Shown here: positions 1-64,000 of the stretch, piece after piece
Layout of the letters: every line of letters begins with the position of its first letter
Numbering within the stretch: position 1 is the stretch's first letter
IMG/VR virus record: IMGVR_UViG_3300025646_000024
Location: 1-64,000 of that record
Length of the DNA stretch: 64,000 nucleotides
Strand: one strand, 5' to 3'
Origin: a virus
Made by a program: the position numbers and the translations under genes
The notes under the pieces: generated by a model
The model's input: the letters and a program-made list of their open reading frames with translations, nothing else
Told to the model about the DNA's origin: nothing
Databases searched by the model: none

Positions 1-102
1 TTTGGTCGTACTCAATTAGATGTGAGTGGTTTTGATGTTGAAGAGATGACCGATGAAGACAAAGAAGAATGGAAGGACTTCTGGGAGAATGACGATGACT
101 GA
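1..102 (+). CDS. 3' end of an unidentified gene
   Basis: An open frame enters from the left edge and ends at TGA 100-102, giving 33 visible C-terminal residues that are strongly acidic (ending WENDDD). The start lies outside the window. The stop overlaps the ATG of the next gene (ATGACTGA), the spacing used by most genes here, which supports it being real. I cannot assign a function from this fragment. Confidence 0.6.
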   Translation, partial: FGRTQLDVSGFDVEEMTDEDKEEWKDFWENDDD

Positions 103-298
103 ACGAGCACAAGAACTACGAGAGATTATCCGTCAGGCACTCTACCGAACTCCTATGACCGAAGAGTGTGAAGTTCCTATTACCGCTTCTGCTTTGAGGT
201 ATGTTGCTGACCGACTCTATACTGACTGGGGAGAACTTCAACACCCAGCATCAGTCATTCATGATATTGCTAATGAATTGGAGGATGATGAACTATGA
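95..298 (+). CDS. Small hypothetical protein (67 aa)
   Basis: The ATG at 95 is chosen over an upstream in-frame ATG at 53 because it overlaps the previous stop, as is usual in this operon. The product is a helical, charged 67-residue protein starting MTERAQELREI and ending in an acidic tail. Its stop overlaps the next ATG at 295. No domain is recognised. It belongs to the early cluster of small accessory proteins. Confidence 0.65.
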   Translation: MTERAQELREIIRQALYRTPMTEECEVPITASALRYVADRLYTDWGELQHPASVIHDIANELEDDEL

Positions 299-588
299 CT
301 GATTATTATGATTTTTTTGTTCCAGAGAACAAGTTTATTGTTCCTGTGACTGTTCTTCTTTCTAATGCTGACCAAGTAAAACTACGAAAGTTCATCAACC
401 TCCATTATCTTGGTGATGAGGATGCTAATGAGTTTGTAGATGGAACTTACAAAGCAAAGTATCCAGAGAAAGAAACCACAGAGTTTCAGAATGCAGTATG
501 GAAAACTAATGTTGGTTATACAGTAAATCTTGCTGTAGAGTTTGATGAGAAAGGTGTCCCTACATTTGAGGTTGTGAAAAATGAATAA
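295..588 (+). CDS. Hypothetical protein (97 aa)
   Basis: Starts with an ATGA overlap on the previous gene. It is a soluble-looking, aromatic and acidic protein with mixed alpha/beta character (for example MTDYYDFFVPENKF, then VGYTVNLAVEFDEKG near the C-terminus). There is no signal peptide or membrane segment. I recognise no family. The dense overlap with both neighbours indicates co-translation in one early operon. Confidence 0.7.
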   Translation: MTDYYDFFVPENKFIVPVTVLLSNADQVKLRKFINLHYLGDEDANEFVDGTYKAKYPEKETTEFQNAVWKTNVGYTVNLAVEFDEKGVPTFEVVKNE

Positions 589-688
589 TCAAGAAGAAAT
601 AGGATGGGCATTACCAGTAGGATTTGTCATCATTAATATTATTGCTATTATTCTTGCTTTAACAGGAAATCTACCAGACGGAGTTTGA
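581..688 (+). CDS. Small single-pass membrane protein (35 aa)
   Basis: A 35-codon gene overlapping the end of the previous CDS by 8 nt and touching the next one. Residues 11-28 form one hydrophobic segment rich in Ile, Val and Leu between a polar N-terminus (MNNQEEIGW) and a short polar tail. This fits a small inner-membrane phage protein. Function unknown; the tight overlaps and clean membrane segment are the only evidence that it is expressed. Confidence 0.5.
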   Translation: MNNQEEIGWALPVGFVIINIIAIILALTGNLPDGV

Positions 689-885
689 TTGTGGTTGAGA
701 AAATTAAGTTTGTTAGTGTAACACGCACTATTTGTCCTAAAACAGGAATTCATTATTTGGATGCCATCGGGGAGGATGGTTTCCATTATATGGCACAAAT
801 GGTTCATAATATCAATAGTGATGAACCCTGGTTATTGTACAAGAAAGTGTGGTATAAAGACCCTCAACACCCCTACGATATTTGA
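685..885 (+). CDS. Hypothetical protein (about 66 aa)
   Basis: No ATG is available at the front. Either TTG at 685, overlapping the previous TGA, or GTG at 691 would start it. The product is a compact beta-rich protein (EKIKFVSVTRTICPKTGIHYLDAIGE) with a single Cys and a C-terminal aromatic stretch. No family recognised. It continues the early operon. Confidence 0.5.
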   Translation: MIVVEKIKFVSVTRTICPKTGIHYLDAIGEDGFHYMAQMVHNINSDEPWLLYKKVWYKDPQHPYDI

Positions 886-897
886 TGGAGAAACCAA

Positions 898-1125
898 ATG
901 AAATTTAATAATGAAGCACTGATTGCTCTGTGTATTATGTCTGGATTTACTCTTATCCTTGCTACCATATTTTCTGGGCTTTCTACTGAAGCACAAAAAC
1001 AAAGTTTGTATCAGAAAACCTACGACAAATCTATGGAATGTCGTATTACTTTCAAAGGTAGAAGTCCAACAGAAGTAAATTCTTATTGTGGTGAAATTCC
1101 TAAACTTGAGGATTTTTTGAAGTAG
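898..1125 (+). CDS. Membrane-anchored small protein (75 aa)
   Basis: A short polar N-terminus (MKFNNEA) is followed by a hydrophobic segment at about residues 8-27 (LIALCIMSGFTLILATIF), which could be an uncleaved signal anchor. A polar domain with two Cys (C49 and C64) that could form a disulphide in the periplasm follows. It is the last gene before the first homing-endonuclease element, and its stop lies immediately upstream of a late promoter. Function unknown. Confidence 0.65.
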   Translation: MKFNNEALIALCIMSGFTLILATIFSGLSTEAQKQSLYQKTYDKSMECRITFKGRSPTEVNSYCGEIPKLEDFLK

Positions 1126-1133
1126 TATAAATA
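1126..1133 (+). promoter_or_regulatory. T4-type late promoter TATAAATA
   Basis: Exact match to the T4 late -10 consensus TATAAATA, starting one base after the stop of the preceding gene. It lies upstream of the left arm of the structured element, so RNA from this site would contain both arms and the terminator hairpin. Confidence 0.6.
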
Positions 1134-1143
1134 CTAATGTCTG

Positions 1144-1223
1144 TTGGTACTGCAATTCTCTACAGACAAGATTAGGTGCTCTTTTGGGCACCTTTTCTAT
1201 TATAAATAATAATGCAGTACCAA
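1144..1223 (+). promoter_or_regulatory. Structured leader of homing endonuclease: inverted repeat enclosing a terminator and a late promoter
   Basis: The perfect 11-bp arms TTGGTACTGCA (1144-1154) and TGCAGTACCAA (1213-1223) enclose a terminator-like hairpin, AGGTGC...GCACCT (1174-1193, followed by TTTTCT), and an exact late promoter TATAAATA (1201-1208). The right arm ends 10 nt before the ATG at 1234. Transcripts entering from upstream could fold the right arm away from ribosomes, whereas RNA started at the internal late promoter lacks the left arm. A second copy of this architecture precedes the GIY-YIG gene at 8353. Confidence 0.7.
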
Positions 1224-1233
1224 TAGAATATAA

Positions 1234-1944
1234 ATGAACTATCTAAAGATATATTGTAACCTTATAAGGAAAGCAGAGAACAGAACTCCTCCTGAAGGTT
1301 ATACAGAAAAACACCATACATTTCCAGTAAGTATCTTTGGAAAAAATAATAGAATTGTAGTGCTTACGGCAAGAGAACATTATGTTGCACACGCACTATT
1401 GGAAAAAATTTGTATTCAAAGATATGGATTGCATCATTATAGAACTAAAAAAATGAATAACGCACATATAATGATAAAATCTAGTGGTTATTGTAACTCT
1501 TATCTATACGAAACTGCTAAAATTAGAAGAAGTGAAAATATGAGGAGAAATCTTCATAGATTAGGTACGAGGCATACAGAAGAAACCAAAAAAATATTAA
1601 GTGAAAAACATAAAGGCAAAACTCATTCAAAAGAAAGTAATGAAAGTAGAAGCAAAAAACTGACAGGAAAAAATAATCATAACTATGGAAAAAGGTGGTG
1701 GAACGATGGAAATGGAAATGAAGTTTTCTCTATTGATTGCCCCCAAAACTGGATTCCTGGTCGCAATGAAGAGGCAAAGAAAATAAGCACAGAAACAAAT
1801 ATAGGTAGAAAATGGTGGAATGATGGCAATGGTAATACTAAATTTTGTAGAGAGTGTCCTGGGAACGGATGGGTCCCTGGAGTGAGTGAAGAAAGAAGAA
1901 AAAATATAAGTAAATCAATGAAAAATTTATCTAAAAAAACTTGA
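1234..1944 (+). CDS. HNH-type homing endonuclease
   Basis: The 236-residue protein opens with an HNH-like motif, YTEKHHTFPVSIFG (about residues 23-36), followed by the H-Y-V-A-H segment typical of cyanophage free-standing HNH enzymes. A NUMOD3-like DNA-binding helix region follows (GTRHTEETKKILSEKHKG, near 110-128). The C-terminal third contains two copies of a GKRWWNDGNGN...C.....W.PG module (about residues 148-175 and 188-218). Such enzymes cut cognate DNA lacking the gene and promote its spread. The high lysine content and low GC of the gene, and its own late promoter, fit a mobile insertion into the early operon. Confidence 0.85.
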   Translation: MNYLKIYCNLIRKAENRTPPEGYTEKHHTFPVSIFGKNNRIVVLTAREHYVAHALLEKICIQRYGLHHYRTKKMNNAHIMIKSSGYCNSYLYETAKIRRSENMRRNLHRLGTRHTEETKKILSEKHKGKTHSKESNESRSKKLTGKNNHNYGKRWWNDGNGNEVFSIDCPQNWIPGRNEEAKKISTETNIGRKWWNDGNGNTKFCRECPGNGWVPGVSEERRKNISKSMKNLSKKT

Positions 1945-1990
1945 ATGGAAATAATATGTTGCTCCACTTTGTAAACTGTCACACTAGCAC

Positions 1991-2019
1991 TTGCGGGTTT
2001 CTTCCTAATCCGTTATGAT
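1991..2019 (+). promoter_or_regulatory. Host-type sigma-70 promoter, TTGCGG-N17-TATGAT
   Basis: The -35 TTGCGG (1991-1996) and -10 TATGAT (2014-2019) are separated by exactly 17 bp. It restarts early transcription downstream of the homing endonuclease gene, ahead of the ATG at 2042. Confidence 0.6.
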
Positions 2020-2041
2020 ACTCCTATCTACAAGAAACATT

Positions 2042-2242
2042 ATGCGTTTGACCGCACACGAACTCGCAGTTATTATTGATACACTCAACCATTCTCTAAT
2101 GGTATCAAACTGGAATGGATATTATACTGCCCAATCAAGGGAAAATGTAAGGAATACGATTGCTGTGATTATGAATGAAATGAGTGTAGAGATTATCACA
2201 GACAAACCAAACTTCACTATTGATGCTGACGCAGGTATTTAA
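2042..2242 (+). CDS. Conserved small phage protein (66 aa)
   Basis: The start is ATG 2042 rather than 2015, because 2015 overlaps the -10 box of the promoter just upstream. The protein begins MRLTAHELAVIIDTLNHSL and is helical. I believe similar small proteins, with the pattern LTAxELAxIIDTLxHSL, are common in T4-like cyanophages, but no function is attached to them. It is the first gene of a long run of overlapping small genes up to 9 kb. Confidence 0.7.
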   Translation: MRLTAHELAVIIDTLNHSLMVSNWNGYYTAQSRENVRNTIAVIMNEMSVEIITDKPNFTIDADAGI

Positions 2243-2243
2243 A

Positions 2244-2459
2244 ATGACTGACATAAAACTCTGTAAGGATTGTAAGCACTACAAGAAAGATTGGTATGCT
2301 CGTATCACTGGATATGGAGACACATTTGATATTTGCGTCAATCCTCATTTGATTGCTGTAAATCCTGTGAGTGGAAAGACCAAAGGTGATTTTTGTGATA
2401 CAATGAGAAAGTATCACGGATGTGGTATGGAAGGTAAGTATTGGGAGGCACGAAAATGA
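2244..2459 (+). CDS. Small cysteine-rich putative zinc-binding protein (71 aa)
   Basis: Starting at ATG 2244, one base after the previous stop, the protein reads MTDIKLCKDCKHYKKDW and carries a CxxC pair (about residues 7-10). Further cysteines lie near 32, 52 and 61. The arrangement suggests a small zinc ribbon, although the ligands are not proven. The CxDCKHY opening is one I associate with many phage and bacterial short proteins of unknown function. The next gene overlaps its stop (ATGA). Confidence 0.7.
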   Translation: MTDIKLCKDCKHYKKDWYARITGYGDTFDICVNPHLIAVNPVSGKTKGDFCDTMRKYHGCGMEGKYWEARK

Positions 2460-2554
2460 GCAAATCTGAAACATTCCTCATTATCTCACAGATTTATTGT
2501 GTAGGTGATCTTATTGTTGAAGGTAAAAAAACATTTTTATATGGTGTGGGATGA
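2456..2554 (+). CDS. Very small hypothetical protein (32 aa)
   Basis: A 32-codon frame that begins inside the stop of the preceding gene and ends inside the start of the following one (ATGA on both sides). The middle is hydrophobic (FLIISQIYCVGDLIV) and might insert in the membrane. Overlap geometry is the main support. Confidence 0.45.
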   Translation: MSKSETFLIISQIYCVGDLIVEGKKTFLYGVG

Positions 2555-2736
2555 AAGAACTTGAAATAGGTTCTAAATGGAAACATAAGACCTCAAATGA
2601 TGTTTATGTTGTGAAAGAACAGTATTCTCATAGAGTAGTGTTAGAGCACGAACTTACTGGTGAAACTGTAAAACTAACTGTGGGACATTTTAACCCTCAA
2701 GGTTTTGATGAGTATGAGTATTATGAAACTAACTAA
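2551..2736 (+). CDS. Small beta-rich protein (61 aa)
   Basis: The sequence MKELEIGSKWKHKTSNDVY followed by VVKEQYSHRVVLEHELTG suggests an SH3-like small beta barrel, as in many short phage proteins that begin with G-x-x-W-x-x-K. It ends with an acidic Tyr-rich tail (EYEYYETN). No specific function is assigned. The start overlaps the previous stop. Confidence 0.65.
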   Translation: MKELEIGSKWKHKTSNDVYVVKEQYSHRVVLEHELTGETVKLTVGHFNPQGFDEYEYYETN

Positions 2737-2824
2737 ACTAATCTTTGATTATAAGTGGTATTATTTGAGGACACTTGAAGAACTGGCACAGGGAGACCCC
2801 ACAAGGTCTCCTATTGCCTTATAA
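2723..2824 (+). CDS. Doubtful 33-aa frame overlapping a hairpin and promoter
   Basis: A short frame, MKLTKLIFDYKWYYLRTLEE..., overlaps the previous gene by 14 nt and ends within the TATAAT at 2820. The 3' half coincides with the hairpin at 2792-2811, so it may be non-coding. Kept only because overlapping micro-genes are the rule here. Confidence 0.25.
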   Translation: MKLTKLIFDYKWYYLRTLEELAQGDPTRSPIAL

Positions 2825-2825
2825 T
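2792..2825 (+). promoter_or_regulatory. Hairpin followed by a consensus -10 TATAAT
   Basis: The perfect 7-bp stem GGAGACC/GGTCTCC (2792-2798 with 2805-2811) is followed 9 nt later by TATAAT (2820-2825). No -35 hexamer is evident at the 17-bp position. This hairpin-then--10 layout recurs at 18.6, 22.8, 23.1, 23.8 and 25.4 kb. It probably separates two transcription units. Confidence 0.5.
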
Positions 2826-2852
2826 ACTCTCGTACACACAAAGGAACATTTT

Positions 2853-2999
2853 ATGGACGATTGGATGCTTGAGTTACGAACTGTTGAGTTAGAGAAGGAT
2901 GTTATATGTGAGACAACTTATCGTAAAATTATTTCCCACGACAACTTTGATTACGATGAACACCTCGTTGATGACAAAATTAGGATGAATTATTTCTGA
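2853..2999 (+). CDS. Small acidic protein (48 aa)
   Basis: ATG 2853 is preceded by AAGGAAC, a plausible ribosome-binding site, and lies downstream of the TATAAT at 2820. The earlier in-frame ATG would sit before that promoter. The product, MDDWMLELRTVELEKDV..., is acidic and mostly helical with no recognised domain. Its TGA overlaps the ATG of the membrane protein that follows. Confidence 0.6.
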   Translation: MDDWMLELRTVELEKDVICETTYRKIISHDNFDYDEHLVDDKIRMNYF

Positions 3000-3199
3000 T
3001 GACTAAAACACAGGTGTTTCAAATTTCTTGGTTTATCATGAAATATGGATTTTTAATTTATGTTTCTTGTCTTTTACTGAACTTGGGTGTCATTATTCCA
3101 TCAATTCTTATTTGGGGTTTTGTTTTTGTTGATTTGGGGTATGAATTTTTAAGAATGGTTGAGTATTATCAACCAACAAACCGTGAGAAAGTAAAATGA
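2999..3199 (+). CDS. Two-pass membrane protein (66 aa)
   Basis: Two hydrophobic segments, at about residues 13-32 (MKYGFLIYVSCLLLNLGVII) and 34-48, are separated by only a short Pro-Ser turn, and a polar, basic C-terminus follows. This fits a small hairpin-like inner-membrane protein. No family recognised. The gene starts inside the stop of the previous gene. Confidence 0.65.
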   Translation: MTKTQVFQISWFIMKYGFLIYVSCLLLNLGVIIPSILIWGFVFVDLGYEFLRMVEYYQPTNREKVK

Positions 3200-3221
3200 C
3201 TGAATACCTGAAACTACGCTA

Positions 3222-3416
3222 ATGCCATTCTTTCCTGATTGCTATGACGAATGGGGTCTTTATAAGATTACCTACGATGGAGACCACAAGATGTATGAAA
3301 TGCTATTTGAGGGCACGGAAGAAGAGTGCCGTGAGTATGCTTATGAGAACTACACAGATAAGGAGCAAGGTGAAATGTGCCTGATGGATTATGAAGCAAG
3401 GGAATGGGATGTATGA
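3222..3416 (+). CDS. Small acidic protein (64 aa)
   Basis: An acidic protein rich in Glu, Asp and Tyr, MPFFPDCYDEWGLYKITYDG..., with the segment EEECREYAYENYT suggestive of a helix. Its predicted charge is strongly negative. Acidic early proteins of this kind sometimes act as inhibitors by mimicking nucleic acid, but nothing here shows that. It overlaps the following gene at ATGA. Confidence 0.6.
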   Translation: MPFFPDCYDEWGLYKITYDGDHKMYEMLFEGTEEECREYAYENYTDKEQGEMCLMDYEAREWDV

Positions 3417-3613
3417 CTAAAGACGAACTCAAGAATTTTGATCCATCAACCGTACAATACTACCAAGTAGCATACAAATGTAACTTTGCCACAGATCCAC
3501 AAGAGTATCGCACACAAAATCATGGTACAATGAGTATGGCACTTGCTTCTGCTCACTTGCTTCATGCACGAGGACAGTTCACTATTATCTCTGTAACACC
3601 AATCTACAAATGA
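3413..3613 (+). CDS. Small hypothetical protein (66 aa)
   Basis: The start at ATG 3413 overlaps the previous TGA and is preferred to an in-frame ATG at 3404. The sequence MTKDELKNFDPSTVQYYQVAYKCNFATD contains a stretch typical of short beta proteins. The C-terminal part, SMALASAHLLHARGQFTIISVTPIY, looks like a helix followed by a strand. The family is not known to me. Confidence 0.6.
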   Translation: MTKDELKNFDPSTVQYYQVAYKCNFATDPQEYRTQNHGTMSMALASAHLLHARGQFTIISVTPIYK

Positions 3614-3792
3614 CTGAACGCAACTTTAAAAAAGAACTTTCTCACTCCGTCTATTATGATATGGAGAATGGGAATGATAGTGAAACAATTGATTATGATT
3701 GTCTGATTGCTATTATTACTGAATTGTGTGATAGAATAGAACAGTTGGAGAAGGACAACGAACTTCTGAAATCTTATGCTTGGGAACAATGA
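3610..3792 (+). CDS. Small acidic coiled-coil-like protein (60 aa)
   Basis: Starts inside the preceding stop. The N-terminal half is polar (MTERNFKKELSHSVYYDMENG). The C-terminal 25 residues, LCDRIEQLEKDNELLKSY, show leucine spacing of a short coiled coil, so it may dimerise. Function unknown. Confidence 0.6.
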   Translation: MTERNFKKELSHSVYYDMENGNDSETIDYDCLIAIITELCDRIEQLEKDNELLKSYAWEQ

Positions 3793-4493
3793 CTGAGCAC
3801 AATTTACCAGATAAAGATGATGCTCCGTGGTTGGATACAACCTATGATGGTTTTATGACCCATGGGGAAATGTTAGAAGTTGCTGCTCAACGAGAAGCAG
3901 AAAACAAAGCACTTGAAGCATTAGACAAACTCCATGAGGAAAATGGTGAAGGTATGAAACAACTTGCCGAACACGAAAGGATCAAAGTCATTCAAACTGC
4001 TTGTGGTGCCATTGACAAATATTCTGATGCACTTAAAGCACTTGCTGAAACTGAAAAGGTAGAGTTGCGAGCAGAATTGGAAGCAAAGAAGAAAGAAAAC
4101 TTTCAGCTGGTTGCTGATGCTTGTATGGTAGAATATGAACAGAAGTATCAGCGTGATGTATTCCCAGTGGATGAATACTGGGTGTATATGATTTCTGAAT
4201 ACTTTGGCACAGGTGAAGGTCAAACTACCTGTATTATGATGACACAGGCAACACCATATGGTGATGACTTCACAGAAGAAAATCGCTATGTGCCTATCAA
4301 CTCTAAGCAGTATCGTGCTGTAAGGGAGTTTCACAAACAGTTTGGCACTTGGTATCTCCATGGTCTGAAGTTCCTCAGTAAAGAAGATTTCTTTGCTGAA
4401 TGTTCATATTACATCCCACCTGTGATGATGAAACTCTCTAATAAGAGTTGCTTCAAAGATTTCTACACCCGTGTTCATTACAATTTCTCATGA
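3789..4493 (+). CDS. Hypothetical protein with long helical N-terminal half (234 aa)
   Basis: The start at ATG 3789 overlaps the stop of the previous gene. Residues 1-110 are Glu/Lys/Ala-rich and probably a long helix or coiled coil (KALEALDKLHEENGEG, ALKALAETEKVELRAELEAKKK). Residues 120-234 are globular and aromatic-rich with several Cys (EYWVYMISEYFGTGEG, FAECSYYIPPVMMKL). I do not recognise the family. It is the largest unassigned protein of this early operon and overlaps its neighbours at both ends. Confidence 0.7.
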   Translation: MTEHNLPDKDDAPWLDTTYDGFMTHGEMLEVAAQREAENKALEALDKLHEENGEGMKQLAEHERIKVIQTACGAIDKYSDALKALAETEKVELRAELEAKKKENFQLVADACMVEYEQKYQRDVFPVDEYWVYMISEYFGTGEGQTTCIMMTQATPYGDDFTEENRYVPINSKQYRAVREFHKQFGTWYLHGLKFLSKEDFFAECSYYIPPVMMKLSNKSCFKDFYTRVHYNFS

Positions 4494-4759
4494 CAAAAAT
4501 CAAATTCAGCGGTCACTCCAAAACAGAACGTGAAGTCGAATTCACTCAAGCAGATAAACATCGTCTGTTTGAACTGATGAAAGAAGAATTCATCGATCAC
4601 ATCACATACTCCAGGTTCAGTAACATCTATCATCCCACAAAAACTGAAAAACAAATCATGGAATTATGTAAAGATTTCGACGTTGATGTAGCATATGATA
4701 AAGATCGTGTAGCATTTTTTACTGAAGTAATTAACAACATGGAGAATACTTATGGATAA
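4490..4759 (+). CDS. Hypothetical protein (89 aa)
   Basis: ATG 4490 overlaps the previous TGA, so the 14 residues that could be added upstream are unlikely to be translated. The product starts MTKIKFSGHSKTEREVEF and is otherwise helical with a Tyr/Phe-rich centre (DHITYSRFSNIYHPTK). No recognised motif. It ends inside the next gene. Confidence 0.6.
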   Translation: MTKIKFSGHSKTEREVEFTQADKHRLFELMKEEFIDHITYSRFSNIYHPTKTEKQIMELCKDFDVDVAYDKDRVAFFTEVINNMENTYG

Positions 4760-4955
4760 AGAACTTTACAACCCTGATGAGTTTCTGCTTGACAACATCA
4801 AATCATTTCACTACGAGGTGATGGATGAAGGTGAGCATGTATGGATGGCATTCTATTTTGAGAATGGTAACACTGGGCACTTGAATATCTTCCGAAACTG
4901 TGGTAAGATTAACACACGCTATGAGGAATGGGTAAATGACGTACAAACTAAATGA
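4752..4955 (+). CDS. Small hypothetical protein (67 aa)
   Basis: Overlaps the preceding gene by 8 nt. MDKELYNPDEFLLDNIKSFHYEV is followed by alternating hydrophobic and polar residues suggesting beta strands (HVWMAFYFENGNTGHLNIFRN). No known family. Confidence 0.55.
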   Translation: MDKELYNPDEFLLDNIKSFHYEVMDEGEHVWMAFYFENGNTGHLNIFRNCGKINTRYEEWVNDVQTK

Positions 4956-5232
4956 GGAAGCAACAGCATTTTCATATACTCGTGAAGAACTCTTTGAGTG
5001 TATCACTAGAATCGTAGCACATCCACATAAGACCATCACAGAACACGACCAATCCCGTGCTCTTGCCATCATGGTAGTGTTTGACGACTATTTCACCAAT
5101 TATACTCAAAGTGATAATAATGGTGGGCATTGTGTTTATGAATGTGATGCTATGGACTTTATTGATTTTGTGAGGTTTAAACTTGGTATCAGTGATTATG
5201 ATGCTGTTGATGTTGATGAGGTTTTGAAATGA
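4936..5232 (+). CDS. Hypothetical acidic protein (98 aa)
   Basis: Overlaps the preceding gene by 20 nt, more than the usual 4, but the ATG at 4936 is the only good start. The protein is helical in its first half (TREELFECITRIVAHPHKTI), then Tyr- and Asp-rich, ending with an acidic tail (DAVDVDEVLK). A single pair of close cysteines or histidines (HCVYEC) might bind metal. Function unknown. Confidence 0.6.
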   Translation: MTYKLNEEATAFSYTREELFECITRIVAHPHKTITEHDQSRALAIMVVFDDYFTNYTQSDNNGGHCVYECDAMDFIDFVRFKLGISDYDAVDVDEVLK

Positions 5233-5459
5233 AACCAACTGAAGCTGGATTTGATGGAGAAAAGGGTGTGAACCTTAATATGTCACATCTACCCGATGGA
5301 GGAATATATAAACTGCGACGTGGCTCTACTCCTCCATGGACATTCAAGGCTAATTTTAAAAATCAGTTAATGTGGCAAGAAATAATACCACCTAGACTTT
5401 TATATTGTAACTCAGATAACCAGTGGTTTGAACTAGATTTTATTCCTATAGAAACATGA
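5229..5459 (+). CDS. Hypothetical protein (76 aa)
   Basis: Starts inside the previous stop. The sequence contains Gly/Pro turns with aromatic residues (HLPDGGIYKLRRGSTPPW) and ends LLYCNSDNQWFELDFIPIET, consistent with a small all-beta protein. No match recognised. The following gene overlaps its TGA. Confidence 0.55.
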   Translation: MKPTEAGFDGEKGVNLNMSHLPDGGIYKLRRGSTPPWTFKANFKNQLMWQEIIPPRLLYCNSDNQWFELDFIPIET

Positions 5460-5809
5460 TTCCTCTCATAAACAAGTGGATAATCGGATTTAAACCGATT
5501 AAGTATACTCCTTTCTGGTATTGGTATCGTCTATTATGTCATCAGGGGTATCGTCTTGATGACAGACATTTGTATGCAGACTTCTGGTATGAATTGAACT
5601 ATGGTTGGTGGACTATGGAGTATGATGCTTTCATCAATGGCCCAGGTACAGAAGAAGCTATGATGGGTATAAGTTCTCCTGATGACCTTCCAGAGACCAT
5701 CTACTTGACAGAAGAAGCTTTTGACTCTATGATGGAGAAGATCAATAATCCAGATCCACCCACACCATTTCTACGACAACTATTATCTCGACCTGCACCC
5801 TGGAATTAA
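5456..5809 (+). CDS. Protein with C-terminal DUF1778/TacA-antitoxin-like segment (117 aa)
   Basis: The first 65 residues are aromatic-rich (YTPFWYWYRLLCHQG). The last 35 read IYLTEEAFDSMMEKINNPDP then TPFLRQLLSRPAPWN, which closely resembles the C-terminal, toxin-binding arm of DUF1778 (TacA-type) antitoxins (pattern L-T-x-x-x-F-x-x-L...NPPxPxxxLRxLLxRPAPW). The ribbon-helix-helix DNA-binding half normally at the N-terminus is absent, and no acetyltransferase toxin is adjacent. A free neutralising arm that blocks a host toxin is one reading. Chance similarity cannot be excluded. Confidence 0.55.
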   Translation: MIPLINKWIIGFKPIKYTPFWYWYRLLCHQGYRLDDRHLYADFWYELNYGWWTMEYDAFINGPGTEEAMMGISSPDDLPETIYLTEEAFDSMMEKINNPDPPTPFLRQLLSRPAPWN

Positions 5810-5813
5810 AATT

Positions 5814-6062
5814 ATGAAACTTACAAAAACACACTTTTGCCTTCCTGAATTTTATACAGCAGATGATGAATCTCCCAACTATAAAGAAGAGTATTTGAAA
5901 AATTGTGAAGAACATGTAATTGCAGTAGCAAAATCTTGTTATTTGATTTCAGATACTACGATTGGCAGTGATTTACTTGATGAATTTGAACACATTTCTG
6001 AACTGAAAAGTATCATTCACGACCTAGGTAAGTACATTGGTAAGAGGTTCTATGAAAGTTAA
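5814..6062 (+). CDS. Small acidic hypothetical protein (82 aa)
   Basis: Four bases after the previous stop. MKLTKTHFCLPEFYTADDESP begins an acidic, mostly helical protein ending HDLGKYIGKRFYES. No known domain. It overlaps the next gene by 11 nt. Confidence 0.55.
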   Translation: MKLTKTHFCLPEFYTADDESPNYKEEYLKNCEEHVIAVAKSCYLISDTTIGSDLLDEFEHISELKSIIHDLGKYIGKRFYES

Positions 6063-6237
6063 AACCCGTGTTATTTTAGAACAAGCAATTGAGGAAGGCG
6101 TGAATCGTGGTTGGCGTCTTGCTCACAAATATACAGAAAATCCTGAAGAACATGTAATCATTGACCGTATCAATGATGCAGTAATGGCTCAAATCTACGA
6201 ATACTTTTCTTTTGAAGATGAACTACACATTTCCTGA
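6052..6237 (+). CDS. Small helical protein (61 aa)
   Basis: ATG 6052 is preferred to a start at 6037, which would overlap the upstream gene more. The sequence VKTRVILEQAIEEGVNRGWRLAHK is strongly helical, with a polar end. I associate the pattern with short conserved phage proteins (IEEGxxRGxRRAHKHxDxP) found next to RNA-repair genes, without known function. It overlaps the start of the RNA ligase gene by 20 nt, so the two are probably coupled. Confidence 0.65.
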   Translation: MKVKTRVILEQAIEEGVNRGWRLAHKYTENPEEHVIIDRINDAVMAQIYEYFSFEDELHIS

Positions 6238-7381
6238 AATTACTCACCTTGATAATGTGATCCCTCACATTGAGGATCGTCCTGAGTTCAAAGTGATGGA
6301 CAAAGGTTGGTACACTGTTATCAACTACATGGTTGCATTTGGGGATACATTCTCACTCATTCGTGAACGTTCTCATTACAATATGTGGGTGCGTCGTGAA
6401 TGTCGTGGTCTTATCTTTGATAATGCAACTGGCCAACTTATTTCTCGGCCATATCACAAGTTCTTCAATGTAGGTGAACGAGAAGAAACTCAGATTGACA
6501 AACTAAATCTGAGTGCTTCACATATAGTTCTGGAGAAGTTGGATGGTTCGATGATTCGCCCCATTCCAACTCCAGAAGGATTCCGTCTTGGCACAAAGGC
6601 AGGTATCACTGATGTCGCAATGAATGCAGAAGTATTCATTGGAGATAAACCACAATACAATACTTTCATTCTTGCAATGATTGAAGGTGGTATGACTCCT
6701 ATTTTTGAGTGGGTTTCAAGAAAAAATCGTATTGTAGTTGATTATCCAAAGGACCAGCTGATTCTCACTGGCATTCGCAATCTTGTAAAGGGTAACTATC
6801 TACCATACTTTAACATGGTAGAACTTGCAGTACATTATGATATTCCTTATGTGAAAGCATTTTCTGGAAGTGTACCTATTGATGAAGATTTAATCAATGC
6901 AATACGTGCATGGGATGATGGTGAGGGTGTAGTGATTCGCTTTGATAATGGTCATATGGTCAAAGTCAAAGCTGATGAATATATTCTTCGACATCGCTCT
7001 AAAGAACAAATCAACTCAGAAAAGAATATCATTCAGGTTATTCTGAATGATACAGTGGATGATATGATTCCACTGCTCACAGAAGATGATGCAACTCGTC
7101 TACGAAAGTTCCAGTCTGAGTTCTGGAGTGCAGTTGATGAAGTGGCACAAGACCTTACCAGCATCTTTGAAGGTGGTGATAAGATGTATCCAGACAAGAA
7201 GGAGTTTGCCGTTGAGTTTGTAAACCGAATGCTTCTGCCCATTCATCGCCCATTCATGTTTGGCATGAAGCAGGGTAAAGAATGTAAACAACTCTTGATT
7301 GATTCAATCGAAAAGTCTCTCACTTCTCAAACCAAACTAAACGATTCACGCTGGATGTTCGGAGGTATTTCATGGAACTGA
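6218..7381 (+). CDS. rnlA: RNA ligase 1 (T4 RnlA family)
   Basis: The 387-residue protein is similar in size to T4 Rnl1 (374 aa). The nucleotidyltransferase motif I is clear: EKLDGSM, with the lysine in KLDG (about residue 105) as the AMP-accepting residue. ECRGLIFD upstream, EGVVIRF (motif IV) and KVKADEYI (motif V) follow in the right order. The family joins 5'-phosphate and 3'-hydroxyl RNA ends; in T4 it repairs tRNA cut by host anticodon nuclease. The next gene encodes a kinase of the type that prepares such ends and overlaps it by 10 nt. ATG 6218 is chosen over TTG 6212. Confidence 0.93.
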   Translation: MNYTFPEITHLDNVIPHIEDRPEFKVMDKGWYTVINYMVAFGDTFSLIRERSHYNMWVRRECRGLIFDNATGQLISRPYHKFFNVGEREETQIDKLNLSASHIVLEKLDGSMIRPIPTPEGFRLGTKAGITDVAMNAEVFIGDKPQYNTFILAMIEGGMTPIFEWVSRKNRIVVDYPKDQLILTGIRNLVKGNYLPYFNMVELAVHYDIPYVKAFSGSVPIDEDLINAIRAWDDGEGVVIRFDNGHMVKVKADEYILRHRSKEQINSEKNIIQVILNDTVDDMIPLLTEDDATRLRKFQSEFWSAVDEVAQDLTSIFEGGDKMYPDKKEFAVEFVNRMLLPIHRPFMFGMKQGKECKQLLIDSIEKSLTSQTKLNDSRWMFGGISWN

Positions 7382-7872
7382 TTATGATGTGTGGCATTCC
7401 TTGTGCTGGCAAATCGAGCTACATTCGCAGGGGAACTGAAAACACTGATGTGTTTGATGAATATGTAATCCTATCTACAGATGATTACATTGAAGAGTAT
7501 GCCAAAGCAAATGGCAAGACTTACAATGAAGTCTTTGATGATGTCATTGGTGAAGCTACCACACGCATGTATCAAGACCTTGAGCTTGCAATCCAGCGAG
7601 GCAAATCTATTATCTGGGATCAGACTAATGTATCAAAGAAGTCTCGTATGAAGAAACTAAAGAAGATTCCTGATACTTATACTAAGACTGCAGTAGTTCT
7701 TCCTATTACTCTAGAGGAAGCTATTATTCGCAATTCTCAACGAGCAAACAAGTTTATTGCACGTTCTGTATTATCTCGTATGTATCATCAATTTGAAATT
7801 CCAACTGAAGATGAAGGTTTTGATGTTATCATGACTCATGATGGATCGCATCTTAAACTGCAGGTAGCCTGA
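7372..7872 (+). CDS. P-loop polynucleotide kinase-like protein
   Basis: The 166-residue protein has Walker A GIPCAGKSS (about residues 8-16), an STDDYIEEY substrate segment, and the DQTN signature (near residue 84) of the T4 PNK/PseT kinase domain and its AAA_33 relatives. It matches the size of the PNK kinase domain alone, without the C-terminal phosphatase domain found in T4 PseT. Directly downstream of RNA ligase 1, it most likely phosphorylates 5'-OH RNA ends during tRNA repair. The phosphatase partner appears as a separate gene at 9115. It abuts the deaminase gene. Confidence 0.88.
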   Translation: MELIMMCGIPCAGKSSYIRRGTENTDVFDEYVILSTDDYIEEYAKANGKTYNEVFDDVIGEATTRMYQDLELAIQRGKSIIWDQTNVSKKSRMKKLKKIPDTYTKTAVVLPITLEEAIIRNSQRANKFIARSVLSRMYHQFEIPTEDEGFDVIMTHDGSHLKLQVA

Positions 7873-8252
7873 TGATTTCTGACTCGGTGTTTGACCAGGC
7901 TATTGCAACTGCAAAGTCTTCTCCATCTAAAAAGCAAGTTGGTGCTCTTCTATTGAGGAGAAATAAAATTATTACAACTGCAGTTAATCTTGAAACTAAG
8001 TCTCATCCACTCCAAGCTAAGTTTGCTGAACGAGTAGGACTTTGGCAAAAAATATATTTACATAGTGAGATTCATGCATTAATTAAATGTAAAGAACCCG
8101 TAGATACTATTGTCGTTGCAAGAGTAAATCCTCAAAATAAATTACGAAATGCAAAACCATGTCCTATATGTTCACTTGCTATCGAAGAATCGGGCATTAA
8201 CCACATATATTATTCAACTGATGATGGATTTATGTACAAATACAAAGCATAA
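7872..8252 (+). CDS. Zinc-dependent nucleotide/cytidine deaminase-family protein
   Basis: The 126-residue protein carries the two signatures of the cytidine/deoxycytidylate deaminase fold: H-S-E in LHSEIHALIK (about residue 57, zinc ligand and catalytic Glu) and PCPIC (about residues 97-101, two Cys ligands), with GALLL and ARVN strands in place. It is shorter than T4 dCMP deaminase (Cd, 193 aa), so the substrate (dCMP, free base or RNA) is uncertain. The start overlaps the kinase stop by one base. Its stop codon begins the second homing-endonuclease element. Confidence 0.8.
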   Translation: MISDSVFDQAIATAKSSPSKKQVGALLLRRNKIITTAVNLETKSHPLQAKFAERVGLWQKIYLHSEIHALIKCKEPVDTIVVARVNPQNKLRNAKPCPICSLAIEESGINHIYYSTDDGFMYKYKA

Positions 8253-8253
8253 A

Positions 8254-8340
8254 TATAAATGCCTGAGTTGGGTGCAATCTTCGCAGGTAAAGAAGGAGCT
8301 TTATGCTCCTTCTTCTAGTATAAATATTACTGCACCCAAC
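8254..8340 (+). promoter_or_regulatory. Structured leader of GIY-YIG endonuclease: inverted repeat, terminator hairpin and late promoter
   Basis: Components in order: TATAAATG (8254-8261), left arm GTTGGGTGCA (8267-8276), a perfect 10-bp hairpin AAGAAGGAGC/GCTCCTTCTT (8290-8314), an exact late promoter TATAAATA (8319-8326), and right arm TGCACCCAAC (8331-8340). The ATG follows 12 nt later. The layout and spacing copy the element at 1126-1223 (4 nt between late promoter and right arm in both), while the arm sequences differ but remain perfectly complementary. Confidence 0.7.
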
Positions 8341-8352
8341 TTAAGAGCAGTT

Positions 8353-9042
8353 ATGTATTCTCCAAGAATATACACATATAAAATTACCTTTGAAGAGGTT
8401 CCGTACTACTATTATGGAATGCATGAAGAAAAGGTATATGATGAACCATATTGGGGTTCCCCAGTAACAAATAAATGGTGCTGGAATTTTTATACGCCAA
8501 AGAAACAAATATTGGAAGTATTTTCTACTAGAGAAGATGCATATAAAGTAGAAATGCGATTAATCAAATCAGTTTTAAATGTTGATAAATGGTGCCTCAA
8601 TATGAATTGTGGAGGGATTATTTCTCGTGAAATTTATGTTAAAACTGGTACAATGACTTATGAACTTGGGATAGGAATACATGCACAATCACCAAAGGAG
8701 CGCAAAGAGGTAGCAAAACTTGGAGGTAAAATGTCTAAATCTTTGGGAGTAGGTGTGCATGGCAGAACAGATAGTCAGATGACTTTAGATGCAAAAAAAT
8801 CTGTAGAAACTCATCGAAAAAACAATACAGGATGTTTTGATTCAAACCATTCGTTGCAAAGAAAAGGAGGAATCATTCAAGGAAAAAAGAATGTTTCAAA
8901 TGGACATTTGCAACAATTATCAAAATTAAAATATATTTGTTTAGAAACTGGATTTATATCAAGTGCCAGAGGATTATCTGTATATCAAAAAAATAGAGGA
9001 ATTTGTACTACCAAAAGAAAGCTATTAGATATGCCAATATAA
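8353..9042 (+). CDS. GIY-YIG-type homing endonuclease
   Basis: The start at ATG 8353 follows the late promoter at 8319. The longer frame reaching back into the deaminase gene would run through the terminator and is rejected. The 229-residue protein contains IYTYKITFEE then YYYYGMHEE...YWGSP, a divergent GIY-YIG core, and FSTREDAYKVEMRLIK, matching the family's second helix with the catalytic Glu. Gly/Lys-rich repeats follow (LGIGIHAQSPKERK, LGVGVHGRTDSQM) like NUMOD DNA-binding modules. The AT-rich, Lys-rich gene interrupts the RNA-repair cluster. A new sigma-70 promoter lies right behind it. Confidence 0.75.
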   Translation: MYSPRIYTYKITFEEVPYYYYGMHEEKVYDEPYWGSPVTNKWCWNFYTPKKQILEVFSTREDAYKVEMRLIKSVLNVDKWCLNMNCGGIISREIYVKTGTMTYELGIGIHAQSPKERKEVAKLGGKMSKSLGVGVHGRTDSQMTLDAKKSVETHRKNNTGCFDSNHSLQRKGGIIQGKKNVSNGHLQQLSKLKYICLETGFISSARGLSVYQKNRGICTTKRKLLDMPI

Positions 9043-9060
9043 TATCTGTCTATTGAATAC

Positions 9061-9089
9061 TTGACACGCCCATGAATATATGCTATGAT
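9061..9089 (+). promoter_or_regulatory. Consensus sigma-70 promoter, TTGACA-N17-TATGAT
   Basis: TTGACA (9061-9066) and TATGAT (9084-9089) are spaced by exactly 17 bp. RNA would start near 9096, ruling out the in-frame ATGs at 9085 and 9088 as starts of the next gene. Confidence 0.8.
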
Positions 9090-9114
9090 GCTATTTGATA
9101 TCAACTCACAAATC

Positions 9115-9588
9115 ATGGATTCCTCTACGAATACTCATAAACTTAAGTGCATCATTTTCGACCTTGATGGCACTCTATGCGATGTGACACATCGTAGACA
9201 ATTTGTTGCAACTAAGCCTCGTAACTGGGATGCATGGAACAAAGGAATCATCAATGATAACCCTGTAGAACAAGTTCTTGCAATGTTCAATGCATTGAAG
9301 TATTTGTATCCTATATTTTTCGTGAGTGGCCGCTCTGATGATTACCGTGATGTAACTGTAGAATGGCTTGAGAAACATGGTATCACACCATATGATCATA
9401 ATGGCTTGTATATGAGAAAGTATCAAGATCATCGTGATGATGCTATCGTCAAAGCAGAGATTGCTGATGAGATCGAGAAACAGTATCAAATCTTTGCAGT
9501 CTTTGATGATCGGAAGCGGGTATTGACAATGTGGCAGCAGCGTGGTATATTTACTTTTGATGTCTCCCAAGGTAAAGGTGATTTCTGA
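9115..9588 (+). CDS. HAD-family phosphatase, PNK 3'-phosphatase-like
   Basis: The 157-residue protein shows HAD motif I IIFDLDGTLCD (about residues 14-24), motif II VSGR (about 72-75) and motif IV FDDRKRV (about 132-138). This is the set seen in the C-terminal phosphatase domain of T4 PseT, with the same ending WQQRG-type segment. It probably removes 2',3'-cyclic or 3' phosphates from RNA ends, as the partner of the kinase at 7372. ATG 9115 is used because earlier ATGs overlap the promoter. In T4 the kinase and phosphatase are fused; here they are separate and divided by a homing endonuclease. Confidence 0.85.
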   Translation: MDSSTNTHKLKCIIFDLDGTLCDVTHRRQFVATKPRNWDAWNKGIINDNPVEQVLAMFNALKYLYPIFFVSGRSDDYRDVTVEWLEKHGITPYDHNGLYMRKYQDHRDDAIVKAEIADEIEKQYQIFAVFDDRKRVLTMWQQRGIFTFDVSQGKGDF

Positions 9589-9953
9589 TGGGACTATTTG
9601 ACCGAGTTCGTTGTTCATATCCAATCAACGAACACTTCAATAATAACATGCTCCAAACTAAAGGACTATCAAATTCTTTAGCTGAATACTGGATTAGTCC
9701 TGCAGGAGAGTTATTTGAGATTGATGATTATGAAGCTGCAGATTTTGTGGAAGTTGATGATGAAGACCTGCGACCATGGGAGAAATTTCAGTGGGTTCCT
9801 AATGGAAATCATGGTAAAGTCAAGCCAGTATATATCACTGATTGCATAGAGGTCTATCCAGAGCAGAATCCAAATGCAAAATGGGAATGCTGGCCACGAT
9901 GCAGTATATGCTTTAAATTAGGTAAGATTACACACGTTGAAATACTTAGATGA
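9588..9953 (+). CDS. Conserved phage hypothetical protein (121 aa)
   Basis: Starts on the last base of the previous stop. MGLFDRVRCSYPI opens a protein with the pattern GLFDxxxCxYPL, which I associate with conserved phage proteins of unknown function; two Cys pairs are spaced along it (including CWPRCSIC near residue 106). It may bind zinc. It overlaps the following gene by 4 nt. Confidence 0.65.
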   Translation: MGLFDRVRCSYPINEHFNNNMLQTKGLSNSLAEYWISPAGELFEIDDYEAADFVEVDDEDLRPWEKFQWVPNGNHGKVKPVYITDCIEVYPEQNPNAKWECWPRCSICFKLGKITHVEILR

Positions 9954-10225
9954 GTGAATTTCCATACGAGGGGTTTCCATACAGGCTAGAATACACTGAT
10001 GGAAAGGATGAAAAAATTTGTTGGTTTATGTGCGAAGAGCATCTTCAAAAATATATTGATAGATACAAACCAACAAATGCAAGTATTCAAACAATCAAAC
10101 AAAACCAGAAGAAACAACAACTTTTCTCTGATCTAGACACATTCTTTACACCAGATGAAACACCTGTGGCACCTGTGGGCACTCGCACTCGGAGAAAAAG
10201 CTCACAAAAAAGATCAAGTAGCTGA
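9950..10225 (+). CDS. Hypothetical protein with basic tail (91 aa)
   Basis: Begins at an ATGA overlap. The first 45 residues are aromatic and contain two Cys (KICWFMCEEH). The C-terminal 25 residues are rich in Arg, Lys and Ser (RTRRKSSQKRSSS), a possible nucleic-acid contact. No recognised family. The next gene starts 71 nt before its end in another frame. Confidence 0.55.
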   Translation: MSEFPYEGFPYRLEYTDGKDEKICWFMCEEHLQKYIDRYKPTNASIQTIKQNQKKQQLFSDLDTFFTPDETPVAPVGTRTRRKSSQKRSSS

Positions 10226-10475
10226 TAAGGTTGCCATTGTGCGTACCCTTATTTTCACTACATATCTTATACCAAACTGCTTTATTGTTGCTGGTGTTAT
10301 TCGACACTGGAATGATAGAGAAATTAACGTTGAGGTTGAAATCTATGAAAATTCAAACTATGCAGAAAAGCTTTACTCAGAAAGACGGGACTATCTGGGA
10401 ATGGACGGAGACACCCGAATTGAGGGAGTATATTCGTCAGGCACAATCAAGAACCGCACTGGAGAATTTGAATGA
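10155..10475 (+). CDS. Small membrane protein (up to 106 aa)
   Basis: MKHLWHLWALALGEKAHKK leads into a membrane segment, LIFTTYLIPNCFIVAGVI (about residues 32-49), then RHWND. I associate the WHLWALALGEKA...TLIF pattern with small proteins of T4-like cyanophages. Its stop overlaps the ATG at 10472, supporting this frame to the end, although the last 35 residues also coincide with a second plausible gene in another frame. Function unknown. Confidence 0.6.
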   Translation: MKHLWHLWALALGEKAHKKDQVADKVAIVRTLIFTTYLIPNCFIVAGVIRHWNDREINVEVEIYENSNYAEKLYSERRDYLGMDGDTRIEGVYSSGTIKNRTGEFE

Positions 10476-10497
10476 AGGACCAAAACGAGCATCCTGA
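10345..10497 (+). CDS. Small hypothetical protein overlapping two genes (50 aa)
   Basis: An alternative frame from ATG 10345 gives MKIQTMQKSFTQKDGTIWEW then TETPELREYIRQAQ, which looks like a genuine short cyanophage protein (pattern DGT-x-x-x-WxETPEL). It overlaps the upstream membrane-protein gene almost entirely and the next gene by 26 nt. Which of the two frames is translated here, or whether both are, cannot be decided from sequence alone. Confidence 0.45.
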   Translation: MKIQTMQKSFTQKDGTIWEWTETPELREYIRQAQSRTALENLNEGPKRAS

Positions 10498-10708
10498 AAT
10501 TGCAGAGGTTGATTGGATTGATGACACATTCCGTGTTGAAGAATCTCGCTGGAAAACTTGGAAGAGTTTTCATAAGAATGGGGACTCACTTATTACTTCT
10601 CTCACAAGGGAATCTTGCATCTCTGCAACCAGATTCATCCTCAAAGGTAGACAAGAAGGTTTTTCAGAAAGTAAACTTTACGAAGGGGTGGTAGGTGGAA
10701 AACTCTAA
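10472..10708 (+). CDS. Small hypothetical protein (78 aa)
   Basis: ATG 10472 overlaps a TGA. The central portion RWKTWKSFHKNGDSLITSLTRESCISATRF resembles a short conserved cyanophage family (W-K-x-Y/F-x-K-x-G-x-S-L-x-T-S-L-T) of unknown function. The protein is mixed in charge and has no membrane segment. Confidence 0.6.
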   Translation: MKDQNEHPEIAEVDWIDDTFRVEESRWKTWKSFHKNGDSLITSLTRESCISATRFILKGRQEGFSESKLYEGVVGGKL

Positions 10709-10862
10709 CGATGTTCCAGTCCACGTACTGGACCCAACGACTCCCTGGTACGAGTTTCTGTCCTATACTGAATGCTGTTGGAGCCTGAAGCCGCCAGGCC
10801 ACCCATCACTCACACGATTCATGCGGTATCATGATTATCTCAAAGAGGTTGGTCTCAAATGA
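10695..10862 (+). CDS. Small protein with GTG start (55 aa)
   Basis: The frame starts at GTG 10695, preceded by GAAGGGGTGGTAG, which can act as ribosome-binding site. It ends at TGA 10860-10862, overlapping the next ATG. The product, MENSNDVPVHVLDPTTPWYE then FLSYTECCWSLKPPGHPSLT, is Pro/Trp-rich with a CC pair. No family is recognised, but both-sided overlap and protein-like composition support it. Confidence 0.5.
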   Translation: MENSNDVPVHVLDPTTPWYEFLSYTECCWSLKPPGHPSLTRFMRYHDYLKEVGLK

Positions 10863-11050
10863 ATGAATTCACAATTACTTCAGGCACAGCAAACAAATAC
10901 ACAGACGCAGAACTTGATGCAATGTGTCTGTATTCAGAGAATCTGGAATTGAAACGACAGCTCCAGATTCTTGAAGAACAAAATCTAAAACTCAAGAATG
11001 AACTTCTTGAACTCTCTGCACAAATGGAAGGTATGATTTATGAAGACTGA
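10859..11050 (+). CDS. Small coiled-coil protein (63 aa)
   Basis: The second half (ENLELKRQLQILEEQNLKLK) has regular leucine spacing of a dimeric coiled coil. The first 20 residues are polar (MNEFTITSGTANKYTDAELD). It begins at an ATGA overlap and itself overlaps the next gene by 11 nt. Function unknown. Confidence 0.65.
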   Translation: MNEFTITSGTANKYTDAELDAMCLYSENLELKRQLQILEEQNLKLKNELLELSAQMEGMIYED

Positions 11051-11450
11051 TCGCAATGGTTTTATTGACCCTGCTGCTATTCTGATTGTTGGTGGCATCG
11101 CTGTTATTGGTGCTGTCCTATTCATCGGTGGTCCTATCTACGGGGTGTGGCAGCAATCTCTTGCTGGTAAAGCAGAACTGCAAAAGGCAGAATATACTCG
11201 TCAGGTAGCAGTGCTTGAAGCACAAGCAAAGATGGATTCTGCACAGAAACTAGCTGAAGCAGAGATTATTCGTGCTGGTGGTGTTGCAAAAGCAAACCAG
11301 ATTATTGGTGATTCGCTGAAAGATAATCGTGAGTATCTTCAGTATCTGTATATCACTGGCATTGAAGAAGGCTCACAGAAAGGTAATGTAACCATCTACG
11401 TACCAACAGAAGGCGGAATGCCAGTTCCAACACTTCAAATGAATAAGTGA
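11040..11450 (+). CDS. Membrane-anchored protein with band-7/SPFH-like C-terminal helix (136 aa)
   Basis: Residues 11-36 form a membrane segment (AAILIVGGIAVIGAVLFIGG). The rest is an Ala/Glu/Lys-rich helix, QKLAEAEIIRAGGVAKANQI, ending in a short beta region (NVTIYVPTEGGMPVP). This resembles the C-terminal helix of prohibitin/SPFH proteins. I recall similar short proteins in many T4-like cyanophages, with unproven role. It is followed directly by a strong terminator, so it closes the early operon. Confidence 0.7.
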   Translation: MKTDRNGFIDPAAILIVGGIAVIGAVLFIGGPIYGVWQQSLAGKAELQKAEYTRQVAVLEAQAKMDSAQKLAEAEIIRAGGVAKANQIIGDSLKDNREYLQYLYITGIEEGSQKGNVTIYVPTEGGMPVPTLQMNK

Positions 11451-11455
11451 TTCTG

Positions 11456-11486
11456 TGGGGGCTACAAGCCCCCTTTTTTATAAATA
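11456..11486 (+). promoter_or_regulatory. Terminator fused to an exact late promoter
   Basis: The hairpin GGGGGCT/AGCCCCC is followed by T6 (to about 11479), and the T-run runs straight into TATAAATA (11479-11486). This ends early transcription and starts late transcription of the next two genes, marking them as a late island. Confidence 0.75.
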
Positions 11487-11508
11487 CTTAAAAATAATCA
11501 GCTGATCA

Positions 11509-12150
11509 ATGTACGAAATAATCAGAGAAAAAGACGAAGTAGAAATTGGCTCTAAGACTGGTGGGTTAGTTCCAAAGAAAAAAAGAAGTCCAGCTAATCA
11601 ATATAAGTATGAAAAAGAAAGAAGAGAAAATTTAAAGAAGAAACCAGGAATGACTGGTGATAGTCCATTGATTCAAGCACTTCGTAGAAGAGCACAAGTC
11701 ACTGGAAACTATGCAGAAAGCAAATCGTATTCTCAGTTCCTTGAAGAAGCATTTAAGAGAACAGGTAAAACAATAGGTTTCAAGGTATTTCATCATGGAT
11801 CTGATGCAGACTCAGTTAAAAGCATAAAGAAAGGTGGACCCAAACCATCACCAAAGGGAAGTGAAGGTCCAGGGCATTATGTTACTCCAGATAAAAAGAA
11901 AGCAGACAAATATGCAGAGTTTACTTCTAAACAGAGAAAGAAAAAGCCAGCAACAGTATCATACAGAGTACCAAGCAAAAGAGTAGCTAAAACAGATACT
12001 ATTCCAAAGGGACTGACATCACAGCAAAGAACAACAAAGGAAAAGCCAGTCATTCAAAATACTAGAACTGGTCATGTTGCCATGGATGCAGATTATGCAA
12101 ATTCAAAAATGATACGTAATCCATCACCAACTATTCGTAAAAGAAAGTAA
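11509..12150 (+). CDS. Putative capsid-targeted ADP-ribosyltransferase-like protein
   Basis: The 213-residue basic protein contains SYSQFLEEA at residues 73-81, matching the T4 capsid-targeting sequence (MKTYQEFIAEA in internal proteins), with a gp21-type cleavage context L-E-E|A. Next comes FHHGSDADSVKSIKKGG (94-110) and GHYVTPDKKKADKYAEF (122-138), the H-G-[ST] and G-x-Y-x-T...A-x-x-YA pattern of small ADP-ribosyltransferase/PARP-like folds. A catalytic Glu is not obvious (E178 is a candidate). An exact late promoter sits directly upstream, as expected for a virion protein. The role, an enzyme packaged in the head and injected like T4 Alt, is inferred. Confidence 0.55.
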   Translation: MYEIIREKDEVEIGSKTGGLVPKKKRSPANQYKYEKERRENLKKKPGMTGDSPLIQALRRRAQVTGNYAESKSYSQFLEEAFKRTGKTIGFKVFHHGSDADSVKSIKKGGPKPSPKGSEGPGHYVTPDKKKADKYAEFTSKQRKKKPATVSYRVPSKRVAKTDTIPKGLTSQQRTTKEKPVIQNTRTGHVAMDADYANSKMIRNPSPTIRKRK

Positions 12151-13938
12151 ATGGCTTTAGAAAAATGGGATTTAGGCAAAGAGCTTATGCAATGTCTTGC
12201 ATTTGCTCATTTTGCTGTATATAAGTATTCTAAAAGGACAGAAGATGAACATGAACAATTATTCTATGATTTGTTTGATCCAGATATAGCTATTGATACA
12301 AAACCATATAAAAAGCATCTGGGCGAAAACTTTCAATTCACTAGAGTGTTTGAAAACTGGCCAACCACACTCACACCTGCGACTGGAGAAAAGAGTGTCG
12401 ATATTGGAGTCAAAATAGTTTATGATGTAGCTAAAAATTTTTATCATAGAAATTTAATATCTAAAAACTTTCAGTTGTATCAATTTGTAGATCAGACAGA
12501 TCCATTCATGAAATTGATTAAAACTGAGTGTTTATCTAAAATAATAAAGGCAGCTAAATTGCCAATTAAAGAAGATGTATTGTCGAGTGCAGATATTTAC
12601 ATTGTGAAGATAGCAGAAAAAAACAAAATTGAAACTGAATTCACAAATGAAATACTGAGAAAATCTGATTTATATTTAATCAATAACTTTGATAAGTATA
12701 ATGAAATACTAGAAGCACATTGGACCAAACATTCTTTATTTGGAGTGTCGTTAAAACTTCCATCTACCAATGGGACAAAAAATATAAAAATAGTTGGAAA
12801 GAAAGATAATAAAATTGGAAAGAAAATGCTTAAGCATGTTGATCCATATAGTAAATTTATTGCTATGCTTTCTGATCCAAATGCAAACATTAACAAACTG
12901 ATAACTGAAACAGTAATATTTGATCACAATGGTATGGATATCAATAGAGTGGGGCAATGGAAATTTCCAGTAACTTTTAGATATAAAGAGTTGGGATTAT
13001 ATGAAAATGATGTGAAGTTTAATTTACTGGCATGGCCAAAAGCACAAAAAGATGGAGGGGGCACTGCAGGATTCAACGGACAATTTTTTGATACTCCTGG
13101 ATATAGTTCTCAGTGGGTGGGTGGAACTGGAGTCAAACCACTTGAGAATTTTCTGTTTAAATATCCAGAATTTAATAGAATTAATAATGAATTAATATCT
13201 ATTCGTAAAAAGGCATTAAATTATGCTCTATCTGGCAGTGTAAACAAATCAGTTAATTTAACCCAACAAATCAATACTGATATACAAGTAAATAAACCAA
13301 TTGGATCTGGCAAAACACCAGTCTATAGAAAATTAAAGAAGACCGATCCCAAGACTTCATATACTAAAGATGGCATGTATTCTAGAATGACTTATTTGAA
13401 GGGTCAGCAAGGGAAATATGATTACGGTGCCAATCCAACAAAAGATACTAAAAATTATAAAATGAAAATTAATAACTTGCAGACTTTATATTCCAGAGCA
13501 AAGCGAGATATATCAAAACCAGTATTTGTAGCTGGATCTGAGAGACAAAGTAGTTTAATTAAATTTATATCAGAATACGAATCTGCTACTGGGAGATCAA
13601 ATATATTAAATATCTATAGAACTGCAGTTGTAAATTTAATTTTAAAAAAAGAGCTACAGCATGGATTGAATAGAGATGATTCTGAAATTAAAACTCATTT
13701 TGAGAATGCTCAAATATCATATTTTTTAACTCGTGGTGGCCCAAATTTACATCTATACTTAAAGCAAAGAATATTCTTAACTGTATTTGGGGTTATTACA
13801 AAAAAATCATATAAAGTGTTCTTGAATAATATGACTGGAACTACACAAATGATTAGTGCAATTAAAGCACAAGTTATGAAAAGTATGATGAAAAATATAA
13901 AAGAGTTTGATACGGTACCACACTTCTACATGTCTTGA
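12151..13938 (+). CDS. Large unidentified protein co-transcribed with the ART-like gene (595 aa)
   Basis: Begins on the base after the previous stop, so it shares the late promoter at 11479. The protein is Lys- and aromatic-rich. Residues about 145-220 contain SSADIYIVKIAEKN and, about 60 residues later, LFGVSLKLPSTNGTKNIKIVG. The order (x-D-I-Y-I ... G-V-S-L-K) resembles the core of PD-(D/E)XK nucleases that have an SLK variant of motif III, but this is weak. No capsid-targeting motif is present. No other domain is recognised. Its stop codon overlaps the -35 box of the next promoter. Confidence 0.6.
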   Translation: MALEKWDLGKELMQCLAFAHFAVYKYSKRTEDEHEQLFYDLFDPDIAIDTKPYKKHLGENFQFTRVFENWPTTLTPATGEKSVDIGVKIVYDVAKNFYHRNLISKNFQLYQFVDQTDPFMKLIKTECLSKIIKAAKLPIKEDVLSSADIYIVKIAEKNKIETEFTNEILRKSDLYLINNFDKYNEILEAHWTKHSLFGVSLKLPSTNGTKNIKIVGKKDNKIGKKMLKHVDPYSKFIAMLSDPNANINKLITETVIFDHNGMDINRVGQWKFPVTFRYKELGLYENDVKFNLLAWPKAQKDGGGTAGFNGQFFDTPGYSSQWVGGTGVKPLENFLFKYPEFNRINNELISIRKKALNYALSGSVNKSVNLTQQINTDIQVNKPIGSGKTPVYRKLKKTDPKTSYTKDGMYSRMTYLKGQQGKYDYGANPTKDTKNYKMKINNLQTLYSRAKRDISKPVFVAGSERQSSLIKFISEYESATGRSNILNIYRTAVVNLILKKELQHGLNRDDSEIKTHFENAQISYFLTRGGPNLHLYLKQRIFLTVFGVITKKSYKVFLNNMTGTTQMISAIKAQVMKSMMKNIKEFDTVPHFYMS

Positions 13939-13963
13939 CATGGCTGGGGCTTCATGGTAGGAT
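13935..13963 (+). promoter_or_regulatory. Sigma-70 promoter, TTGACA-N17-TAGGAT, at a small inverted repeat
   Basis: TTGACA (13935-13940) overlaps the previous stop codon and lies within the palindrome CATGTC-TT-GACATG (13929-13942). The -10 TAGGAT (13958-13963) is exactly 17 bp away. It drives the helicase gene and so returns to early-type expression after the late island. Confidence 0.7.
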
Positions 13964-13984
13964 GGATCCATTCGTTCATCACCC

Positions 13985-15226
13985 ATGAAGCTCCGTCCTC
14001 ACCAAGCCCGAAGCCTCACCAAGATGGAGCTGGTTAAGCTTGGCCAGATCTATGTCCCCACTGGTGGTGGCAAGACTCTGATTATGATTCGTGATCTCAT
14101 GCGTAGATTATCAGAATCAGACAAACCATTCACTGCACTGATTGTTGCTCCTCGCATCCTGCTTGCGAATCAGTTATGTGCAGAGTTCACACAAGATATT
14201 AAAAATGCTGTAGTTGCTCACATTCACTCAGGTGAGACCAAGCATTTCTCTACAACTAATCCTGATCATCTTACCATGTTTCACAACATGGTTAAATCTA
14301 CCAATGAACACCAACTACTTTTTACTACTTATCATTCTCTTCATCGTGTTGTTGACAGTGGAATACACATTGATACAGTCTACTTTGATGAGGCTCACAA
14401 TGCCTGTAAGCGAGACTTCTTTGTTTCTACTGCAATGATGTCTCAACATGCAGAGTCTGCATACTATTTCACTGCCACACCTAAACTGTCACAGAATCCA
14501 AAAGGTCGTGGCATGAATAACTCTATTGTGTTTGGACAGGTGATTGAGAATGTACCTGCACCCGAACTGATTGAGAATGGTAGCATCATTCCTCCAATGG
14601 TTCAAATTCATGAAGTAGATGGTGAGCGTGAGAAAGAAAATGCAGCAAAACATGATGCTAAAACTCTGTTATCTATTCTTGATGGCCTAGATGATACTAA
14701 AGCTCAAAAAGTGCTAGTTGCTGCACCTAGTACCAAAGTGTTGTGTCAAATGCTATTTCGTACTGATGTGATGCATCAGTTCAAACAACGTGGCTATGAT
14801 ATTCTGCACATTACATCAAAGGAAGGTGCATATGTCAATGACAAGAAAGTGAATCGTGAAGTATTCTTTGACACCATGACTCAGTGGGGTCAGGATAGGA
14901 CAAAGAAGTTTGTGTTATTTCATTATTCTATTCTGAGTGAAGGTATCAACTGCCCAGGGCTCACCCACTCTGTGCTCCTGCGAAATCTCAACGTGATTGA
15001 AATGTGTCAAACTATTGGCCGAGTTATTCGTGTTGATAGAGAAGATGCTGCAGATATGGCCAATGGTGTTCTCACTCCTGGTGATTATCTGTCCTATCGG
15101 AAATCATATGGGTTCGTGACTGTACCAGTCCACAAGAACTATGGCAAGAACACCCAGCAGCGGCTGCAGAGCGTGGTAGACTTTGTGTTCAGGCAGGGCA
15201 TCCCTCCTGAGTACTATGTTGACTGA
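13985..15226 (+). CDS. uvsW: SF2 DNA/RNA helicase, UvsW-like
   Basis: The 413-residue protein has the superfamily 2 motifs in order: Walker A YVPTGGGKT (about residues 23-31), Ia IVAPRILLANQ, DEAH box YFDEAHN (about 133-139), motif III FTATPKLS, and motif VI QTIGRVIRVDRED (about 345-357). It is shorter than T4 UvsW (503 aa), which also has an N-terminal extension. UvsW unwinds branched DNA and R-loops and governs the change from origin-dependent to recombination-dependent replication. It has its own promoter and is monocistronic, ending before a hairpin at 15236. Confidence 0.85.
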   Translation: MKLRPHQARSLTKMELVKLGQIYVPTGGGKTLIMIRDLMRRLSESDKPFTALIVAPRILLANQLCAEFTQDIKNAVVAHIHSGETKHFSTTNPDHLTMFHNMVKSTNEHQLLFTTYHSLHRVVDSGIHIDTVYFDEAHNACKRDFFVSTAMMSQHAESAYYFTATPKLSQNPKGRGMNNSIVFGQVIENVPAPELIENGSIIPPMVQIHEVDGEREKENAAKHDAKTLLSILDGLDDTKAQKVLVAAPSTKVLCQMLFRTDVMHQFKQRGYDILHITSKEGAYVNDKKVNREVFFDTMTQWGQDRTKKFVLFHYSILSEGINCPGLTHSVLLRNLNVIEMCQTIGRVIRVDREDAADMANGVLTPGDYLSYRKSYGFVTVPVHKNYGKNTQQRLQSVVDFVFRQGIPPEYYVD

Positions 15227-15235
15227 GCCAGTTCA

Positions 15236-15282
15236 CGGGCTGTCACATATCACTTGACAGCCCAGCCAATCTGACCTATTGT
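15236..15282 (+). promoter_or_regulatory. Hairpin with embedded -35, promoter TTGACA-N17-TATTGT
   Basis: A perfect 9-bp stem GGGCTGTCA/TGACAGCCC contains TTGACA (15254-15259) in its right arm. The -10 TATTGT (15277-15282) follows after 17 bp. The hairpin closes the helicase unit and the promoter opens the next, using the same bases. Confidence 0.65.
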
Positions 15283-15332
15283 GTCTTTGTTGACACGGAG
15301 GTTTCTTGACCTACACACGACGACGCAAACGC

Positions 15333-15569
15333 ATGAACAATCACAACTATACCTGGGCTGAAGCTCTAGGTGCTATTGCAGGACTTATCATTGTAGCAGT
15401 ATTTGCATTCTCCTTGACTGCACTGTTCATGATTCCTGTAGCATGGATGATTCACTGGATTCTAGTGAATTTGTTCAGCTACACTGTACTCACTCTCTGG
15501 CAAGTCTGGGGTATCATTCTTGGTGTTCGACTTGTATTCTCTGGTCTTGTAACTGTAAACAAAAACTGA
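15333..15569 (+). CDS. Small membrane protein (78 aa)
   Basis: The start at ATG 15333 is preferred to the upstream TTG. Two long hydrophobic segments are visible, at about residues 10-37 (LGAIAGLIIVAVFAFSLTAL) and 40-70 (a stretch rich in Trp, Leu, Val and Ile). It ends in a short polar tail. A two- or three-pass inner-membrane protein of unknown role. Confidence 0.65.
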   Translation: MNNHNYTWAEALGAIAGLIIVAVFAFSLTALFMIPVAWMIHWILVNLFSYTVLTLWQVWGIILGVRLVFSGLVTVNKN

Positions 15570-15571
15570 TC

Positions 15572-15805
15572 ATGAATGAAGGTAACATCACAGTCACTCT
15601 GACTGAATCCCAGCACGAACTGCTGAATGAGATTTTATGCCATTCAATGGATGCATTTCAACTTGTATCTCCATATGATGATGGTATGTGGGATCTGCCA
15701 CTTGACAATCCTATCATTCAACGCTATACTATGGTTGAGAACCTTCGGGAACTCTTCTATGAACTTTGGTCTGATCGTTTCACCCCAACTGAGGAAGTTC
15801 TTTGA
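15572..15805 (+). CDS. Small acidic protein (77 aa)
   Basis: ATG 15572 lies 2 nt after the previous stop. It starts MNEGNITVTLTESQHELLNE, then is mostly helical, ending LWSDRFTPTEEVL. The opening beta strand followed by helices resembles small DNA-binding or regulatory proteins, but no family is assignable. The stop overlaps the next ATG by one base. Confidence 0.6.
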   Translation: MNEGNITVTLTESQHELLNEILCHSMDAFQLVSPYDDGMWDLPLDNPIIQRYTMVENLRELFYELWSDRFTPTEEVL

Positions 15806-15978
15806 TGCTACCATTTCTTCTTGCCACTGTGGTTCAGTATGATTTCCTATCGACTCCTGTTCCTGAAAGTATTGCAAAGCAATGTGCCAGTGATGTTGGT
15901 ATTCCTTGGGCTAGTGATAATTTTAGTGATACTGAATGGCAAGAGTTTAAGCGTTGTATCATTCATAGGGTAAAGTAA
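15805..15978 (+). CDS. Small putative exported protein (57 aa)
   Basis: Starts on the last base of the previous stop (TGATG). The first 12 residues are hydrophobic (MLPFLLATVVQY), a possible short signal, and two cysteines follow (C27, C51) that could pair outside the cytoplasm. The C-terminus, TEWQEFKRCIIHRVK, is helical. It is one of several short secreted-looking proteins in this cluster. Function unknown. Confidence 0.5.
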   Translation: MLPFLLATVVQYDFLSTPVPESIAKQCASDVGIPWASDNFSDTEWQEFKRCIIHRVK

Positions 15979-15979
15979 C

Positions 15980-16306
15980 ATGGCACAACTCTGGAGAGCA
16001 ACAATCCGAACTCAATCCAATGTTTTACAGAATGTTGAGATTGAAACACCAGGCATTGTACGGCAAGATGCTATTGCACAAGTTAAATCAACCTATGGTG
16101 CAAAGGAGGTTATTACCTGCAATCCTATCAGTTCATCTTCATCATCTAGTTCTGGATCCAGTTATTCATCTGGTTCATCTGATGGTAGTTGGTTCTGGAT
16201 ATTGCTTTTCGGTGCAATGATGGCAGTCTATGTATTTCGTTATGTAATTTTAGTTGCATTGATTATCTTTGCAATCTATTTTATCTACAAATGGCTTAAC
16301 AAATGA
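15980..16306 (+). CDS. Membrane protein with serine-rich linker (108 aa)
   Basis: The N-terminal 48 residues form a small alpha/beta domain (LWRATIRTQSNVLQNVEIET ... VKSTYGAKEVITC). A Ser/Gly-rich linker (ISSSSSSSSGSSYSSGSS) follows, then a long hydrophobic region, about residues 71-104, able to cross the membrane twice. A small domain tethered to the membrane by a flexible linker is thus likely. Its stop overlaps the next ATG. Confidence 0.7.
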   Translation: MAQLWRATIRTQSNVLQNVEIETPGIVRQDAIAQVKSTYGAKEVITCNPISSSSSSSSGSSYSSGSSDGSWFWILLFGAMMAVYVFRYVILVALIIFAIYFIYKWLNK

Positions 16307-16935
16307 AAAGTATTCGCTTCATTGGTGATGTTCATGGTAAATGGAAACAATACAAGAAGATCATCAGTGAATGTGATACTTCTATTCAGGTGGGTGATTT
16401 TGGAGTGGGCTTTATTAGTAAAATCACTGAGGCAGTTCACTCCAATCCACCATATGATTCCATGAAAAAAGGTGATCATCGCTTTATTCGTGGAAATCAT
16501 GATAATCCAAATGTATGTAAGAAGCATCCATTCTGGATACCAGATGGTACAATAATTCATGATAAGATCTTCTGTGTTGGTGGTGCAAAGTCTATTGACA
16601 AATCATACCGAACAGAAGGTTATGATTGGTGGGCTGATGAAGAGCTAGCATACTCAAAATTATTAAAGATGTATGATGAGTATGAAAAACTCAAGCCATC
16701 AGTGATCGTAGCACATGAAATGCCAGAAAGCCTGACATACATAGTCTGTGCAAAGTGTAATATGACAAAACTTAACGATGTGTCTGTCACTCGTTTGTTT
16801 TTTGATAATATATTAGAGTTACACAAACCAGACCTCTTTATTCATGGGCATTGGCATGTCAATCACCATACCATGCACAATGGTGTTGAGTATATTGGTC
16901 TGGATGAATTAAATTACGTGGACCTGGAATTATGA
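16303..16935 (+). CDS. Calcineurin-like metallophosphoesterase
   Basis: The 210-residue protein carries the full metallophosphoesterase series: FIGDVHGKW (about residues 6-14), QVGDFGVG (about 29-36), RGNHDNP (about 64-70), VIVAHEMPE (about 132-140) and IHGHWHVNHH (about 180-189). These residues bind two metal ions and hydrolyse phosphoesters. The substrate cannot be read from sequence; members act on phosphoproteins, Ap4A, cyclic nucleotides or DNA. The gene overlaps both neighbours and is therefore part of the early operon starting at 15254. Confidence 0.88.
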   Translation: MKSIRFIGDVHGKWKQYKKIISECDTSIQVGDFGVGFISKITEAVHSNPPYDSMKKGDHRFIRGNHDNPNVCKKHPFWIPDGTIIHDKIFCVGGAKSIDKSYRTEGYDWWADEELAYSKLLKMYDEYEKLKPSVIVAHEMPESLTYIVCAKCNMTKLNDVSVTRLFFDNILELHKPDLFIHGHWHVNHHTMHNGVEYIGLDELNYVDLEL

Positions 16936-17087
16936 ACGATGAAGACTGGACTAACCTTAGCAACATGCACAAGGAGTTGACAAAAAACCATTTAGCAGCC
17001 TATGATACAGCATATCTTGAGAAGTACGCTGAGCTTCTTGCGAAATCACTTGAAGGGAAAGGAGACCCACATCATGACGGAGACTGA
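16932..17087 (+). CDS. Small acidic protein (51 aa)
   Basis: Overlaps the preceding stop (ATGA) and the following start by 14 nt. The sequence MNDEDWTNLSNMHKELTKNH and the following YDTAYLEKYAELLAKSLEGKG are helical and acidic, with a His/Asp tail (HHDGD). Not recognised. Confidence 0.55.
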   Translation: MNDEDWTNLSNMHKELTKNHLAAYDTAYLEKYAELLAKSLEGKGDPHHDGD

Positions 17088-17295
17088 TTATTCAATTTAT
17101 CTCTCACATACAAATGCTATGGAGAGAATGGATAAGTTCAATCAGCGTGCAGTGAAGGCTAAGACCTACAAAACAATGCACAAGAACTTTAGAATTGCTG
17201 ATGCTCTTTATGCAGAGTATCGTGAACTGATCGAAGAAGATCAAACCTATGTTACACTTTGTCTAGATCACCTTGAGGGTATTATCAATGATTGA
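17074..17295 (+). CDS. Small helical protein (73 aa)
   Basis: ATG 17074, following the GGAGACCC sequence at about 17060 (a good ribosome-binding site), gives MTETDYSIYLSHTNAMERMD and an all-helical product rich in Arg, Lys and Glu. No known family. It overlaps the next gene by 8 nt. Confidence 0.6.
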   Translation: MTETDYSIYLSHTNAMERMDKFNQRAVKAKTYKTMHKNFRIADALYAEYRELIEEDQTYVTLCLDHLEGIIND

Positions 17296-17473
17296 AACCA
17301 CTACATTCCCAGTTGAAGTTAATGCTATTGCAGCTGTTGCTGGACTAGCTGGAGCACTTGTTGTGATTCTTTACGCATTCACACGGAACCATCAGTATGA
17401 AATGCGGAAACGTATGCGGAGCATCAGGAAGGCTAATGAGTCAGAGGTTGACATGCCCCCGCAAATCGGTTAA
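17288..17473 (+). CDS. Small single-pass membrane protein (61 aa)
   Basis: ATG 17288. Residues 10-32 form one hydrophobic segment (VNAIAAVAGLAGALVVILYA), followed by a strongly basic stretch (RNHQYEMRKRMRSIRKANES) that would stay in the cytoplasm. The last 26 nt of the gene overlap the next promoter. Function unknown. Confidence 0.6.
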   Translation: MIETTTFPVEVNAIAAVAGLAGALVVILYAFTRNHQYEMRKRMRSIRKANESEVDMPPQIG

Positions 17474-17490
17474 TCTACTGGGGTAGTCAA
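17448..17490 (+). promoter_or_regulatory. Promoter TTGACA-N17-TAATCT within an inverted repeat
   Basis: TTGACA (17448-17453) and TAATCT (17471-17476) have 17-bp spacing. TTGAC...CCCC (from 17448) is mirrored by GGGG..GTCAA (17480-17490), so the promoter is bracketed by complementary arms that could form an operator or hairpin. Confidence 0.65.
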
Positions 17491-17502
17491 GGGAACCAAC
17501 CC

Positions 17503-17754
17503 ATGAACGACATCATCACACTCACGCCAGTCAAGCCCAGAACTCGTGAGGTGTATCATTACACCACCAGCCGCTGGGATTGGCAAGATGGTAATGTAAA
17601 CCAGATGTGGATTGAGCAAGTGGATGAAGACCAATACGTTGCCATCGCCCACAATCCAGCAAAAGGTGCTAGTATGGTGATGTCGAACCCCAGAGGCTAT
17701 CATGATACGCTACAATGGGTTCGACAGTTCTGTGGTTCCTTCTGCATTCTCTGA
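17503..17754 (+). CDS. Hypothetical protein (83 aa)
   Basis: First gene after the promoter at 17448. It starts MNDIITLTPVKPRTREVYHY and includes aromatic beta-like stretches (WDWQDGNVNQMWIEQVDED). There are two Cys in the last nine residues (CGSFCIL). No recognised family. Confidence 0.6.
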   Translation: MNDIITLTPVKPRTREVYHYTTSRWDWQDGNVNQMWIEQVDEDQYVAIAHNPAKGASMVMSNPRGYHDTLQWVRQFCGSFCIL

Positions 17755-17756
17755 TC

Positions 17757-17918
17757 ATGAAAAACTACAAAGTTGTTGTAAAAACCTATGATGGTCTGTG
17801 TACTATCTGGTATGAAAAGTCTAAAGCAAAGTCTGCAACAGATTTGATTTGCCGTCGTGTGCATGAACAACTCTGTGGACTTAACATCAAGCAAATTGAA
17901 GTTTCTCTCTCGGTATGA
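17757..17918 (+). CDS. Small hypothetical protein (53 aa)
   Basis: ATG 17757, two bases after the preceding stop. The beta-alpha-beta-like sequence MKNYKVVVKTYDGLCTIWYE then ATDLICRRVHEQ is compact and basic. No family. Its stop overlaps the next start (ATGA). Confidence 0.55.
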   Translation: MKNYKVVVKTYDGLCTIWYEKSKAKSATDLICRRVHEQLCGLNIKQIEVSLSV

Positions 17919-18091
17919 AACCCTATCCACTTGGTATTGATAATCCGTACAGGATTATGCAAGAAATTGGTTCTACTAAATGGTCTATTTACAGACTAGA
18001 ACCATTCCAAAAAGTAGCAACATTCAAGTCACAATTCGATGCCTATGATGCTCGCAGGGCTCTACTCAAAGTAGAAGGTTACAATGCATGA
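17915..18091 (+). CDS. Small hypothetical protein (58 aa)
   Basis: Starts in an ATGA overlap and ends in another one with the following gene. It reads MKPYPLGIDNPYRIMQEIGS, with later KWSIYRLEPFQKVATFKSQ and DAYDARRALLKVEGYNA. This looks like a small folded alpha/beta domain. No assignment. Confidence 0.55.
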   Translation: MKPYPLGIDNPYRIMQEIGSTKWSIYRLEPFQKVATFKSQFDAYDARRALLKVEGYNA

Positions 18092-18225
18092 CTGCTAAGT
18101 ATATCATTACAGGCATGATTGGCGTTATTCTAATCATTGCCTGGAATGTGTTTCTAATTCATAGAGATACAGAAATGTTCAAGTCCTATTACTATCCAAA
18201 TTACCAACAAAATGAACTTCACTGA
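18088..18225 (+). CDS. Small membrane protein (45 aa)
   Basis: A 45-residue product with a clear hydrophobic segment at residues 5-24 (YIITGMIGVILIIAWNVFLI) and a Tyr-rich polar tail. Overlaps the preceding stop and, by 14 nt, the next gene. Unknown role. Confidence 0.5.
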   Translation: MTAKYIITGMIGVILIIAWNVFLIHRDTEMFKSYYYPNYQQNELH

Positions 18226-18481
18226 TCTAAACTTTCAACCACATCCACATTACAAAGATGGTGTGCAAGCTAAGTACTTTTTCTCTAATGGGTATGGTGT
18301 ATCTGTAGTCAGGTTTCCTGGTTCCTATGGTTTCCAAAATGATCTGTATGAAGTAGCCATCCTGAAAGGTACAGAAGATAAATATGATCTAGTTTATGAT
18401 ACACCAATCACTGATGATGTATTAGGTCATCGTGATGAACAAGACATTAACAACATTCTAGAGGAAGTAGCAGCACTATGA
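18212..18481 (+). CDS. Hypothetical protein (89 aa)
   Basis: The sequence FTDLNFQPHPHYKDGVQAKY and then FFSNGYGVSVVRFPGSYGF shows the turn-and-strand pattern of a small beta domain I recall from conserved phage proteins of unknown function (SNGYGVSVVRxxxSYG...YEVAVL). The end is acidic and helical. It overlaps the next 33-aa gene at ATGA. Confidence 0.65.
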   Translation: MNFTDLNFQPHPHYKDGVQAKYFFSNGYGVSVVRFPGSYGFQNDLYEVAILKGTEDKYDLVYDTPITDDVLGHRDEQDINNILEEVAAL

Positions 18482-18579
18482 GTAACAAACCTTACAACAA
18501 GCAACCAAAGCCCAAAACTGTAAAGATCTTCGGTACCTATCATACCTATATTAAGCCAGTTAAGTCACTGGCACAATAA
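18478..18579 (+). CDS. Very small basic protein (33 aa)
   Basis: Starts within the previous stop and ends just before a hairpin. The product, MSNKPYNKQPKPKTVKIFGT..., is basic and Pro/Lys-rich. Support rests on the ATGA overlap and on being the last gene before the hairpin at 18590. Confidence 0.45.
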   Translation: MSNKPYNKQPKPKTVKIFGTYHTYIKPVKSLAQ

Positions 18580-18589
18580 CCATACACCA

Positions 18590-18611
18590 GGGGCTGCAAA
18601 GCCCCTATACT
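18590..18611 (+). promoter_or_regulatory. GC hairpin abutting a -10 TATACT
   Basis: GGGGC/GCCCC (18590-18594 with 18601-18605) is immediately followed by TATACT (18606-18611). GTTCC begins 13 nt after the start of the -10. No -35 hexamer is visible. The element separates the cluster ending at 18579 from the gene at 18640. Confidence 0.5.
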
Positions 18612-18639
18612 AGTTTCAGTTCCATCGCAACCACCTCCA

Positions 18640-19089
18640 ATGGGTACTCGCTCCAGAATCGGCATCGAACTCAAGAACCGCTCTGTGGTTTCTGTGTATT
18701 GTCATTATGATGGCTACCCTGAGCACAATGGTAAGATTCTCCAGAATCTGTATACTACCAGAGAGCAAGTCATCAATCTAATTGATGGTGGCAGTATGTC
18801 ATCTTTGCATACGTCACATGTATGGGAAACCAAAGCCATGCGGAATGAATCAAATGAAATCATCACTGATTCCGCAGGTAATTGGATGTATGAACCCACC
18901 AGACCTGAACAACCACTGTATCATACAGAGCGAGGTGAAGAACTAAATGTAGAACACACCAGCAAAAAGGAATTCCTGTCTGGTAATTCTGGAGAAGAGT
19001 ATGCTTATCTCTTCACCCTAGATAATCAATGGAAATGCTATAAGATTGGCTGGGGTGATACCAACACTCAAGAGATTCCTCTATCATGA
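18640..19089 (+). CDS. Conserved phage protein, GTRSRIG family (149 aa)
   Basis: The N-terminus MGTRSRIGIELKNRSVVSVY followed by CHYDGYPEHNGKIL is the signature of a family that is widespread in phages, including T4-like ones, with no established biochemical role. The 149-residue length is usual. It is soluble, with no membrane segment, ending FTLDNQWKCYKIGWG. It is preceded by the hairpin promoter at 18590 and overlaps a small basic gene at its end. Confidence 0.8.
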   Translation: MGTRSRIGIELKNRSVVSVYCHYDGYPEHNGKILQNLYTTREQVINLIDGGSMSSLHTSHVWETKAMRNESNEIITDSAGNWMYEPTRPEQPLYHTERGEELNVEHTSKKEFLSGNSGEEYAYLFTLDNQWKCYKIGWGDTNTQEIPLS

Positions 19090-19232
19090 ACATTCCAAAC
19101 TGGCAACACCATTCTAATAAACCAAAAACCACTAAAGGACAATCAAAAGCCAAACTCAAAGCACGTAGACAATCACTGAACCACCTCAAAGCCAAGTATT
19201 TACAACAGAAAAACACCACTTTCTCACATTAA
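19086..19232 (+). CDS. Small basic protein (48 aa)
   Basis: ATGA overlap with the preceding stop. The product is extremely basic (KTTKGQSKAKLKARRQSLNH) and probably binds nucleic acid or is disordered. No family recognised. Confidence 0.5.
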   Translation: MNIPNWQHHSNKPKTTKGQSKAKLKARRQSLNHLKAKYLQQKNTTFSH

Positions 19233-19245
19233 AATTATACTCTAT

Positions 19246-19253
19246 ACTAAATA
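19246..19253 (+). promoter_or_regulatory. Late-promoter-like ACTAAATA
   Basis: ACTAAATAC is a two-base variant of the late consensus TATAAATA and matches the form found before gp20 (61952-61959). It lies just upstream of the capsid-targeted gene that starts at 19258 or 19282. Confidence 0.45.
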
Positions 19254-19281
19254 CATCATGTTCCATCGTTTCTTTCAAAAA

Positions 19282-19620
19282 ATGCGTACTTTCAGACAAT
19301 TCCTAGAAGAAGCAAAGAAGAAGAAGCCACTATATTCCGAAAAGCAAATCATGAAAGCCCTAAACAAACAAGGTGGAATTGGTGGTAAAGCAGTAGAAAA
19401 GTATAATCAACAGAATCCAGATAGAGGACCAAGAGAGTATAAACTAGGTGAAGATATTCAACAGAGACAACAACAACTTAATACAACACAGAGAGAAAGA
19501 CTACAAGCAGAAAGAGAAAGAGTAGCAAAGTATAAAGCAAAGAGACAAGCAGATGTAGAGAGAGAAGATGAACAAGATGAAATTATTAAACGAATAGAAA
19601 TCATTAACAAAAATAAGTAG
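19282..19620 (+). CDS. Small charged protein with N-terminal capsid-targeting motif
   Basis: From ATG 19282 the protein starts MRTFRQFLEEAKKKK, almost identical in plan to the T4 internal-protein targeting peptide MKTYQEFIAEA, and includes the gp21 cleavage context L-E-E|A. The remaining 100 residues are Lys/Arg/Gln/Glu-rich and helical (RQQQLNTTQRERLQAERERV), like a DNA-associated internal head protein. An ATG at 19258 would add eight residues. A late-type promoter precedes it even though its neighbours are early genes. Packaging with DNA and injection are inferred by analogy to T4 IPI-III. Confidence 0.65.
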   Translation: MRTFRQFLEEAKKKKPLYSEKQIMKALNKQGGIGGKAVEKYNQQNPDRGPREYKLGEDIQQRQQQLNTTQRERLQAERERVAKYKAKRQADVEREDEQDEIIKRIEIINKNK

Positions 19621-19628
19621 AGTATAGT

Positions 19629-19682
19629 ATTAGTTTTCCACAGGTAGAGTATAAATTGTGGAAAAACCTGTGGAAAACTAAT
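19629..19682. repeat. 16-bp inverted repeat with three TTTTCCACA DnaA boxes
   Basis: The arms ATTAGTTTTCCACAGG (19629-19644) and CCTGTGGAAAACTAAT (19667-19682) are perfectly complementary. TTTTCCACA occurs at 19634-19642 (+), 19657-19665 (-) and 19669-19677 (-), so a third box sits in the loop. I recall TTTTCCACA as the DnaA-box form described for the Synechococcus oriC region. Three exact copies in 44 bp are unlikely to be chance. Confidence 0.65.
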
Positions 19683-19752
19683 AGATTAAAAATATGTTAA
19701 AAAATATGTATGAGAGAGATAGAATTATTAAGTATATGTGATAGAAAGAAAG

Positions 19753-19909
19753 GATTATTAACCTTATACTGTATGCCTCCGAGAATTATTAACTGTATAC
19801 TGTATGCCTCCGAGTGTGTCAAGTAAATTATTAACCTTATACTGTATGCCTCCGAGTGTGTCAAGTAAATTATTAACCTTATACTGTATGCCTCCGAGTG
19901 TGTCAGAGA
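19753..19909. repeat. 42-bp tandem repeats (iteron-like)
   Basis: A truncated first copy (19753-19783) is followed by three full 42-bp copies (19784-19825, 19826-19867, 19868-19909). Each contains TTATTAAC, TATACTGTATGCC and CTCCGAGTGTGTCA. Copies differ at only a few bases (CTG versus CCT at positions 11-13, and the end of the last copy). There are no unique spacers, so this is not a CRISPR array. It resembles plasmid or phage origin iterons or a clustered protein-binding region. Confidence 0.85.
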
Positions 19910-20075
19910 AAGTATCTGAAATGTTCGGAGGTGTAGCAGTCTTGGCCCGCAGTATATCACATCACGCCGAATTTGTCAAGCCCCCCAGCCCAAAAAACCC
20001 ATAAGGACTCCAAATCATTCCGAGGCCACCAATAAGTATTACTAATATAAGCATTCCAAATCCCTCCGAGTCCAT

Positions 20076-20131
20076 TCATTAGCATTACTAATCACAGACC
20101 CCTTGACATACCACCCAGGATCAGGTATATT
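20076..20131 (+). promoter_or_regulatory. Operator-like palindrome and promoter TTGACA-N17-TATATT
   Basis: TCATTAGCATTACTAATCA (20076-20094) is an imperfect copy of the repeated operator. TTGACA (20103-20108) and TATATT (20126-20131) follow with 17-bp spacing. The predicted RNA start is near 20138. Confidence 0.65.
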
Positions 20132-20158
20132 ACATATGTCACTGAGACACCCCAACCC

Positions 20159-20353
20159 ATGAACTACCCAGACGTGGTACAATTCTTCAGCCCATCCATG
20201 AAACAAGATGAGATGATTGAAGTATTAACAGAAGAACTTTATAGTAATAACTACAAACTAATGGAAATGATTATTGAGGAATATGTAACCTCTATGGATA
20301 GTGAACAGTTGACTCATTTAGAATGTTTTATCAATAACAACCTGACTGATTAG
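20159..20353 (+). CDS. Small acidic helical protein (64 aa)
   Basis: First gene after the candidate origin, driven by the promoter at 20103. The sequence QDEMIEVLTEELYSNNYKLM then EEYVTSMDSEQLTHLECFI is helical and acidic, with a layout like that of the protein at 21327 (MxxMVYDTLIDNLSSYSDEEL). I recall similar short acidic proteins in cyanophages without known function. The palindromic operator of the next unit overlaps its stop. Confidence 0.6.
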   Translation: MNYPDVVQFFSPSMKQDEMIEVLTEELYSNNYKLMEMIIEEYVTSMDSEQLTHLECFINNNLTD

Positions 20354-20424
20354 TAACACTTATGGCTCAGGGGGTTGACTCCAGCCCCAATTCAGGCCAT
20401 ACTTGAATCGTTCACCACCTGAAC
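20347..20424 (+). promoter_or_regulatory. Operator, hairpin/-35, -10 and 5' hairpin module (copy 1)
   Basis: A degenerate palindrome TGATTAGTAACACTTATGG (20347-20365) overlaps the stop. After 9 nt comes TTGACT (20375-20380), lying in a GGGGTTG/CAGCCCC hairpin (20371-20388), then 17 bp, then CATACT (20398-20403). The predicted RNA starts at GTTCA (20410), which can pair with TGAAC (20420-20424). The ATG is 2 nt further. Confidence 0.65.
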
Positions 20425-20426
20425 CC

Positions 20427-20702
20427 ATGAAACTCACCACCGAGCAAACTCAAGACCTGCTGACTGCACATTGCTATCGAGTTATTGATAACATGGATGC
20501 AGATGATTTGTTTAGCTATGCTATGCAACTCATGATGCAATCTTTTGACAAGAATCCTGGCCAAGGTGATACAGATGTTGAAGGATTGATTTCTGACATC
20601 TGGATTGCAGAAGATGAGGATGATGATAGTGCTCAAGAGTTTATTGCTGGTGTTCTAGGTAATGAACTCGCAGAGGAGATTGTAAAGACTACTCAATTCT
20701 AA
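20427..20702 (+). CDS. Acidic protein A of duplicated cassette (91 aa)
   Basis: The start is ATG 20427. An upstream TTG would begin inside the -10 region. The product MKLTTEQTQDLLTAHCYRVI ... IAEDEDDDSAQEF is acidic and helical and about two-thirds identical by eye to the protein at 21590, including the motif EDEDDDS. It is the first gene of a three-gene cassette that is repeated as a unit. Role unknown. The acidic Asp/Glu cluster could mimic nucleic acid or bind metal. Confidence 0.75.
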   Translation: MKLTTEQTQDLLTAHCYRVIDNMDADDLFSYAMQLMMQSFDKNPGQGDTDVEGLISDIWIAEDEDDDSAQEFIAGVLGNELAEEIVKTTQF

Positions 20703-20711
20703 TTATTAACA

Positions 20712-20840
20712 ATGGAAACTAGCTTCGATTTCCCTGAACTAGAGACTGAATGGCAGGATGACATGTTAATTCCTGCAGATGATGACTATGAAAGTGAACA
20801 ACACTTTCAGCAGTTTATTAACTCCAACACTGATTATTGA
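20712..20840 (+). CDS. Small acidic protein B of duplicated cassette (42 aa)
   Basis: The sequence contains WQDDMLIPADDD and ends QQFINSNTDY. The paralogue at 21866 shares WQDDMLIPADDD and SQFINSNTDY almost exactly, which strongly supports that this short frame is a real gene. It is strongly acidic. No known family. Confidence 0.7.
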   Translation: METSFDFPELETEWQDDMLIPADDDYESEQHFQQFINSNTDY

Positions 20841-20845
20841 TTATT

Positions 20846-20986
20846 ATGTCTAAAGCACTTCTGGTTTCAATGCTTCGCAAAGGTCAAACTGGCAATGAGA
20901 TTCTCACGATTCTTAACATGCTCGCCAGTGAAGATGAAGACATTAGTAATACTAATGAACCAACTCTAGATGAGATTGAGTTCTGA
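20846..20986 (+). CDS. Small protein C of duplicated cassette (46 aa)
   Basis: MSKALLVSMLRKGQTGNEIL and TILNMLASEDED... match the paralogue at 22006 (MSTEVLISMLRKGKNGEQIL, TILDMITGEDD), including the ending DEIEF/EEIEF. Conservation between the copies confirms coding. Its ISNTNE codons contain another TTAGTAnTACTAA palindrome (20941-20957), and its stop begins the operator at 20984. Confidence 0.7.
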   Translation: MSKALLVSMLRKGQTGNEILTILNMLASEDEDISNTNEPTLDEIEF

Positions 20987-21060
20987 TTAGTATTACTAAT
21001 CATTCAGGGGGTTGACAAGACCCTGAAAATCGGTTAAGTTACCTTTGTTCACTTCTGAAC
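20984..21060 (+). promoter_or_regulatory. Operator, hairpin/-35, -10 and 5' hairpin module (copy 2)
   Basis: A perfect palindrome TGATTAGTATTACTAATCA (20984-21002) starts at the stop TGA. 9 nt later TTGACA (21012-21017) lies in the loop of TTCAGGG/CCCTGAA. TAAGTT (21035-21040) follows after 17 bp. The predicted RNA begins GTTCACTTCTGAAC (21047-21060), a terminal hairpin. Confidence 0.7.
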
Positions 21061-21067
21061 CACTCCA

Positions 21068-21250
21068 ATGGCTCTGATTCTCGACACCAGCAATCAGTAC
21101 AACTCTGTTGCAAACCATGACTACAAAATGACATGGTGTGCATCTTGGGTTGACCATTATAATTTCCTTGCAGGTATTAGCTTTAATACTGAAGCTGAAA
21201 CTGCAATGTATAAAGAAGAGATGATGGAATATCTCTGCTATGATGTCTGA
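21068..21250 (+). CDS. Small hypothetical protein (60 aa)
   Basis: MALILDTSNQYNSVANHDYK then MTWCASWVDHYNFLAGISFN looks like a small alpha/beta protein with several aromatic residues. It ends MMEYLCYDV. Single-gene unit between two copies of the operator-promoter module. Not recognised. Confidence 0.6.
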   Translation: MALILDTSNQYNSVANHDYKMTWCASWVDHYNFLAGISFNTEAETAMYKEEMMEYLCYDV

Positions 21251-21324
21251 TTAGTATTACTAATCAATCGGGGGGTTGACACCTCAACCCCCACCTGCTA
21301 CATTATCAATGTTCACTACTGAAC
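21248..21324 (+). promoter_or_regulatory. Operator, hairpin/-35, -10 and 5' hairpin module (copy 3)
   Basis: The same perfect 19-bp palindrome (21248-21266) starts at the stop. TTGACA (21276-21281) lies across the right end of the 5' arm and the loop of a perfect 9-bp hairpin GGGGGTTGA/TCAACCCCC (21271-21292). TACATT (21299-21304) follows 17 bp later. RNA would start GTTCACTACTGAAC (21311-21324). Confidence 0.72.
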
Positions 21325-21326
21325 CC

Positions 21327-21512
21327 ATGACCAACACTTTTGACCGTGATTCGCTGATTGAAACCTATGTTCAGCAGCTTATTGATGGTATGGACATGAA
21401 GACTATGGAGCGTATGGTTTATGATACCTTGATTGACAATCTTTCTTCCTATTCTGATGAAGAACTGATTACAGAGGTTGAAGAATACAATCCCGAACTG
21501 TTGGAGGATTGA
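21327..21512 (+). CDS. Small acidic protein (61 aa)
   Basis: ATG 21327, directly after the 5' hairpin. MTNTFDRDSLIETYVQQLID ... MERMVYDTLIDNLSSYSDEE then LITEVEEYNPELLED matches a pattern I associate with a very common short cyanophage protein (YSxEELxxEVxEYYPELL) of unknown function. Acidic and helical. Single-gene unit. Confidence 0.7.
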   Translation: MTNTFDRDSLIETYVQQLIDGMDMKTMERMVYDTLIDNLSSYSDEELITEVEEYNPELLED

Positions 21513-21577
21513 TCAGCATTACTAATCAATCGGGGGGTTGACAGGGATCAATCCCCATGCCATACTTACATCGTTCA
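21510..21577 (+). promoter_or_regulatory. Operator, hairpin/-35, -10 module (copy 4)
   Basis: TGATCAGCATTACTAATCA (21510-21528) starts at the stop TGA. 9 nt on is TTGACA (21538-21543) in a GGGGTTGA/TCAA-T-CCCC hairpin. CATACT (21561-21566) follows after 17 bp. GTTCA starts at 21573. Its partner TGAAC (21591-21595) overlaps the start codon here. Confidence 0.68.
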
Positions 21578-21589
21578 CCACACAAGGCC

Positions 21590-21862
21590 ATGAACCTCAC
21601 TTCTGAACAGGTCAAAGATCTCTGTCAGGCACATTGTTATCGTGTCATTGAACAAATGAACCACGATGATTTAATTAGCTATGCTGTACAGATGATGTAC
21701 ATGTCATTTGAAAAGAATCCTGGTGATGGTGACATTGATGTTGAAATGTTGGTTTCTGACATCTATGTTGCTGAAGATGAAGATGATGATTCTGTGTATG
21801 AATTTGTTTCTGGCACAGTAGGTGAAGAGATTGCTGAACAAGTTATTAACTATCAATTCTGA
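21590..21862 (+). CDS. Acidic protein A' (second cassette copy, 90 aa)
   Basis: Paralogue of the gene at 20427. They share LTxEQ, AHCYRVI, the DL(F/I)SYA segment, SF(D/E)KNPG.GD, SDI, AEDEDDDS and the final QF. ATG 21590 is preferred to an in-frame ATG at 21557 because the latter lies before the predicted RNA start. Divergence is spread over the whole length, suggesting an old duplication with both copies kept functional. Confidence 0.75.
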   Translation: MNLTSEQVKDLCQAHCYRVIEQMNHDDLISYAVQMMYMSFEKNPGDGDIDVEMLVSDIYVAEDEDDDSVYEFVSGTVGEEIAEQVINYQF

Positions 21863-21865
21863 ATC

Positions 21866-22000
21866 ATGGACACTTATGATTTCGCTGAACTTGAGGCTGA
21901 AGTATTTGACTGGCAGGATGATATGTTGATTCCTGCCGATGATGATGCTGAAGCTGACAAACATTTCAGCCAGTTTATTAACTCCAACACTGATTATTGA
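21866..22000 (+). CDS. Small acidic protein B' (second cassette copy, 44 aa)
   Basis: Copy of the gene at 20712. The core WQDDMLIPADDD and the end FINSNTDY are identical. The N-terminal part differs (MDTYDFAELEAEVFD). Three bases separate it from protein A', and five bases follow before protein C', the same spacing as in the first cassette. Confidence 0.7.
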   Translation: MDTYDFAELEAEVFDWQDDMLIPADDDAEADKHFSQFINSNTDY

Positions 22001-22005
22001 TTATT

Positions 22006-22134
22006 ATGTCTACAGAAGTTCTGATTTCGATGCTTCGCAAGGGAAAGAATGGTGAGCAAATTCTCACTATTCTCGACATGATTACTGGTGAGGATGATAC
22101 TGCAGAGCCCACATCTGAAGAGATTGAGTTCTGA
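22006..22134 (+). CDS. Small protein C' (second cassette copy, 42 aa)
   Basis: Copy of the gene at 20846 with the same opening plan and the same ending EIEF, but lacking four residues of the linker, so the palindrome that lies inside the first copy's coding sequence is absent here. The stop again starts a perfect operator. Confidence 0.7.
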   Translation: MSTEVLISMLRKGKNGEQILTILDMITGEDDTAEPTSEEIEF

Positions 22135-22188
22135 TTAGTATTACTAATCATTCAAGGGGTTGACAAACTCAGCCCCATCCTGTAAATT
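22132..22188 (+). promoter_or_regulatory. Operator, hairpin/-35, -10 module (copy 5)
   Basis: A perfect palindrome (22132-22150) starts at the stop, then 9 nt, then TTGACA (22160-22165) within a GGGGTTGA/TCAGCCCC hairpin (22156-22176). 17 bp further is TAAATT (22183-22188). The leader GTACACCTGCTGAAC at 22196 is a weakened version of the GTTCA...TGAAC stem. Confidence 0.68.
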
Positions 22189-22215
22189 ATTAACCGTACA
22201 CCTGCTGAACACATC

Positions 22216-22479
22216 ATGGCAACTGCAATCGCTCCTGTACATCGTCAGTTTACTAAAGAGCAATCTAGTGCTATTCATTCTATTACTATCCCTGGTGATA
22301 GTAATGATGTTTTTATTAACTATCATAGCAATGCAGATAAAGTTTACAACTTCACTGCATCAGATAGTTACATTGAATTCCTAAGTGATCTTCTCACTAA
22401 TGATGAGATCCTGAAGAATGTTAGCATTGGTTCTACTATTGCTGATGGGCGACGGACTGAAGAACTGAAGTCTGTCTGA
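22216..22479 (+). CDS. KTSC-like small protein (87 aa)
   Basis: The segment SSAIHSITIPGDSNDVFINY then NADKVYNFTASDSYIEFLSD resembles the KTSC domain (SSAI-x-x-I-x-Y ... V-x-x-x-Y ... Y-x-F ... F). KTSC domains are short beta domains found alone or fused to other proteins, with no firmly known function. It is a single-gene unit closed by the strong terminator at 22490. Confidence 0.55.
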   Translation: MATAIAPVHRQFTKEQSSAIHSITIPGDSNDVFINYHSNADKVYNFTASDSYIEFLSDLLTNDEILKNVSIGSTIADGRRTEELKSV

Positions 22480-22489
22480 TAGAATCTAT

Positions 22490-22512
22490 GGGGGGTGAGA
22501 TTCCCCCCTTTT
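22490..22512 (+). terminator. Intrinsic terminator
   Basis: G6 (22490-22495), a 7-nt loop and C6 (22503-22508) are followed by TTTT. Lies 10 nt after the KTSC-like gene. Confidence 0.75.
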
Positions 22513-22531
22513 CATTACATTATTACAGATT

Positions 22532-22615
22532 GTGACAGCTGAACTCATTGCAGCCCTGATCATGCTTAAACTGTTGAACACAGCCCATCGCAAACTCTCA
22601 CAATGGATCCGATGA
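22532..22615 (+). CDS. Micro-protein with membrane segment (27 aa)
   Basis: A GTG-initiated frame, VTAELIAALIMLKLLNTAHR plus KLSQWIR, has a hydrophobic centre and basic end. Its TGA overlaps an ATG at 22612 (ATGA), the coupling used throughout this genome. That suggests the next protein starts at 22612. Confidence 0.4.
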   Translation: MTAELIAALIMLKLLNTAHRKLSQWIR

Positions 22616-22794
22616 TTTCTGTTCAGCCTATCAGCAAAAAGGCCAAAAACAGGTTCGCTAATCTAATGGAATCTTGCGAGCATTGTATTGTTGAACAACA
22701 CAAAGGAGATAAAGTCTTTCTGCGTAGTCTAAATGGCAGAAACTTCTTCTGGGTTAATGTACACCACGATCAGGATTGGCTGTTGGAGATGTAA
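22612..22794 (+). CDS. Small hypothetical protein (60 aa)
   Basis: MISVQPISKKAKNRFANLME then SCEHCIVEQHKGDKVFLRSL matches the pattern of a short conserved cyanophage protein (QPISKKAKNRFAN-M ... FLxSxNGxxFFW) of unknown function. ATG 22612 overlaps the preceding micro-gene's stop. An in-frame ATG at 22603 would add three residues. Confidence 0.65.
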   Translation: MISVQPISKKAKNRFANLMESCEHCIVEQHKGDKVFLRSLNGRNFFWVNVHHDQDWLLEM

Positions 22795-22814
22795 TTATTT
22801 CGGATTGTGAACAT

Positions 22815-22848
22815 GGGGGCATCCAAGCCCCCAGCCATGCTGTAGGAT
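22815..22848 (+). promoter_or_regulatory. GC hairpin followed by -10 TAGGAT
   Basis: The GGGGGC/GCCCCC hairpin (22815-22832) is followed 10 nt later by TAGGAT (22843-22848), preceded by TGC-TG. The upstream sequence TTATTTCGGATTGTGAACA is repeated before the hairpin at 23811, so both belong to one promoter class lacking TTGACA. Confidence 0.5.
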
Positions 22849-22873
22849 TGATGAGTCAACCGCAAACGACACC

Positions 22874-23038
22874 GTGACCAGCCAAAACCCCTACGTTCAG
22901 CAGCTGCAAGCCCAGGGCAAGGAGCCCAGCAAGGCTGCTGCCCCTAAGCGGACCTTCCCTTGCACCATCGGTGCTCGGACCTTCCACACCGAGGAGCAGT
23001 ATCAGGAAGCCCTGCACGAGTTTCTGAACGGGTACTGA
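22874..23038 (+). CDS. Small GC-rich protein with GTG start (54 aa)
   Basis: GTG 22874 overlaps the stop of a tiny upstream frame starting at ATG 22851 (MSQPQTTP). The product VTSQNPYVQQLQAQGKEPSK then RTFPCTIGARTFHTEEQYQE has a short basic, beta-type core and a helical end. GC content and codon use (GCC, CTG, CAG) differ from the AT-rich genes to the left. No recognised family. Confidence 0.55.
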   Translation: MTSQNPYVQQLQAQGKEPSKAAAPKRTFPCTIGARTFHTEEQYQEALHEFLNGY

Positions 23039-23091
23039 TAAGCAACGCTAATCAGTCGGGGGCTCCACGAGCCCCCACCAGCTGCTAGACT
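23036..23091 (+). promoter_or_regulatory. Operator variant, hairpin and -10 TAGACT (copy 6)
   Basis: TGATAAGCAACGCTAATCA (23036-23054) again starts at a stop TGA. The perfect hairpin GGGGGCTC/GAGCCCCC (23058-23076) occupies the place of the -35, but TTGACA is missing. TAGACT is at 23086-23091 and GTTCAC at 23099. Confidence 0.58.
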
Positions 23092-23113
23092 TTTCTCAGT
23101 TCACACCCAAGCC

Positions 23114-23782
23114 ATGAACTTCGCCCTCACCGCCATCAGCAGCAACGCTAAGACTGGCCCGATCCCCACCAGCACTAGCAGCCGTGAGACCTGCCCCAGC
23201 ACCTGCCCCTTTTACGACAAAGGGTGCTACGCTAAGTCTGGCCCCCAGAACATTCACTGGAAAAAGGTTACTGAAGGTGAGCGTGGTGTAAACTTTCAAG
23301 AGTTTACAACTGCAATCCGTAAGCTTCAGCGAGGCCAACTCTGGCGGCACAATGTATCTGGTGATCTGCCACACATTCTGGGTGACATTAACGCACCTAT
23401 GGTGGAAGCTCTCGCTGATGCAAACCGTGGCCGCAAAGGTTACACCTACACCCACCACATTCTGAATGATCATAACCTAAAGGTCATTCAGGAAGCTAAC
23501 AGCAAAGGCTTCACGATTAACGCTTCCACTGAAGACGTAGAGGTGGCTGATGCAGTGATGACAGAGCACGGTATTCCTGCTGTTGCTGTTGTCAAGTCTG
23601 ACAAAACAGATAGATTCTACAAAACAGAATCAGGTCGCAAAGTTGTCACCTGCCCCGCTACAATTCATGAGAATGTAACTTGTGCAACCTGTAAGCTTTG
23701 TGCAAAGTCTGACCGAGACTTTATCATTGCATTCCCTGCACATGGCAATGCAAAGAAAACAGTGAACGAGATTGTCGCCTAA
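23114..23782 (+). CDS. DUF7227-like cysteine-rich protein (222 aa)
   Basis: The opening SNAKTGPIPTSTSSRETCPS then TCPFYDKGCYAKSGP, the middle QLWRHNVSGDLP and TYTHH, and the C-terminal VTCATCKLCAKSDRDFIIAF PAHG correspond to a phage/plasmid family I know as DUF7227, with four or more conserved Cys that may hold a metal or Fe-S centre. The fold is probably a TIM-barrel-like domain, but function is not established. The first 150 nt are GC-rich while the rest is AT-rich, suggesting a mosaic gene. Confidence 0.7.
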   Translation: MNFALTAISSNAKTGPIPTSTSSRETCPSTCPFYDKGCYAKSGPQNIHWKKVTEGERGVNFQEFTTAIRKLQRGQLWRHNVSGDLPHILGDINAPMVEALADANRGRKGYTYTHHILNDHNLKVIQEANSKGFTINASTEDVEVADAVMTEHGIPAVAVVKSDKTDRFYKTESGRKVVTCPATIHENVTCATCKLCAKSDRDFIIAFPAHGNAKKTVNEIVA

Positions 23783-23810
23783 AGTATAATTATTTCGGAT
23801 TGTGAACAAT

Positions 23811-23852
23811 CGGGTCTGGGGCATCGCCAGCCCCCACCCGATGCTGTAGAAT
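23811..23852 (+). promoter_or_regulatory. Compound GC hairpin and -10 TAGAAT
   Basis: CGGGT..GGGGC pairs with GCCCC.ACCCG (23811-23840). TAGAAT (23847-23852) follows in the context ATGCTGTAGAAT, nearly identical to ATGCTGTAGGAT at 22837-22848. Confidence 0.5.
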
Positions 23853-23896
23853 ACGATCAAGCGAGGCAAGGGACCTCGCACAACCCACCCGAGACA

Positions 23897-24211
23897 ATGA
23901 CCAGCTCTGACCGTCTGACCCGTACCAGCATCCCCACCGTGGTGGCTGTTGCCATTGCCAAGGTCACTCTGCTGAAACCCCACGTTATCGGCAGGCACCG
24001 TGCACAGTGGCTGTTCGATCTGGCCACCAGTGAGACTGCTCTCAAGGAGGAGCGCAAGCTGGGCCGTAAGGCACTGCAGATCGCTGCCGATGCTGCTGGC
24101 CGCAGCGTGATCACCCTGGCTGATGGTCGCACCATCGGCAACCGAGTCTACAGCAAGGCCAGCAACCGCAGGCTAGTTCGCTGGAGCCAGGATCGCCCTA
24201 GCGCAGTCTGA
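23897..24211 (+). CDS. GC-rich hypothetical protein (104 aa)
   Basis: MTSSDRLTRTSIPTVVAVAI then a basic, Ala/Arg-rich helical protein (TALKEERKLGRKALQIAADA) ending RRLVRWSQDRPSAV. The high Arg and Ala content and GC-rich codons are like those of the small genes to 26.2 kb and unlike the flanks. A nucleic-acid-binding role is possible from its charge but not shown. Confidence 0.55.
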   Translation: MTSSDRLTRTSIPTVVAVAIAKVTLLKPHVIGRHRAQWLFDLATSETALKEERKLGRKALQIAADAAGRSVITLADGRTIGNRVYSKASNRRLVRWSQDRPSAV

Positions 24212-24225
24212 CAAGTGGCACAAGG

Positions 24226-24250
24226 GGGCTTGACAGCAAGCCCTTTTTTT
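24226..24250 (+). terminator. Intrinsic terminator containing TTGACA
   Basis: The GGGCTTG/CAAGCCC hairpin (24226-24243) with loop ACAG is followed by T7. TTGACA (24230-24235) lies within it, but no matching -10 is evident 17 bp downstream. The stretch 24251-24457 shows no convincing gene. Confidence 0.75.
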
Positions 24251-24457
24251 GTCTTTTTTTATTAACTATTTTATGGCAGGGGGCGTGGCGACCATTTCAT
24301 CATCAGGCTTACCCCAGCCCTCTCTCGGTTGTGAAACTATCCTAGCACGGCACCAGCCCACTAGGACAGCTCCAAACCAGTTCAGCCACTGGCACAAGAC
24401 CCCTAGACTCTGGCCAGGATCTGTGCGATTCTATAAAGGTCAAACAAAGGCAACCCC

Positions 24458-24607
24458 ATGAATCCCTTTCTCACTGATTCACAAGTGGAAGAACTGAATA
24501 CAATGGGTTACATTGAATTGACTGAAGAATTATTAAGCGTTATATTTAATACTACCAATGTAGTTTGGGAGAATGATATTCTGGTAGACAAGAATTATTA
24601 TCAATAA
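24458..24607 (+). CDS. Small acidic protein (49 aa)
   Basis: ATG 24458 starts MNPFLTDSQVEELNTMGYIE, followed by LTEELLSVIFNTTNVVWEND; acidic and helical. It is AT-rich and contrasts with the GC-rich genes on both sides. Presumably expressed from a promoter in the 246-bp gap upstream. Not recognised. Confidence 0.5.
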   Translation: MNPFLTDSQVEELNTMGYIELTEELLSVIFNTTNVVWENDILVDKNYYQ

Positions 24608-24642
24608 TACAAAATTATTAACCGTAATAGGTAATACTTAAC

Positions 24643-24755
24643 CATACATTCCCCCATACACATAGGGGCACAATGTATGATTAAAGCACACACCTAGGCC
24701 AGTCCAGAGACTGGCCACCAGCTGGCCCAGACCCCACCAGCCCACCTGCTATACT
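24643..24755 (+). promoter_or_regulatory. Two hairpins and a -10 TATACT
   Basis: CATACATT/AATGTATG (24643-24650 with 24672-24679) encloses CCCC/GGGG. GGCCAGTC/GACTGGCC (24697-24716) is a perfect 8-bp hairpin. TATACT (24750-24755) in CCTGCTATACT precedes GTTCAG at 24763 and the ATG at 24778. Confidence 0.5.
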
Positions 24756-24777
24756 GATCTCAGTTCAGCCAAAGGCC

Positions 24778-24987
24778 ATGATCGCCAACCACGCCACCGC
24801 ACAAGACTTCGCCAACTGGGAAGCCAAGGCCAAGGCCATGACCATGGCTGAGCTGCTATGGTCGGCACAGGATGCTCGCAAGGCCGAACAGGCGATGCGA
24901 GGCTGGAACCCCATCGCTGAGGGTCGCTACAGCGATGAGGCAAGCACCTATGGCGATGAGATCCGCCGCCGCAGGGCCAGAGCCTGA
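24778..24987 (+). CDS. Conserved small phage protein (69 aa)
   Basis: The sequence MTMAELLWSAQDARKAEQAM then RGWNPIAEGRYSDEASTYGD EIRRRR matches a pattern I recall as common in T4-like cyanophages (L-x-Y/W-S-x-x-D-A-x-K-A...GWNPx-x-EG-Y-x-DEASTY). The function is unknown. GC-rich. It lies in its own unit behind the TATACT at 24750. Confidence 0.7.
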   Translation: MIANHATAQDFANWEAKAKAMTMAELLWSAQDARKAEQAMRGWNPIAEGRYSDEASTYGDEIRRRRARA

Positions 24988-25144
24988 GCTGGCCCAGGGC
25001 CACCTGGCCCACTGGCACACTCCAAACCCCAGTGGGCCAGCTCCAAACCCGTCACAGTGTGACAATCCAAAAAGCTGCACAAGCCCCTGTTGCCAGCTGC
25101 CGCTTGGGCCTGCTAGTGTTGATCACGTACACCGCACTACAGCG

Positions 25145-25348
25145 ATGCAACCCACCGTCACCCTGACCCTGACCGCTTGGGAGGCCGAGCAGCTGCGCCG
25201 CATGGCCTTCGACTCCAGTTCCTACTGGTTCGGCATCCTGCAGGAGGCATTCAACGACCCTGCCAACACCAGGGATCGGGAAGCCATTGAGCGCCTGTGG
25301 CGTCAAAGCGGGGCCATGGCCCAGCGCCTGGGTGAGCTGATCGGCTGA
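25145..25348 (+). CDS. GC-rich hypothetical protein (67 aa)
   Basis: ATG 25145 gives MQPTVTLTLTAWEAEQLRRM then AFDSSSYWFGILQEAFNDPA. A beta strand followed by helices with Leu/Arg resembles a ribbon-helix-helix-like layout, though not convincingly. Upstream (24988-25144) there is a perfect palindrome GTCACAGTGTGAC (25051-25063) and a TAGTGT in CCTGCTAGTGT near 25110. Confidence 0.55.
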   Translation: MQPTVTLTLTAWEAEQLRRMAFDSSSYWFGILQEAFNDPANTRDREAIERLWRQSGAMAQRLGELIG

Positions 25349-25356
25349 TCAACCAC

Positions 25357-25390
25357 GGGGCCACCATCTGGCCCCACCATGATGTACACT
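25357..25390 (+). promoter_or_regulatory. GC hairpin and -10 TACACT
   Basis: A perfect GGGGCCA/TGGCCCC hairpin (25357-25375) is followed 9 nt later by TACACT (25385-25390) in the extended context GATGTACACT. Same layout as at 22815 and 23058. Confidence 0.5.
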
Positions 25391-25435
25391 TAATCTCAAG
25401 CGGGCCGACAGGAGCCCGCACACCCCCCAGAGACA

Positions 25436-25729
25436 ATGGCAAACGACATCGCCACCCTCGCCCTCGCCTACAAGCAGGCCACTGATGCCCTGAAGCTCGC
25501 CGAGCAGGCCAAAGCCGATGCCAGCCTGGCCTTGGTGGAAGCCATGCAGGCTGCCGAACAGGAGCGGGTTGAAACCCCTGCAGGCAAGGTCAGCCTGTGC
25601 CAGGGTCGCCGCACCGTTAAGGTCACTTGCAAAGCTTTGCAGGCCGAGATCAAGCTCCTACAGGAGCGGGCCGTCAGGACAGGCCGAGCCGTTGAAGCGG
25701 TGGGCAAACCCTACGTCATGATCCGCTGA
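25436..25729 (+). CDS. Alanine-rich hypothetical protein (97 aa)
   Basis: The first 50 residues are a continuous Ala/Lys/Glu helix (LALAYKQATDALKLAEQAKA). Then comes a short basic beta part (AGKVSLCQGRRTVKVTC) and another helix. It could be a coiled-coil oligomer. GC-rich codon use. No known family. Confidence 0.55.
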   Translation: MANDIATLALAYKQATDALKLAEQAKADASLALVEAMQAAEQERVETPAGKVSLCQGRRTVKVTCKALQAEIKLLQERAVRTGRAVEAVGKPYVMIR

Positions 25730-25737
25730 TCAACCAT

Positions 25738-25776
25738 GGGGCAAGCTTGACGGCTTGCCCCTTTCTGCCCCATAAT
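25738..25776 (+). promoter_or_regulatory. Terminator hairpin whose loop is the -35 TTGACG; -10 CATAAT
   Basis: GGGGCAAGC (25738-25746) and GCTTGCCCC (25753-25761) form a perfect 9-bp stem with the six-base loop exactly TTGACG. TTTCT follows, and CATAAT (25771-25776) is 18 bp from the loop. One element can therefore serve as 3' end of one gene and promoter of the next. Confidence 0.65.
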
Positions 25777-25802
25777 GGGGAAGTCCAAACGACACCCGAC
25801 CC

Positions 25803-25988
25803 ATGGCCACGATCAACCCCATCGAAGCCGACTTCATCACCCATTGCATCGAGGTGTGGTGTAACGAGCTGCCGCAGATCGCTGGGCGTCCCGTGATGTT
25901 CACCACACAGGGCGAGCAGCCTGAGCAGGTGCTGCTGACTCATGATCAGATCGAAGCTCTGTACCTGCGGCTGCAGGCCCTGAAGTGA
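25803..25988 (+). CDS. GC-rich small protein (61 aa)
   Basis: MATINPIEADFITHCIEVWC then HDQIEALYLRLQALK at the end. Helical, with the ends suited to pairing. I recognise no family. Single-gene unit behind the promoter at 25747. Confidence 0.55.
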   Translation: MATINPIEADFITHCIEVWCNELPQIAGRPVMFTTQGEQPEQVLLTHDQIEALYLRLQALK

Positions 25989-26047
25989 GCCCTACGGGGA
26001 GCCTACGGGCTCCCCTTCCTATCCACAACCACAACCACACACCGAGC

Positions 26048-26236
26048 ATGTTTGAGACCCTCAGAGAGGCCACCATGGCCCGTGCAAACGATGCTGGCTG
26101 CATCCCATACCAAGACGCCCTAACCGAGGCCATCAGCCACGGTGCAGGCCAGGAGTTTATTGCCCTGTATGGGTCAGCCATCGCCTGGCCTATGGGTGTG
26201 GATGCTGGCGAGTGGCTGGCCTGGCTCGGTTACTGA
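26048..26236 (+). CDS. GC-rich small protein (62 aa)
   Basis: ATG 26048 starts MFETLREATMARANDAGCIP, then YQDALTEAISHGAGQEFIAL and WPMGVDAGEWLAWLGY. Helical, ending in an aromatic segment. Last of the GC-rich small genes. A hairpin without T-tract follows. Function unknown. Confidence 0.55.
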   Translation: MFETLREATMARANDAGCIPYQDALTEAISHGAGQEFIALYGSAIAWPMGVDAGEWLAWLGY

Positions 26237-26243
26237 ATGTAAC

Positions 26244-26300
26244 GGGGGAGCCAGTCTCCCCCATTGATCAGCGATACTGATCGATCAGCAGTGCTGATCA
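26244..26300 (+). promoter_or_regulatory. Hairpin and two adjacent operator palindromes
   Basis: The GGGGGAG/CTCCCCC hairpin (26244-26262) is followed by GATCAGCGATACTGATC (26266-26282) and, directly adjoining, GATCAGCAGTGCTGATC (26283-26299). Both are related to the GATTAGTAnTACTAATC operator. A possible -10 TATAAA lies near 26315. Confidence 0.55.
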
Positions 26301-26408
26301 GTGGGCAGAGGCAGTATAAACGGCCCTTATGGGTCGCCGCCCCCCGTACCCGTGGAAAATTCTAAATACTCAAGCTATAAACCTTTACCAGCGACTTCGA
26401 TATATTCA

Positions 26409-26864
26409 ATGATTAAAAATAAAAAAATTTTGCCCACAAAATTTGACGGCTACTATGTTTCTGAAGACGGAAAAATTTTTACTGAGTGGCATTTAGTAAA
26501 TAATAATGGAAGATTTGGTTCAATCAGAGGAGAGCTGCGAGAAGTAAAATCTCATCCAAGAGGAGGATGTAATCCAAATGACAGATATTTAGCTGTAAAT
26601 ATTTCATTAAAAAATGACCAAGGAAAAACTATTAAGCAAATCAAATATTACTCACATAGACTCATAGCAGAGACTTTTATAGAAAACCCACAAAATTTGA
26701 AAGAAGTAGACCATATTGATGGAAACAAACAAAATAACTCAACAACAAATCTGAGGTGGGTAGATAGAAAAGAAAACCTAAAATGGATGATAGGAAATAC
26801 TTTTGGAAAAAATTTTCGACAAAAAAAATCCGAGAACCTTGTAGATTCTCGGAGAAAAAAATAA
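26409..26864 (+). CDS. NUMOD4/HNH homing endonuclease
   Basis: The 151-residue protein has an N-terminal NUMOD4-like part (FDGYYVSEDGKIFTEWHLV) and an HNH core: YSHRLIAETFIENPQNLKEV, then DHIDGNKQNNSTTNLRWVDR, with H (in HRLIAE), DH and N of the ββα-metal motif present. It is short and AT-rich, sharply distinct from the GC-rich genes to its left. ATG 26409 is the first Met after a late-like TCTAAATAC (near 26361). An extension to 26301 would cross the operator region. Its last codons contain a terminator for the opposite strand. Confidence 0.85.
   Translation: MIKNKKILPTKFDGYYVSEDGKIFTEWHLVNNNGRFGSIRGELREVKSHPRGGCNPNDRYLAVNISLKNDQGKTIKQIKYYSHRLIAETFIENPQNLKEVDHIDGNKQNNSTTNLRWVDRKENLKWMIGNTFGKNFRQKKSENLVDSRRKK
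26829..26853 (-). terminator. Minus-strand terminator inside the HNH gene
   Basis: TCCGAGAA/TTCTCGGA (26829-26836 with 26846-26853) is a perfect 8-bp hairpin. On the minus strand it is followed by a run of eight T (complement of the A-run before 26829), so it ends transcription of the kinase gene at 26876-27514. Those bases also encode the HNH C-terminus. Confidence 0.7.
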
Positions 26865-26875
26865 TTTATTTGAGA

Positions 26876-27514
26876 TTAGTCTTTACCTCTCTTTGGATTT
26901 TCAACTCCTAGTCTTGCTCTTGCAGAATTACGATTCAATCTGAATCTCTTAGTCAGGTCTTTACCTGTCTTAACTGCTTCTTTTCCTTCTTTAGACTTTC
27001 TAAATTGCTTTTCTTGTGATGCCATGCTTTTCATCACAAATCTTGGAACTGGCTGATCTCTTTTTGCATTTCTTGCAAATGATCTCCTTTGTGATGTTCT
27101 AGGTGATACTGTAGTAATAGATCTAAAATCAGCATCTTTCTTTAGACTATCATCAGTGCTCTTTTTAAACTTTGGATTAACATTAGTGTTATCCTGAATT
27201 CTTGGCTTAGATTTATCTGCGTTTCTTAGTCGATTCATTGTAAGTTTGTGGACTTCAGGAAACTTAGATTGATTAGATCTATTACCATGAATTGTTTCTC
27301 GTGCATCATCATATCCAGTTGCAGTTCCACCAGTCTTCTTGGCTAGCCCTTTTGCCATTGTTGATTTACCAGAGCCAGGCATTCCAGCCATTTTAATATC
27401 TAATGGTGCACTAGATTTGCCACTCTTTGCACCTGGCTTTGGTGTTCTACCTTGCTTTGATGCAACTTGTGATCTTCTAGAAGATTCTAAAAGAAATTCA
27501 GAATATGTCTTCAT
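26876..27514 (-). CDS. Capsid-targeted P-loop kinase (PNK/zeta-like)
   Basis: The only minus-strand gene found. The 212-residue protein begins MKTYSEFLLESSRR, very close to the T4 internal-protein targeting peptide MKTYQEFIAEA, with L-L-E|S as a possible gp21 cleavage site. A P-loop kinase follows: Walker A GMPGSGKST (44-52), YDDAR (68-72) and DNTNVNPKF (108-116), the DxTN signature of polynucleotide-kinase-like enzymes, then a long basic tail. The minus-strand upstream region contains ATAAATAT, a late-promoter variant. The combination suggests a kinase packaged in the head and delivered into the host. The substrate is unknown. Confidence 0.7.
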   Translation of the reverse strand: MKTYSEFLLESSRRSQVASKQGRTPKPGAKSGKSSAPLDIKMAGMPGSGKSTMAKGLAKKTGGTATGYDDARETIHGNRSNQSKFPEVHKLTMNRLRNADKSKPRIQDNTNVNPKFKKSTDDSLKKDADFRSITTVSPRTSQRRSFARNAKRDQPVPRFVMKSMASQEKQFRKSKEGKEAVKTGKDLTKRFRLNRNSARARLGVENPKRGKD

Positions 27515-27572
27515 ATAATTGAATTTTTTAAATATTTATTTCGGCTATATACTGTAGTTTTAAATACAATAC

Positions 27573-27755
27573 ATGTCAACATTTTCTTCATTTACTACTG
27601 AGGTACAGTATGATGATGCATCTGGAGAATACTTCATTACATTCCCAGATGAGCTTATAGATGAGATGCAATGGCAAGAGGGTGATACTTTAGAATTTGA
27701 ATACTTTGATCACCATGATACTCCTGGTATTCGCATACATAAAGTAGGAGACTGA
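27573..27755 (+). CDS. AbrB/MazE-like small protein (60 aa)
   Basis: The sequence EVQYDDASGEYFITFPDELI and then WQEGDTLEFEYFDH with the end IRIHKVGD follows the SpoVT/AbrB swapped-hairpin pattern (Y-x-I-x-x-P-x-x-x-x-x-x-x-x-x-GD-x-L-x-x). I believe similar proteins sit at the head of late operons in T4-like cyanophages. A DNA-binding or antitoxin-like role is suggested by the fold only. A late-type TTTAAATAC (27559-27566) lies just upstream. Confidence 0.6.
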   Translation: MSTFSSFTTEVQYDDASGEYFITFPDELIDEMQWQEGDTLEFEYFDHHDTPGIRIHKVGD

Positions 27756-27765
27756 CCCTAATAAT

Positions 27766-30700
27766 ATGTCTAATTGTAGTCCAAAGAAAGACCCTGTAGA
27801 TAAGAAGCTTACTTTTACATATACAGAGTGCCCTGCACCAGAAGAAGGATCACCAGCTCAGATTACTATAGAGTTTCCATATATTGAAAAGTACTGGTAC
27901 GAAGTTAGGCCGCCTGATGCAGCAAACAAGACCATCCAAAATGGAAGCAAGCAACAAAAGCTTCGTCGATCTGTAATTCAAGTACCTGCTGTTGATGCAG
28001 AGAATGCAGATGGAGATAATGTAAACTTTGTTGATCAGGTATTTTATCAACCAGAATATGAGATTGTTGGTTCTGGTGATGACATTAAAAGTAAGCCAGT
28101 ATATGAAAGATTCTGTAAGGCAGATAAAGTATACGACGAGCAATACTTCTACCATATCTTTGAATGGCCATTAACACATACTCTTCCTGCACGACCTGTG
28201 GGAGGTATTACTGTAACTACTCCACCACCTCCTCCACCAGGATCTGAGGGTGGAGAAGAGAGTTGTCCAGTTTATGCAGTATCCAGTACCAGCGTCGGTG
28301 GTACATTTACACTCAATAGAGTAGACAGTCAAGTAATTGGCCTACCTGAGGGAAGCGTTGCTTACCATGGAGGTACACTCGATAATAAGATATTCTTTTA
28401 CTATGAGAATACCACCAATAAAGATATGATTGCTGTTGGTGATGTCATTAATGGCTGGACAGTTGATAAAGTAGTTAACTATAACTCTGAGCACTTTGAC
28501 GAGAAATCTTTAAGAACCACAGAGTCCGTTAGAAGAAGAGTCTCTAAGTTTTCTGAGAAGAACAAGACTCCTGGGTTTATCTTTATCAACAAAAACGACG
28601 GTGCAGAAGATAGAATTATCAACGTCGGGGACTTAGTGACTGGCTATGGTATTCAGAAGGACACTTATGTAGATAGTATTCAAGGACTTAAGATCTTTCT
28701 TACTAGACCTTTAAAGTACAAAAACAAGAGAAGAGTTAGAAACGTCAGGTTTACTAACACTGGTCTTGCTAATAACATCTCAAACCAGATTCTTTGCTAT
28801 GCAGAAATTAGTGGTGGCAGTGCTGCATTCATTAAAGACCAGTACTATTCAAAAGATACCCCCTCAACTCCCCAGTATACAAGTACGATTTACCATGTTT
28901 TTGACGACAAAAAGAACAAAAACATACAACTGACCACAACCAAGGAAATAAAGGTTCAAACTATCAATAGAAACGACGAAGGTGGGTCAAATGATAGTGA
29001 TAACAGAAAGCACTACTTAGTGACTTTCTTGGATGAAACTACAATTAGCAATAAAAGTGATGTGCAAATTTCTATTACTGATGATAGGACTGCATCAGGA
29101 GTAGAACAATCTTTTGTATTTGCTTCTAAAATTGAAGTTGTAGACAGTAAAAGTTTCAAAGTATGGTTCAAGAGAAATGATAACAAGGTTAACACTTATG
29201 TTCGTGGATGGAATGTAACCAGAGTTCCAGGTGGAGCAGTCATTCCTGAAAATAGAATTCAAGTGATTGCTGGTAGAGGCATCATAGACAGGTCTGCAGT
29301 CTGTGGTGTTTATGTCAGTAATGATAAAAAGTTCTATACTTATACTCCTTTATTCTATTCTAGAGATGGATTCTGCGAATCTACTTACCTAGAAGATGAC
29401 CTAGGTAAATTTGCACTTGGTAGTGTTATTCTAAACGATAAAAGTTATTACTTACAACAACAGTTTTTATGTGTTGGACCTGCAAATGACACTGCATACC
29501 AAATCAATAACATTTTTTGGACCTATTTTAACAGGCCATCCGAGATTAATGAACTAAAAACTTGGATAAGTCGCTTAGCTTCTTCTGATTTTCTTACTAT
29601 TCAAAAGGAAATTATAGATTCTGAGAAGTTAAAACTCGGACAAAGAACTATTTTAGCAGTTAAAGACTCCGAATGTGACAGCACTATCAATCCAGACTAC
29701 TCAAAAGTCTATTATCCACACAGTGAATTCAATACTTTTAATGAATATATTGCTCCTGTTCAAAATGATAGTGTATTTGACCCATGTATTGACGTAAAAA
29801 CACCTAAAACTTACAGTAAAGAAGAGTTAGACTCTATAATTACGACAAATCTTGGTGGTAGTTTTCACTTTTCTAGTATCAATTTACCTGAGGAGATGTA
29901 TAAACAGGTGATTTCTAATGAAAATTCACTTCAAAATACCCTACTGAGAGCAATTACTGCTATTGGTAGTTCTGTTCCAAAGCAAACTACCATCCCAAAT
30001 CTACCTCCACTCATTGAAGGAGAGGATAAATCCAGTCAAGTGTTTAGAACTGAGGCTGCATATCGCATTCCACCAAGATTTAAGTCACTTGAATACATTA
30101 TTGAAGACTTTAGTTTCGTCAGTGATTCAAGTCTCTTCCCAGATTCAGATGAAAACAACACTGAAATACAAATTAAGTCTATTCCTAAGTGGACTGGAAG
30201 TGTTTCTCCAGCAAGTGGGGATGGTTGGCAAGCAAATGTCAATACTGATGGAGAAGGTTTCATTAACACAGTAACTATTTCTGCAGTTCCATTCCCTGCT
30301 CCACCACTAGGTGGAAGTACTACTGCATGGGCTGCTGGGCCAGCTCCTACTACATTCTGGCATGGGGATGATACTAACTACCAAGTTACATTTAAAAAGA
30401 TCTTAAACTTTAGAGTTAACGAAGTTAGTAAGAACCTTTCTAATGCAGTCAAGAACAAAGGTAATCCATTTATGGATGAACCTCCATATGCAAAGCTAGT
30501 TCAAGATCTAAAACCAACTGATACTACAATCAAAGTAGACAGTACTAGCCAATTTATCTCTGCAGGATATTTAATTATTCCAAAATATATCGTCAAAAAA
30601 GAAGTAAATCCAGAAACTAGGAATGAAACCCCATATCATTATTACCTAGGTGAAGAAATTATCTATTACAGAGATAAAACAGAAACAGAGTTTCTGCAAT

Positions 30701-31020
30701 GTACACGAGAGATGTTTGATACAACATCTTCATTTGAAAAAATTGCAAATTCAGGAGATATTGAATCTGATGTAACCTATATAATTAAGACTCTTGGATC
30801 TGTCAATTGGAAAGATTATGGTGCTCCAGATGATTATGGAGTCGGAACTATATTTACTGCTACATCTGATGGCTCTGGTGAAGTTGAAAGTGGAGAAGTA
30901 TACTTGTTTGAGAGTACTATGACTCCATTTGAAAATAGTAATTATGCATACTATAGTTATGAAAAGAATAATTACTTGTCTCAATTCTGGCCAATCTCAA
31001 TTCAGAATAAAAACGTATGA
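27766..31020 (+). CDS. Large virion structural protein (1,084 aa)
   Basis: The protein opens with a Cys/Pro-containing region and a poly-proline linker (TTPPPPPPGS, about residues 151-160). The middle is beta-rich, with a short helical segment near 575-620 (AYQINNIFWTYFNRPSEINE) resembling DUF4214. Near 960-990 is a GEEIIYYRDKTETEFLQCTR module shared with the giant baseplate proteins, and near 1000-1045 a YIIKTLGS...GTIFTATSDG module. Its position directly before the PAAR tip and gp25 suggests a baseplate or tail-spike component. It overlaps the PAAR gene by 4 nt. Exact T4 counterpart not recognised. Confidence 0.75.
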   Translation: MSNCSPKKDPVDKKLTFTYTECPAPEEGSPAQITIEFPYIEKYWYEVRPPDAANKTIQNGSKQQKLRRSVIQVPAVDAENADGDNVNFVDQVFYQPEYEIVGSGDDIKSKPVYERFCKADKVYDEQYFYHIFEWPLTHTLPARPVGGITVTTPPPPPPGSEGGEESCPVYAVSSTSVGGTFTLNRVDSQVIGLPEGSVAYHGGTLDNKIFFYYENTTNKDMIAVGDVINGWTVDKVVNYNSEHFDEKSLRTTESVRRRVSKFSEKNKTPGFIFINKNDGAEDRIINVGDLVTGYGIQKDTYVDSIQGLKIFLTRPLKYKNKRRVRNVRFTNTGLANNISNQILCYAEISGGSAAFIKDQYYSKDTPSTPQYTSTIYHVFDDKKNKNIQLTTTKEIKVQTINRNDEGGSNDSDNRKHYLVTFLDETTISNKSDVQISITDDRTASGVEQSFVFASKIEVVDSKSFKVWFKRNDNKVNTYVRGWNVTRVPGGAVIPENRIQVIAGRGIIDRSAVCGVYVSNDKKFYTYTPLFYSRDGFCESTYLEDDLGKFALGSVILNDKSYYLQQQFLCVGPANDTAYQINNIFWTYFNRPSEINELKTWISRLASSDFLTIQKEIIDSEKLKLGQRTILAVKDSECDSTINPDYSKVYYPHSEFNTFNEYIAPVQNDSVFDPCIDVKTPKTYSKEELDSIITTNLGGSFHFSSINLPEEMYKQVISNENSLQNTLLRAITAIGSSVPKQTTIPNLPPLIEGEDKSSQVFRTEAAYRIPPRFKSLEYIIEDFSFVSDSSLFPDSDENNTEIQIKSIPKWTGSVSPASGDGWQANVNTDGEGFINTVTISAVPFPAPPLGGSTTAWAAGPAPTTFWHGDDTNYQVTFKKILNFRVNEVSKNLSNAVKNKGNPFMDEPPYAKLVQDLKPTDTTIKVDSTSQFISAGYLIIPKYIVKKEVNPETRNETPYHYYLGEEIIYYRDKTETEFLQCTREMFDTTSSFEKIANSGDIESDVTYIIKTLGSVNWKDYGAPDDYGVGTIFTATSDGSGEVESGEVYLFESTMTPFENSNYAYYSYEKNNYLSQFWPISIQNKNV

Positions 31021-31340
31021 CAAGACCCATCGCAGCATTAGGAAATCCAGATTCTATTTCATTTAGACCCTGTTGTGTCTATCCACCAAATATCGTCACT
31101 CCCATTGTGGCAACGGTATTTGCCAATGGACGCCCTAGAGCCAAGGCAGGAGACGTTCTAACCCCAGCTCCAGGCTTTCCAGTCTGTCCAAATACTACAT
31201 GCACCCCCATAGCTAGGACTATCATTGCCCCCAGCAAGGTCTTTGTAAATGGTCGGCCATCCGCACACGTAGGGGACTTGACAAATCCAGTTTCCCCACG
31301 TACAATACTACCTGTACCCACCAACATTTTCGTGAACTAA
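31017..31340 (+). CDS. PAAR-domain spike tip protein
   Basis: The 107-residue protein consists of PAAR-type repeats: FANGRPRAKAGDVLTP and FVNGRPSAHVGDLTNP, each preceded by Cys/Pro turns (CCVYPPN, CPNTTC). PAAR proteins form the conical tip of the central spike in contractile tails (T4 gp5.4) and bind a metal ion. The size is typical for a tip without extensions. It starts inside the stop of the structural gene and is followed after one base by a small basic gene. Confidence 0.88.
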   Translation: MTRPIAALGNPDSISFRPCCVYPPNIVTPIVATVFANGRPRAKAGDVLTPAPGFPVCPNTTCTPIARTIIAPSKVFVNGRPSAHVGDLTNPVSPRTILPVPTNIFVN

Positions 31341-31341
31341 C

Positions 31342-31485
31342 ATGGCAAAAGCACCTAGTTTTAACAAGTCTGGCTATACTCCAGCTAAGCCCAAAATGAC
31401 TCGTCAAGGTCAGTCAAAAAATACCCGACTTTCTGCATCCAGTCGAAATGGACGCAAAAAAGCCTATCGAGGGCAAGGTCGATAA
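31342..31485 (+). CDS. Small basic protein (47 aa)
   Basis: The frame MAKAPSFNKSGYTPAKPKMT ... SASSRNGRKKAYRGQGR is highly basic, with no hydrophobic core, and starts one base after the PAAR stop. Position next to the spike tip and before a strong terminator suggests a virion or assembly protein. I believe similar short proteins exist at this place in other cyanophages. No function known. Confidence 0.6.
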   Translation: MAKAPSFNKSGYTPAKPKMTRQGQSKNTRLSASSRNGRKKAYRGQGR

Positions 31486-31490
31486 TAGTA

Positions 31491-31516
31491 AAAAGGGGTC
31501 GAAAGACCCCTTTTTT
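31491..31516 (+). terminator. Strong intrinsic terminator
   Basis: AAAAGGGGTC-GAAA-GACCCCTTTTTT: a perfect stem closed by a stable GAAA loop with a T6 tract, ending the 27.5-31.5 kb late unit. Confidence 0.9.
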
Positions 31517-31520
31517 GTCC

Positions 31521-31528
31521 CTAAATAC
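31521..31528 (+). promoter_or_regulatory. Late-promoter-like CTAAATAC
   Basis: CTAAATAC directly behind the terminator; a variant of TATAAATA, 60 bp before the ATG at 31589. Confidence 0.4.
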
Positions 31529-31588
31529 TACCGAAGGGATAGCAACCCCTTTAAAAGTTCTGTTAGACCCATTTTTTGGAGAAAACAG

Positions 31589-31744
31589 ATGGCAATTCAC
31601 CCAAATCCCGACAGGGATGTTACATATATGAAGCAAACGTGGGGAACTACAAAATTAGTTACAGATTATGCTTCGTTACCAACAAAAAGAAAAAAGGTTT
31701 ACCAAGTAGACTATTGTGAATACTTTAAAGATACATCTAAATAG
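31589..31744 (+). CDS. Small virion-region protein (51 aa)
   Basis: ATG 31589 is preceded by TTGGAGAAAAC (good ribosome-binding site). A longer frame from 31448 would cross the terminator and is rejected. MAIHPNPDRDVTYMKQTWGT then KLVTDYASLPTKRKKVYQVD is a compact basic protein. Located between the spike tip and gp25. Unknown function. Confidence 0.6.
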   Translation: MAIHPNPDRDVTYMKQTWGTTKLVTDYASLPTKRKKVYQVDYCEYFKDTSK

Positions 31745-31769
31745 TTTATAATTACAACATTTTATTTAA

Positions 31770-32186
31770 ATGTCAACTGTTTCACAAGAGTTAGGCAAAA
31801 TTTCTAGGTCATTTAAGGACATTAGTTTAAATTTTGGACTAAATCCTGTGACTAAAGACATTGTAGTGCTAAAGAATGAAGAGGCAATTAAACAGTCGGT
31901 AAAAAATTTAGTATTAACTAGGTTAGGAGAAAGACTGTTTAATCCTCTTATTGGAACTGATACTACAAGTTACTTATTTGAGCTAACTGCTACATTCTCA
32001 GCAAATTCACTGATTGAAGAAATTGAAAGTGTTTTGCTTACATATGAACCTAGAATAACACTTAATAATATTACAGTTAATGTGGATGACGATACAAATG
32101 AATTTGAAGTTATAATAGATTATTTTATTGTTGGATTACCTCCCATAGTACAAACCGTAGATTTTATCCTCGTAAGAGAAAGTTAA
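31770..32186 (+). CDS. 25: Baseplate wedge protein gp25
   Basis: The 138-residue protein, close to T4 gp25 (132 aa), shows the GPW/gp25 family pattern: FKDISLNFGLNPVTKDIVVL at the start, AIKQSVKNLVLTRLGERLFNP with the conserved E-R-x-F-x-P motif, and beta strands ITLNNITVNV. gp25 joins gp6 and sheath in initiating sheath assembly at the baseplate. A TCTAAATAG late-like signal lies about 25 bp upstream, and gp6 follows after 3 bp. Confidence 0.93.
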   Translation: MSTVSQELGKISRSFKDISLNFGLNPVTKDIVVLKNEEAIKQSVKNLVLTRLGERLFNPLIGTDTTSYLFELTATFSANSLIEEIESVLLTYEPRITLNNITVNVDDDTNEFEVIIDYFIVGLPPIVQTVDFILVRES

Positions 32187-32189
32187 TAA

Positions 32190-34358
32190 ATGGAACTACC
32201 TACTATCTCTGCTTTAGAATTCGATCAAATCAGAGAATCCATTAAAAATTTTATCAAAAGTAAGACTGATTTCCAGGATTACGATTTTGAAGGATCCAAC
32301 TTATCCATGTTGGTGGATGTTTTGGCATATAACAGCATGTATTCGTCATATAACATCAATATGGCGGCAAATGAGCTTAATCTGGATACTGCAGTGCTTC
32401 GTGATAATGTAGTTTCACATGCAAAAAGATTAGGATATACTCCAAATTCATATACTTCGGCAAAAGTCAATTATAACATTACAGTAAACAACGTTGGCAA
32501 TTACCAATCAGTAAATATTAGTGCCGGACCACTATTTTCTACAACTCAAAATAATAAAGTATATACATTTTTACTTAGAAGTGCGCTGAATGTAAATACT
32601 CAAGGAAGTTCTTCAGTAACATTTCAAAATATAGAGCTAGTTGAGGGCTCCGAATTTAGTATTAGATACACTGTAGATGATGCCAACGAAAACCAACGTT
32701 TTTTTGTCCCAAATAACTTTGTAGATGCAGATTCCATCAAGGTTTTCATAATTTCAGACCCATCAACTAACTTAGAAGTTGAATATGAAAGAAAACTTGG
32801 TATTGTAGGTGTAATTGCATCAGATAGAGTATTTTTTGTCGAAGAAGTTCAAGATCAAAAATATGAAATTATTTTTGGAGACGATATAATTGGTAGAAAA
32901 CTACAAAATGGAGAAATTGTAATCATACGATATATTGTGTCAAATGGATCAGATGCTAATCAAATTGCGACCTCTCAATTAAAGTTTATTGGTACTGTAA
33001 CTGGAGATTCATCTAATATTTCAGCAACTAATATTTCTACCACTGCACTAAGTACAAAAACTGATGGTGGATCAGAGTTTGAATCAATTAAATCAATAAA
33101 ATATAGAGCCCCTAGATACTACGCTGCCCAGCAACGAGCAGTAGTGAATAGTGACTATGAAAGCATTCTACAAAATATTTATTCAAATGCAGATTTAATT
33201 AGAGTTATTGGAGGAGAAACTAAATCGCCTCCAGAATTTGGTAAAGTTTTTATTTCAATTAAGCCAAAAATTGGTTCTACAATTTCAATCGTAGAAAAAA
33301 CTAAAATTGTTAATGAATTAAAAAGATATGCAGTTGGTTCTATAACTACAGTTATAGAAGATGCTATTCCATTCTTTATTGATTTATACATTGATGTCAT
33401 TTATGAACAAAGTAAAACAAATAAAGATAAATTAACTCTCATTAATTTAACTAGACAAATTATATCAAATTATAATTTAGACGATGAATTTAAAAACTTT
33501 AATGGTATATTTTCGTCATCTAAATTAATTTGTCTTATTAGAGATATTGAACCTGCAGTAAAATTTGTTATTGTGAAATCAATATTTAGAAGAACAGTTC
33601 AATTATTTGAAAACGTACATTATAGATATAAAGTTAATTTTTATACTAAATTAAAGAACAACATTGATAGTAAGTACACTTTAATTAGTGATCCGTTTTG
33701 CATTAAAGGTTATAATGTTCCATTGGTTTTGGTAGCATTTTCAAATAATTTTTCTGGTTGTGAAAAAAATGGAATTGTCTATTTAATGACTGAAAATGAA
33801 AGAGTTATAGCAATTGCAGGATCTATAAATTATGACACTGGTGTTGTGCAATTTGATTTAACTGCATGTCAAACCACACCAATAAATATCTATGTTATTC
33901 CAGACAATCCAGATGTAACCACTGGAGCAGACACTTATCCAGTGGTCACTCCAATTAATGTGGAATATATTGATATAGGATCTTCTACTGGATCTCAAAC
34001 CACAGTTCAACCGTTGCCAACTACAACCTCTCTAGTTCCACCAACACCAGCACCATCTGGAGATCCATTAGGATCTTCTCCAACAAATAATATCCCAGGA
34101 ACTACAGTAACAAACCCAGATGGTAGTGTTACCACAGTGGATGATGATGGAACTGCAATAACAACAAATCCAGATGGAAGCCAAACTATAGAGCAACCAA
34201 CAGATCCAGTAGATCCTTGCATTGCACTATATGATAAAATTGAAGCTCAAGGCTACATGGATAATGATACCAAGCAAAAGCTTGCAGAATATGGATGCCC
34301 ACCACCAGATCCAACTATTGAAGACTTTACTCCAGTTACCCCAGATATCTGCTCATGA
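32190..34358 (+). CDS. 6: Baseplate wedge protein gp6
   Basis: 722 residues (T4 gp6: 660). The N-terminus LEFDQIRESIKNFIKSKTDF then DYDFEGSNLSMLVDVLAYNS and NMAANELNLDTAVLRDNVVS is the diagnostic gp6/J-like baseplate motif. The C-terminal 125 residues, from about 596, are a Thr/Pro/Asp-rich low-complexity tail (TNPDGSVTTVDDDGTAI) not present in T4. gp6 forms the dimeric ring of wedges around the hub. It overlaps the next gene by 4 nt. Confidence 0.92.
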   Translation: MELPTISALEFDQIRESIKNFIKSKTDFQDYDFEGSNLSMLVDVLAYNSMYSSYNINMAANELNLDTAVLRDNVVSHAKRLGYTPNSYTSAKVNYNITVNNVGNYQSVNISAGPLFSTTQNNKVYTFLLRSALNVNTQGSSSVTFQNIELVEGSEFSIRYTVDDANENQRFFVPNNFVDADSIKVFIISDPSTNLEVEYERKLGIVGVIASDRVFFVEEVQDQKYEIIFGDDIIGRKLQNGEIVIIRYIVSNGSDANQIATSQLKFIGTVTGDSSNISATNISTTALSTKTDGGSEFESIKSIKYRAPRYYAAQQRAVVNSDYESILQNIYSNADLIRVIGGETKSPPEFGKVFISIKPKIGSTISIVEKTKIVNELKRYAVGSITTVIEDAIPFFIDLYIDVIYEQSKTNKDKLTLINLTRQIISNYNLDDEFKNFNGIFSSSKLICLIRDIEPAVKFVIVKSIFRRTVQLFENVHYRYKVNFYTKLKNNIDSKYTLISDPFCIKGYNVPLVLVAFSNNFSGCEKNGIVYLMTENERVIAIAGSINYDTGVVQFDLTACQTTPINIYVIPDNPDVTTGADTYPVVTPINVEYIDIGSSTGSQTTVQPLPTTTSLVPPTPAPSGDPLGSSPTNNIPGTTVTNPDGSVTTVDDDGTAITTNPDGSQTIEQPTDPVDPCIALYDKIEAQGYMDNDTKQKLAEYGCPPPDPTIEDFTPVTPDICS

Positions 34359-37300
34359 ACAGTCTAAAAGAAAAAATTGTAAATATTTCTTCCCTGATTG
34401 AAAAGCAGTTACCAAACTTTGTTGCTGAGGATAATCCAAAATTCATTTCATTTTTAAATTCATATTATGAATCTCAGGAAACCAAGTATAATTCGTTAGA
34501 TTTAGTTACCAACTTAATTAATTATTATAATATTGGAAGTTATACTCCAGCTAGTTTAACACAATATACAAATTTACAATCTCATTTAACAGATAGTTCT
34601 GATAGTATTACTGTAATATCCACTAAAGGATTTCCAGACAAAAATGGGTATCTTTCAATTGATGGAGAAATAATTTTTTATAAAGAGAAAACCGCAACTC
34701 AGTTTATTAACTGTGTTCGTGGAACTTCTGCGTTTGTGTTTGAAAGTGTTCCATATAATCAAGTAGTATATAAACAAGGTTCTGGCGCTGTTTCTCATGC
34801 TAGTGGATCTCAAGTAGTTAATATTGCATATTATTTTACTCAGGAATTTTTAAAGAGAATAAAATCTGAAATTTCTCCAAATCTACCAGAAGTACTAGTA
34901 CAAGATCTAAATTTAATCACATTTTTAAAAAATATAAAATCTTTTTATTCCGCTAAAGGAAGTGAAGAGTCTCATAAAGTTTTATTCCGAATTTTATTTA
35001 ACGATAAAAAGGTAAAGATACGTCTCACACCTAGAGGTTCTGGTGCTGCCATTGATATTTTAAATTATACAGGAAAAATTGATATATTTAATTTAGTATC
35101 TGGTGGTAGTGATTACTACTACGAATTAGTCAATGGAAATTTAGTTTCTGAACCGTTGATTGAAATTGTCGGTTCTGGCACTGGCAAAAAGTTACCAGGG
35201 GAATTATCTGTACCACCTTCAGCTCAAATGAAAGTGACTCAGATGAATTCATCTGGTGCCATTACTCAAATCTCAGTTTTAAATGAAGGTGAAAATTACA
35301 TTGGTCCAATTAGTGCAAGAATAAGACCAAGAACATTTACGCAAGATCAACAAATTTATAATGTAGATTCAAATGGAGTTACTACTGGAACTGCAAAAGT
35401 AGATACTTGGGATTCTGGTGCAAATGAACTAATTTTGTATGATGTGGTCGGATATTTTAAAATTGATGATAAAATTATTGGAGAGGGTGGAGAAAATCCA
35501 AGAGCATTTATTTCAAAAGCATATGCAGTAACAGATATAAACAAAGAAGGAAATCCTGCAATTGAAATTATTTCTGAAGATCCTACTATAGAATATCCAA
35601 AAAATTATGTATTTAGACCATCATCTGCATCATTTTATGAAAGAATAGCTATACGTTGTGAGTTATTGGCAGACCATAGTTCAATGCGAAGTTTAGATAA
35701 TGTAAATTTAATCGAATTAGTACAAGCTAAAGATACTATCAATAATATTTCTGGAACATCATTCATAGTATCTGAAATTTCAAAGATAAGTGATTCATTA
35801 TATGAGTTTGAATTGCAAAAATCATTGAACTATAAAGATTTATATCTCCCGTCATCAACAAAAGTTACTTCTACTGTCAGTAACATTACATCTTCATCAA
35901 ATTCTACTATTTCAGTCGAATCAACTTTTAATTTTCCAAAAACTAATGGAAAATTGTTTGTAAATAATGCAATTATAAACTATCAAAGTAAAAATGATAC
36001 TCAATTTTTAAACTGCACATTAGTAGGAAATGGGAATGTCAGTGTAGTATCTGGCAATAATATTCATTTATATGGTAGAAATTGCTTAACCTCTGGAGAA
36101 CTTACATATTTCATTAAAGGTTATATTAATGGAGATAGAAGTTCTACTCCTGTTTTATTAAGATTGTATGCTCTTCCATCCACCCCAATTATTGAAGATG
36201 GTGGAAAATTATACTCAAATGACATATATGAGTTGGAAGTTCCATCTTTAAAATTTAATAAAACTATATTAAAGTCTAGTCAATATAGTAGTGGAAAAAT
36301 AGATAGTGTAATTATAGAAAATGCAGGAACTAACTACAAGGTAAATGATAAATTAATTATAAACAACGTGGGAAATATTGGTAGTGGATTTTCTGCTCAA
36401 ATTTCTAGTATTGTTGGAAAGCAACTAGTATCAGTTAATTTTGCTGAAATTAATGAGCAAAATTGCATAGTATTTACAACTAGTGAAAATCATGGTTTGG
36501 TAGTTGGGGATAAGGTAAAATTTAATACTAGTTTGGGAAATCAAACAGTTTTCAATGTAGTATCAACTACTAAATTTGCTGTTGAAAATTCAACTAATTT
36601 GACAACATTATCGCTGGTAAACGTATTTTATATTACTAACTCGCCTACCGCATTGGGTCCTATTAACTCAATCAATATTTCAAATTATGGAAAAAATTAT
36701 TCTAAACTACCAGAAGTAGTTGGAGTAAATTCTCAATTTGGCACTGGAGCATTTATTCAGTTAAATTCTTCTGAAGTAGGAAAACTTACGAAGTTTACAT
36801 ATGATTCAGTTGGCGATGAATTGATTGGGAACAAAAATACTAAATATCAAGTAAAAATTCCAACTAGTGCTAAAATTATTAATAATTTTGAATTAGCCTC
36901 TATTGAGGTTTTAATTGGTGGTAATAATTATAATTCTTTATTAGATAAAATAACTGTAAATGGTGTAGTAGATTTAAACTATGAGTTTGAGATAATAGCT
37001 GATTCTGGAATTATTAGGGAAGTCAATATTTTAAAAAGTAAGTATAACTTAAATTCATTTCCTACAATTGGTGTTCAAAGCCAGTTTGGATCTGGGGCAA
37101 CTTTTAATTCAAAATTAAAAAGAAAACAGCTAAAGCAAGGTGATATTTTAACATTTGGAACTCCCACATCTAATGTTAAAGCCGAAGTGGTACAGTTCGA
37201 TTCTCAGTCATCTACACTAGAGTATTATGTGATATCTGGAACTATCTCAAATGGAGATGCAATTTATGATTCACTTGGGATGATATATGGAAATATTCAA

Positions 37301-40300
37301 AGTATTAGCAATGCTTCAGTTTATTGCAAAAGATCTCCTTACATTAAATACACACCAAAGTTTTTAGATAATCTTGGATTTGTTAGTGATTCAAGTCAAA
37401 GAATTATTAATAGTGACTACATTCAAGATTGGTCATATACAATATCATCTACCAGAAATACATCAGAGTGGAAAAATCAAGTACTTGATAATACTCATGT
37501 ATCTGGCTGTAGAGTATTTGGAAAGCACAGAATTGAAAACAAAAAGGAATTTTTTGAGGCAAAAGAGGAAGTATTTAATAGTTCAGTTATTTTTAAATCT
37601 TCTCTAAGTAATTTAGTTAATTTAAATTTAAATTTATCTAAATCAACTTTATATAAAATTGCAATAGCTGATGTATCTACATTTTCAGTTTCTGATATTG
37701 TGTATGGCAGTTTTAGCAGATCATATGGAATTATTACTGCAATAAATGATAATTACATTACAATTAATACAGTCAGTGATACTGAATTTGAACTTGAAGA
37801 GTACATATTTAAAGTATCAGTAGAATTTATTCTTGAAAATGATAATATTACTAACTATGGCATCTCTTTCTGGAATGGTATTTTTCAACAGCCAGTTAAT
37901 TCATATTATTTGACAGAATCTGACTATATTCCTGCATTCCCAGTATCATCCACTGACGATATAGTATTGCAAGAACTTGAAACACCATTTCAAGTTTTAG
38001 ATACTACGTTAATAGGAAATCAAATAATTTTAACCAAAAATTCAATACCAGTAGTACCATCAGCTAAAGAGCAACTTATAATTTCAATTCATGGCGTAGT
38101 TCAATCACCATCAGCTTATACACTTTCCCAAAATATTTTAAATTTTAATTCAATTACGATAAAACCAGAGGATAATCTAATTGTACTATATCATCCAAAA
38201 TTAAAATCACTTACATTCACTGGTTCTGGAACTAATTACACGATAAATTATACTCCCGCATCTACATGCAATTTAGTTGTATTTGCTAATGGAGTTTATC
38301 AGACTCATTTATCTCCACTATCTAATTATTCGTTAACTGGTAATCAAATAGTATTTGCTAGTTCAATTATAAATCCTTCCATAAATCTGGTAGGATGGTA
38401 CATTGATGAAACAGTAACCTGCTCTATTGTAGATATAGGAGACATCAATAATAGAAAAATTATTGATTTAAAACCAGTAGATCTTCAAAAATTAACTGAG
38501 TATTTAGAAACCAATTCAGTTAAGTCGCCATCATCTTCATATGAAATAACTAAAGATTTACTTGAAGGTACAGTATACACAGATAATATTGGTAATGTAT
38601 ATGGATTTGATACAAAATTTATGTATTCAAGTCCAGAATACTCAAAGAGTTATGTTGAAGTACTAGATCCAATTATATTTGATGGAAGTTCATACACATT
38701 TCCATTAAAGTACATGGATGGAAATTCATATGCGCTAATTAATGGAAAAACTAATTTAATTGTAAATATAGATGGAAATATTTTAGATCCAAAAAAATAT
38801 ACCATTACTGGTTCAAATATAGTATTTCAAAATTTATATACTTCTGCAAATAAATGCACGATAATTGATTTCTTTAGCAATTATATCGCAAATACAACTT
38901 CTTCATCTAGGGGAATAATTTTAGATGACTTAAATGTAGTTCAAGATGGAAGCAGAAAAACTTTTAATTTATCTGATAGAGGTGTTCCTCAATATGTTAA
39001 AAATACAGCAGATATATTTACCGTAAAAAATCAAGTATTATTAATTCCTACCACACAATCACAAACAGTATCTGCAAATAAAATTACATTGCAAGAAGCA
39101 CCAACTGCATCTGATATTACTCAATTATTTTATTTTAATAGACAATTAAGTCCAGCAAACACAAAGAATGTAATTTTAGATGCGTGGGAATGTTTTGATG
39201 GAGTTGATAAAACTTGGCCATTGACACGAAATGGAATTTTATTTACACCAGTAAGTGTCAATAATTTACTGGTTTGTAGAAATGGCGTGTTTCAAATTCC
39301 AGGAGTAGATTATACTATTTCTGGCACATACATAACTTTTGATGAAGCACCAGAAATTACTGAAGATATTGTACTTATCTATTCATATAATAACATCAAT
39401 CAAAATAGTTATATCACTAGCTTTAGTGCAATCGCTGAAGTATCTACTGTAAACTTAGGATTGACTCCACCAAATGTATATGATTTGTTAGTTTCTAGAA
39501 ATGGAATTATTCAAAATCCAACAGAAGATTTTACAGTATCTGGTTCTACATTAACATTTACTTCTCCAGTTCAGGTATCAGAAAGTGTCTTTATAGTATA
39601 TGCTCATGCTTCTGAAGAAATTGGTATTTCTAGTGTTACTAATTCTACCATAGTTTTAGCCACTGCAATCACTTCTGGGCAGGAAGATGGTCTTGTACTT
39701 TATGTTAATGGAACTCCAAAATTTAACAATAAAGATTATACCATTTCCAATGGAAATACAGTGACTCTTCTCGATGGAGTTACAGTAGATCCTGGCACAG
39801 TACCATTTGCCATCAAATATGTTACTTCATTCATTGTAGATGATCTTGGAGATTGCCAAAATGGAATCAAGCAAAAATTCAGACTATTCTACAATCAACA
39901 AAACTTAATCGCTTCGGATGTAGCAAGCAATGCAGATATCTTAGTTTCAAAAAATGGAACTATTCTATCTCCTGGAGTTCAATACACAATAAACTCTGAG
40001 AGAGGCATGATAGTATTTTCTACACCTCTAATCTCTACAGATGTAGTGTTTATGGTTAGAATGTACAATAATAAACTAATAACTTTATCTGGAAGTGGTT
40101 CGCAGTACACTCTAAGTGAAGCTGTAACAACACCAGAAAGAGAACAGTTAATTATATTTGGGTCTAAACAATGGTGTAGCGAAGAAGCTAATGACTTTGC
40201 ATTCCAGAACTCAACTACTGTAACTTTTAATGGTATTACTGCAGGTGCAAATCTGTTTGCTATAAAATTTGATGTCTCATTTAAAGTGTTAGATCAAATT

Positions 40301-41821
40301 AATACTCCATTTAATGGAGTAAATACTAAGTTTAATTTGTTTGCTACTCAAGAGAATTTCCTACCACAAGGAACTATTGAAAATAATCAATACCCGAGTG
40401 AAACTAGTTTGATTGTAATCAAGGATGGTAAATTGCTTGATCCTGGAGTAGATTACACACTACAAGGAGACATTAAGAGTCAAATTCAATTTGCGACAGC
40501 TCCTAGTTCATCCAGTGAAATTTCAGTTAGATCAGTCGGTTCTTTCCTAAAATTAAAAACTATTAATTCTGCTACTGGAGCTTCATTTAATATTCAAAAA
40601 GTTGATAATACAGATTATTATGCAAATAAAGATATTGGTAGACCTAGAAAACTTGAAAATCAGATTTTAGTTTTTAGAAACGGAAATATTCAAAGTCCAC
40701 TATATGACTATTACATTGATAATAATAAATTAATTTTTACTTCAAGTATTTCATCAAGCAAATTAGTTATACTAGATTTTAGAGGAGTTTCTTCCGATGT
40801 AAGTGTTGATTCTGTCAATTACCAAGTTTCGGTTGGAGATAAAATATTACTAGATGGAGATCCTGACTTAAAAGTAGTTTCTTCTGTGCTGTCTCCCACT
40901 GCAATGACCGTAACTTCATATATTGAGGTTGGCAAAAAGTATGTTATTACTACAGCAGGAACTAATTTTACAACATTTGGAGCTTCAAATAATAATATAG
41001 GTACTATATTTACTGCTACTGCTTCTGGAACTTCTAATGGGATCGCAAATACAGTAAATACTAAACGAGCATCTGGGCTTGCAGTTACTAGCACCACTTC
41101 AAATGGAAAAGTTACTAATTTTTCTATTACAAACGGTGGAAATAATTACAAAGATCCTGTTGTAATCAGAACTAAAGGAACTGGATTTAATGCCAAAGGA
41201 ACTGCAACTGTAGATATTACTTTAGGAAACAAAGTAGTTGAACCAGTTAAAATTGAATCTCAAGGATATAATCAATATTCTACTCCTATAGTAGTACCTA
41301 CTTTATATTCATATCTCTATAGACAAGTTCCATTTAGTAATTCTACAATCAAAGTAGCTACAAAATTACACACTGCAATAAATTCAACTGATGAAATTAT
41401 AACTATATCAAATTCAAGTCGATTTGAATTTAGTGATATTCAGGTTGTTGTAACCTCATCTACTGGATCTGGAGCTACATTTAGGCCATTTGTTAATAAA
41501 GGAAAAATTACTAAAATAGAGTTATTGAGTGGTGGTAGTAATTACAATGAAATAGATATATCCGTTGATGTCATCAATGGTGGTGGGTCTGGTTGTGTAA
41601 TTGAACCCGTGTTAAATTCTAGTGGAACTATAACGTCAATAAATCTAAGGAATTCTGGAGAAGGATATGATAACTATAGAGTAATTATAGATTCTGAAAT
41701 AGTAGAATATACTACAATTGATACTACTCAGGCACAACCACGTTTACTAGGATGCACTAGAGCACTAAATGCAACTTCACATAATCAAAATACTTTGGTT
41801 TATTTTGATAGCTTTATTTAA
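34355..41821 (+). CDS. Giant baseplate wedge protein in the gp7 position (2,488 aa)
   Basis: Lies between gp6 and gp8, where T4 has gp7 (1,032 aa), but is more than twice as long. The first 230 residues (MNSLKEKIVNISSLIEKQLP ... FVAEDNPKFISFLNSYYES) form the conserved end. About residues 1,240-2,140 hold at least nine repeats of L-x-V-x-x-N-G-x-x-Q-x-P-x-x-D-Y-T-I-S-G-x-x-I-x-F. G-G-x-N-Y repeats and three EIIxY...C-R-G modules occur elsewhere. The protein is beta-rich and may extend as a fibre or wedge scaffold. gp7 homology is inferred from position, not from clear sequence match. Confidence 0.7.
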   Translation: MNSLKEKIVNISSLIEKQLPNFVAEDNPKFISFLNSYYESQETKYNSLDLVTNLINYYNIGSYTPASLTQYTNLQSHLTDSSDSITVISTKGFPDKNGYLSIDGEIIFYKEKTATQFINCVRGTSAFVFESVPYNQVVYKQGSGAVSHASGSQVVNIAYYFTQEFLKRIKSEISPNLPEVLVQDLNLITFLKNIKSFYSAKGSEESHKVLFRILFNDKKVKIRLTPRGSGAAIDILNYTGKIDIFNLVSGGSDYYYELVNGNLVSEPLIEIVGSGTGKKLPGELSVPPSAQMKVTQMNSSGAITQISVLNEGENYIGPISARIRPRTFTQDQQIYNVDSNGVTTGTAKVDTWDSGANELILYDVVGYFKIDDKIIGEGGENPRAFISKAYAVTDINKEGNPAIEIISEDPTIEYPKNYVFRPSSASFYERIAIRCELLADHSSMRSLDNVNLIELVQAKDTINNISGTSFIVSEISKISDSLYEFELQKSLNYKDLYLPSSTKVTSTVSNITSSSNSTISVESTFNFPKTNGKLFVNNAIINYQSKNDTQFLNCTLVGNGNVSVVSGNNIHLYGRNCLTSGELTYFIKGYINGDRSSTPVLLRLYALPSTPIIEDGGKLYSNDIYELEVPSLKFNKTILKSSQYSSGKIDSVIIENAGTNYKVNDKLIINNVGNIGSGFSAQISSIVGKQLVSVNFAEINEQNCIVFTTSENHGLVVGDKVKFNTSLGNQTVFNVVSTTKFAVENSTNLTTLSLVNVFYITNSPTALGPINSINISNYGKNYSKLPEVVGVNSQFGTGAFIQLNSSEVGKLTKFTYDSVGDELIGNKNTKYQVKIPTSAKIINNFELASIEVLIGGNNYNSLLDKITVNGVVDLNYEFEIIADSGIIREVNILKSKYNLNSFPTIGVQSQFGSGATFNSKLKRKQLKQGDILTFGTPTSNVKAEVVQFDSQSSTLEYYVISGTISNGDAIYDSLGMIYGNIQSISNASVYCKRSPYIKYTPKFLDNLGFVSDSSQRIINSDYIQDWSYTISSTRNTSEWKNQVLDNTHVSGCRVFGKHRIENKKEFFEAKEEVFNSSVIFKSSLSNLVNLNLNLSKSTLYKIAIADVSTFSVSDIVYGSFSRSYGIITAINDNYITINTVSDTEFELEEYIFKVSVEFILENDNITNYGISFWNGIFQQPVNSYYLTESDYIPAFPVSSTDDIVLQELETPFQVLDTTLIGNQIILTKNSIPVVPSAKEQLIISIHGVVQSPSAYTLSQNILNFNSITIKPEDNLIVLYHPKLKSLTFTGSGTNYTINYTPASTCNLVVFANGVYQTHLSPLSNYSLTGNQIVFASSIINPSINLVGWYIDETVTCSIVDIGDINNRKIIDLKPVDLQKLTEYLETNSVKSPSSSYEITKDLLEGTVYTDNIGNVYGFDTKFMYSSPEYSKSYVEVLDPIIFDGSSYTFPLKYMDGNSYALINGKTNLIVNIDGNILDPKKYTITGSNIVFQNLYTSANKCTIIDFFSNYIANTTSSSRGIILDDLNVVQDGSRKTFNLSDRGVPQYVKNTADIFTVKNQVLLIPTTQSQTVSANKITLQEAPTASDITQLFYFNRQLSPANTKNVILDAWECFDGVDKTWPLTRNGILFTPVSVNNLLVCRNGVFQIPGVDYTISGTYITFDEAPEITEDIVLIYSYNNINQNSYITSFSAIAEVSTVNLGLTPPNVYDLLVSRNGIIQNPTEDFTVSGSTLTFTSPVQVSESVFIVYAHASEEIGISSVTNSTIVLATAITSGQEDGLVLYVNGTPKFNNKDYTISNGNTVTLLDGVTVDPGTVPFAIKYVTSFIVDDLGDCQNGIKQKFRLFYNQQNLIASDVASNADILVSKNGTILSPGVQYTINSERGMIVFSTPLISTDVVFMVRMYNNKLITLSGSGSQYTLSEAVTTPEREQLIIFGSKQWCSEEANDFAFQNSTTVTFNGITAGANLFAIKFDVSFKVLDQINTPFNGVNTKFNLFATQENFLPQGTIENNQYPSETSLIVIKDGKLLDPGVDYTLQGDIKSQIQFATAPSSSSEISVRSVGSFLKLKTINSATGASFNIQKVDNTDYYANKDIGRPRKLENQILVFRNGNIQSPLYDYYIDNNKLIFTSSISSSKLVILDFRGVSSDVSVDSVNYQVSVGDKILLDGDPDLKVVSSVLSPTAMTVTSYIEVGKKYVITTAGTNFTTFGASNNNIGTIFTATASGTSNGIANTVNTKRASGLAVTSTTSNGKVTNFSITNGGNNYKDPVVIRTKGTGFNAKGTATVDITLGNKVVEPVKIESQGYNQYSTPIVVPTLYSYLYRQVPFSNSTIKVATKLHTAINSTDEIITISNSSRFEFSDIQVVVTSSTGSGATFRPFVNKGKITKIELLSGGSNYNEIDISVDVINGGGSGCVIEPVLNSSGTITSINLRNSGEGYDNYRVIIDSEIVEYTTIDTTQAQPRLLGCTRALNATSHNQNTLVYFDSFI

Positions 41822-41830
41822 ATAAATAAT
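41821..41830 (+). promoter_or_regulatory. Late-promoter-like AATAAATA
   Basis: AATAAATAAT immediately after the stop of the giant wedge gene and about 35 bp before gp8; one base from the T4 late consensus. Confidence 0.45.
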
Positions 41831-41862
41831 CATACAAAAGACTAACTACAAGGATAAAACTA

Positions 41863-43464
41863 ATGCCTTCTTTAGTAACTGATAATTTTAGAGTGTTTGC
41901 AGCACAGCAGTTCATAGAATCACTTGCAGAGCCTTTTACTGGGCAAGCTCAAGATGCAGATTCATCTGCTAGTGCTCAAGCATATAGAAGTAAAATATAT
42001 CTGTTTATTGGAAGATCCTATAACTGGAATGATCCAAACGGCGCAATTAAGGAAAAATATGCCCTATTGCCATCTGTTAGCGATCAAACACCACCAAATC
42101 CAATTGACAATTTAGATGAATTGAACGAAATTTATGATGATATGATTGCAATTAAACGAATTCAGCCAGGTGATGTAGCTGAAGTAATTCGTAAAAGAAC
42201 TTGGCAATCTGGAATTGTCTATGATATGTACAGGCATGACTATGGCCCATCAAATCCAGCAAAGGCATCATTGCAGGCAAAATTATATGATTCCAATTTT
42301 TATGTGATGACTGATGATTTTCGTGTTTATAAGTGCATTTATAATGGTCAAACTCCAGCAGGCGGGGCATATCCAAACGGAAAACCTTCAACAGTAAAAC
42401 CTACTGCAACTACTCCTACTATTGACACTACTAGTGATGGATATAGATGGAAGTACATGTATACTATTTCTATAACTGACTATATTAAATTTGTTTCTAC
42501 AGATTTTATACCAGTTAGAATAGAATCTACTGTTGCAAATGCTGCAATTCCTGGTTCAATAGATCAGGTACTTATTCAAAATGCGGGATCTGGATTAACA
42601 ATAAATGGTAGTACCACATCTGGTACTGTACACACTAGTATTGACGGAAATGGAACTGGCGGAGTTGTTTCTATTACAATTGCTGGAGGAGTAGTTACTG
42701 GAGCATCGGTAGTTGCTGTTGGTACTGGATATACATTTGGATATATTGATTTATCTAAATGCTATACTCAAAGTAATTTAAGTGGTTCTGTTGTGGGACT
42801 AGGGTTAAATTCAAGCAGTGCTAAAATTCTTCCAATTATTTCACCTCCTGGAGGACACGGCAAAAATGCCATCTATGAATTAGGTGGGTATAGAGTAATG
42901 ATCAATAAAACTATTGAATTTTTGGATGGCAGTGGCGACATTCCAGTTAATATGGAATTTAGACGATTTGGTATTATTGAAGATCCTCAAATCAGTAGTT
43001 TAGATTTTGTTGAAACTACTGGAACAGTGTGTAAGGCAGTCAAATTTTTAGATACTACACCAGAAACAACTACATTTCAAAATGGTCAAATTATAACTCA
43101 AACTAGAACAGTTAATGAAGTTACATATGAAGCAAAAGGAAGGGTAATTCATTGGGATTCAATTAATAAAGTTTTAAGGTATTATCAAAATGAATATATT
43201 TCAGAAACTCAATCGTCAACAAGTAAAAATAAATTAGTACCATTTAATGGAAATTCTCCCATTACTAGTGCTACTGGATCTGCTACTCCAGATTCTTCAT
43301 TTACTGGATCTATTGCAGGGCTACCCGCAATTCAATTTTTGAATGGATACTTTACTTCCGAAATAACCCCATACAGTGGCAATATTCTATATGTTGAAAA
43401 TAGAAAGCCTGTATTTAGATCAAATGATCAGATTGAAGATGTAAAATTAGTGATCGAGTTTTAA
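41863..43464 (+). CDS. 8: Baseplate wedge protein gp8
   Basis: 533 residues against 334 in T4. The N-terminal region KIYLFIGRSYNWNDPNGAIK corresponds to T4 gp8 TIFITFGRSEPW, VIRKRTWQSGIVYDMY to VIPRRDW...YPDPY, and the end NILYVENRKPVFRSNDQIED to T4 MIYMENRPPIIMAMDQTEE. The extra length is an inserted Gly-rich domain (about residues 225-310; QNAGSGLTINGS, VAVGTGYTFGYI) of the kind found in the gp7-like protein and gp14. gp8 is a wedge dimer binding gp6, gp7 and gp10. Confidence 0.9.
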   Translation: MPSLVTDNFRVFAAQQFIESLAEPFTGQAQDADSSASAQAYRSKIYLFIGRSYNWNDPNGAIKEKYALLPSVSDQTPPNPIDNLDELNEIYDDMIAIKRIQPGDVAEVIRKRTWQSGIVYDMYRHDYGPSNPAKASLQAKLYDSNFYVMTDDFRVYKCIYNGQTPAGGAYPNGKPSTVKPTATTPTIDTTSDGYRWKYMYTISITDYIKFVSTDFIPVRIESTVANAAIPGSIDQVLIQNAGSGLTINGSTTSGTVHTSIDGNGTGGVVSITIAGGVVTGASVVAVGTGYTFGYIDLSKCYTQSNLSGSVVGLGLNSSSAKILPIISPPGGHGKNAIYELGGYRVMINKTIEFLDGSGDIPVNMEFRRFGIIEDPQISSLDFVETTGTVCKAVKFLDTTPETTTFQNGQIITQTRTVNEVTYEAKGRVIHWDSINKVLRYYQNEYISETQSSTSKNKLVPFNGNSPITSATGSATPDSSFTGSIAGLPAIQFLNGYFTSEITPYSGNILYVENRKPVFRSNDQIEDVKLVIEF

Positions 43465-43473
43465 AATAAATAA
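43464..43473 (+). promoter_or_regulatory. Late-promoter-like AATAAATA
   Basis: AATAAATAA at the stop of gp8, about 40 bp before the next start. Confidence 0.4.
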
Positions 43474-43506
43474 TAAGAAGCACAAAAAAACTTGAAGGTT
43501 AAATAG

Positions 43507-46500
43507 ATGCAAAATACAGATCTTAGTTTGCAACCATACTTTGATGATTTTACTGAAGATAAAAAATTTTATAAGGTATTATTCAAGCCAAACTATCCTG
43601 TACAGGCTAGAGAGTTAACCACTCTGCAGTCTATGCTACAATACCAAATTGAAAAATTTGGACAGCATGTATTTAAAGAAGGTTCGGTAGTTATTCCTGG
43701 TCAAACAGGATACAATACTCAATATCATGCAGTATTAGTTCAACCAACTGTAAACTCTATTAGTTTTGAAACTATTAGAGAAAATTTAGTTGAAAGGACT
43801 GTTAGGGGACTAACAAGTAATGTAGTTGCAACTGTAGTTAATAGTATTAGTGCCGAAGAATCTGAAAAATCTGTAGCTACATTATATGTAAAGTATACTT
43901 CATCTGGCAATATTGTCAACGGAGTTCAGTTTACTAAATTTACTAGTGGAGAAACTTTAGTCGATGAATTTAATAATCCAGTAGCAGTGACAGCATCTCA
44001 AAACGCTACTGATTATGTTGGAAGTGCCGCATACATTACTGAAGGAATATTTTTTATCAGGGGATTTTTTGTAACTGTACCTGCACAAACTATTATACTA
44101 GATCAATATTCAAATTACCCATCTTATAAAATTGGGTTATCTGTACAAGAGTCTATAGTAACTGCAGAAACAGATTCTACTCTATATGATAATGCTGTCG
44201 GATCTTCTAACTACACTGCTCCTGGCGCAGACAGACTAAAAATTGATGCAGTATTAACAAAACAAGATACTAATTTTGGAACAGACTCGGCATTTATTGA
44301 ACTACTTAGACTAGATGAAGGAAAATTAGTCGAGCAAGTCGATGCTTCAGTTTATGATGAACTGGAGAAAAATTTAGCCAGAAGAACTTATGATGAGTCT
44401 GGAAACTATACTATTAACAATATTAATCTTAGAATTCGTGAAACATATGACGACGGAAGAAATAATGGAGTTTACAAATTGAATGATGCTCTTCCAGATG
44501 GAAGAAAAGTATTAAATAGAAATCCAACTTCAGAAGATGGTAGTGCAATTAATGGTTTAGATTATTATACTATTGAATTGGATCCACTAAAAGCTTATGT
44601 AAAAGGATATGAAATTAATAATACCAGTAAAAAATATTTAACAGTAGAAAAACCTAGATCATCATTAGCTTTAAATAACCAAGGCATTTCTTCAATTTTT
44701 GGTAATTATTTTACATTGAAAGTGAATACTATTATTGGTGGAGTAATTCCAACAGGAACTACAATTCAGCTACTAAGTTCAGGAACTCAAGTCGGTCAAT
44801 GTAGATCATTAGCATTAATCTCTGGTGGAAGATTATTTGTATGTGATGTTACGATGTTTTCTGTCATCACTACAAATGAAGCAACACCAAATTTAGTGGT
44901 AGGAGATTTTATTTTTGGTTCAAATGGCAGTCAAGGAGTAGTTCATGGAGTAAATGGTAATATTATTACTGTAAGGCAAACTACTGGAGATTTTTCTAGT
45001 GGCGTATCATTTTCTAATAGTAATAATTCTAGTACATATATTATAAACACTGCAGTAAATAATAAGATTGAAAATATAACTTCAATTTCTACATCTGGTG
45101 GTGCTACTGCAGAATTAGAGTTAGAAAAAGTTTCAATTTCTGGTTCCTCATTTGCAGTAACAAGCAATATTTTAACAGGAACTTCTACTCAATTTTCAAG
45201 AGATTTGAAAGCTGGCATGAAGCTTGAAATTGGCACTAATATTGCTACACTTCAATCTATTACTGGAGAATCTGCAACTTTATCTACTGGAAGTATTGCA
45301 GATGGAAATTATTATTCTATTAAAAAATTAGTACCAAAATTAAAAACATTTGGCACTAATTTCTTTTCTAAATTTCCAAATACAGTTAAATCTACATCAG
45401 ATTTGACATATTATAAAACTATAAACGAAACTAAAGTAGTAACTTCTGGTTCAGGTGGAGTAGGAAATATCACAATTTCAACTACTGCGGATTATTCAAT
45501 TTCAACTGGAGATATTAGTGTATCTAATTCTTCTGGATTTGTGTCATATACAGTAAGTCCTTCATCTCAGTCCAATAGTGTAATTTTGGTAGTAAGTGAT
45601 GCATCAATTGGATCTTCAGTATTAGTTACATATAAAGTACGAGTAAACAACCCAACATTAAAAGGCAAAACTTCTAATAAATTTACTAGTTTACTTGTAG
45701 ATAAACAAAAAAATAATACAAATACTAAATATGGAACTAGAATTTCCGATAAAGAAATTTCATTAAAATTTTCTGATGTATATAGAATTCATGCAATTCA
45801 TGAGGCTATATCATCATCGGATGCAAATACTAGTTTATTTGACAGTGTAGTAGTAAATAGTTCCAATCAAATTCAAGTTGGTGATGTATTATATCATGAA
45901 TTAATTAGTGCAAGAGTCATTTCTATTAGTGGAAATACTTTATACATTAAGTACTTATCTTCCAATAAATTTCCAGTAATATTTACTCAGCCAATAGAAA
46001 TTACAGTTGCAGGAAATTCTAATGTACAAGGAAAATTTGTTACTTCTGTAACAAATGGAAATTATAGAGATATTACAAATAACTTTAATTTAGTAAAAAA
46101 TGATTCATCAGAATTTTATAATATCTCTAAATTAGTTAGAAATGATGGAAGACCAGTTCCAACCAACAAATTTATTGTAATATTTGATTATTATATTCAT
46201 TCCAATACATCAAATGATTTCTATACCGCAAATTCATACAATTTTAGTGAAGAGCCTTTTGCAACAGTTCCTACAACATACAACGGAATTGCATATACAG
46301 ATATTGTAGATTTTAGATATGAAACTGCTGCATCCTCAACTTCTGGGACATCTGGAACTCTATCGTCTCCTTTTGTTGAAACCAATTCTGCATTTGACTT
46401 ATTTAATGCTACTTCACTAGCAAATAGACCTGTTAATGTATTTACCTACCCAGGAGAAATTATTAGTGCAGATTATAGTTACTACTTAGGAAGAATTGAC

Positions 46501-49500
46501 AAAATTTTCCTAGATGAAAATAACAATTTATTGGCTCTAAAAGGATCCGAATCAAATTCTCCACAAGAACCTCAGGAAATTCAAAATTCACTATTACTAG
46601 CTACAGTTACGATTCCTCCATACATGAAGGATGTTTCAACAGCTAGTGTAAAAATTAGTGACTTTAAACGTTATACAATGAAGGATATTTCATCAATTGA
46701 TAAGCGTTTAGAGACTGTAGAAAATTTAACCTCACTAAATCTACTAGAAGTTGGAACTAACAGCTTATTAATACTAGATGAATTTGGAAACAATAGATTC
46801 AAAACGGGCTTTATTGCAGATAATTTTAAAAGTACTGACTTTGCAGATTTAAATAATGTTACATATACTGCGTCTATTGATACTGAAAATGCAATACTGA
46901 GACCATATCCATATGCAACAAAGATTGGAGTAAATTATGATGATGTTTCAACTACAGTGAAAAAAGGATCTATAGTAACATTACCATATACAGAAGTTGA
47001 ATACATCAAACAACAGTATGCAAGTAGAGTAGAAAATTTACAACCATTTGAAGTTATTTCATGGAATGGAGAAATTACACTTGAACCAAATAAAGATGTG
47101 TGGTTTGACACTGTTAGAACTGAGACTAATACTCAACAAATAGATTTAACCACTCCTTTTAGAGCACTATTTGATCGCACAACTGCACTAGCAGATCAAT
47201 GGAATGATTGGAATAGAAATATTGTTCCTAGACTTCAAGTTGCAGGAGGAACATTAAATGTTAGTAATACTGGTAGTGTAGACAATACATTTACAACATT
47301 TACTCAAGATATTGAAGTTGGAGACAGCATTAATAGTATTGAAGTAAACAGGTTTGTTCGTTCTAGACTAGTTTATTTAAGTGCTAATAAATTAAAAGCC
47401 AATACTGTAATTCATTTCTTTGTTGATGAAGTTCTACATGATGAAATGATTTTCCCTCTGGATATCATTGACATGACCGAAAGGACTGGAACTTTTGTAA
47501 TTGGAGAAAAGGTATTTTTATCTAATACTGATACAGTAACCACTCCTCCAGAATCAACTACTATAGAAACTACTGTAATTAGTTCATCTCTGGGAGATTA
47601 TACTTCATCTAGTACATATCTATCAATACAGCCACCAACTACATCTGATGGAACTCAGTTAAATCCAACAATTTTAAATTCTACATTTTATGTTATTGGA
47701 GAAACTTCTGGTGCAATTGGAAAAGTAACCTTATTAAATTCGGCCAGAGTTAAAACAGATGCAGCTGGTAGCTTAGAAACATTTTTAGTAATTCCTCCAG
47801 ATACTTTTGAGACTGGCAATTTATCCTTTAAAGTTTGTGATCAAATTACTGGAACTTCAATTTATGGTATTTCTGATACTAATGCAGTAGCTACATATGA
47901 TACTTTAGGAACTACTGTGAATTTGACCAGTAACATTATGTCTCTAGATTTGCCAGAAATTTCTTCTGGTCCAATTAGAGGAACTACAGTAAGATTTATT
48001 CCATTCCCACCACCACCACCACCAGCTGGACGAGATCCAATAGCTCAATCATTCTATGTAGATTCCCAGGGTGGAGTGTTCTTATCTTCAATTGATTTAT
48101 ATTTCCAGTCAAAAGATCCAACAATTCCAGTTTCTATTGAAATTAGAACAATGGAGAACGGAACACTTACTGATACTGTAGTTCCAAACTCAGTTGCAGT
48201 AGTTCAGGCTTCTGATGTAAAAATTTCTTCCGATGCTTCTCTTGCGACTAAATTTACATTCCCATCTGTAGTATATCTAAATCAAGACACATATTACGCA
48301 TTTGTGGCAAGAAGTGATTCAAAATTATATAAAATTTGGGTTTCTAGACTCAATGATTCTGATGTAACCACTGCTTATGCTATTGATAAACAACCATATT
48401 CTGGGTCACTATTTAAATCTCAGAACATGTCCACTTGGACTCCAGATGATTTTGAAGATGTTAAATTTACAATTAATCGAGCAAAATTTGCTACTAACTC
48501 AACATACACTTGTGTATTAAATAACGATCCAATTGCAGATGCAGCACTAATTCAAAGTCCATTGCAAATGACTTTGAATTCATCTGAAATTAGAGTTTTT
48601 CAGCCAAATCATTGTATGAATACTACACAAAATTATGTTAAAATTTCTGGTGTTACTTCAGATGCTCCTGCAACTATACTAAGCAATCCAATTACAATAA
48701 CGTATATTGGAAATGTTACTGTAGGAAATGCAGCATCAACTACATGGCAGACAATTAATGGGGCACCTGTCAGTGCATCTAATCCTGGTTATGTAATGAT
48801 TGATAACGAAATTATTACATACGCTTCTATATCAGGAAATACTTTAGGTATTGTTGAAAGAGGTGTTGCAGGAACTACTGCAACTGGACATAGCGGAAAT
48901 GCCCCAGTAATGTGTTACAATTTAAATGGAATTCCACTAATAGAAATTAATAAAGTGCACAAAATAACAGAAGTTATTGATTTTGATAATTACAAAATTT
49001 CAACTATTAGTAAAGCATCTTCAGATTTAAGAAGTGGAGGAGATACTGCAAAAGCTTCTAAGAATATTCAGTATGAAGAATTATATCCAGATTTAAATAA
49101 TCTAGTTCTTCCATCTACAGATATGTCTATAACATTTACTAGTGTAAGTGGAAGTTCTCTATATGGTGCTGCCAATTCATTTACACAACTAAACGAAGAG
49201 TCTGTTGAAAATAGACAATATTCTAGAATGAACTCATCTAGATTAATTGCATCCGCCCCAAATACTGCTGTATACTATCCAGGGTATCCATATACTTTAA
49301 AATTAAATGTAAAAATGTCTTCTAATTTAGATAATGTTAGCCCTGTACTAGAATTATACGGATCTGCCATTAATACGGTGTCTAATAGGTTAAGTAAAAA
49401 ACTTATAGATAATAGTGTTGATATTTCAGCAGAATTAACACCTTCATCTGGTTTCTATTCATCATACATAACTAAAAAAGTTACATTAGAAGGAGTATCT

Positions 49501-49809
49501 ACATCAATTAAAGTATTCTTGGATGCAGTTAGAACTCAAGGTTTAAATGGAAATTACTCTGATATTAAAGTATTTGTTAGAACTGTTGGTGATGGAAATC
49601 TAGGATCATTTAATGAAACTGGTTATGTAGAGGTTCCAGCAGTATCATATCCAAAATCTTCAAATTCTAATGATTACAAAGCTTTTGAGTTTGAGTTGAA
49701 AAATTTACCTGAATTTAAACAATATGCAGTAAAAATTTGTATGATTAGTGAAGATCAAACAAATAACATTAAAATTAGAAACTTTAGAGCTATTTCTCTA
49801 GCAGTATAA
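43507..49809 (+). CDS. DUF4815-type giant virion protein (2,100 aa)
   Basis: The N-terminus LQPYFDDFTEDKKFYKVLFK then YPVQARELTTLQSMLQYQIE is the DUF4815 signature seen in long structural proteins of T4-like cyanophages. About residue 1,498 a proline run (FPPPPPPAGRDPIAQSFYVD) precedes VFLSSIDLYFQSKDPTIPVS, a well-conserved segment. Near residue 1,750 an EIITY...ERGVAGTTATGH module occurs, shared with the other giant proteins. It occupies the place of T4 gp9-gp12 genes, so a short- or long-fibre connector role at the baseplate rim is likely but unproven. Confidence 0.75.
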   Translation: MQNTDLSLQPYFDDFTEDKKFYKVLFKPNYPVQARELTTLQSMLQYQIEKFGQHVFKEGSVVIPGQTGYNTQYHAVLVQPTVNSISFETIRENLVERTVRGLTSNVVATVVNSISAEESEKSVATLYVKYTSSGNIVNGVQFTKFTSGETLVDEFNNPVAVTASQNATDYVGSAAYITEGIFFIRGFFVTVPAQTIILDQYSNYPSYKIGLSVQESIVTAETDSTLYDNAVGSSNYTAPGADRLKIDAVLTKQDTNFGTDSAFIELLRLDEGKLVEQVDASVYDELEKNLARRTYDESGNYTINNINLRIRETYDDGRNNGVYKLNDALPDGRKVLNRNPTSEDGSAINGLDYYTIELDPLKAYVKGYEINNTSKKYLTVEKPRSSLALNNQGISSIFGNYFTLKVNTIIGGVIPTGTTIQLLSSGTQVGQCRSLALISGGRLFVCDVTMFSVITTNEATPNLVVGDFIFGSNGSQGVVHGVNGNIITVRQTTGDFSSGVSFSNSNNSSTYIINTAVNNKIENITSISTSGGATAELELEKVSISGSSFAVTSNILTGTSTQFSRDLKAGMKLEIGTNIATLQSITGESATLSTGSIADGNYYSIKKLVPKLKTFGTNFFSKFPNTVKSTSDLTYYKTINETKVVTSGSGGVGNITISTTADYSISTGDISVSNSSGFVSYTVSPSSQSNSVILVVSDASIGSSVLVTYKVRVNNPTLKGKTSNKFTSLLVDKQKNNTNTKYGTRISDKEISLKFSDVYRIHAIHEAISSSDANTSLFDSVVVNSSNQIQVGDVLYHELISARVISISGNTLYIKYLSSNKFPVIFTQPIEITVAGNSNVQGKFVTSVTNGNYRDITNNFNLVKNDSSEFYNISKLVRNDGRPVPTNKFIVIFDYYIHSNTSNDFYTANSYNFSEEPFATVPTTYNGIAYTDIVDFRYETAASSTSGTSGTLSSPFVETNSAFDLFNATSLANRPVNVFTYPGEIISADYSYYLGRIDKIFLDENNNLLALKGSESNSPQEPQEIQNSLLLATVTIPPYMKDVSTASVKISDFKRYTMKDISSIDKRLETVENLTSLNLLEVGTNSLLILDEFGNNRFKTGFIADNFKSTDFADLNNVTYTASIDTENAILRPYPYATKIGVNYDDVSTTVKKGSIVTLPYTEVEYIKQQYASRVENLQPFEVISWNGEITLEPNKDVWFDTVRTETNTQQIDLTTPFRALFDRTTALADQWNDWNRNIVPRLQVAGGTLNVSNTGSVDNTFTTFTQDIEVGDSINSIEVNRFVRSRLVYLSANKLKANTVIHFFVDEVLHDEMIFPLDIIDMTERTGTFVIGEKVFLSNTDTVTTPPESTTIETTVISSSLGDYTSSSTYLSIQPPTTSDGTQLNPTILNSTFYVIGETSGAIGKVTLLNSARVKTDAAGSLETFLVIPPDTFETGNLSFKVCDQITGTSIYGISDTNAVATYDTLGTTVNLTSNIMSLDLPEISSGPIRGTTVRFIPFPPPPPPAGRDPIAQSFYVDSQGGVFLSSIDLYFQSKDPTIPVSIEIRTMENGTLTDTVVPNSVAVVQASDVKISSDASLATKFTFPSVVYLNQDTYYAFVARSDSKLYKIWVSRLNDSDVTTAYAIDKQPYSGSLFKSQNMSTWTPDDFEDVKFTINRAKFATNSTYTCVLNNDPIADAALIQSPLQMTLNSSEIRVFQPNHCMNTTQNYVKISGVTSDAPATILSNPITITYIGNVTVGNAASTTWQTINGAPVSASNPGYVMIDNEIITYASISGNTLGIVERGVAGTTATGHSGNAPVMCYNLNGIPLIEINKVHKITEVIDFDNYKISTISKASSDLRSGGDTAKASKNIQYEELYPDLNNLVLPSTDMSITFTSVSGSSLYGAANSFTQLNEESVENRQYSRMNSSRLIASAPNTAVYYPGYPYTLKLNVKMSSNLDNVSPVLELYGSAINTVSNRLSKKLIDNSVDISAELTPSSGFYSSYITKKVTLEGVSTSIKVFLDAVRTQGLNGNYSDIKVFVRTVGDGNLGSFNETGYVEVPAVSYPKSSNSNDYKAFEFELKNLPEFKQYAVKICMISEDQTNNIKIRNFRAISLAV

Positions 49810-49813
49810 AATT

Positions 49814-50047
49814 ATGAAAAAAGTAATGGTAGATGGACACCCAGGATTATACAGAGACCTTGAAAGTGGTGCCATAGTAAATGATAACTTATATGAATAT
49901 GAATCCTACATGAAAAGTTATCAGAATAGAAAAGATAAGTTTGATAAAATTAATCAAATTGAAAATGATCTCAGTACATTAAAATCTGAGATGTCTGAAA
50001 TTAAAAATTTGCTATTAGAATTACATGAACGAACTTCCCCTAACTAA
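49814..50047 (+). CDS. Small coiled-coil virion-region protein (77 aa)
   Basis: MKKVMVDGHPGLYRDLESGA ... KINQIENDLSTLKSEMSEIK: an N-terminal beta part with the G-x-Y-R-D motif followed by a coiled coil. Conserved short proteins of this kind follow the DUF4815 protein in cyanophages as far as I recall. It probably accompanies tail or fibre assembly. It overlaps the NblA-like gene by 23 nt in another frame. Confidence 0.65.
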   Translation: MKKVMVDGHPGLYRDLESGAIVNDNLYEYESYMKSYQNRKDKFDKINQIENDLSTLKSEMSEIKNLLLELHERTSPN

Positions 50048-50183
50048 ACAGTTTACTCTTCAAAAAATTTATAATGATATAGACACTTTGAATGAAGAGG
50101 AAGCTAAAAAAATAGCAAAGGAATTTGCTAGACTATACCATATGCAACAACATGTTGTGATGAATTTATTAATTAGAAAATAA
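50025..50183 (+). CDS. NblA-like small helical protein (52 aa)
   Basis: MNELPLTKQFTLQKIYNDID then TLNEEEAKKIAKEFARLYHM is two amphipathic helices joined by a short turn. Size and pattern follow NblA, the phycobilisome degradation adaptor (L-x-L-x-x-Q-F-x-L ... M-S-x-E-x-A-x-x-x-L-x-x-L-Y-x-Q-M ... L-L). NblA dimers tether Clp protease to phycobilisomes. NblA has been reported in cyanophages such as Ma-LMM01. The placement among tail genes is odd, so a small tail-assembly helix hairpin is an alternative. Expressed, presumably, from late transcripts. Confidence 0.5.
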   Translation: MNELPLTKQFTLQKIYNDIDTLNEEEAKKIAKEFARLYHMQQHVVMNLLIRK

Positions 50184-50191
50184 TATAAATA
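50184..50191 (+). promoter_or_regulatory. Exact late promoter TATAAATA
   Basis: Immediately after the stop of the NblA-like gene; drives the fibre-region genes from 50215. Confidence 0.7.
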
Positions 50192-50214
50192 TTAGAGAAA
50201 CCTCTATATTAATA

Positions 50215-50550
50215 ATGGCAGCTGTAAAGAACTTGTATGTTGATCAAGGATCTGATTTTAATGCTGAAATAACATTATATGATTATTTTAATCAACCTTG
50301 GAATTTAGCTTCTTATACAAGTGTAAATGCAAAGATAAAAAAATCTTATTACAGTACAAATTCTGTAAATTTTACAGCAACTTTTGTAAGTGATCGAACA
50401 AGTGGATCTATATTATTGACTTTATCTTCTTCTCAAACATCTTCTTTAGAACAAGGAAGATACCTGTATGATGTAGTAATTACTCATTTGGATGGCACAA
50501 AAACCAGAGTAATAGAGGGAATTGTTACTATTAATCCTGGAGTAACATGA
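50215..50550 (+). CDS. Ig/BppU-like beta-domain protein (111 aa)
   Basis: Sequence pattern VDQGSDFNAEITLYDYFNQP then LASYTSVNAKIKKSYY and GSILLTLSSSQTSSLEQGRY LYDVVIT is that of a small Ig-like beta sandwich used in phage baseplate upper proteins (BppU N-terminal domain). Usual role: adaptor attaching fibres or receptor-binding proteins. It overlaps the next small gene at ATGA. Behind a late promoter. Confidence 0.65.
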   Translation: MAAVKNLYVDQGSDFNAEITLYDYFNQPWNLASYTSVNAKIKKSYYSTNSVNFTATFVSDRTSGSILLTLSSSQTSSLEQGRYLYDVVITHLDGTKTRVIEGIVTINPGVT

Positions 50551-50753
50551 AAACAAATGTAAGAGTCTCAAATCAACCTCAAGTAATAACTGTTGCAACA
50601 AACTTTGCAGCTAAAATTTCATCTGCAGTTGATGTTGACATGACAAATGCATCAACAGGGGCTCTATTACAATATGATGATACAACCAAAACTTGGTATG
50701 CAAGAACTATTATAGAAGAAAGTGGTTTAATTATAAATTGCGGAAACTACTAA
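50547..50753 (+). CDS. Small fibre-region protein (68 aa)
   Basis: MKTNVRVSNQPQVITVATNF then AKISSAVDVDMTNASTGALL and LQYDDTTKTWYARTIIEES: a beta-rich domain resembling the DNA-tail adaptor or fibre linking domains with the common L-x-Y-D-x-x-x-x-x-W motif of phage fibre heads. Directly upstream of a large fibre-like gene. The T-x-W motif suggests a trimeric fibre segment. Confidence 0.6.
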   Translation: MKTNVRVSNQPQVITVATNFAAKISSAVDVDMTNASTGALLQYDDTTKTWYARTIIEESGLIINCGNY

Positions 50754-50771
50754 CTATTAGGAAGTAAAAAA

Positions 50772-52523
50772 ATGGCAACAATTATTAAAATTAAAAGATC
50801 TTCTGGAACTAGTCAACCAAACCTTGGTCAAGGTGAATTAGGTTATTCCTGGGGTGCTGGAACTTACACAGACGCACAAAATGCCACAGTATCATCTTAT
50901 GGTAAGATGTACTTGGGTACTGGTACTGAAACTAGTGGAATTGCGGCAAACATAGAAGTTATTGGTGGTAAGTATTTCACCGATATGCTTGACCATGGAC
51001 ATGGTATATTAACAGCAAACTCAGCAGTTATTGTTGATTCTGCGAGTAAAATTAATGTTTGGAATGTAGATAATTTAAGCCTAGATGCAAATACAATTTC
51101 ATCTACTGATACAGATGGAGACATTGTAATTGACCCAAATGGTACTGGGGAAATTGTTGTTCCAGATGATACATATTTAACTTTTGGTACAAGTAAGGAT
51201 ACTAAAATTAAATATGACGAAGCTACTGACGATAGACTAGAAGTAACTGGTGCTGATTGGAATTTTGCATCTGGTGTTGCAATCAGTGTTAGTGATAGTA
51301 CTGCATCCACAGATACAACTTCTGGAGCTTTTGTTGTATCTGGTGGAGTTGGTATTGGAGGAAATCTAAATGTAGGTGGTTCCTTAAATTCTGGATCTTT
51401 AACTGTAATTGATTTTACAGCTTCTGGAGATTTAACAGTTCAAGGTGGAGATATTAATGTAATTGCAACCGCAACAAATATTAATATTAAAGATAATACT
51501 CCTAGTGCTCTTGCAATTAAAGAAGGTACTAATGAATATATTAAAATTGACACTACAGATGGTTTTGAATTAATTACATTAGGAACTTCAAATGTTGTTA
51601 TTTCTAATGATTTGTCAGTTAATGGTGGAGATCTTACAACAAATCAAACTACATTTAATCTATTAAATGCAACTGCTACTACAGTAAATGCATTTGGTGC
51701 TGCAACCACTATTAACATTGGTACTTCTGCAACTACTACAGACTTTGGTGATTTAAAAATTAATGGATCTACTATTTTTGGAGATGAAAATGGTCAAACT
51801 ATTACCCTTGATCCTTATCCTGCTGGTGGAGACGCTGGTGGTGATGTCGTTGTCAGGGGTAACTTTAAGGTAACTGGTACTACAACTACGGTAAATTCTA
51901 CCGTAATGACAGTAAATGATCCAATCTTTACCTTAGGTGATGCTATCAGTGAAAAGGTACTAAAAAATTCTGCATCTAATGGTGCAACTACACTAACACT
52001 TGATAATACAACAGGTTTAAACACTGGCGATATTATCACTGGAGATGCAAATATTCCTGCAAATACTACAATTACAGTAGATAATGCAACACAAGTAACA
52101 TTAAGTGCTGCATTGACAGGTGGGATTGCAGCTGGAACTACTCTGACCTTCACTCAAGGTGCAGATGATAACATGGATCGTGGTATTGAATACAGATACT
52201 ACAACGGAAGCCTTAAGACTGGATTCTTTGGTTATGATGAATCTGGAATCTCTGAGGATGTAACCACATATTATTTCACATATATTCCAGATGCAACAAA
52301 TAGTGGAAACGTATTTACTGGAACAAGAGGTAGTGCATACTTCAAGACTGTAAAGCTTGATGATGGTGTTCTAAATGGTGTTGCATTCTTTGATCAGTAT
52401 AAGAGACTAACTAGAACAGTAGCAGCAGGAACTTCTGATGCAACTACTTCTAATCAAATTTTAACTGTAGATGGATCTGGAGTTCCTGTTTGGACTACAA
52501 CTCTTGACGGTGGAACCTACTGA
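50772..52523 (+). CDS. Tail fibre-like protein (583 aa)
   Basis: N-terminal KIKRSSGTSQPNLGQGELGY is the attachment-domain pattern of cyanophage tail fibres (IxxKRSxxxxxxPxxLxxGELAY). The shaft contains VSGGVGIGGNLNVGGSL, ATTINIGTSATTTDFGDL and TVNSTVMTVNDPIFTLGD. The C-terminal 60 residues are a separate domain (GVAFFDQYKRLTRT ... LTVDGSGVPVWTT). There is no intramolecular-chaperone-like end. Likely one of several receptor-binding or whisker fibres. Preceded by TAGGAAGTAAAA (ribosome-binding site). Confidence 0.78.
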   Translation: MATIIKIKRSSGTSQPNLGQGELGYSWGAGTYTDAQNATVSSYGKMYLGTGTETSGIAANIEVIGGKYFTDMLDHGHGILTANSAVIVDSASKINVWNVDNLSLDANTISSTDTDGDIVIDPNGTGEIVVPDDTYLTFGTSKDTKIKYDEATDDRLEVTGADWNFASGVAISVSDSTASTDTTSGAFVVSGGVGIGGNLNVGGSLNSGSLTVIDFTASGDLTVQGGDINVIATATNINIKDNTPSALAIKEGTNEYIKIDTTDGFELITLGTSNVVISNDLSVNGGDLTTNQTTFNLLNATATTVNAFGAATTINIGTSATTTDFGDLKINGSTIFGDENGQTITLDPYPAGGDAGGDVVVRGNFKVTGTTTTVNSTVMTVNDPIFTLGDAISEKVLKNSASNGATTLTLDNTTGLNTGDIITGDANIPANTTITVDNATQVTLSAALTGGIAAGTTLTFTQGADDNMDRGIEYRYYNGSLKTGFFGYDESGISEDVTTYYFTYIPDATNSGNVFTGTRGSAYFKTVKLDDGVLNGVAFFDQYKRLTRTVAAGTSDATTSNQILTVDGSGVPVWTTTLDGGTY

Positions 52524-52529
52524 TAAATA
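52522..52529 (+). promoter_or_regulatory. Late-promoter-like GATAAATA
   Basis: GATAAATA overlapping the stop of the fibre gene; one base from consensus; precedes the neck-gene series. Confidence 0.5.
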
Positions 52530-52549
52530 ATTAAAACCATGAGGTAATT

Positions 52550-52765
52550 ATGAATCCAGATGAAGTAAACAATTTGTTGTCAGTCATGCAAAAGAAAATA
52601 AATGATCTGACATCTCAAAATATTATGCTTGAAGCTAAGGTAATTTACCTTAATAATATTGTAACTTCACTGCAAAAACAAGTTCCTGTGTCTGATGGAG
52701 GATCTTTCGGTGAATCTTCTGACACAGAAACTAAAGAACCAGTAAAATCTAGAAGGTCAGCATAA
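52550..52765 (+). CDS. Small coiled-coil protein (71 aa)
   Basis: MNPDEVNNLLSVMQKKINDL then MLEAKVIYLNNIVTSLQKQV is a coiled coil of about 45 residues with an acidic, disordered tail. Its stop abuts gp13. Possibly a chaperone or small virion component; no T4 counterpart recognised. Confidence 0.65.
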   Translation: MNPDEVNNLLSVMQKKINDLTSQNIMLEAKVIYLNNIVTSLQKQVPVSDGGSFGESSDTETKEPVKSRRSA

Positions 52766-53586
52766 TGGCAAAACCAAGTAGCAGAGTACAATTAAAAGAA
52801 TATTGTCTTCGTAAACTTGGTAAGCCAGTGATTGAAATTAACGTGGACGATGATCAGATTGAAGATCTAATTGATGATACCATTCAACTCTTCAATGAAA
52901 GAGCATATAATGGTATGGAGAGAACGTATTTAAAATATAAACTTAGTCAAGAAGATATTGATAACGGGAAGAAAAGAAACTTCACTACAACTACTACAGA
53001 TACCAACGAATCTGATAATTCTAGAACTTTAAATTTTGAAGAAGGTAGAGGATATTTAACAATACCAGATCACGTTATTGGTGTGCAAGGTATTTTTAAA
53101 GTATCAAATGCTTTTGTCAATAATATGTTTGGTTTTAGATACCAGTTTTTCTTGAATGATTTTTATAACTTTTATTCTTATGATATCATGAATTATTACA
53201 TGGTATTAACTTATCTTGAAACTCTGGATTTTATGTTAGAGGGTAATAAAGATATTAGATATAATAAAGTTCAAAATAGATTGTACATTGATTTAGATTG
53301 GGGTATGCAATCTAAAGATGATTTTATAGTTATTGATTGTTATAGAGCTTTAAATCCAAATGAATTTACAAAATTATATGATGAAATTTGGGTTAAGAAA
53401 TATTTGACTGCATTAATCAAAAAACAATGGGGGCAAAATTTAGGTAAATTTGAAGGAATTCAAATGCCAGGTGGAGTTACATTTAATGGCAGACAATTTT
53501 ATGATGATGCAGTACAAGAAATAGATAAATTAGAAGAAACTTTAATGACAACTTATTCTTTGCCACCACTTGATATGGTAGGATAA
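52765..53586 (+). CDS. 13: Neck protein gp13
   Basis: 273 residues against 309 in T4 gp13. The opening SSRVQLKEYCLRKLGKPVIE then INVDDDQIEDLIDDTIQLFN is the conserved gp13 N-terminus. The later DIMNYYMVLTYLETLDFM and KKYLTALIKKQWGQNLGKFE with the end PGGVTFNGRQFYDDAVQEID are also characteristic. gp13 with gp14 forms the head-completion ring between portal and tail. It starts on the last base of the previous stop and overlaps gp14 by one base. Confidence 0.93.
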   Translation: MAKPSSRVQLKEYCLRKLGKPVIEINVDDDQIEDLIDDTIQLFNERAYNGMERTYLKYKLSQEDIDNGKKRNFTTTTTDTNESDNSRTLNFEEGRGYLTIPDHVIGVQGIFKVSNAFVNNMFGFRYQFFLNDFYNFYSYDIMNYYMVLTYLETLDFMLEGNKDIRYNKVQNRLYIDLDWGMQSKDDFIVIDCYRALNPNEFTKLYDEIWVKKYLTALIKKQWGQNLGKFEGIQMPGGVTFNGRQFYDDAVQEIDKLEETLMTTYSLPPLDMVG

Positions 53587-54683
53587 TGAAAAACGTTTAC
53601 TTTTCACATGGAACTTCATCTGAACAGAGACTCTATGAAGATTTAATCATAGAGTCTCTGAAAATATATGGATTTGATGTTTATTATCTTCCAAGAGAAA
53701 TTTCTCAAGATGATAGATTATTTGGAGAAGATCCACTTGCATTGTTTGATGAAAACTACATGATCGAGATGTATGTGTCAAACTATGAGGGTTTCACTGG
53801 AGAAGGAACCCTGTTAACTAGGTTTGGTGTACGAATTGCAGAAGAAGCTACGTTTATTATATCAAAAAGACGTTGGGAAGATTTAATATCATCTTCTAAT
53901 AATTTAATTTCTAGTAAAAGACCTAATGAAGGAGACGTAATTTATTTCCCACTAACAAATCAATTATTTCAAATTAAATTTGTAGAACATAATAAACCAT
54001 TCAGGCAATTAGGACAGATTGCAACTTATCAACTAGTTTGCGAAGTAATGGAAGATTCCAGTGAAAGATTTGAAACTGGAATTGATGAGATTGATAATAT
54101 TAGAAGAGATGAAGGATATTCTATTACGTTTAATTTAACAGAAGGTATAAAACAAATCAATGTTCTTACAAGTGGAACTGGATATACTGCGTCTGGAACT
54201 ACTATTACAATAGGATCTATATATGGTGCATCTGGAGCAACAGCTGCAGCAACAGTCTCCTCGGGAACAATTACTGGAGTAAAAGTTATTGAACCTGGAA
54301 CTGGATATACAACTGTTCCATCAGTTACTATTAATGGTGCTGGAACTGGAGCTACTGCACAAGCAGTGTTAGCTCTCAAAGGAAATTATAAAGTTGGTGA
54401 AATAGTAATTGGTTCTAAAAGTAATGCAAGAGGAAAAGTTATTCGATATGATATTTCAAACAAGGAATTAGAACTTATAGATATAGTAGGAACATTTGTG
54501 GATAATGAACTTCTTGTTGGACAAACAAGTAATGCTCAATGGATCACAAATTCATTTAGTTCTATAGAAAATCAAAATGATGATTTCAATGAAAACAAAT
54601 GGTTTGAAGATCAAGGTAACACACTTGTTGATTGGTCCGAAAGAAATCCATTCGGTGAATATACAAATATGGGAGACTTCTAA
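53586..54683 (+). CDS. 14: Neck protein gp14 with inserted Gly-rich domain
   Basis: 365 residues, about 110 more than T4 gp14 (256). The N-terminal half MKNVYFSHGTSSEQRLYEDL ... FGEDPLALFDENYMIEMYVS and the end EDQGNTLVDWSERNPFGEYT are gp14 sequence. Residues about 185-265 (INVLTSGTGYTASGTTITIG; VIEPGTGYTTVPSVTINGAG) are two Gly-rich beta repeats followed by a KGNYKVGEIVIGS segment, apparently an insertion. It shares these repeats with gp8 and the gp7-like protein. The insert may decorate the neck surface. Confidence 0.92.
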   Translation: MKNVYFSHGTSSEQRLYEDLIIESLKIYGFDVYYLPREISQDDRLFGEDPLALFDENYMIEMYVSNYEGFTGEGTLLTRFGVRIAEEATFIISKRRWEDLISSSNNLISSKRPNEGDVIYFPLTNQLFQIKFVEHNKPFRQLGQIATYQLVCEVMEDSSERFETGIDEIDNIRRDEGYSITFNLTEGIKQINVLTSGTGYTASGTTITIGSIYGASGATAAATVSSGTITGVKVIEPGTGYTTVPSVTINGAGTGATAQAVLALKGNYKVGEIVIGSKSNARGKVIRYDISNKELELIDIVGTFVDNELLVGQTSNAQWITNSFSSIENQNDDFNENKWFEDQGNTLVDWSERNPFGEYTNMGDF

Positions 54684-55480
54684 TGTTAGGCACACATTTT
54701 TATAACGAATCTATTCGCAAAACAATTATTGGTTTTGGAACATTATTTAATAACATTGAATTACAACGAAAAGATAAACTTGGTTCTGTTCAACAAACTA
54801 TTAAAGTTCCATTGGCATATGGTCCAATTGAAAAATTTCTTGCAAGGGTTGAAGCTGAACCAGATTTAGATAAGAGACGACCAACTCAAATTCAATTACC
54901 TAGAATTTCATTTGAAATGAAAGGAATTTCATATGATCCATCTAGGAAACTTGGACCAACTCAGGTTTGCAGGACTCCAAAAGACGGAGAAACTGACATA
55001 ACATATTCTCATTATATGCCAGTTCCATATAATTTAGATTTTGAAGTTGCAATTATTAGTAAGAATAATGATGATGCAGTTCAAATTTTAGAACAGATTC
55101 TACCTTTCTTTCAACCATTTTTTTCAGTCACAATTAATATGGTAAGTGAAACAGATGAGAAAAAAGATATTCCAATCTTATTAAATAATGTTTCTATTCA
55201 AGATGATTATGAAGGAGATTTCAAAGTAAGAAGAACAATTATATATACTTTAACTTTTACAGCAAAATCATATATCTACGGTCCAATTACGACTTCAGAT
55301 GTAATTAAGAAAGTTAATGTTGATATTGGAACTGCAATTAATGCAAATCGTTATATTACCTATAGTGCAACGCCAAAAGCACTTGAAGATTTAAATAATG
55401 ATGGACAGATTAATGCAGATGATGATCTACTAGTTGAACCAGAAGATAATTTTGGATTTAATGAAATTTGGACAGAATAA
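54683..55480 (+). CDS. 15: Tail completion/sheath terminator gp15
   Basis: 265 residues, near T4 gp15 (272). MLGTHFYNESIRKTIIGFGT then LFNNIELQRKDKLGSVQQTI and PLAYGPIEKFLARVEAEPDL plus GPTQVCRTP are diagnostic. gp15 forms the hexameric cap at the end of the contracted or extended sheath and binds the neck. The C-terminus contains an acidic NNDGQINADDDLLVEPED segment. Overlaps gp14 by one base. Confidence 0.93.
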   Translation: MLGTHFYNESIRKTIIGFGTLFNNIELQRKDKLGSVQQTIKVPLAYGPIEKFLARVEAEPDLDKRRPTQIQLPRISFEMKGISYDPSRKLGPTQVCRTPKDGETDITYSHYMPVPYNLDFEVAIISKNNDDAVQILEQILPFFQPFFSVTINMVSETDEKKDIPILLNNVSIQDDYEGDFKVRRTIIYTLTFTAKSYIYGPITTSDVIKKVNVDIGTAINANRYITYSATPKALEDLNNDGQINADDDLLVEPEDNFGFNEIWTE

Positions 55481-55482
55481 TT

Positions 55483-55896
55483 ATGTCATCATACGATAAC
55501 TTAGATGATGTATTCAATATAGTTCCACAAGATTCCGAAAAGGAATTAACTACTGTGGAAGTAGATTCAGATCTAGATCATATTGAAGCAGACTATCAGT
55601 ATAGTAGAAATCAACTATACAAATTAATTCAGAAAGGTCAGCAAGCTATAGATGGTATTATAGATGTAGCCTCAAGTAGTGATCACCCAAGGGCTTATGA
55701 AGTAGCATTTCAAGGGATGAAACATGTCTCTGATATGACTGACAAACTTATTGATCTACAAAAGAAAATGAAAACAATTGAAGGGGATGTTCCACAGAAG
55801 GGACCATCTACTATTAACAATACTATGTTTGTTGGATCTACTGCAGAACTTCAAAAGTTTCTAAAACAATCAAAAATAAATAATATAGAAGAATAG
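55483..55896 (+). CDS. 16: Small terminase subunit gp16
   Basis: The start ATG 55483 is preferred to TTG 55468, which would add five residues over gp15. The 137-residue protein has a coiled-coil/helical core (SDLDHIEADYQYSRNQLYKL then IQKGQQAIDGIIDVASSSDH) and the end QKGPSTINNTMFVGSTAELQ, both characteristic of the T4-type small terminase. It recognises DNA and regulates gp17. A DUF5661-type gene and another gene lie between it and gp17, unlike in T4. Confidence 0.9.
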   Translation: MSSYDNLDDVFNIVPQDSEKELTTVEVDSDLDHIEADYQYSRNQLYKLIQKGQQAIDGIIDVASSSDHPRAYEVAFQGMKHVSDMTDKLIDLQKKMKTIEGDVPQKGPSTINNTMFVGSTAELQKFLKQSKINNIEE

Positions 55897-55906
55897 GAGT
55901 ATTTTA

Positions 55907-56458
55907 ATGTCTGTACTTAAAGTCGTGCAAAATATTGCTGCAGTAGCTTGCACTGGTGGTAATGCTGTTCAATCTGCAGCCGTCATTGTTAAAAGTGGAA
56001 TTTATCGTTTCACTGCTGATACAAGTGACGCAATCCATGTTGCTTGGGGTGGCAATCCAACTGCAGTAGATGGAAATGACTTTCATATTCCAAAAGAGAA
56101 TTCTGAGATTGTGAAGTGTGCAACTCCCAAAAAAGTAAGAATTACTTCAATCACTAAAGGAGCAACAAATACTGTAATGAATATTCCACTTGATACTGGT
56201 ACTCCTGGACATCCTTTTGCAGTTGGTGATTATGTAACTCTCACTGGATCTTCCGTTGCTGCATATAATACTGGAATTGCACACTTAGCAGTTACAGCAG
56301 TTACCGATACTTCAATTACAGTTGCACTAGATTCATCTGAATATGCTGCATTCACTGGAACTGCAACTCTTTCTAATTCAATCAAGTTTTCTGTAAAGCC
56401 TGATGGAAATGGTGCTGCTACAGGACACATCACTGAAGTACAGATTGTAGGTGGATAA
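55907..56458 (+). CDS. Beta-rich virion protein (183 aa)
   Basis: All-beta composition with Gly, Thr and Val: SGIYRFTADTSDAIHVAWGG then FAVGDYVTLTGSSVAAYNT and TVTDTSITVALDSSEYAAFT (approximate). Looks like a jelly-roll or Ig-like head-decoration or fibre protein. It lies between the terminase subunits, a place where T4-like cyanophages often carry extra virion genes. Ends on the first base of the next gene's ATG region (TAATG). Confidence 0.6.
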   Translation: MSVLKVVQNIAAVACTGGNAVQSAAVIVKSGIYRFTADTSDAIHVAWGGNPTAVDGNDFHIPKENSEIVKCATPKKVRITSITKGATNTVMNIPLDTGTPGHPFAVGDYVTLTGSSVAAYNTGIAHLAVTAVTDTSITVALDSSEYAAFTGTATLSNSIKFSVKPDGNGAATGHITEVQIVGG

Positions 56459-57513
56459 TGGCACAAAAAAGAGTTCCTACTGAAAAAGAGATTGCCAAAA
56501 AACATGGCGTATCTGTAGATTATGTTACACGACAAGCTGAGATAGGCTCTACAGTAGAAAGAGAGCATGTCACCAAGCATGACGAAGCCTACAATATTGC
56601 ACTTCAGCATATAGCAGAATTTCCAGATTACTACAAGCATTTACTCAAAATGGAAAAGAAACTCAAGGGAGAATGGAAAAATGGAAAAAAAGCCGTTAAA
56701 GAAGAAAAAGAAGAGACTCGTTATTGCCATCTTTGCGAAAAGCCAGAAAAAAAATCTGAATGTTCTTATGGACCTAGTGCATGGGAAATGAACACTAGTC
56801 TTTTGAACATGCAAGAAGATCATAAAGAAATTGCATCTGGAAAGATGAAAGATCATGAAGGTTACATGGCAAAACTTGAATTGGATCAAATGGAAAGATC
56901 TATTGCCATGCTTCGCAAAGTTATTCGCAAATCAAATCAACAACTTCCAGCTTGGGTGCAATCTAAAATTACCAGAGCTGCTGATTTTGTAGATACTGCT
57001 GCAGAATATCTTTCATCTGATGAAAAATTAAGTGAACAAAAATCATTTTCACAGTTTGTGAGAGAGGCTAGTTTTGAAATTGATCCCGAACATAATAGAT
57101 TCAAAAAACAAAAAAAGATTAGAGATCTTGCAGTTAGAACCAACAATCGTGGAGAAAGGACAGCTGCAGAAAGAAAAATAACAGGACCAGCTTATCAAAA
57201 ACCAAAACCACAAAAAACTGTGTATATTCAACGAAGCGGTCAATTAAATACTGAGGGGGCTGCATGGCAACGTAAAGAAGGTAAAAATCCCACAGGAGGA
57301 CTAAATGCTGCAGGTAGAGCTTCTGCTAAAAAACAAGGAATGAATTTGAAACCTCCAGTTACTAAACCACCTTCAGAATTAAATCCAGATTCAGAAGCAG
57401 CTAAAAGAAGAAATTCATTCTGTGCAAGAATGGGAGGAAATCCTGGACCAATGAAAGACGAAAAAGGTAGACCAACAAGAAAAGCATTAGCTTTGCGTAA
57501 ATGGAATTGTTAA
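56458..57513 (+). CDS. DUF5661/DUF6321 protein with internal capsid-targeting motif (351 aa)
   Basis: Residues 8-65 (EKEIAKKHGVSVDYVTRQAE ... EHVTKHDEAYNIALQHIAEFP) match DUF5661. Residues 89-102 hold CHLC...C, a possible zinc site. Residues 163-185 read LPAWVQSKITRAADFVDTAA, and 196-204 are SFSQFVREA, a capsid-targeting/gp21-cleavage-like motif. Residues 266-351 (EGAAWQRKEGKNPTGGLNAA ... FCARMGGNPGPMKDEKGRPT) match DUF6321. Cutting at V-R-E|A would separate two halves. The position between gp16 and gp17 and the motif suggest a packaged internal protein. Function unknown. Confidence 0.7.
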   Translation: MAQKRVPTEKEIAKKHGVSVDYVTRQAEIGSTVEREHVTKHDEAYNIALQHIAEFPDYYKHLLKMEKKLKGEWKNGKKAVKEEKEETRYCHLCEKPEKKSECSYGPSAWEMNTSLLNMQEDHKEIASGKMKDHEGYMAKLELDQMERSIAMLRKVIRKSNQQLPAWVQSKITRAADFVDTAAEYLSSDEKLSEQKSFSQFVREASFEIDPEHNRFKKQKKIRDLAVRTNNRGERTAAERKITGPAYQKPKPQKTVYIQRSGQLNTEGAAWQRKEGKNPTGGLNAAGRASAKKQGMNLKPPVTKPPSELNPDSEAAKRRNSFCARMGGNPGPMKDEKGRPTRKALALRKWNC

Positions 57514-57528
57514 TTTAAATTAAACATT

Positions 57529-59205
57529 ATGAGTGAAAGATCTAGTTATAAAGGTAATCCTAATTTAAAACCTTCTAACGTACAAATACAATTTACTTCT
57601 GAGCAATTAGAAGAGTATTTAAAGTGTCAAGAAGATCCAATTTATTTTGCGAAAAAATATATTAAAATTGTTTCTCTTGATGAAGGTCTAGTGCCTTTTA
57701 AGATGTGGGACTTCCAGGAAAAGTTGATTGATAATTTTCACAAGCATAGATTCAATATTGCAAAGCTTCCTAGGCAAACTGGTAAGTCAACAACTGTTGT
57801 CTCTTACCTACTTCATTATGCTCTTTTTAATCCCAACGTAAAAATAGCGATTCTTGCAAACAAAGCGGAGACCTCAAGGGAACTTCTATCCAGATTGCAG
57901 TTATCATACGAAAACCTACCTAAATGGCTACAGCAGGGAGTGGGTTCTTGGAACCGTGGCTCGCTTGAACTAGAAAACGGATCGAAGATTATTGCAGCAT
58001 CTACTTCCTCATCTGCAGTCCGAGGTAACTCTTTTAACATCATCTTCCTTGACGAGTTTGCGTTCATTCCAAACCATATTGCAGAACAGTTCTTCAGTTC
58101 TGTATACCCAACTATTTCGTCTGGTAAGACAACCAAAGTTATTATCATTTCCACTCCAAATGGAATGAACATGTTCTACAAGTTCTGGCATGATGCAGAA
58201 CGAGGAAAGAACAGTTATACCCCACTTGAAGTTAACTGGTGGGATGTTCCAGGTAGAGACCAAAAGTGGAAAGAAGAAACTATTGCAAACACTTCTCAGA
58301 GGCAGTTTGAGCAGGAGTTTGAATGCACATTCTTAGGATCTGTTGATACTCTCATCAATCCAAATAAATTACGTTCAATGGTTTATGAGGACCCACTAAA
58401 ACGAAGTGGGGGACTAGATATCTATGAAGAGGTTATTGAAGGCCATGATTATGTAATGACTGTTGATGTTGCACGAGGAGTTGGAAATGATTACTCTGCA
58501 TTTGCTGTTGTAGATGTTACTACAATTCCATATAAATTAGTAGCAAAATATAAAAATAACGAAATTAAACCAATTCTGTTCCCTAATATTATTGATACAG
58601 TAGGACGTAATTATAATAACGCCAACGTATTAGTAGAAGTTAATGATATTGGTGGACAGGTAGCTGACATTCTTCAGTTTGATTTAGAGTATGACAACTT
58701 GCTCATGTGTGCAATGAAAGGTCGTGCAGGTCAGATTGTAGGCACTGGATTTTCAAATAAAGCACAGCTAGGTGTAAAAATGACCAAAGCTGTGAAAAAA
58801 TATGGTTGTGCTAATTTAAAAGCATTGATTGAAGATGATAAGTTATTAGTTCCAGACTATGATATTATTAGTGAATTGACAACGTTTATCCAAAAAAGTG
58901 ATACCTTCAATGCAGAAGAAGGTTGCAATGATGACCTTGCGATGTGCCTTGTAATTTTCTCTTGGTTATCCACTCAACCTTACTTTAGGGAGCTTACTTC
59001 AAATGACGTTAGGAAAAGAATTTTTGAAGATCAAAGAGAGGCTATCGAGCAGGATATGGCTCCATTTGGTTTTATATTGGATGGCTTGACTGATGATGAG
59101 ACTACATTTGTAGATACTAAAGGAGACTATTGGGTGTCTGCAACAGATAGCAAATGGAATGTTGATGAATATGGTGACATGGCGTACATGTGGGAGTATA
59201 AGTGA
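57529..59205 (+). CDS. 17: Large terminase subunit gp17
   Basis: 558 residues (T4 gp17: 610). ATPase: Walker A LPRQTGKST (about residues 80-88) and Walker B IIFLDEFAF with D175-E176, followed by the coupling motif STPNG. Nuclease: DVARGVGNDYSAF with D313 first, then VEVNDIG and NDDLAMCLV as the later metal-binding residues. The protein translocates and cuts concatemeric DNA at the portal. The order gp17-gp18-gp19-gp20 downstream is as in T4. Confidence 0.96.
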   Translation: MSERSSYKGNPNLKPSNVQIQFTSEQLEEYLKCQEDPIYFAKKYIKIVSLDEGLVPFKMWDFQEKLIDNFHKHRFNIAKLPRQTGKSTTVVSYLLHYALFNPNVKIAILANKAETSRELLSRLQLSYENLPKWLQQGVGSWNRGSLELENGSKIIAASTSSSAVRGNSFNIIFLDEFAFIPNHIAEQFFSSVYPTISSGKTTKVIIISTPNGMNMFYKFWHDAERGKNSYTPLEVNWWDVPGRDQKWKEETIANTSQRQFEQEFECTFLGSVDTLINPNKLRSMVYEDPLKRSGGLDIYEEVIEGHDYVMTVDVARGVGNDYSAFAVVDVTTIPYKLVAKYKNNEIKPILFPNIIDTVGRNYNNANVLVEVNDIGGQVADILQFDLEYDNLLMCAMKGRAGQIVGTGFSNKAQLGVKMTKAVKKYGCANLKALIEDDKLLVPDYDIISELTTFIQKSDTFNAEEGCNDDLAMCLVIFSWLSTQPYFRELTSNDVRKRIFEDQREAIEQDMAPFGFILDGLTDDETTFVDTKGDYWVSATDSKWNVDEYGDMAYMWEYK

Positions 59206-59219
59206 CCTCAAAATATAAA

Positions 59220-59227
59220 GATAAATA
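59220..59227 (+). promoter_or_regulatory. Late-promoter-like GATAAATA
   Basis: GATAAATAAATAG about 40 bp before gp18; one base from consensus. Confidence 0.5.
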
Positions 59228-59266
59228 AATAGTTTTGAGAAAAAAAATCTCATAGAGGTAATAAAC

Positions 59267-61282
59267 ATGGCGTTTGCTTCACCTGGAGTATCTATCAAGG
59301 AAGTTGACTTAACTCCTACAATTAATGTATCTGACCAAAATATTGGAGCAGTTGTAATTGCTGCCGAAACTGGTCCTGTAGATACTGTAACTTTTGTTAC
59401 TAGTGAAAAGGAATTAGTAGACACATTTGGTAAACCAAATGATAATAACTACGAGTCTTGGTTTGCTGCATCAACTATCATTCAGTACGGTGGTATTGCA
59501 GCTGTAGTTAGACCAACAAGTTCAAACATTGTACTAAACTCTTCATCTGATGCTGGATTAGCTAGCTTCATCATCAAGAGCAAGTTTGATTTTGATAACT
59601 ACAGTGGAACCGCATTCAAATTTGCTGGCAGAAGTGCAGGTTCACTATTCAATTCAATTAAAGTAGTTGCAGTTGATCATGGTGCAGATCAAGTAATCAC
59701 TTATACTGGAGCAGATCCTTCAGTAGTTGCTGGAGATGCAATTAGAATTCTAAATGGCGGAACTCTACTTGGCACTGGATGGATCTATAAAGTAGACCCC
59801 ACTGCAAATACACTCCACATTATTCTAAATGATAGTACTAAGAGAATTCCATCCACTGGAACTGCTACATATAGCATCACAGATAATGCTGGAACTCCTG
59901 TAGTTCTAGTTGCAGCTGGAGAAATTGGATCAGTAAATAATACTTACTACGATACTCTTGAGTATGCATCTGGATTAAAGTGGAGAGATGTAGCACCTCA
60001 GCCAGGAACATCTGCGTCAGTAGCCGCTAAAGGCGGCAAGTTTGATGAAATGCACATCCTTGTTATTGATGAAGATGGTAATATTTCTGGCACTCCAAAT
60101 ACAATTCTAGAAAAATATCTATTTGTTTCAAAAGCAAAGGATGCAAGCACTCTAGATGGATCACTAGTGTATTTCTATAGCGCAATCGCAGAAAGATCCA
60201 AGTACATCTTCCCAGGATATTCAACTGAATTAGATTTTATTAGCACTTCAAAAATTACACTAGAAGGAGTAACTAATACATCTATTGGAGAAACAAATAG
60301 TGCAAATAAGGTCTTTTCTCCAATTTTAAACGCAGGCTCTTCAGTTCTAGGTTTCAGTCTAACAGGTGGTACTGACTATGACTTTACTAATGATGCTTCT
60401 GACATCGCAGCAGCAGTAACTAATGGATATGAGCTTCTCAGAGATTCTGAAACATTCAATGACGTAGATTTTCTAATCCCAGGTAGCATCAACCTTGATA
60501 GAGCAGCTAAGCTAATTGACATCGCAGAATCAAGAAGAGATTGTGTAGCAGTAATTTCTCCAAGAAGATCTGATGTAATTAACAGCTCAACCAGTGATGT
60601 TAAAACTGAAAACATTGTAGATTTCTTCAGTGGAATTGCAAGTAGCTCATTTGCAATGTTCGACTCTGGATATAAGTACATCTATGATAAGTTTAATGAC
60701 ACATATCGCTACGTACCTTGTGCTGCTGACGTTGCAGGTCTTTGCATTAATACTACTATTAATTCAGAAACTTGGTTCTCACCAGCAGGTTATAACAGAG
60801 GCAATCTAAGAAACGCAACCAAACTTGCATATTCACCAAAACAATCAGAAAGAGACAGACTCTATACAAATAGAATCAACCCAATTGTTTCCTTCCCAGG
60901 TCAAGGCATTGTTCTCTTTGGAGATAAGACTGCACTATCTTCTCCTAGTGCTTTCAATAGAATTAATGTTCGCAGACTGTTTATTGAAATTGAAAAGAAC
61001 ATTGCAAGATTCTCTAAATTCCAGCTATTTGAAATTAATGATGAAGTAACCAGAAGTTCATTCAAAGCTGCAGTAGAGCCTTACCTCAGAGGGGTTCAAG
61101 GTAGAAGAGGAATTTATGATTTCCTTGTTGTATGTGACGAAACTAATAATACTTCTGATGTCATTGATAGAAATGAATTTAATGCTGAGATTTATGTTAA
61201 ACCTGCGAGAAGCATTAACTTTATTACCATTACCTTTACTGCTACAAGAACTGGTATTTCCTTTGGCGAACTAACTCAGTAA
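59267..61282 (+). CDS. 18: Tail sheath protein gp18
   Basis: 671 residues (T4 gp18: 659). MAFASPGVSIKEVDLTPTIN then GAVVIAAETGPVDTVTFVTS is the sheath N-terminal pattern. The C-terminal region KLAYSPKQSERDRLYTNRIN, VLFGDKTALSSPSAFNRINV and RRLFIEIEKNIARFSKFQL is the conserved core domain of contractile sheaths. It polymerises around the gp19 tube and contracts during infection. Good ribosome-binding site AGAGGTAATA upstream. Confidence 0.96.
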   Translation: MAFASPGVSIKEVDLTPTINVSDQNIGAVVIAAETGPVDTVTFVTSEKELVDTFGKPNDNNYESWFAASTIIQYGGIAAVVRPTSSNIVLNSSSDAGLASFIIKSKFDFDNYSGTAFKFAGRSAGSLFNSIKVVAVDHGADQVITYTGADPSVVAGDAIRILNGGTLLGTGWIYKVDPTANTLHIILNDSTKRIPSTGTATYSITDNAGTPVVLVAAGEIGSVNNTYYDTLEYASGLKWRDVAPQPGTSASVAAKGGKFDEMHILVIDEDGNISGTPNTILEKYLFVSKAKDASTLDGSLVYFYSAIAERSKYIFPGYSTELDFISTSKITLEGVTNTSIGETNSANKVFSPILNAGSSVLGFSLTGGTDYDFTNDASDIAAAVTNGYELLRDSETFNDVDFLIPGSINLDRAAKLIDIAESRRDCVAVISPRRSDVINSSTSDVKTENIVDFFSGIASSSFAMFDSGYKYIYDKFNDTYRYVPCAADVAGLCINTTINSETWFSPAGYNRGNLRNATKLAYSPKQSERDRLYTNRINPIVSFPGQGIVLFGDKTALSSPSAFNRINVRRLFIEIEKNIARFSKFQLFEINDEVTRSSFKAAVEPYLRGVQGRRGIYDFLVVCDETNNTSDVIDRNEFNAEIYVKPARSINFITITFTATRTGISFGELTQ

Positions 61283-61314
61283 TTAATTTTTTGTAAACCA
61301 TCTAGGAGAACACA

Positions 61315-61950
61315 ATGGCTAAGAGTATCTCAGATTTCAAATCATATTTAAAAAAAGGTGGGGCAAGACCTAACCTATTCCTCGTTAGATTAAATTTTCC
61401 ATCACAACTTAACCAAGTTTTAGATATTGAATCCCGTGGTGGATCTTCAGCTGGAAATTTAACTACTCAAGCTGAATTTTTAGTAAAAACAGCTCAAATT
61501 CCAGCATCAAACATTGGAACTATTGAAGTTCCATATCGTGGAAGAATGCTTAAAGTTGCTGGAGATAGAACTTTTGAACCATGGTCAGTAACAGTTGTAA
61601 ATGATGGCAATTTTGAAATTCGTAAAGCATTTGAAACTTGGTCAAGAGGAATTAATGCACTAACTGAAAACGTATCTCAGTTAGGTTATGGTGCAGATGG
61701 TGGAGCATCTTATTGTGTAGACATGACTGTATTCCAACTCAGCAGAGATGGACAAGCTCCAAGTAGAACACCAGACAGCAATAATTCTGGAACAGATGGA
61801 ATGGAAACCATTCGTGCATATAAGTTTTATGACGCATGGCCTTCAGCAATTTCTTCAATTGATCTTTCTTTTGAAGCAAATGACCAAATTGAAGAGTTTA
61901 CTGTAGAATTTCAGTACAACTTCTTTGAAGTTACCAAGGATAAAGTTTGA
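61315..61950 (+). CDS. 19: Tail tube protein gp19
   Basis: 211 residues, somewhat longer than T4 gp19 (163). Segments SISDFKSYLKKGGARPNLFL then VRLNFPSQLNQ and IPASNIGTIEVPYRGRMLKV with TFEPWSVTVVNDGNFEIRKA are the tube-protein signature. The insertion with SRDGQAPSRTPDSNNSGTDG lies near the C-terminal third. Forms the hexameric ring stack of the inner tube. The ribosome-binding site AGGAGAAC is strong. Confidence 0.95.
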   Translation: MAKSISDFKSYLKKGGARPNLFLVRLNFPSQLNQVLDIESRGGSSAGNLTTQAEFLVKTAQIPASNIGTIEVPYRGRMLKVAGDRTFEPWSVTVVNDGNFEIRKAFETWSRGINALTENVSQLGYGADGGASYCVDMTVFQLSRDGQAPSRTPDSNNSGTDGMETIRAYKFYDAWPSAISSIDLSFEANDQIEEFTVEFQYNFFEVTKDKV

Positions 61951-61951
61951 T

Positions 61952-61959
61952 ACTAAATA
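61952..61959 (+). promoter_or_regulatory. Late-promoter-like ACTAAATA
   Basis: ACTAAATAC immediately after the gp19 stop, about 27 bp before gp20; the same variant as at 19246. Confidence 0.45.
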
Positions 61960-61985
61960 CTATATAAAGAGTTTTTAGGATTATT

Positions 61986-63683
61986 ATGACTCAATTATTT
62001 GGTTTCTCAATTGAAGACAGAAAAAAGAAACCAGCAAAGGCGTTTTCACCAGCGCCTCCTAATGATGATGATGGCACCTCAGTAGTAGCTGCAGGTGCCT
62101 ATTTTGGTCAATACCTAGACTTAGACGGTGTTGGTCAGCACAACAACGAATTTGAGCTGGTTAGAAAGTATAGAGAAATTGCATTACACCCAGAAATTGA
62201 TAGTGCTATTGATGATATCATTAACGAAGCAATCAGCAGTGATTTAGATTATGCTCCAGTAGCAGTAGAACTATCCACATTAGAAGCTAGTGATAAAATT
62301 AAAAAATCAATCAAAGAAGAATTTGGTAATATTTTAAGACTACTAAGTTTTGATAAAAAGTGCCACAATATCTTTCGTCGCTGGTATATTGACGGAAGGT
62401 TATATTACCATAAAATCATTGACTTTGATAAACCAAAAGAAGGAATCAAAGAATTAAGATATATTGATTCCCTCAAAATTAAAAGAGTACGAGAAATTAA
62501 AAGGCAAAAAAATGTAGATTCTCTAACCACCATGGAAGGTCAGAAGTATGACTATGGTGAGTTTATTGAGTATTACATTTATTTCCCAAGAGGCTACAAA
62601 GGTTCAGACGCCAACGGAATTAAAATTTCAAATGATGCAGTTACTTATGTAACATCTGGATTGTTTGACCACAACAGAAATATGGTTCTTAGTTATCTGT
62701 ACAAGGCAATTAAGGCTGTAAATCAACTTAGAATGATTGAAGATTCACTAGTAATTTACAGATTATCTCGTGCTCCAGAGCGTAGAATTTTTTATATCGA
62801 CGTAGGCAATTTACCTAAAGTAAAAGCAGAGCAGTATCTACGAGAAGTGATGGGTAGGTATAGAAATAAACTCGTATATGATTCTGCTACTGGAGAAATT
62901 CGTGATGATCGCAAGCATCTAAGTATGCTTGAAGATTTTTGGCTACCAAGACGAGAGGGTGGTCGTGGCACAGAAATCACTACTCTTCCAGGTGGACAAA
63001 ACCTTGGAGAACTTGAAGATGTCAAGTATTTCCAGAAGAAACTCTACAAGTCACTAAATATTCCTCTCTCAAGACTAGAGCAAGAAAGCTCATTTACCAT
63101 TGGTAGAACTAACGAAATCACTAGAGATGAACTTAAGTTTGCTAAATTTGTTGGTAGACTCCGTAAGCGTTTTAGTGAACTATTCCATGATCTTCTCAGA
63201 ACTCAGTTAATTCTAAAGGGAATTATTACTGCAGATGATTGGGAAGAAATGAAAGAATTTATTCAGTATGATTATATTTTTGATAATCATTTTACTGAAC
63301 TAAAAAATTCTGAGATGATGAATGATCGTCTCAATATTGTCAATCAAGTTGAGCCATATCTTGGCAAATATTTTTCAGTTGAATATGTTCGTAGACAAAT
63401 TCTTAAGCAGACTGATGATGAAATTGAAGAAATTGATATGCAAATTGAGAATGAAAAACAACTTGGAATTATTCAAGATCCGAATGCAATGATGATGGAT
63501 CAGCAAGGTATGCTTCCACCTGGCCAAGATCAAGCCATGCAAGGTGATATGGCTGCATCTGGTGAAGCTGGACCTGCTGGAGGTGGCATGTCTGGTGGTT
63601 CTGGTGGAGCTAACGGAACTGGGTTGGATGCGGAGTTTAAAAAATTTGTTTCTCCGTCAGATTACGGAAAGGGCAAATTTTAA
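61986..63683 (+). CDS. 20: Portal vertex protein gp20
   Basis: 565 residues (T4 gp20: 524). EFELVRKYREIALHPEIDSA then IDDIINEAISSD and RAPERRIFYIDVGNLPKVKA plus TTLPGGQNLGELEDVKYFQK are the diagnostic conserved blocks of this widely used marker. The end is Gly/Ala-rich (GMSGGSGGANGTGL). Forms the dodecameric portal at the head vertex, binding gp17 during packaging and gp13/gp14 later. Confidence 0.96.
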   Translation: MTQLFGFSIEDRKKKPAKAFSPAPPNDDDGTSVVAAGAYFGQYLDLDGVGQHNNEFELVRKYREIALHPEIDSAIDDIINEAISSDLDYAPVAVELSTLEASDKIKKSIKEEFGNILRLLSFDKKCHNIFRRWYIDGRLYYHKIIDFDKPKEGIKELRYIDSLKIKRVREIKRQKNVDSLTTMEGQKYDYGEFIEYYIYFPRGYKGSDANGIKISNDAVTYVTSGLFDHNRNMVLSYLYKAIKAVNQLRMIEDSLVIYRLSRAPERRIFYIDVGNLPKVKAEQYLREVMGRYRNKLVYDSATGEIRDDRKHLSMLEDFWLPRREGGRGTEITTLPGGQNLGELEDVKYFQKKLYKSLNIPLSRLEQESSFTIGRTNEITRDELKFAKFVGRLRKRFSELFHDLLRTQLILKGIITADDWEEMKEFIQYDYIFDNHFTELKNSEMMNDRLNIVNQVEPYLGKYFSVEYVRRQILKQTDDEIEEIDMQIENEKQLGIIQDPNAMMMDQQGMLPPGQDQAMQGDMAASGEAGPAGGGMSGGSGGANGTGLDAEFKKFVSPSDYGKGKF

Positions 63684-63689
63684 TAAATA
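63682..63689 (+). promoter_or_regulatory. Late-promoter-like AATAAATA
   Basis: AATAAATAG overlapping the gp20 stop, about 35 bp before the gp67-like gene. Confidence 0.45.
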
Positions 63690-63723
63690 GTTATTGTAAT
63701 TTTTATACATTATTGAGGTTTTT

Positions 63724-63969
63724 ATGTCTTTGTCACAAGAAATTGTTGATAGCATTATTGCTAGAAACAATGTAAATGCAAATGAAAAAATTTATGATGC
63801 ACTATATGGAATAGCTTCCGATAAAATTGGAATGCGAAGAGTTGAACTTGCTCAGAATATGTTTGCATCAGGTAATTATGAAGATGAAGATGATTACTAT
63901 GAAGAGGGTGAAGAAGTAGTCGAATATGAAGATGAAGATCAAGAACCAGAAGACGAGTACGAACAATGA
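63724..63969 (+). CDS. 67: Prohead core protein gp67-like
   Basis: 81 residues, as T4 gp67 (80). The first 50 residues are helical (EIVDSIIARNNVNANEKIYD then KIGMRRVELAQNMFASG). The rest is a nearly continuous acidic tail (EDEDDYYEEGEEVVEYEDED). This layout and the place after gp20 are those of gp67, a scaffold component degraded by gp21 during head maturation. Overlaps the next gene at ATGA. Confidence 0.8.
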   Translation: MSLSQEIVDSIIARNNVNANEKIYDALYGIASDKIGMRRVELAQNMFASGNYEDEDDYYEEGEEVVEYEDEDQEPEDEYEQ

Positions 63970-64000
63970 AACTAATCACAGAAACTATCGAAAATATTAG
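63966..64000 (+). CDS. 21: Start of prohead protease gp21 (partial)
   Basis: ATG 63966 overlaps the gp67 stop. The visible codons give MKLITETIENI before the window ends. The MKLITE opening is one I recall for cyanophage gp21, and the position after gp67 agrees. gp21 would be the serine protease that removes the capsid-targeting peptides described elsewhere in the window. Only 11 complete codons are visible, so the call rests mainly on gene order. Confidence 0.6.
   Translation, partial: MKLITETIENI

Follow-up and report, generated by a model that had tools for sequence, protein, structure and literature searches.

A tandem leader with a candidate small RNA precedes homing endonuclease genes in T4-like cyanophages

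The 108-bp leader of a homing endonuclease gene in the window, which is the whole 64,000-base stretch of DNA analysed here out of a viral record of 80,263 bases, is probably a tandem small RNA-target module that would repress translation of the nuclease, both in trans and, on readthrough RNA, in cis. We hold this reading with moderate confidence. It draws on the anatomy of the leader, on covariation, on pairing specific to one RNA strand, and on predicted cognate specificity, all of them read from sequence. The module is one of many copies in a large, recurring family, and the idea of an independent version, in the sense of a one-off, was dropped.

Direct reading of the 108 bp (Table 1) resulted in a late promoter (P1), a left arm, a terminator-like hairpin, a second late promoter (P2), a right arm, and the ATG, in the order given by the original prediction. 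The arms, previously put at 11 bp, have a perfect core of that length (TTGGTACTGCA, 1144-1154, and TGCAGTACCAA, 1213-1223), and the actual stem is longer, with 15 bp including one G.U. The exact arm 11-mer occurs twice in the whole 80,263-base record, both occurrences being the inverted pair. As had been proposed, this 15-bp stem would hold the right arm just before the AUG on readthrough RNA; the segment 1136-1260 folds at -41.3 kcal/mol (z -7.0), and 0 of 200 shuffles equal it. It also agrees with the earlier claim that P2 lies between the arms by sequence, and that the mRNA from this internal promoter would lack the left arm. The local hairpin and the second whole module of the window had been missed. 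Predicted folding energies are -24.3 kcal/mol for the putative small RNA and -42.3 kcal/mol for this RNA in complex with the start of the mRNA. The window shows no enrichment of the motif TATAAATA alone (5 observed against 8.0 expected), and terminator-like sites are slightly above shuffles (3 against 1.6 in window positions 1-4000). The informative part of the leader is its arrangement, not the single motifs, and the non-chance nature of this arrangement follows, as far as sequence can tell, from the relatives. The arms of the second module differ from those of the first (TGAGTTGGGTGCA/TGCACCCAACTTA).

Table 1. Features of the two modules in the window and of related architectures elsewhere (window coordinates unless a locus is named)
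Feature	Position	Strand	Basis or remark
P1, late promoter TATAAATA, predicted to drive the left-arm RNA	1126..1133	+	read directly; TAAATA in relatives
Predicted ~61-nt small RNA, hairpin plus terminator	1139..1199	+	P1 spacing as in T4
Local hairpin, left arm in loop	1138..1168 (stem 1138-1144/1162-1168)	+	folding, covariation
Left arm (loop and 5' strand of local hairpin)	1140..1154	+	folding, covariation
Putative intrinsic terminator of the small RNA	1174..1199 (hairpin 1174-1193 and U-rich tail)	+	sequence; stem covariation in alignment A1
P2, late promoter TATAAATA, predicted to drive the nuclease mRNA	1201..1208	+	read directly; invariant in A1, whose rows were picked partly by the P2 motif
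Right arm, predicted 5' end of the nuclease mRNA	1213..1227	+	folding
Target gene, homing endonuclease, 236 aa	1234..1944	+	PHROG 655; weak NUMOD3
Second whole module	8248..8357	+	relatives scan, model R1
Second module, P1	8248-8255	+	
Second module, left arm	8264-8276	+	
Second module, terminator	about 8290-8314	+	limits by eye
Second module, P2	8319-8326	+	
Second module, right arm	8331-8343	+	
Second module target, homing endonuclease, 229 aa	8353..9042	+	PHROG 314
Simple T4-like hairpin before EndoVII-like gene	L166 about 26518-26575 (S-SRM01 126,172)		score 45
Simple T4-like hairpin before nuclease relative	L043 340-410		score 32.5
Simple T4-like hairpin	L116 near 6543	minus	
Class-2 copies	L165 27800-27863 (S-SRM01 77,600-77,663); L061, L125, L275-L350		

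Promoter, hairpin, and terminator look like a separate gene for an RNA of ~61 nt, as the left arm has, at the sequence level, the own promoter and own terminator that define a small-RNA gene. TAAATA stands 24-31 nt before the left-arm end in 96 of 96 copies among the matches listed; these were chosen blind to P1 from a set of 97, with L074 (arm score below 20) set aside. NATAAATA is described as the cyanophage late motif (PMC2984593). Of 24 structural genes picked by hand in the isolate S-SRM01, 17 have N[AC]TAAATA within the 100 nt before them, whereas random positions gave NATAAATA in 3.3% and NCTAAATA in 0.8%. T4 late transcripts start 13 nt after the first promoter base. With this spacing, the predicted P1 start falls on the first bases of the local hairpin, the hairpin position being part of the rule by which the architecture was detected, and the predicted P2 start falls on the first right-arm bases. 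In 128 of 140 elements, the right arm begins at predicted position -1 or +1. In the predicted folds, the loop holds at least 6 left-arm nt in 137 of 140; the 5' side of the local stem contains a mean of 3.5 left-arm nt and the 3' side none, consistent with pairing that begins at the loop and goes on to open the hairpin. A 5'-terminal stem (at least 4 of the first 8 nt opening pairs) is present in the minimum free energy structure of 72 of 72 elements, and the distance from right-arm end to AUG has a median of 9 nt (70 elements; range 5-16 nt).

With the nuclease as the starting point, 40 IMG/VR loci were collected. Most of them carry the same leader, with arm sequences that are different yet still complementary; a simple hairpin is seen in L039-L041 and L043, and another architecture in L026-L028. 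A scan for the terminator-promoter junction, with no arm content in its pattern, returned at least 119 stretches with at least 121 matches, of which 97 were distinct usable copies after leaving out duplicates and four matches at contig ends. As a result, 93 of the 97 distinct copies among the matches listed had an arm score of at least 22, compared with 6.3% of 2000 non-cognate pairs. Selection by the architecture rule (P1, hairpin at the expected start, T-run, and P2) gave arms in 140 of 149 matches against 3.9% of 3000 non-cognate pairs, and with the GCA/TGC anchors masked, 142 of the 149 still scored at least 15, against 15.1% of non-cognate pairs. The nine low-arm matches comprise four non-elements by eye, three with interrupted arms, L074, which lost its right side, and L150, which has no matching right arm. 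Altogether, 75 distinct natural arm pairs were found.

Single copies depart from the common form. On the minus strand of L150 near 6192, a small-RNA unit (arm end ACTGACCGCA) stands without a matching right arm downstream and is possibly a solo small RNA. L015 near 300-406 is a chimera with a left half of the TGTGTCGCA type and a right arm of the TGCGGTTTCAATAGA type, which are not complementary. Additionally, the G run of the terminator stem varies in length between the near-identical copies L016, L021, L023, and L025; the variation looks like slippage and could tune readthrough.

Arm sequences differ among copies but change together, as judged from alignments. The 97 copies were picked without regard to arms or local hairpin, with the terminator fixed by the search pattern. 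In their alignment (among the matches listed), 92.8% of arm cells are paired and 7 of 9 arm pairs are double-changed, and 86.6% of local-stem cells are paired with all 5 counted pairs double-changed. Over the whole structure, the same copies among the matches listed hold 333 double-changed cells against 92 when shuffled, and their covariation is 0.449, compared with 0.219 for shuffles (none of 500 came as high), and does not exceed 0.110 when slid. Further pair types in these 97 copies among the matches listed are no more numerous than in shuffles, as 399 of 500 reach their number. Alignment A1 has 66 rows, of which the two from S-SRM01 are incomplete; nearly all rows were picked for having arms, so that its pairing figures lean towards structure: 89.0% of arm cells paired (8 of 9 pairs double-changed), 95.1% in the local stem (5 of 5), and 87.4% in the terminator (7 of 8 stem pairs), with a covariation of 0.525 against 0.228.

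The mismatches tell the strands apart. With the register set by Watson-Crick pairs only, 50 distinct arm pairs among the matches listed contain 40 G.U, 2 C.A, and 27 other mismatches, whereas 263 non-cognate controls contain 187 G.U and 178 C.A. All 149 architecture matches gave 61 G.U against 6 C.A, and arm-selected copies gave 54 against 1, a count that leans towards structure. Because a C.A here is a G.T on the other strand, the excess of G.U indicates that the pairing is used as RNA of this strand.

Cognate specificity was predicted with R1, a covariance model built from A1 without arm pairs. R1 matched 30 of 32 records at 82 places, with none in the records of L043 and L040. The analysed set comprises 72 of these places, in 20 records with at least two each; ten singles were left out. 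A cognate duplex was found in 72 of 72 elements from the 20 records (weakest -18.5 kcal/mol), a result that is not independent of the junction and architecture counts, as many of the elements are of R1's own kind. In plain duplex energies, 59 of 254 within-genome non-cognate pairs reached -14 kcal/mol or lower and 10 reached -18 or lower, probably due to the terminator stretches; plain energies were replaced by the net hybrid energy (co-fold minus parts). The cognate pairs then had a mean of -14.8 (weakest -11.0), compared with a mean of -2.6 for within-genome non-cognate pairs, of which 2 of 254 were as strong, one being an identical-arm pair. Between genomes, 129 of 4858 non-cognate pairs were as strong as cognate ones. 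The own target ranked first in 70 of 72 elements, and the other two tie because their arms are identical.

There was no sign of selection for avoidance of cross-talk. Three cross-pairing pairs (score at least 22) were found within genomes against 3.4 expected (72 elements, 20 records, 5000 label permutations; P of as few, 0.55), and two against 2.8 expected when three likely orthologues were dropped. Identical right arms occur in 1 of 127 within-genome pairs, and the diversity of the right-arm pool suffices to explain this rarity.

The isolates with modules are S-SRM01, with six, and B23, with three (E 7e-6 to 4e-4); the arms are present in all three B23 copies, and the terminator-P2 region is altered by eye in two. 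No copy was found by R1, at E up to 0.1, in S-CRM01, Syn9, P-SSM2, S-PM2, or Vibrio phage VH1_2019. Borderline R1 matches in T4 (E 0.047) and Klebsiella phage KEN37 (0.083) were rejected, as by eye they are a plain terminator plus late promoter with neither local hairpin nor arms. In S-SRM01, six class-1 modules, one class-2 module, and one strong simple hairpin (126,148) precede nuclease-like genes. By hmmscan, the products of window ORFs 1234 and 8353 and eight of nine S-SRM01 proteins match homing, HNH, or EndoVII PHROGs (E at most 0.002); the product of ORF 1234 matches PHROG 655 at E 7.5e-30, its NUMOD3 match being under the Pfam cut-off. For the ninth S-SRM01 protein, gp152 (class 2), the matches were to PHROGs without an assigned function and, at a weak level (0.0073), to restriction endonuclease II. 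In other records, N-terminal similarity was the sole criterion for the targets, and for 2 of the 72 elements automated ORF calling found no ORF of 60 codons.

Clustering of whole proteins placed 67 of 70 in one cluster, probably due to common C-terminal NUMOD repeats. When 69 target proteins were re-clustered on their first 75 residues, eight N-terminal clusters resulted, five with at least four members, among which we take motifs seen by eye to be HNH-like and GIY-YIG-like. Four arms occur with more than one N-terminal cluster, and the leader thus seems to travel as a cassette regardless of nuclease type. NUMOD3 occurs six times (E 2.9e-39) in S-SRM01 gp114 (L165 12715-13473), a protein annotated as 'translation initiation factor 2' that also matches a homing endonuclease PHROG and is probably a misannotated homing nuclease.

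For the action of the module, we infer two transcripts, their contact in trans, repression as its sign, and a pulse as its outcome. Late promoter P1 would yield the small RNA (about 1139-1199), with the left arm in a hairpin loop followed by the terminator, and late promoter P2 would yield a nuclease mRNA whose 5' end is the right arm. The loop would pair with the 5' end of the mRNA, and the resulting helix could extend into the 5' strand of the small-RNA hairpin to 14-15 bp, ending 5-16 nt before the AUG and blocking ribosome binding. No strong Shine-Dalgarno sequence is visible by eye, so the strength of an initiation block by a 5'-end duplex is uncertain. On upstream readthrough RNA, the same pairing in cis would keep the nuclease gene off early. 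Late, repressor and mRNA would occur together, and a low level or brief pulse of nuclease would result, set by the strengths of P1, P2, and the terminator.

Arm pairing alone does not distinguish trans from cis, because both halves lie on one strand. In the stage switch originally predicted, early readthrough RNA hides the start and the P2 RNA is free late, with no role in trans. It is consistent with the strong cis stem, has a precedent in the control of I-TevI, segB, and mobE of T4-type phages according to one source (PMC2988022), and resembles the simple forms without P1 and terminator that precede other nuclease genes, two of them strong. Its arm pairing in RNA and its P2 mRNA without the left arm were retained; however, it leaves unexplained a late P1 on the left, repressing arm, which is present in all 96 copies among the matches listed. 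Moreover, the local hairpin covaries although it is in competition with the cis stem, and the terminator would be expected to stop most readthrough. A pure early/late switch is therefore rather unlikely. The own late promoter and terminator of the left arm point instead to a separate late RNA that could act alongside the mRNA, and since the local hairpin, late P1, and terminator have no evident cis-only role yet are conserved or covarying, a free small RNA is the simplest account. By their sequences, the orphan or chimeric copies (L074, L150, L015) count against the module reading.

Pairing of the small RNA with the 5' end of the mRNA might also protect or activate the message, as a shield against RNases, for the right arm is the predicted mRNA 5' end and duplexes at an RNA 5' end can stabilise RNA. 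We consider this improbable, as the duplex ends 5-16 nt before the AUG, inside the usual 30S footprint, and the T4-type precedents are described as repressing (PMC2988022, PMC3014915). An attenuator or riboswitch, with arms choosing between termination and readthrough, is suggested by a terminator between the arms. However, the arm pair encloses the terminator, and both fold together, so the two stems are not alternatives and the arms cannot serve as antiterminator; the downstream P2 also makes readthrough unnecessary, and this explanation is very improbable. The inverted repeat could finally act in DNA, as a nuclease operator or as a recombination or homing site, in line with the report that I-TevI binds an operator over its own late promoter (PMC2988022). 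This is extremely improbable with a strand-specific pairing (40 G.U against 2 C.A among the matches listed) and with four arms that precede nucleases of different N-terminal clusters; on these two observations, the arms were rejected as the DNA target or operator of the nuclease.

Among known systems, the precedent invoked by the original prediction holds, as related control is described for I-TevI, segB, and Aeh1 mobE in T4-type phages (PMC2988022). In the T4-type hairpins described (I-TevI, I-TevII, I-TevIII, segB, Aeh1 mobE, e, and soc), an upstream arm pairs with the start region, and an internal late promoter gives an mRNA without the upstream arm (PMC2988022, PMC3014915). By sequence, the leader is alike in having the start region in a stem with the upstream arm and a late promoter between the arms. 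The T4-type arm is described as lying on readthrough RNA, whereas here it would also have a late promoter, a local hairpin, and a terminator, and the left arm would thus not be restricted to early or middle readthrough RNA. The arms of the module also vary widely among copies, in contrast to the T4-type. On these sequence features, the module is not a plain member of T4-type hairpin control.

The c4 RNA of phages P1 and P7 lies upstream of ant on the same strand, is cut from the ant leader RNA, and controls the antirepressor and prophage immunity, with different sequences in P1 and P7. Its complementary stretches, probably in loops, are described as pairing around the ribosome binding site of ant mRNA, blocking translation and underlying heteroimmunity (PMC12197685). 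A complementary stretch in the loop of a structured small RNA is likewise predicted for the module. It differs from c4 in that small RNA and mRNA would each have an own late promoter, the RNA would have a terminator, and the target is a homing nuclease. By analogy, our best reading is that the module would work like the P1/P7 c4 RNA and serve several nuclease types in T4-like cyanophages. HEARO/OMEGA RNAs adjoin HNH nuclease genes and guide IscB-type nucleases, whereas the module RNA is matched to the leader of its own mRNA and stands before several N-terminal nuclease types. CfrI of cyanophage S-PM2, described as an RNA of ~225 nt antisense to psbA and a nuclease gene (PMC2984593, PMC12197685), is alike as a non-coding RNA adjoining a cyanophage homing-nuclease gene; however, R1 detects no module copy in S-PM2 up to an E of 0.1.

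No description of the module was found in the open-access PMC papers searched. A review of T4 post-transcriptional control states that T4 had yielded no functionally characterised small regulatory RNA acting in trans, and it hopes that related phage genomes will suggest small-RNA candidates (PMC3014915). The module is such a T4-like trans-acting candidate, with 75 distinct natural arm pairs and an isolate, S-SRM01, that has a named host strain. It gives a portable, sequence-defined handle on the self-limitation of selfish nuclease genes, and its naturally matched RNA pairs are usable as regulators. A wider picture is possible, although we put it forward tentatively and hold it doubtful: T4-like cyanophages would have a large family of small RNAs that act in trans, each encoded just before the one nuclease mRNA that it matches, with both RNAs late in an incoherent feed-forward pulse and arm groups moving between nuclease types, where a resident could silence an incomer with the same arm as an RNA-based immunity between selfish genes. 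If there is such cross-silencing, the spread of a given homing element on co-infection would depend on RNA specificity.

Other architectures accompany the module (Table 1). The simple forms have 16-20-bp arms around a late promoter, without a terminator. Two further simple candidates in S-SRM01, with P2 at 33,047 and 142,277, score 21.5 and 23, and five chance-like matches of score 20-22 lie away from nuclease genes; S-SRM01 matches of score 20-23 thus fall before two nuclease genes and in five other places, whereas all matches of score at least 25 are class-1, class-2, or strong simple hairpins. Class 2 has a GGGCnGCAA..TTGYGTAAGnCCCA hairpin with an arm in the loop and the right arm directly before the ATG, and its stem sequence is strongly conserved. 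From 52 distinct class-2 copies, 50 have a downstream late promoter and 50 an arm score of at least 20. It is weaker evidence, because its arms are less diverse and 43% of its non-cognate pairs also score at least 20. TAAATA or TAAACA within 26 nt upstream was found in 14 of the 52, and the class-2 promoter may therefore differ.

At the Rfam gathering score, no leader match was found in the window, L010, L016, L017, L018, L030, L033, L036, L042, L045, or L001, where the only matches were wcaG and two tRNAs; likewise, there was none in L165, L061, L026, L125, L270, or L274. Three sub-threshold matches lie in window positions 1000-1400. In L018 (2834-2915), the module stands directly after a tRNA gene, whose 3' end overlaps P1 by ~2 bases. 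The annotated CDS start of S-SRM01 gp297 (L045 1487-1541) lies inside the leader, and the start kept in relatives is 54 nt further downstream (192,520). The wcaG RNA of S-SRM01 (L045 448-545; Rfam RF01761, 101 bits) overlaps a short hypothetical CDS and stands just before a glycosyltransferase gene.

Follow-up and report, generated by a model that had tools for sequence, protein, structure and literature searches.

The two leaders that precede homing endonuclease genes in the analyzed DNA are members of a large, undescribed family of cyanophage leaders of roughly 100 bases, which probably keep nuclease expression off or low unless reading begins at the late start of the nuclease gene itself. 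The window, that is, the whole 64,000-nucleotide stretch that was analyzed, is part of an IMG/VR virus record of 80,263 bases; it holds one leader at 1126-1233 (copy 1) and another at 8249-8352 (copy 2). The order of parts in the family is as follows: (i) [A/C]TAAATA, 5 nt and a purine, (ii) a short hairpin, P1, with the left arm in its loop, (iii) an intrinsic terminator, (iv) the late-promoter motif TATAAATA, (v) the right arm, and (vi) the ATG of the nuclease gene. The parts of both window copies are listed in Table 1.

Table 1. Parts of the two leader copies in the window and their downstream genes.
Feature	Position	Strand	Remarks
Copy 1, left late-promoter motif TATAAATA	1126..1133	+	[A/C]TAAATA is 1127-1133
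Copy 1, P1 5' strand GTCTG	1139..1143	+	partner 3' strand CAGAC, 1163-1167
Copy 1, left arm TTGGTACTGCA	1144..1154	+
Copy 1, terminator hairpin AGGTGCTC-TTTT-GGGCACCT	1174..1193	+
Copy 1, late promoter of the nuclease gene TATAAATA	1201..1208	+
Copy 1, right arm TGCAGTACCAA (1213-1223) with extension TAGA	1213..1227	+	extension pairs with the P1 5' strand
Copy 1, HNH-type homing endonuclease ORF, 236 aa	1234..1944	+	phrog_655; conserved HH...N...EH..AH residues
Copy 2, left late-promoter-like motif ATAAATA	8249..8255	+	conserved as [A/C]TAAATA in 146 nonredundant leaders; matches the -1 preference of generic late promoters
Copy 2, TAA of the left motif	8250..8252		doubles as stop codon of the deaminase-like ORF 7872-8252 upstream
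Copy 2, predicted +1 of the left RNA	8261	+	sixth base past TAAATA; inferred from sequence
Copy 2, P1 5' strand GCCTG	8261..8265	+
Copy 2, left (antisense) arm AGTTGGGTGCA	8266..8276	+	within the P1 loop
Copy 2, P1 3' strand CAGGT	8284..8288	+
Copy 2, intrinsic terminator hairpin AAGAAGGAGC-TTTAT-GCTCCTTCTT	8290..8314	+	terminator found throughout the family
Copy 2, late promoter of the nuclease gene TATAAATA	8319..8326	+	TA before TAAATA in 95-97% family-wide
Copy 2, right arm TGCACCCAACT	8331..8341	+	4 nt past TATAAATA; predicted mRNA +1 at 8332
Copy 2, weak Shine-Dalgarno-like AAGAG	8343..8347	+	just past the right arm; candidate by sequence reading
Copy 2, homing endonuclease ORF, 229 aa	8353..9042	+	phrog_314; GIY-YIG-like by the YxY...YYYYG motif; ATG at 8353

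The first-pass annotation had described copy 2 as a second, collinear leader, and its parts indeed follow the order of copy 1. The spacings it quoted are also correct: the right arm lies 4 nt past TATAAATA in both copies and 10 nt before the ATG in copy 1, and the 12 nt given for copy 2 hold with the arm ended at CCAAC (11 nt if the next T is counted). One detail was in error, as CCAAC, said to be shared by both arms, reads CCAAT in copy 1, so that the outer G is paired there as G.U. The middle of the arms, where TAC with GTA stands against G with C, differs by a compensated change in both sequence and length. Three parts come in addition to those of the annotation, namely P1, a second [A/C]TAAATA ahead of each left arm, and the inner terminator, which is a constant element. 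The paired arms around TATAAATA sites are not a product of chance: arms of at least 11 bp flank two of the five such sites in the window, compared with 0 of 467 in 60 dinucleotide-preserving shuffles. The two sites outside the leaders, 11479-11486 and 50184-50191, both on the + strand, are armless, and the former stands shortly before an ORF at 11509. Two other repeats were observed in the window: a perfect 18-nt inverted repeat, TATTAGTTTTCCACAGGT, at 19628-19683, with 20 nt between its arms and without TATAAATA, and a 46-nt near-palindrome, CCCATTGATCAGCGATACTGATCGATCAGCAGTGCTGATCAGTGGG, at 26260-26305. Both window nucleases were assigned to families by motifs and PHROGs; their AlphaFold models were of low confidence and matched no solved structure.

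To survey the family, we gathered IMG/VR relatives of both nucleases and the loci found by two protein-independent DNA-pattern scans, 328 loci and 2.6 Mb altogether. A mechanical scan of these sequences for stems of at least 9 Watson-Crick pairs with TAAATA between the arms yielded 220 unique stems, 197 of them with a second TAAATA located 3-18 nt before the left arm; the reversed-sequence control gave 15 and 0, respectively. An ORF of at least 60 codons follows 189 of the 197 leaders. The products form 11 N-terminal clusters, including several GIY-YIG-like and NUMOD3 groups, HNH groups, a PD-(D/E)XK-like protein (with a weak Pfam score) and TnpB (OrfB_IS605, 3.8e-25), whereas the single-member cluster L278 has no Pfam match. 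Every classifiable downstream gene encodes a homing-type nuclease, and at least six nuclease types are represented. We also searched 11 whole records (~2.0 Mb) for the arm-blind pattern TAAATA-N50-80-TATAAATA: all arm-bearing matches precede a nuclease gene, and three armless ones (L359, L362, and L367) precede other genes. The TnpB gene (OrfB_IS605/Cas12f1-like_TNB; L004:6120-7423) lies on a viral contig behind the same leader as the homing endonucleases, which suggests that it is run as a homing-type nuclease. Among isolates, the leader occurs in Synechococcus phages S-SRM01 (seven leaders, one of them of type B, described below) and B23. In a locus with the S-SRM01 HNH cassette, a wcaG RNA (RF01761, E 3e-18; L002:448-545) was observed directly upstream of the glycosyltransferase gene adjoining the cassette. 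Comparison with Rfam gave no match at gathering score for the window and none at E<=0.1 for the leaders of 10 related loci.

The arms co-vary throughout the family. Since alignment of whole leaders by MAFFT misregisters the arms, pairs were counted on blocks registered by the stem itself; the count is thus fitted to the structure, and shuffled and slid versions of the blocks served as a guard. Among 60 distinct leaders in register, changes on both sides were found at all 11 of the 11 pairs, 93.9% of cells pair, and 234 cells are doubly changed, compared with 69 in shuffles and 29-64 in slid versions. The covariation score of the arms is 0.865 vs. 0.23. Exchange of right halves between leaders abolishes pairing. 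The cognate duplex median is -21.6 vs. -8.8 kcal/mol. The suggestion of the first-pass annotation that pairing of the arms is under selection is thus strongly supported by the doubly changed pairs. Identical leaders recur within one genome; for arm similarity within genomes, two near-identical pairs were observed vs. 3.3 expected (p=0.36), a comparison biased toward difference by the merging of identical leaders from the same genome.

The pairing has a sharp boundary relative to the late promoter of the nuclease gene. Counted from the right TAAATA, the fourth base (-2) is paired in 25% of leaders, the fifth (-1) in 84%, and the sixth to thirteenth (+1 to +8) in 98-100%, after which pairing falls. 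Generic late promoters of these phages, with the leaders removed, have A or C ahead of TAAATA in 82% of cases and a purine six positions past it in 78%, vs. 54% in the background, so this sixth base is the likely start; this profile agrees with the late consensus reported for cyanophages, NATAAATA (PMC2984593). The complementarity starts within one base of the mRNA start predicted in this way and runs toward the start codon. By sequence, the left arm would reproduce in antisense the first ~11-18 bases of the predicted nuclease mRNA. In copy 2, the stem touches the first bases of the weak purine stretch, and AAGAG is mostly outside the pairing.

The left arm is presented by P1, whose loop carries it in a form complementary to the predicted mRNA 5' end from +1. 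The strands of P1 co-vary as well (CCTG/CAGG, TCTG/CAGA, CCTT/AAGG, CCTA/TAGG, and CTCT/AGAG). As P1 types are few and a swap test is uninformative for them, each type was tabulated and the 3' strand was shuffled as a control: 99% of the predicted left RNAs form P1, vs. 27% with the shuffled strand. In the leaders with a left motif, termed type A, this motif, the start-site purine, and the terminator are all conserved. In 146 leaders, the left motif is preceded by A (76%) or C (22%), and neither G nor T occurs at this position; the sixth position past the left TAAATA holds a purine in 96% of leaders. The left motif fits the profile of generic late promoters. The left TAA is also the in-frame stop codon of the upstream gene in 65 of the 197 leaders. 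A late promoter would require the restriction to A or C, whereas a stop codon alone would not: G or T precedes the stop in 135 of 403 comparisons with cassette-free homologues and in 0 of 65 occupied ends (p=5e-11, with related genes making the comparisons non-independent). Synonymous shifts at occupied ends include GAT TAG to GAC TAAATA and GAG TAA to GAA TAAATA. Two other roles were considered for the left motif. A target site was rejected, as TAAATA is absent from most empty sites, and a maintained direct repeat of the left and right motifs is unlikely, as the base two before TAAATA is T in 95% of right motifs and in 28% of left ones.

A third pattern scan revealed 42 unique leaders of another layout, type B, probably a separate RNA family. 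Each has GTGGGCAGCAAC-loop-GTTGCGTAAGTCCCAC, in most cases followed by a T-run; TATAAATA comes next, and after it a right arm that is complementary to the loop, with the complementarity often extending right up to the ATG. The GTGGGCAGCAAC/GTTGCGTAAGTCCCAC hairpin is strongly conserved and has an asymmetric internal loop, CA opposite GTAAGT; it stands ahead of many nuclease genes, at L268, L333, L388, and some 40 further loci. No consistent left late promoter was found in the 42 type B leaders, which do retain the arm in the hairpin loop. Thus, an arm in a hairpin loop is a general feature, whereas a dedicated left promoter is not. Complementary arms in the endonuclease leaders of other phages, as proposed by the first-pass annotation, were found mostly; the exceptions are S-PM2 F-CphI, whose leader has a terminator and TATAAATA and no arms, and a few distant HNH genes. 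In place of the full leader, two distant HNH relatives (L158 and L163) carry a simple, short hairpin that surrounds a TATAAA-type sequence or lies near one.

The leader moves together with its nuclease gene. Comparison of occupied and empty sites revealed insertion of both at gene ends, often with the leader TAA as the upstream stop. In the L254/L164 pair, the occupied site reads ...GAACTTAAA|TAAATA...nuclease...TAA|GACACTTG and the empty one ...GAACTGAAA|TAG|GACACTTG; in this pair and in L086/L226, the insert begins at TAAATA and ends close to the nuclease stop. Moreover, 23 of the 80 distinct ten-base arms are shared by more than one nuclease cluster, and identical arms before unrelated nucleases imply that the leader is a movable module. 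The mobile leader cassette proposed by the first-pass annotation is therefore seen both in the same leader before unrelated nucleases and in the edges visible against empty sites. Some loci show further rearrangements. At L105:290-408 the arms are mismatched, the left being of one type and the right of another, apparently a recombinant between two cassettes. In the L093/L198 and L320/L319 pairs, the nuclease ORF ends in a match to the codons with which the target gene originally finished, and ahead of the leader the target carries its own end in recoded form.

We see about an even chance that the leader serves as the control element in a movable homing-nuclease cassette and combines a read-through block in cis, escape of the late mRNA, and, in type A, an RNA acting in trans. 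Transcripts entering from upstream would mostly end at the terminator, and in read-through RNA the left arm would fold onto the right arm and its extension and cover the start region, so that no nuclease is made. The late promoter would produce an mRNA without the left arm, and this mRNA would be translatable. The left [A/C]TAAATA of type A may give rise to a ~57-nt hairpin RNA ended by the terminator, which would pair in trans with the mRNA 5' end and hold nuclease output low as phage DNA copies rise; this RNA is predicted from the combination of a hairpin-presented arm, an inner terminator, and a second late promoter. Of these elements, the cis switch by arm pairing is likely. That cyanophage homing nucleases, TnpB included, are limited by a trans-acting, same-strand antisense RNA from tandem late promoters is a tentative reading, to which we assign somewhat less than an even chance. 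Some observations count against the combined model. Since type B has no left late promoter, a trans RNA made from a dedicated promoter cannot be a general feature. Moreover, arms of the same genome are not clearly held distinct, identical leaders recur in one genome, and the weak Shine-Dalgarno-like sequence is covered by the pairing only in part.

The absence of a left late promoter from type B also favors a serious rival, which may well be correct although we hold it short of even: a stage switch acting in cis only, as in T4 I-TevI and segB and Aeh1 mobE, with the left TAAATA being a stop codon or a relic and P1 a folding intermediate. Read-through early or late transcripts would hide the start region, and late transcripts from the internal promoter, devoid of the left arm, would be translated. 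The part order is the same as in the T4 cases, both window copies are predicted to give read-through RNA with a long stem (-44.3 and -41.3 kcal/mol), and the left TAA is often in frame with the upstream ORF, as counted above. The stage switch named by the first-pass annotation would agree with the T4 precedent in the same way. Such a switch leaves four features unexplained: only A or C precedes the left motif, the predicted left start is a purine, the P1 strands co-vary, and pairing stops at the right start site whatever the arm type. These features agree with the left RNA of the combined model.

Two further explanations would deprive the arms of a role in RNA. Action in DNA, either as a site for self-repression by the nuclease or as a cruciform, is suggested by arms that flank a promoter and by I-TevI, which binds an operator over its late promoter (PMC2988022). 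The arm sequence does not track the protein, however, being unrelated among close relatives of one nuclease and shared by unrelated nucleases; an 11-bp dyad with ~55 bp between its halves is no typical operator spacing, and the pairing tracks the transcript start. We regard this explanation as very improbable. Ordinary insulation, with a terminator for the upstream gene, a late promoter for the next one, and arms that are a by-product of insertion, would fit the armless S-PM2 F-CphI leader and the insertion at gene ends, but it is contradicted by the covariation, as a by-product would give neither the doubly changed pairs nor the pairing frequency observed and would not exclude non-nuclease genes; it is hardly credible.

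The combination of an embedded late promoter with 5'-arm pairing is the known logic of T4 I-TevI, segB, and mobE. In the hairpin-controlled homing endonucleases of this type (I-TevI/II/III, T4 segB, and Aeh1 mobE), hairpins bury the Shine-Dalgarno sequence (PMC2988022). As in those leaders, the nuclease gene is downstream, the late promoter TATAAATA lies in the loop of a long-range RNA stem, and the late transcript, whose start is here predicted from promoter geometry, would lack the 5' arm. In apparent contrast to them, the candidate Shine-Dalgarno sequence lies here at or beyond the edge of the stem; descriptions of the T4-type leaders mention no inner terminator, P1 hairpin, or second late promoter. 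The seg43(25) leader of Aeromonas phage 25 is similar in that its strong hairpin ends just upstream of the ribosome site and leaves it uncovered, whereas the review mentions neither a late promoter or terminator nor a covarying family in its case (PMC2988022). The predicted ~57-nt RNA resembles RNA-OUT of IS10/Tn10, a structured RNA of ~60-70 nt that is complementary to the first bases of the RNA-IN mRNA and blocks translation of a mobile-DNA nuclease (PMC5006887). RNA-OUT is transcribed from the opposite strand and the two RNAs overlap, whereas here the left arm is upstream on the same strand, in tandem, and the complementarity is a separate, co-evolving copy; given the tandem layout, the leader is not a member of the IS10 antisense family. 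A regulatory RNA adjoining a cyanophage homing endonuclease is also known from S-PM2, where cfrI lies near psbA and F-CphI (PMC2984593), but cfrI is an opposite-strand RNA of ~225 nt and the F-CphI leader is armless.

In T4-like phages that infect enteric bacteria or Aeromonas, hairpin control of homing endonucleases has been described for one gene at a time. The cyanophage leader is a single structured, strongly covarying, non-Rfam RNA module that is common to at least six nuclease types and marks homing cassettes of many nuclease families. It thereby provides a sequence signature by which such cassettes can be located and their edges defined exactly. Should the trans RNA prove real, homing genes would share the antisense self-limitation known from insertion sequences, each leader would be a naturally tuned, exchangeable antisense pair, and selfish genes would exercise copy-number-sensitive self-restraint via a shared, exchangeable control module.
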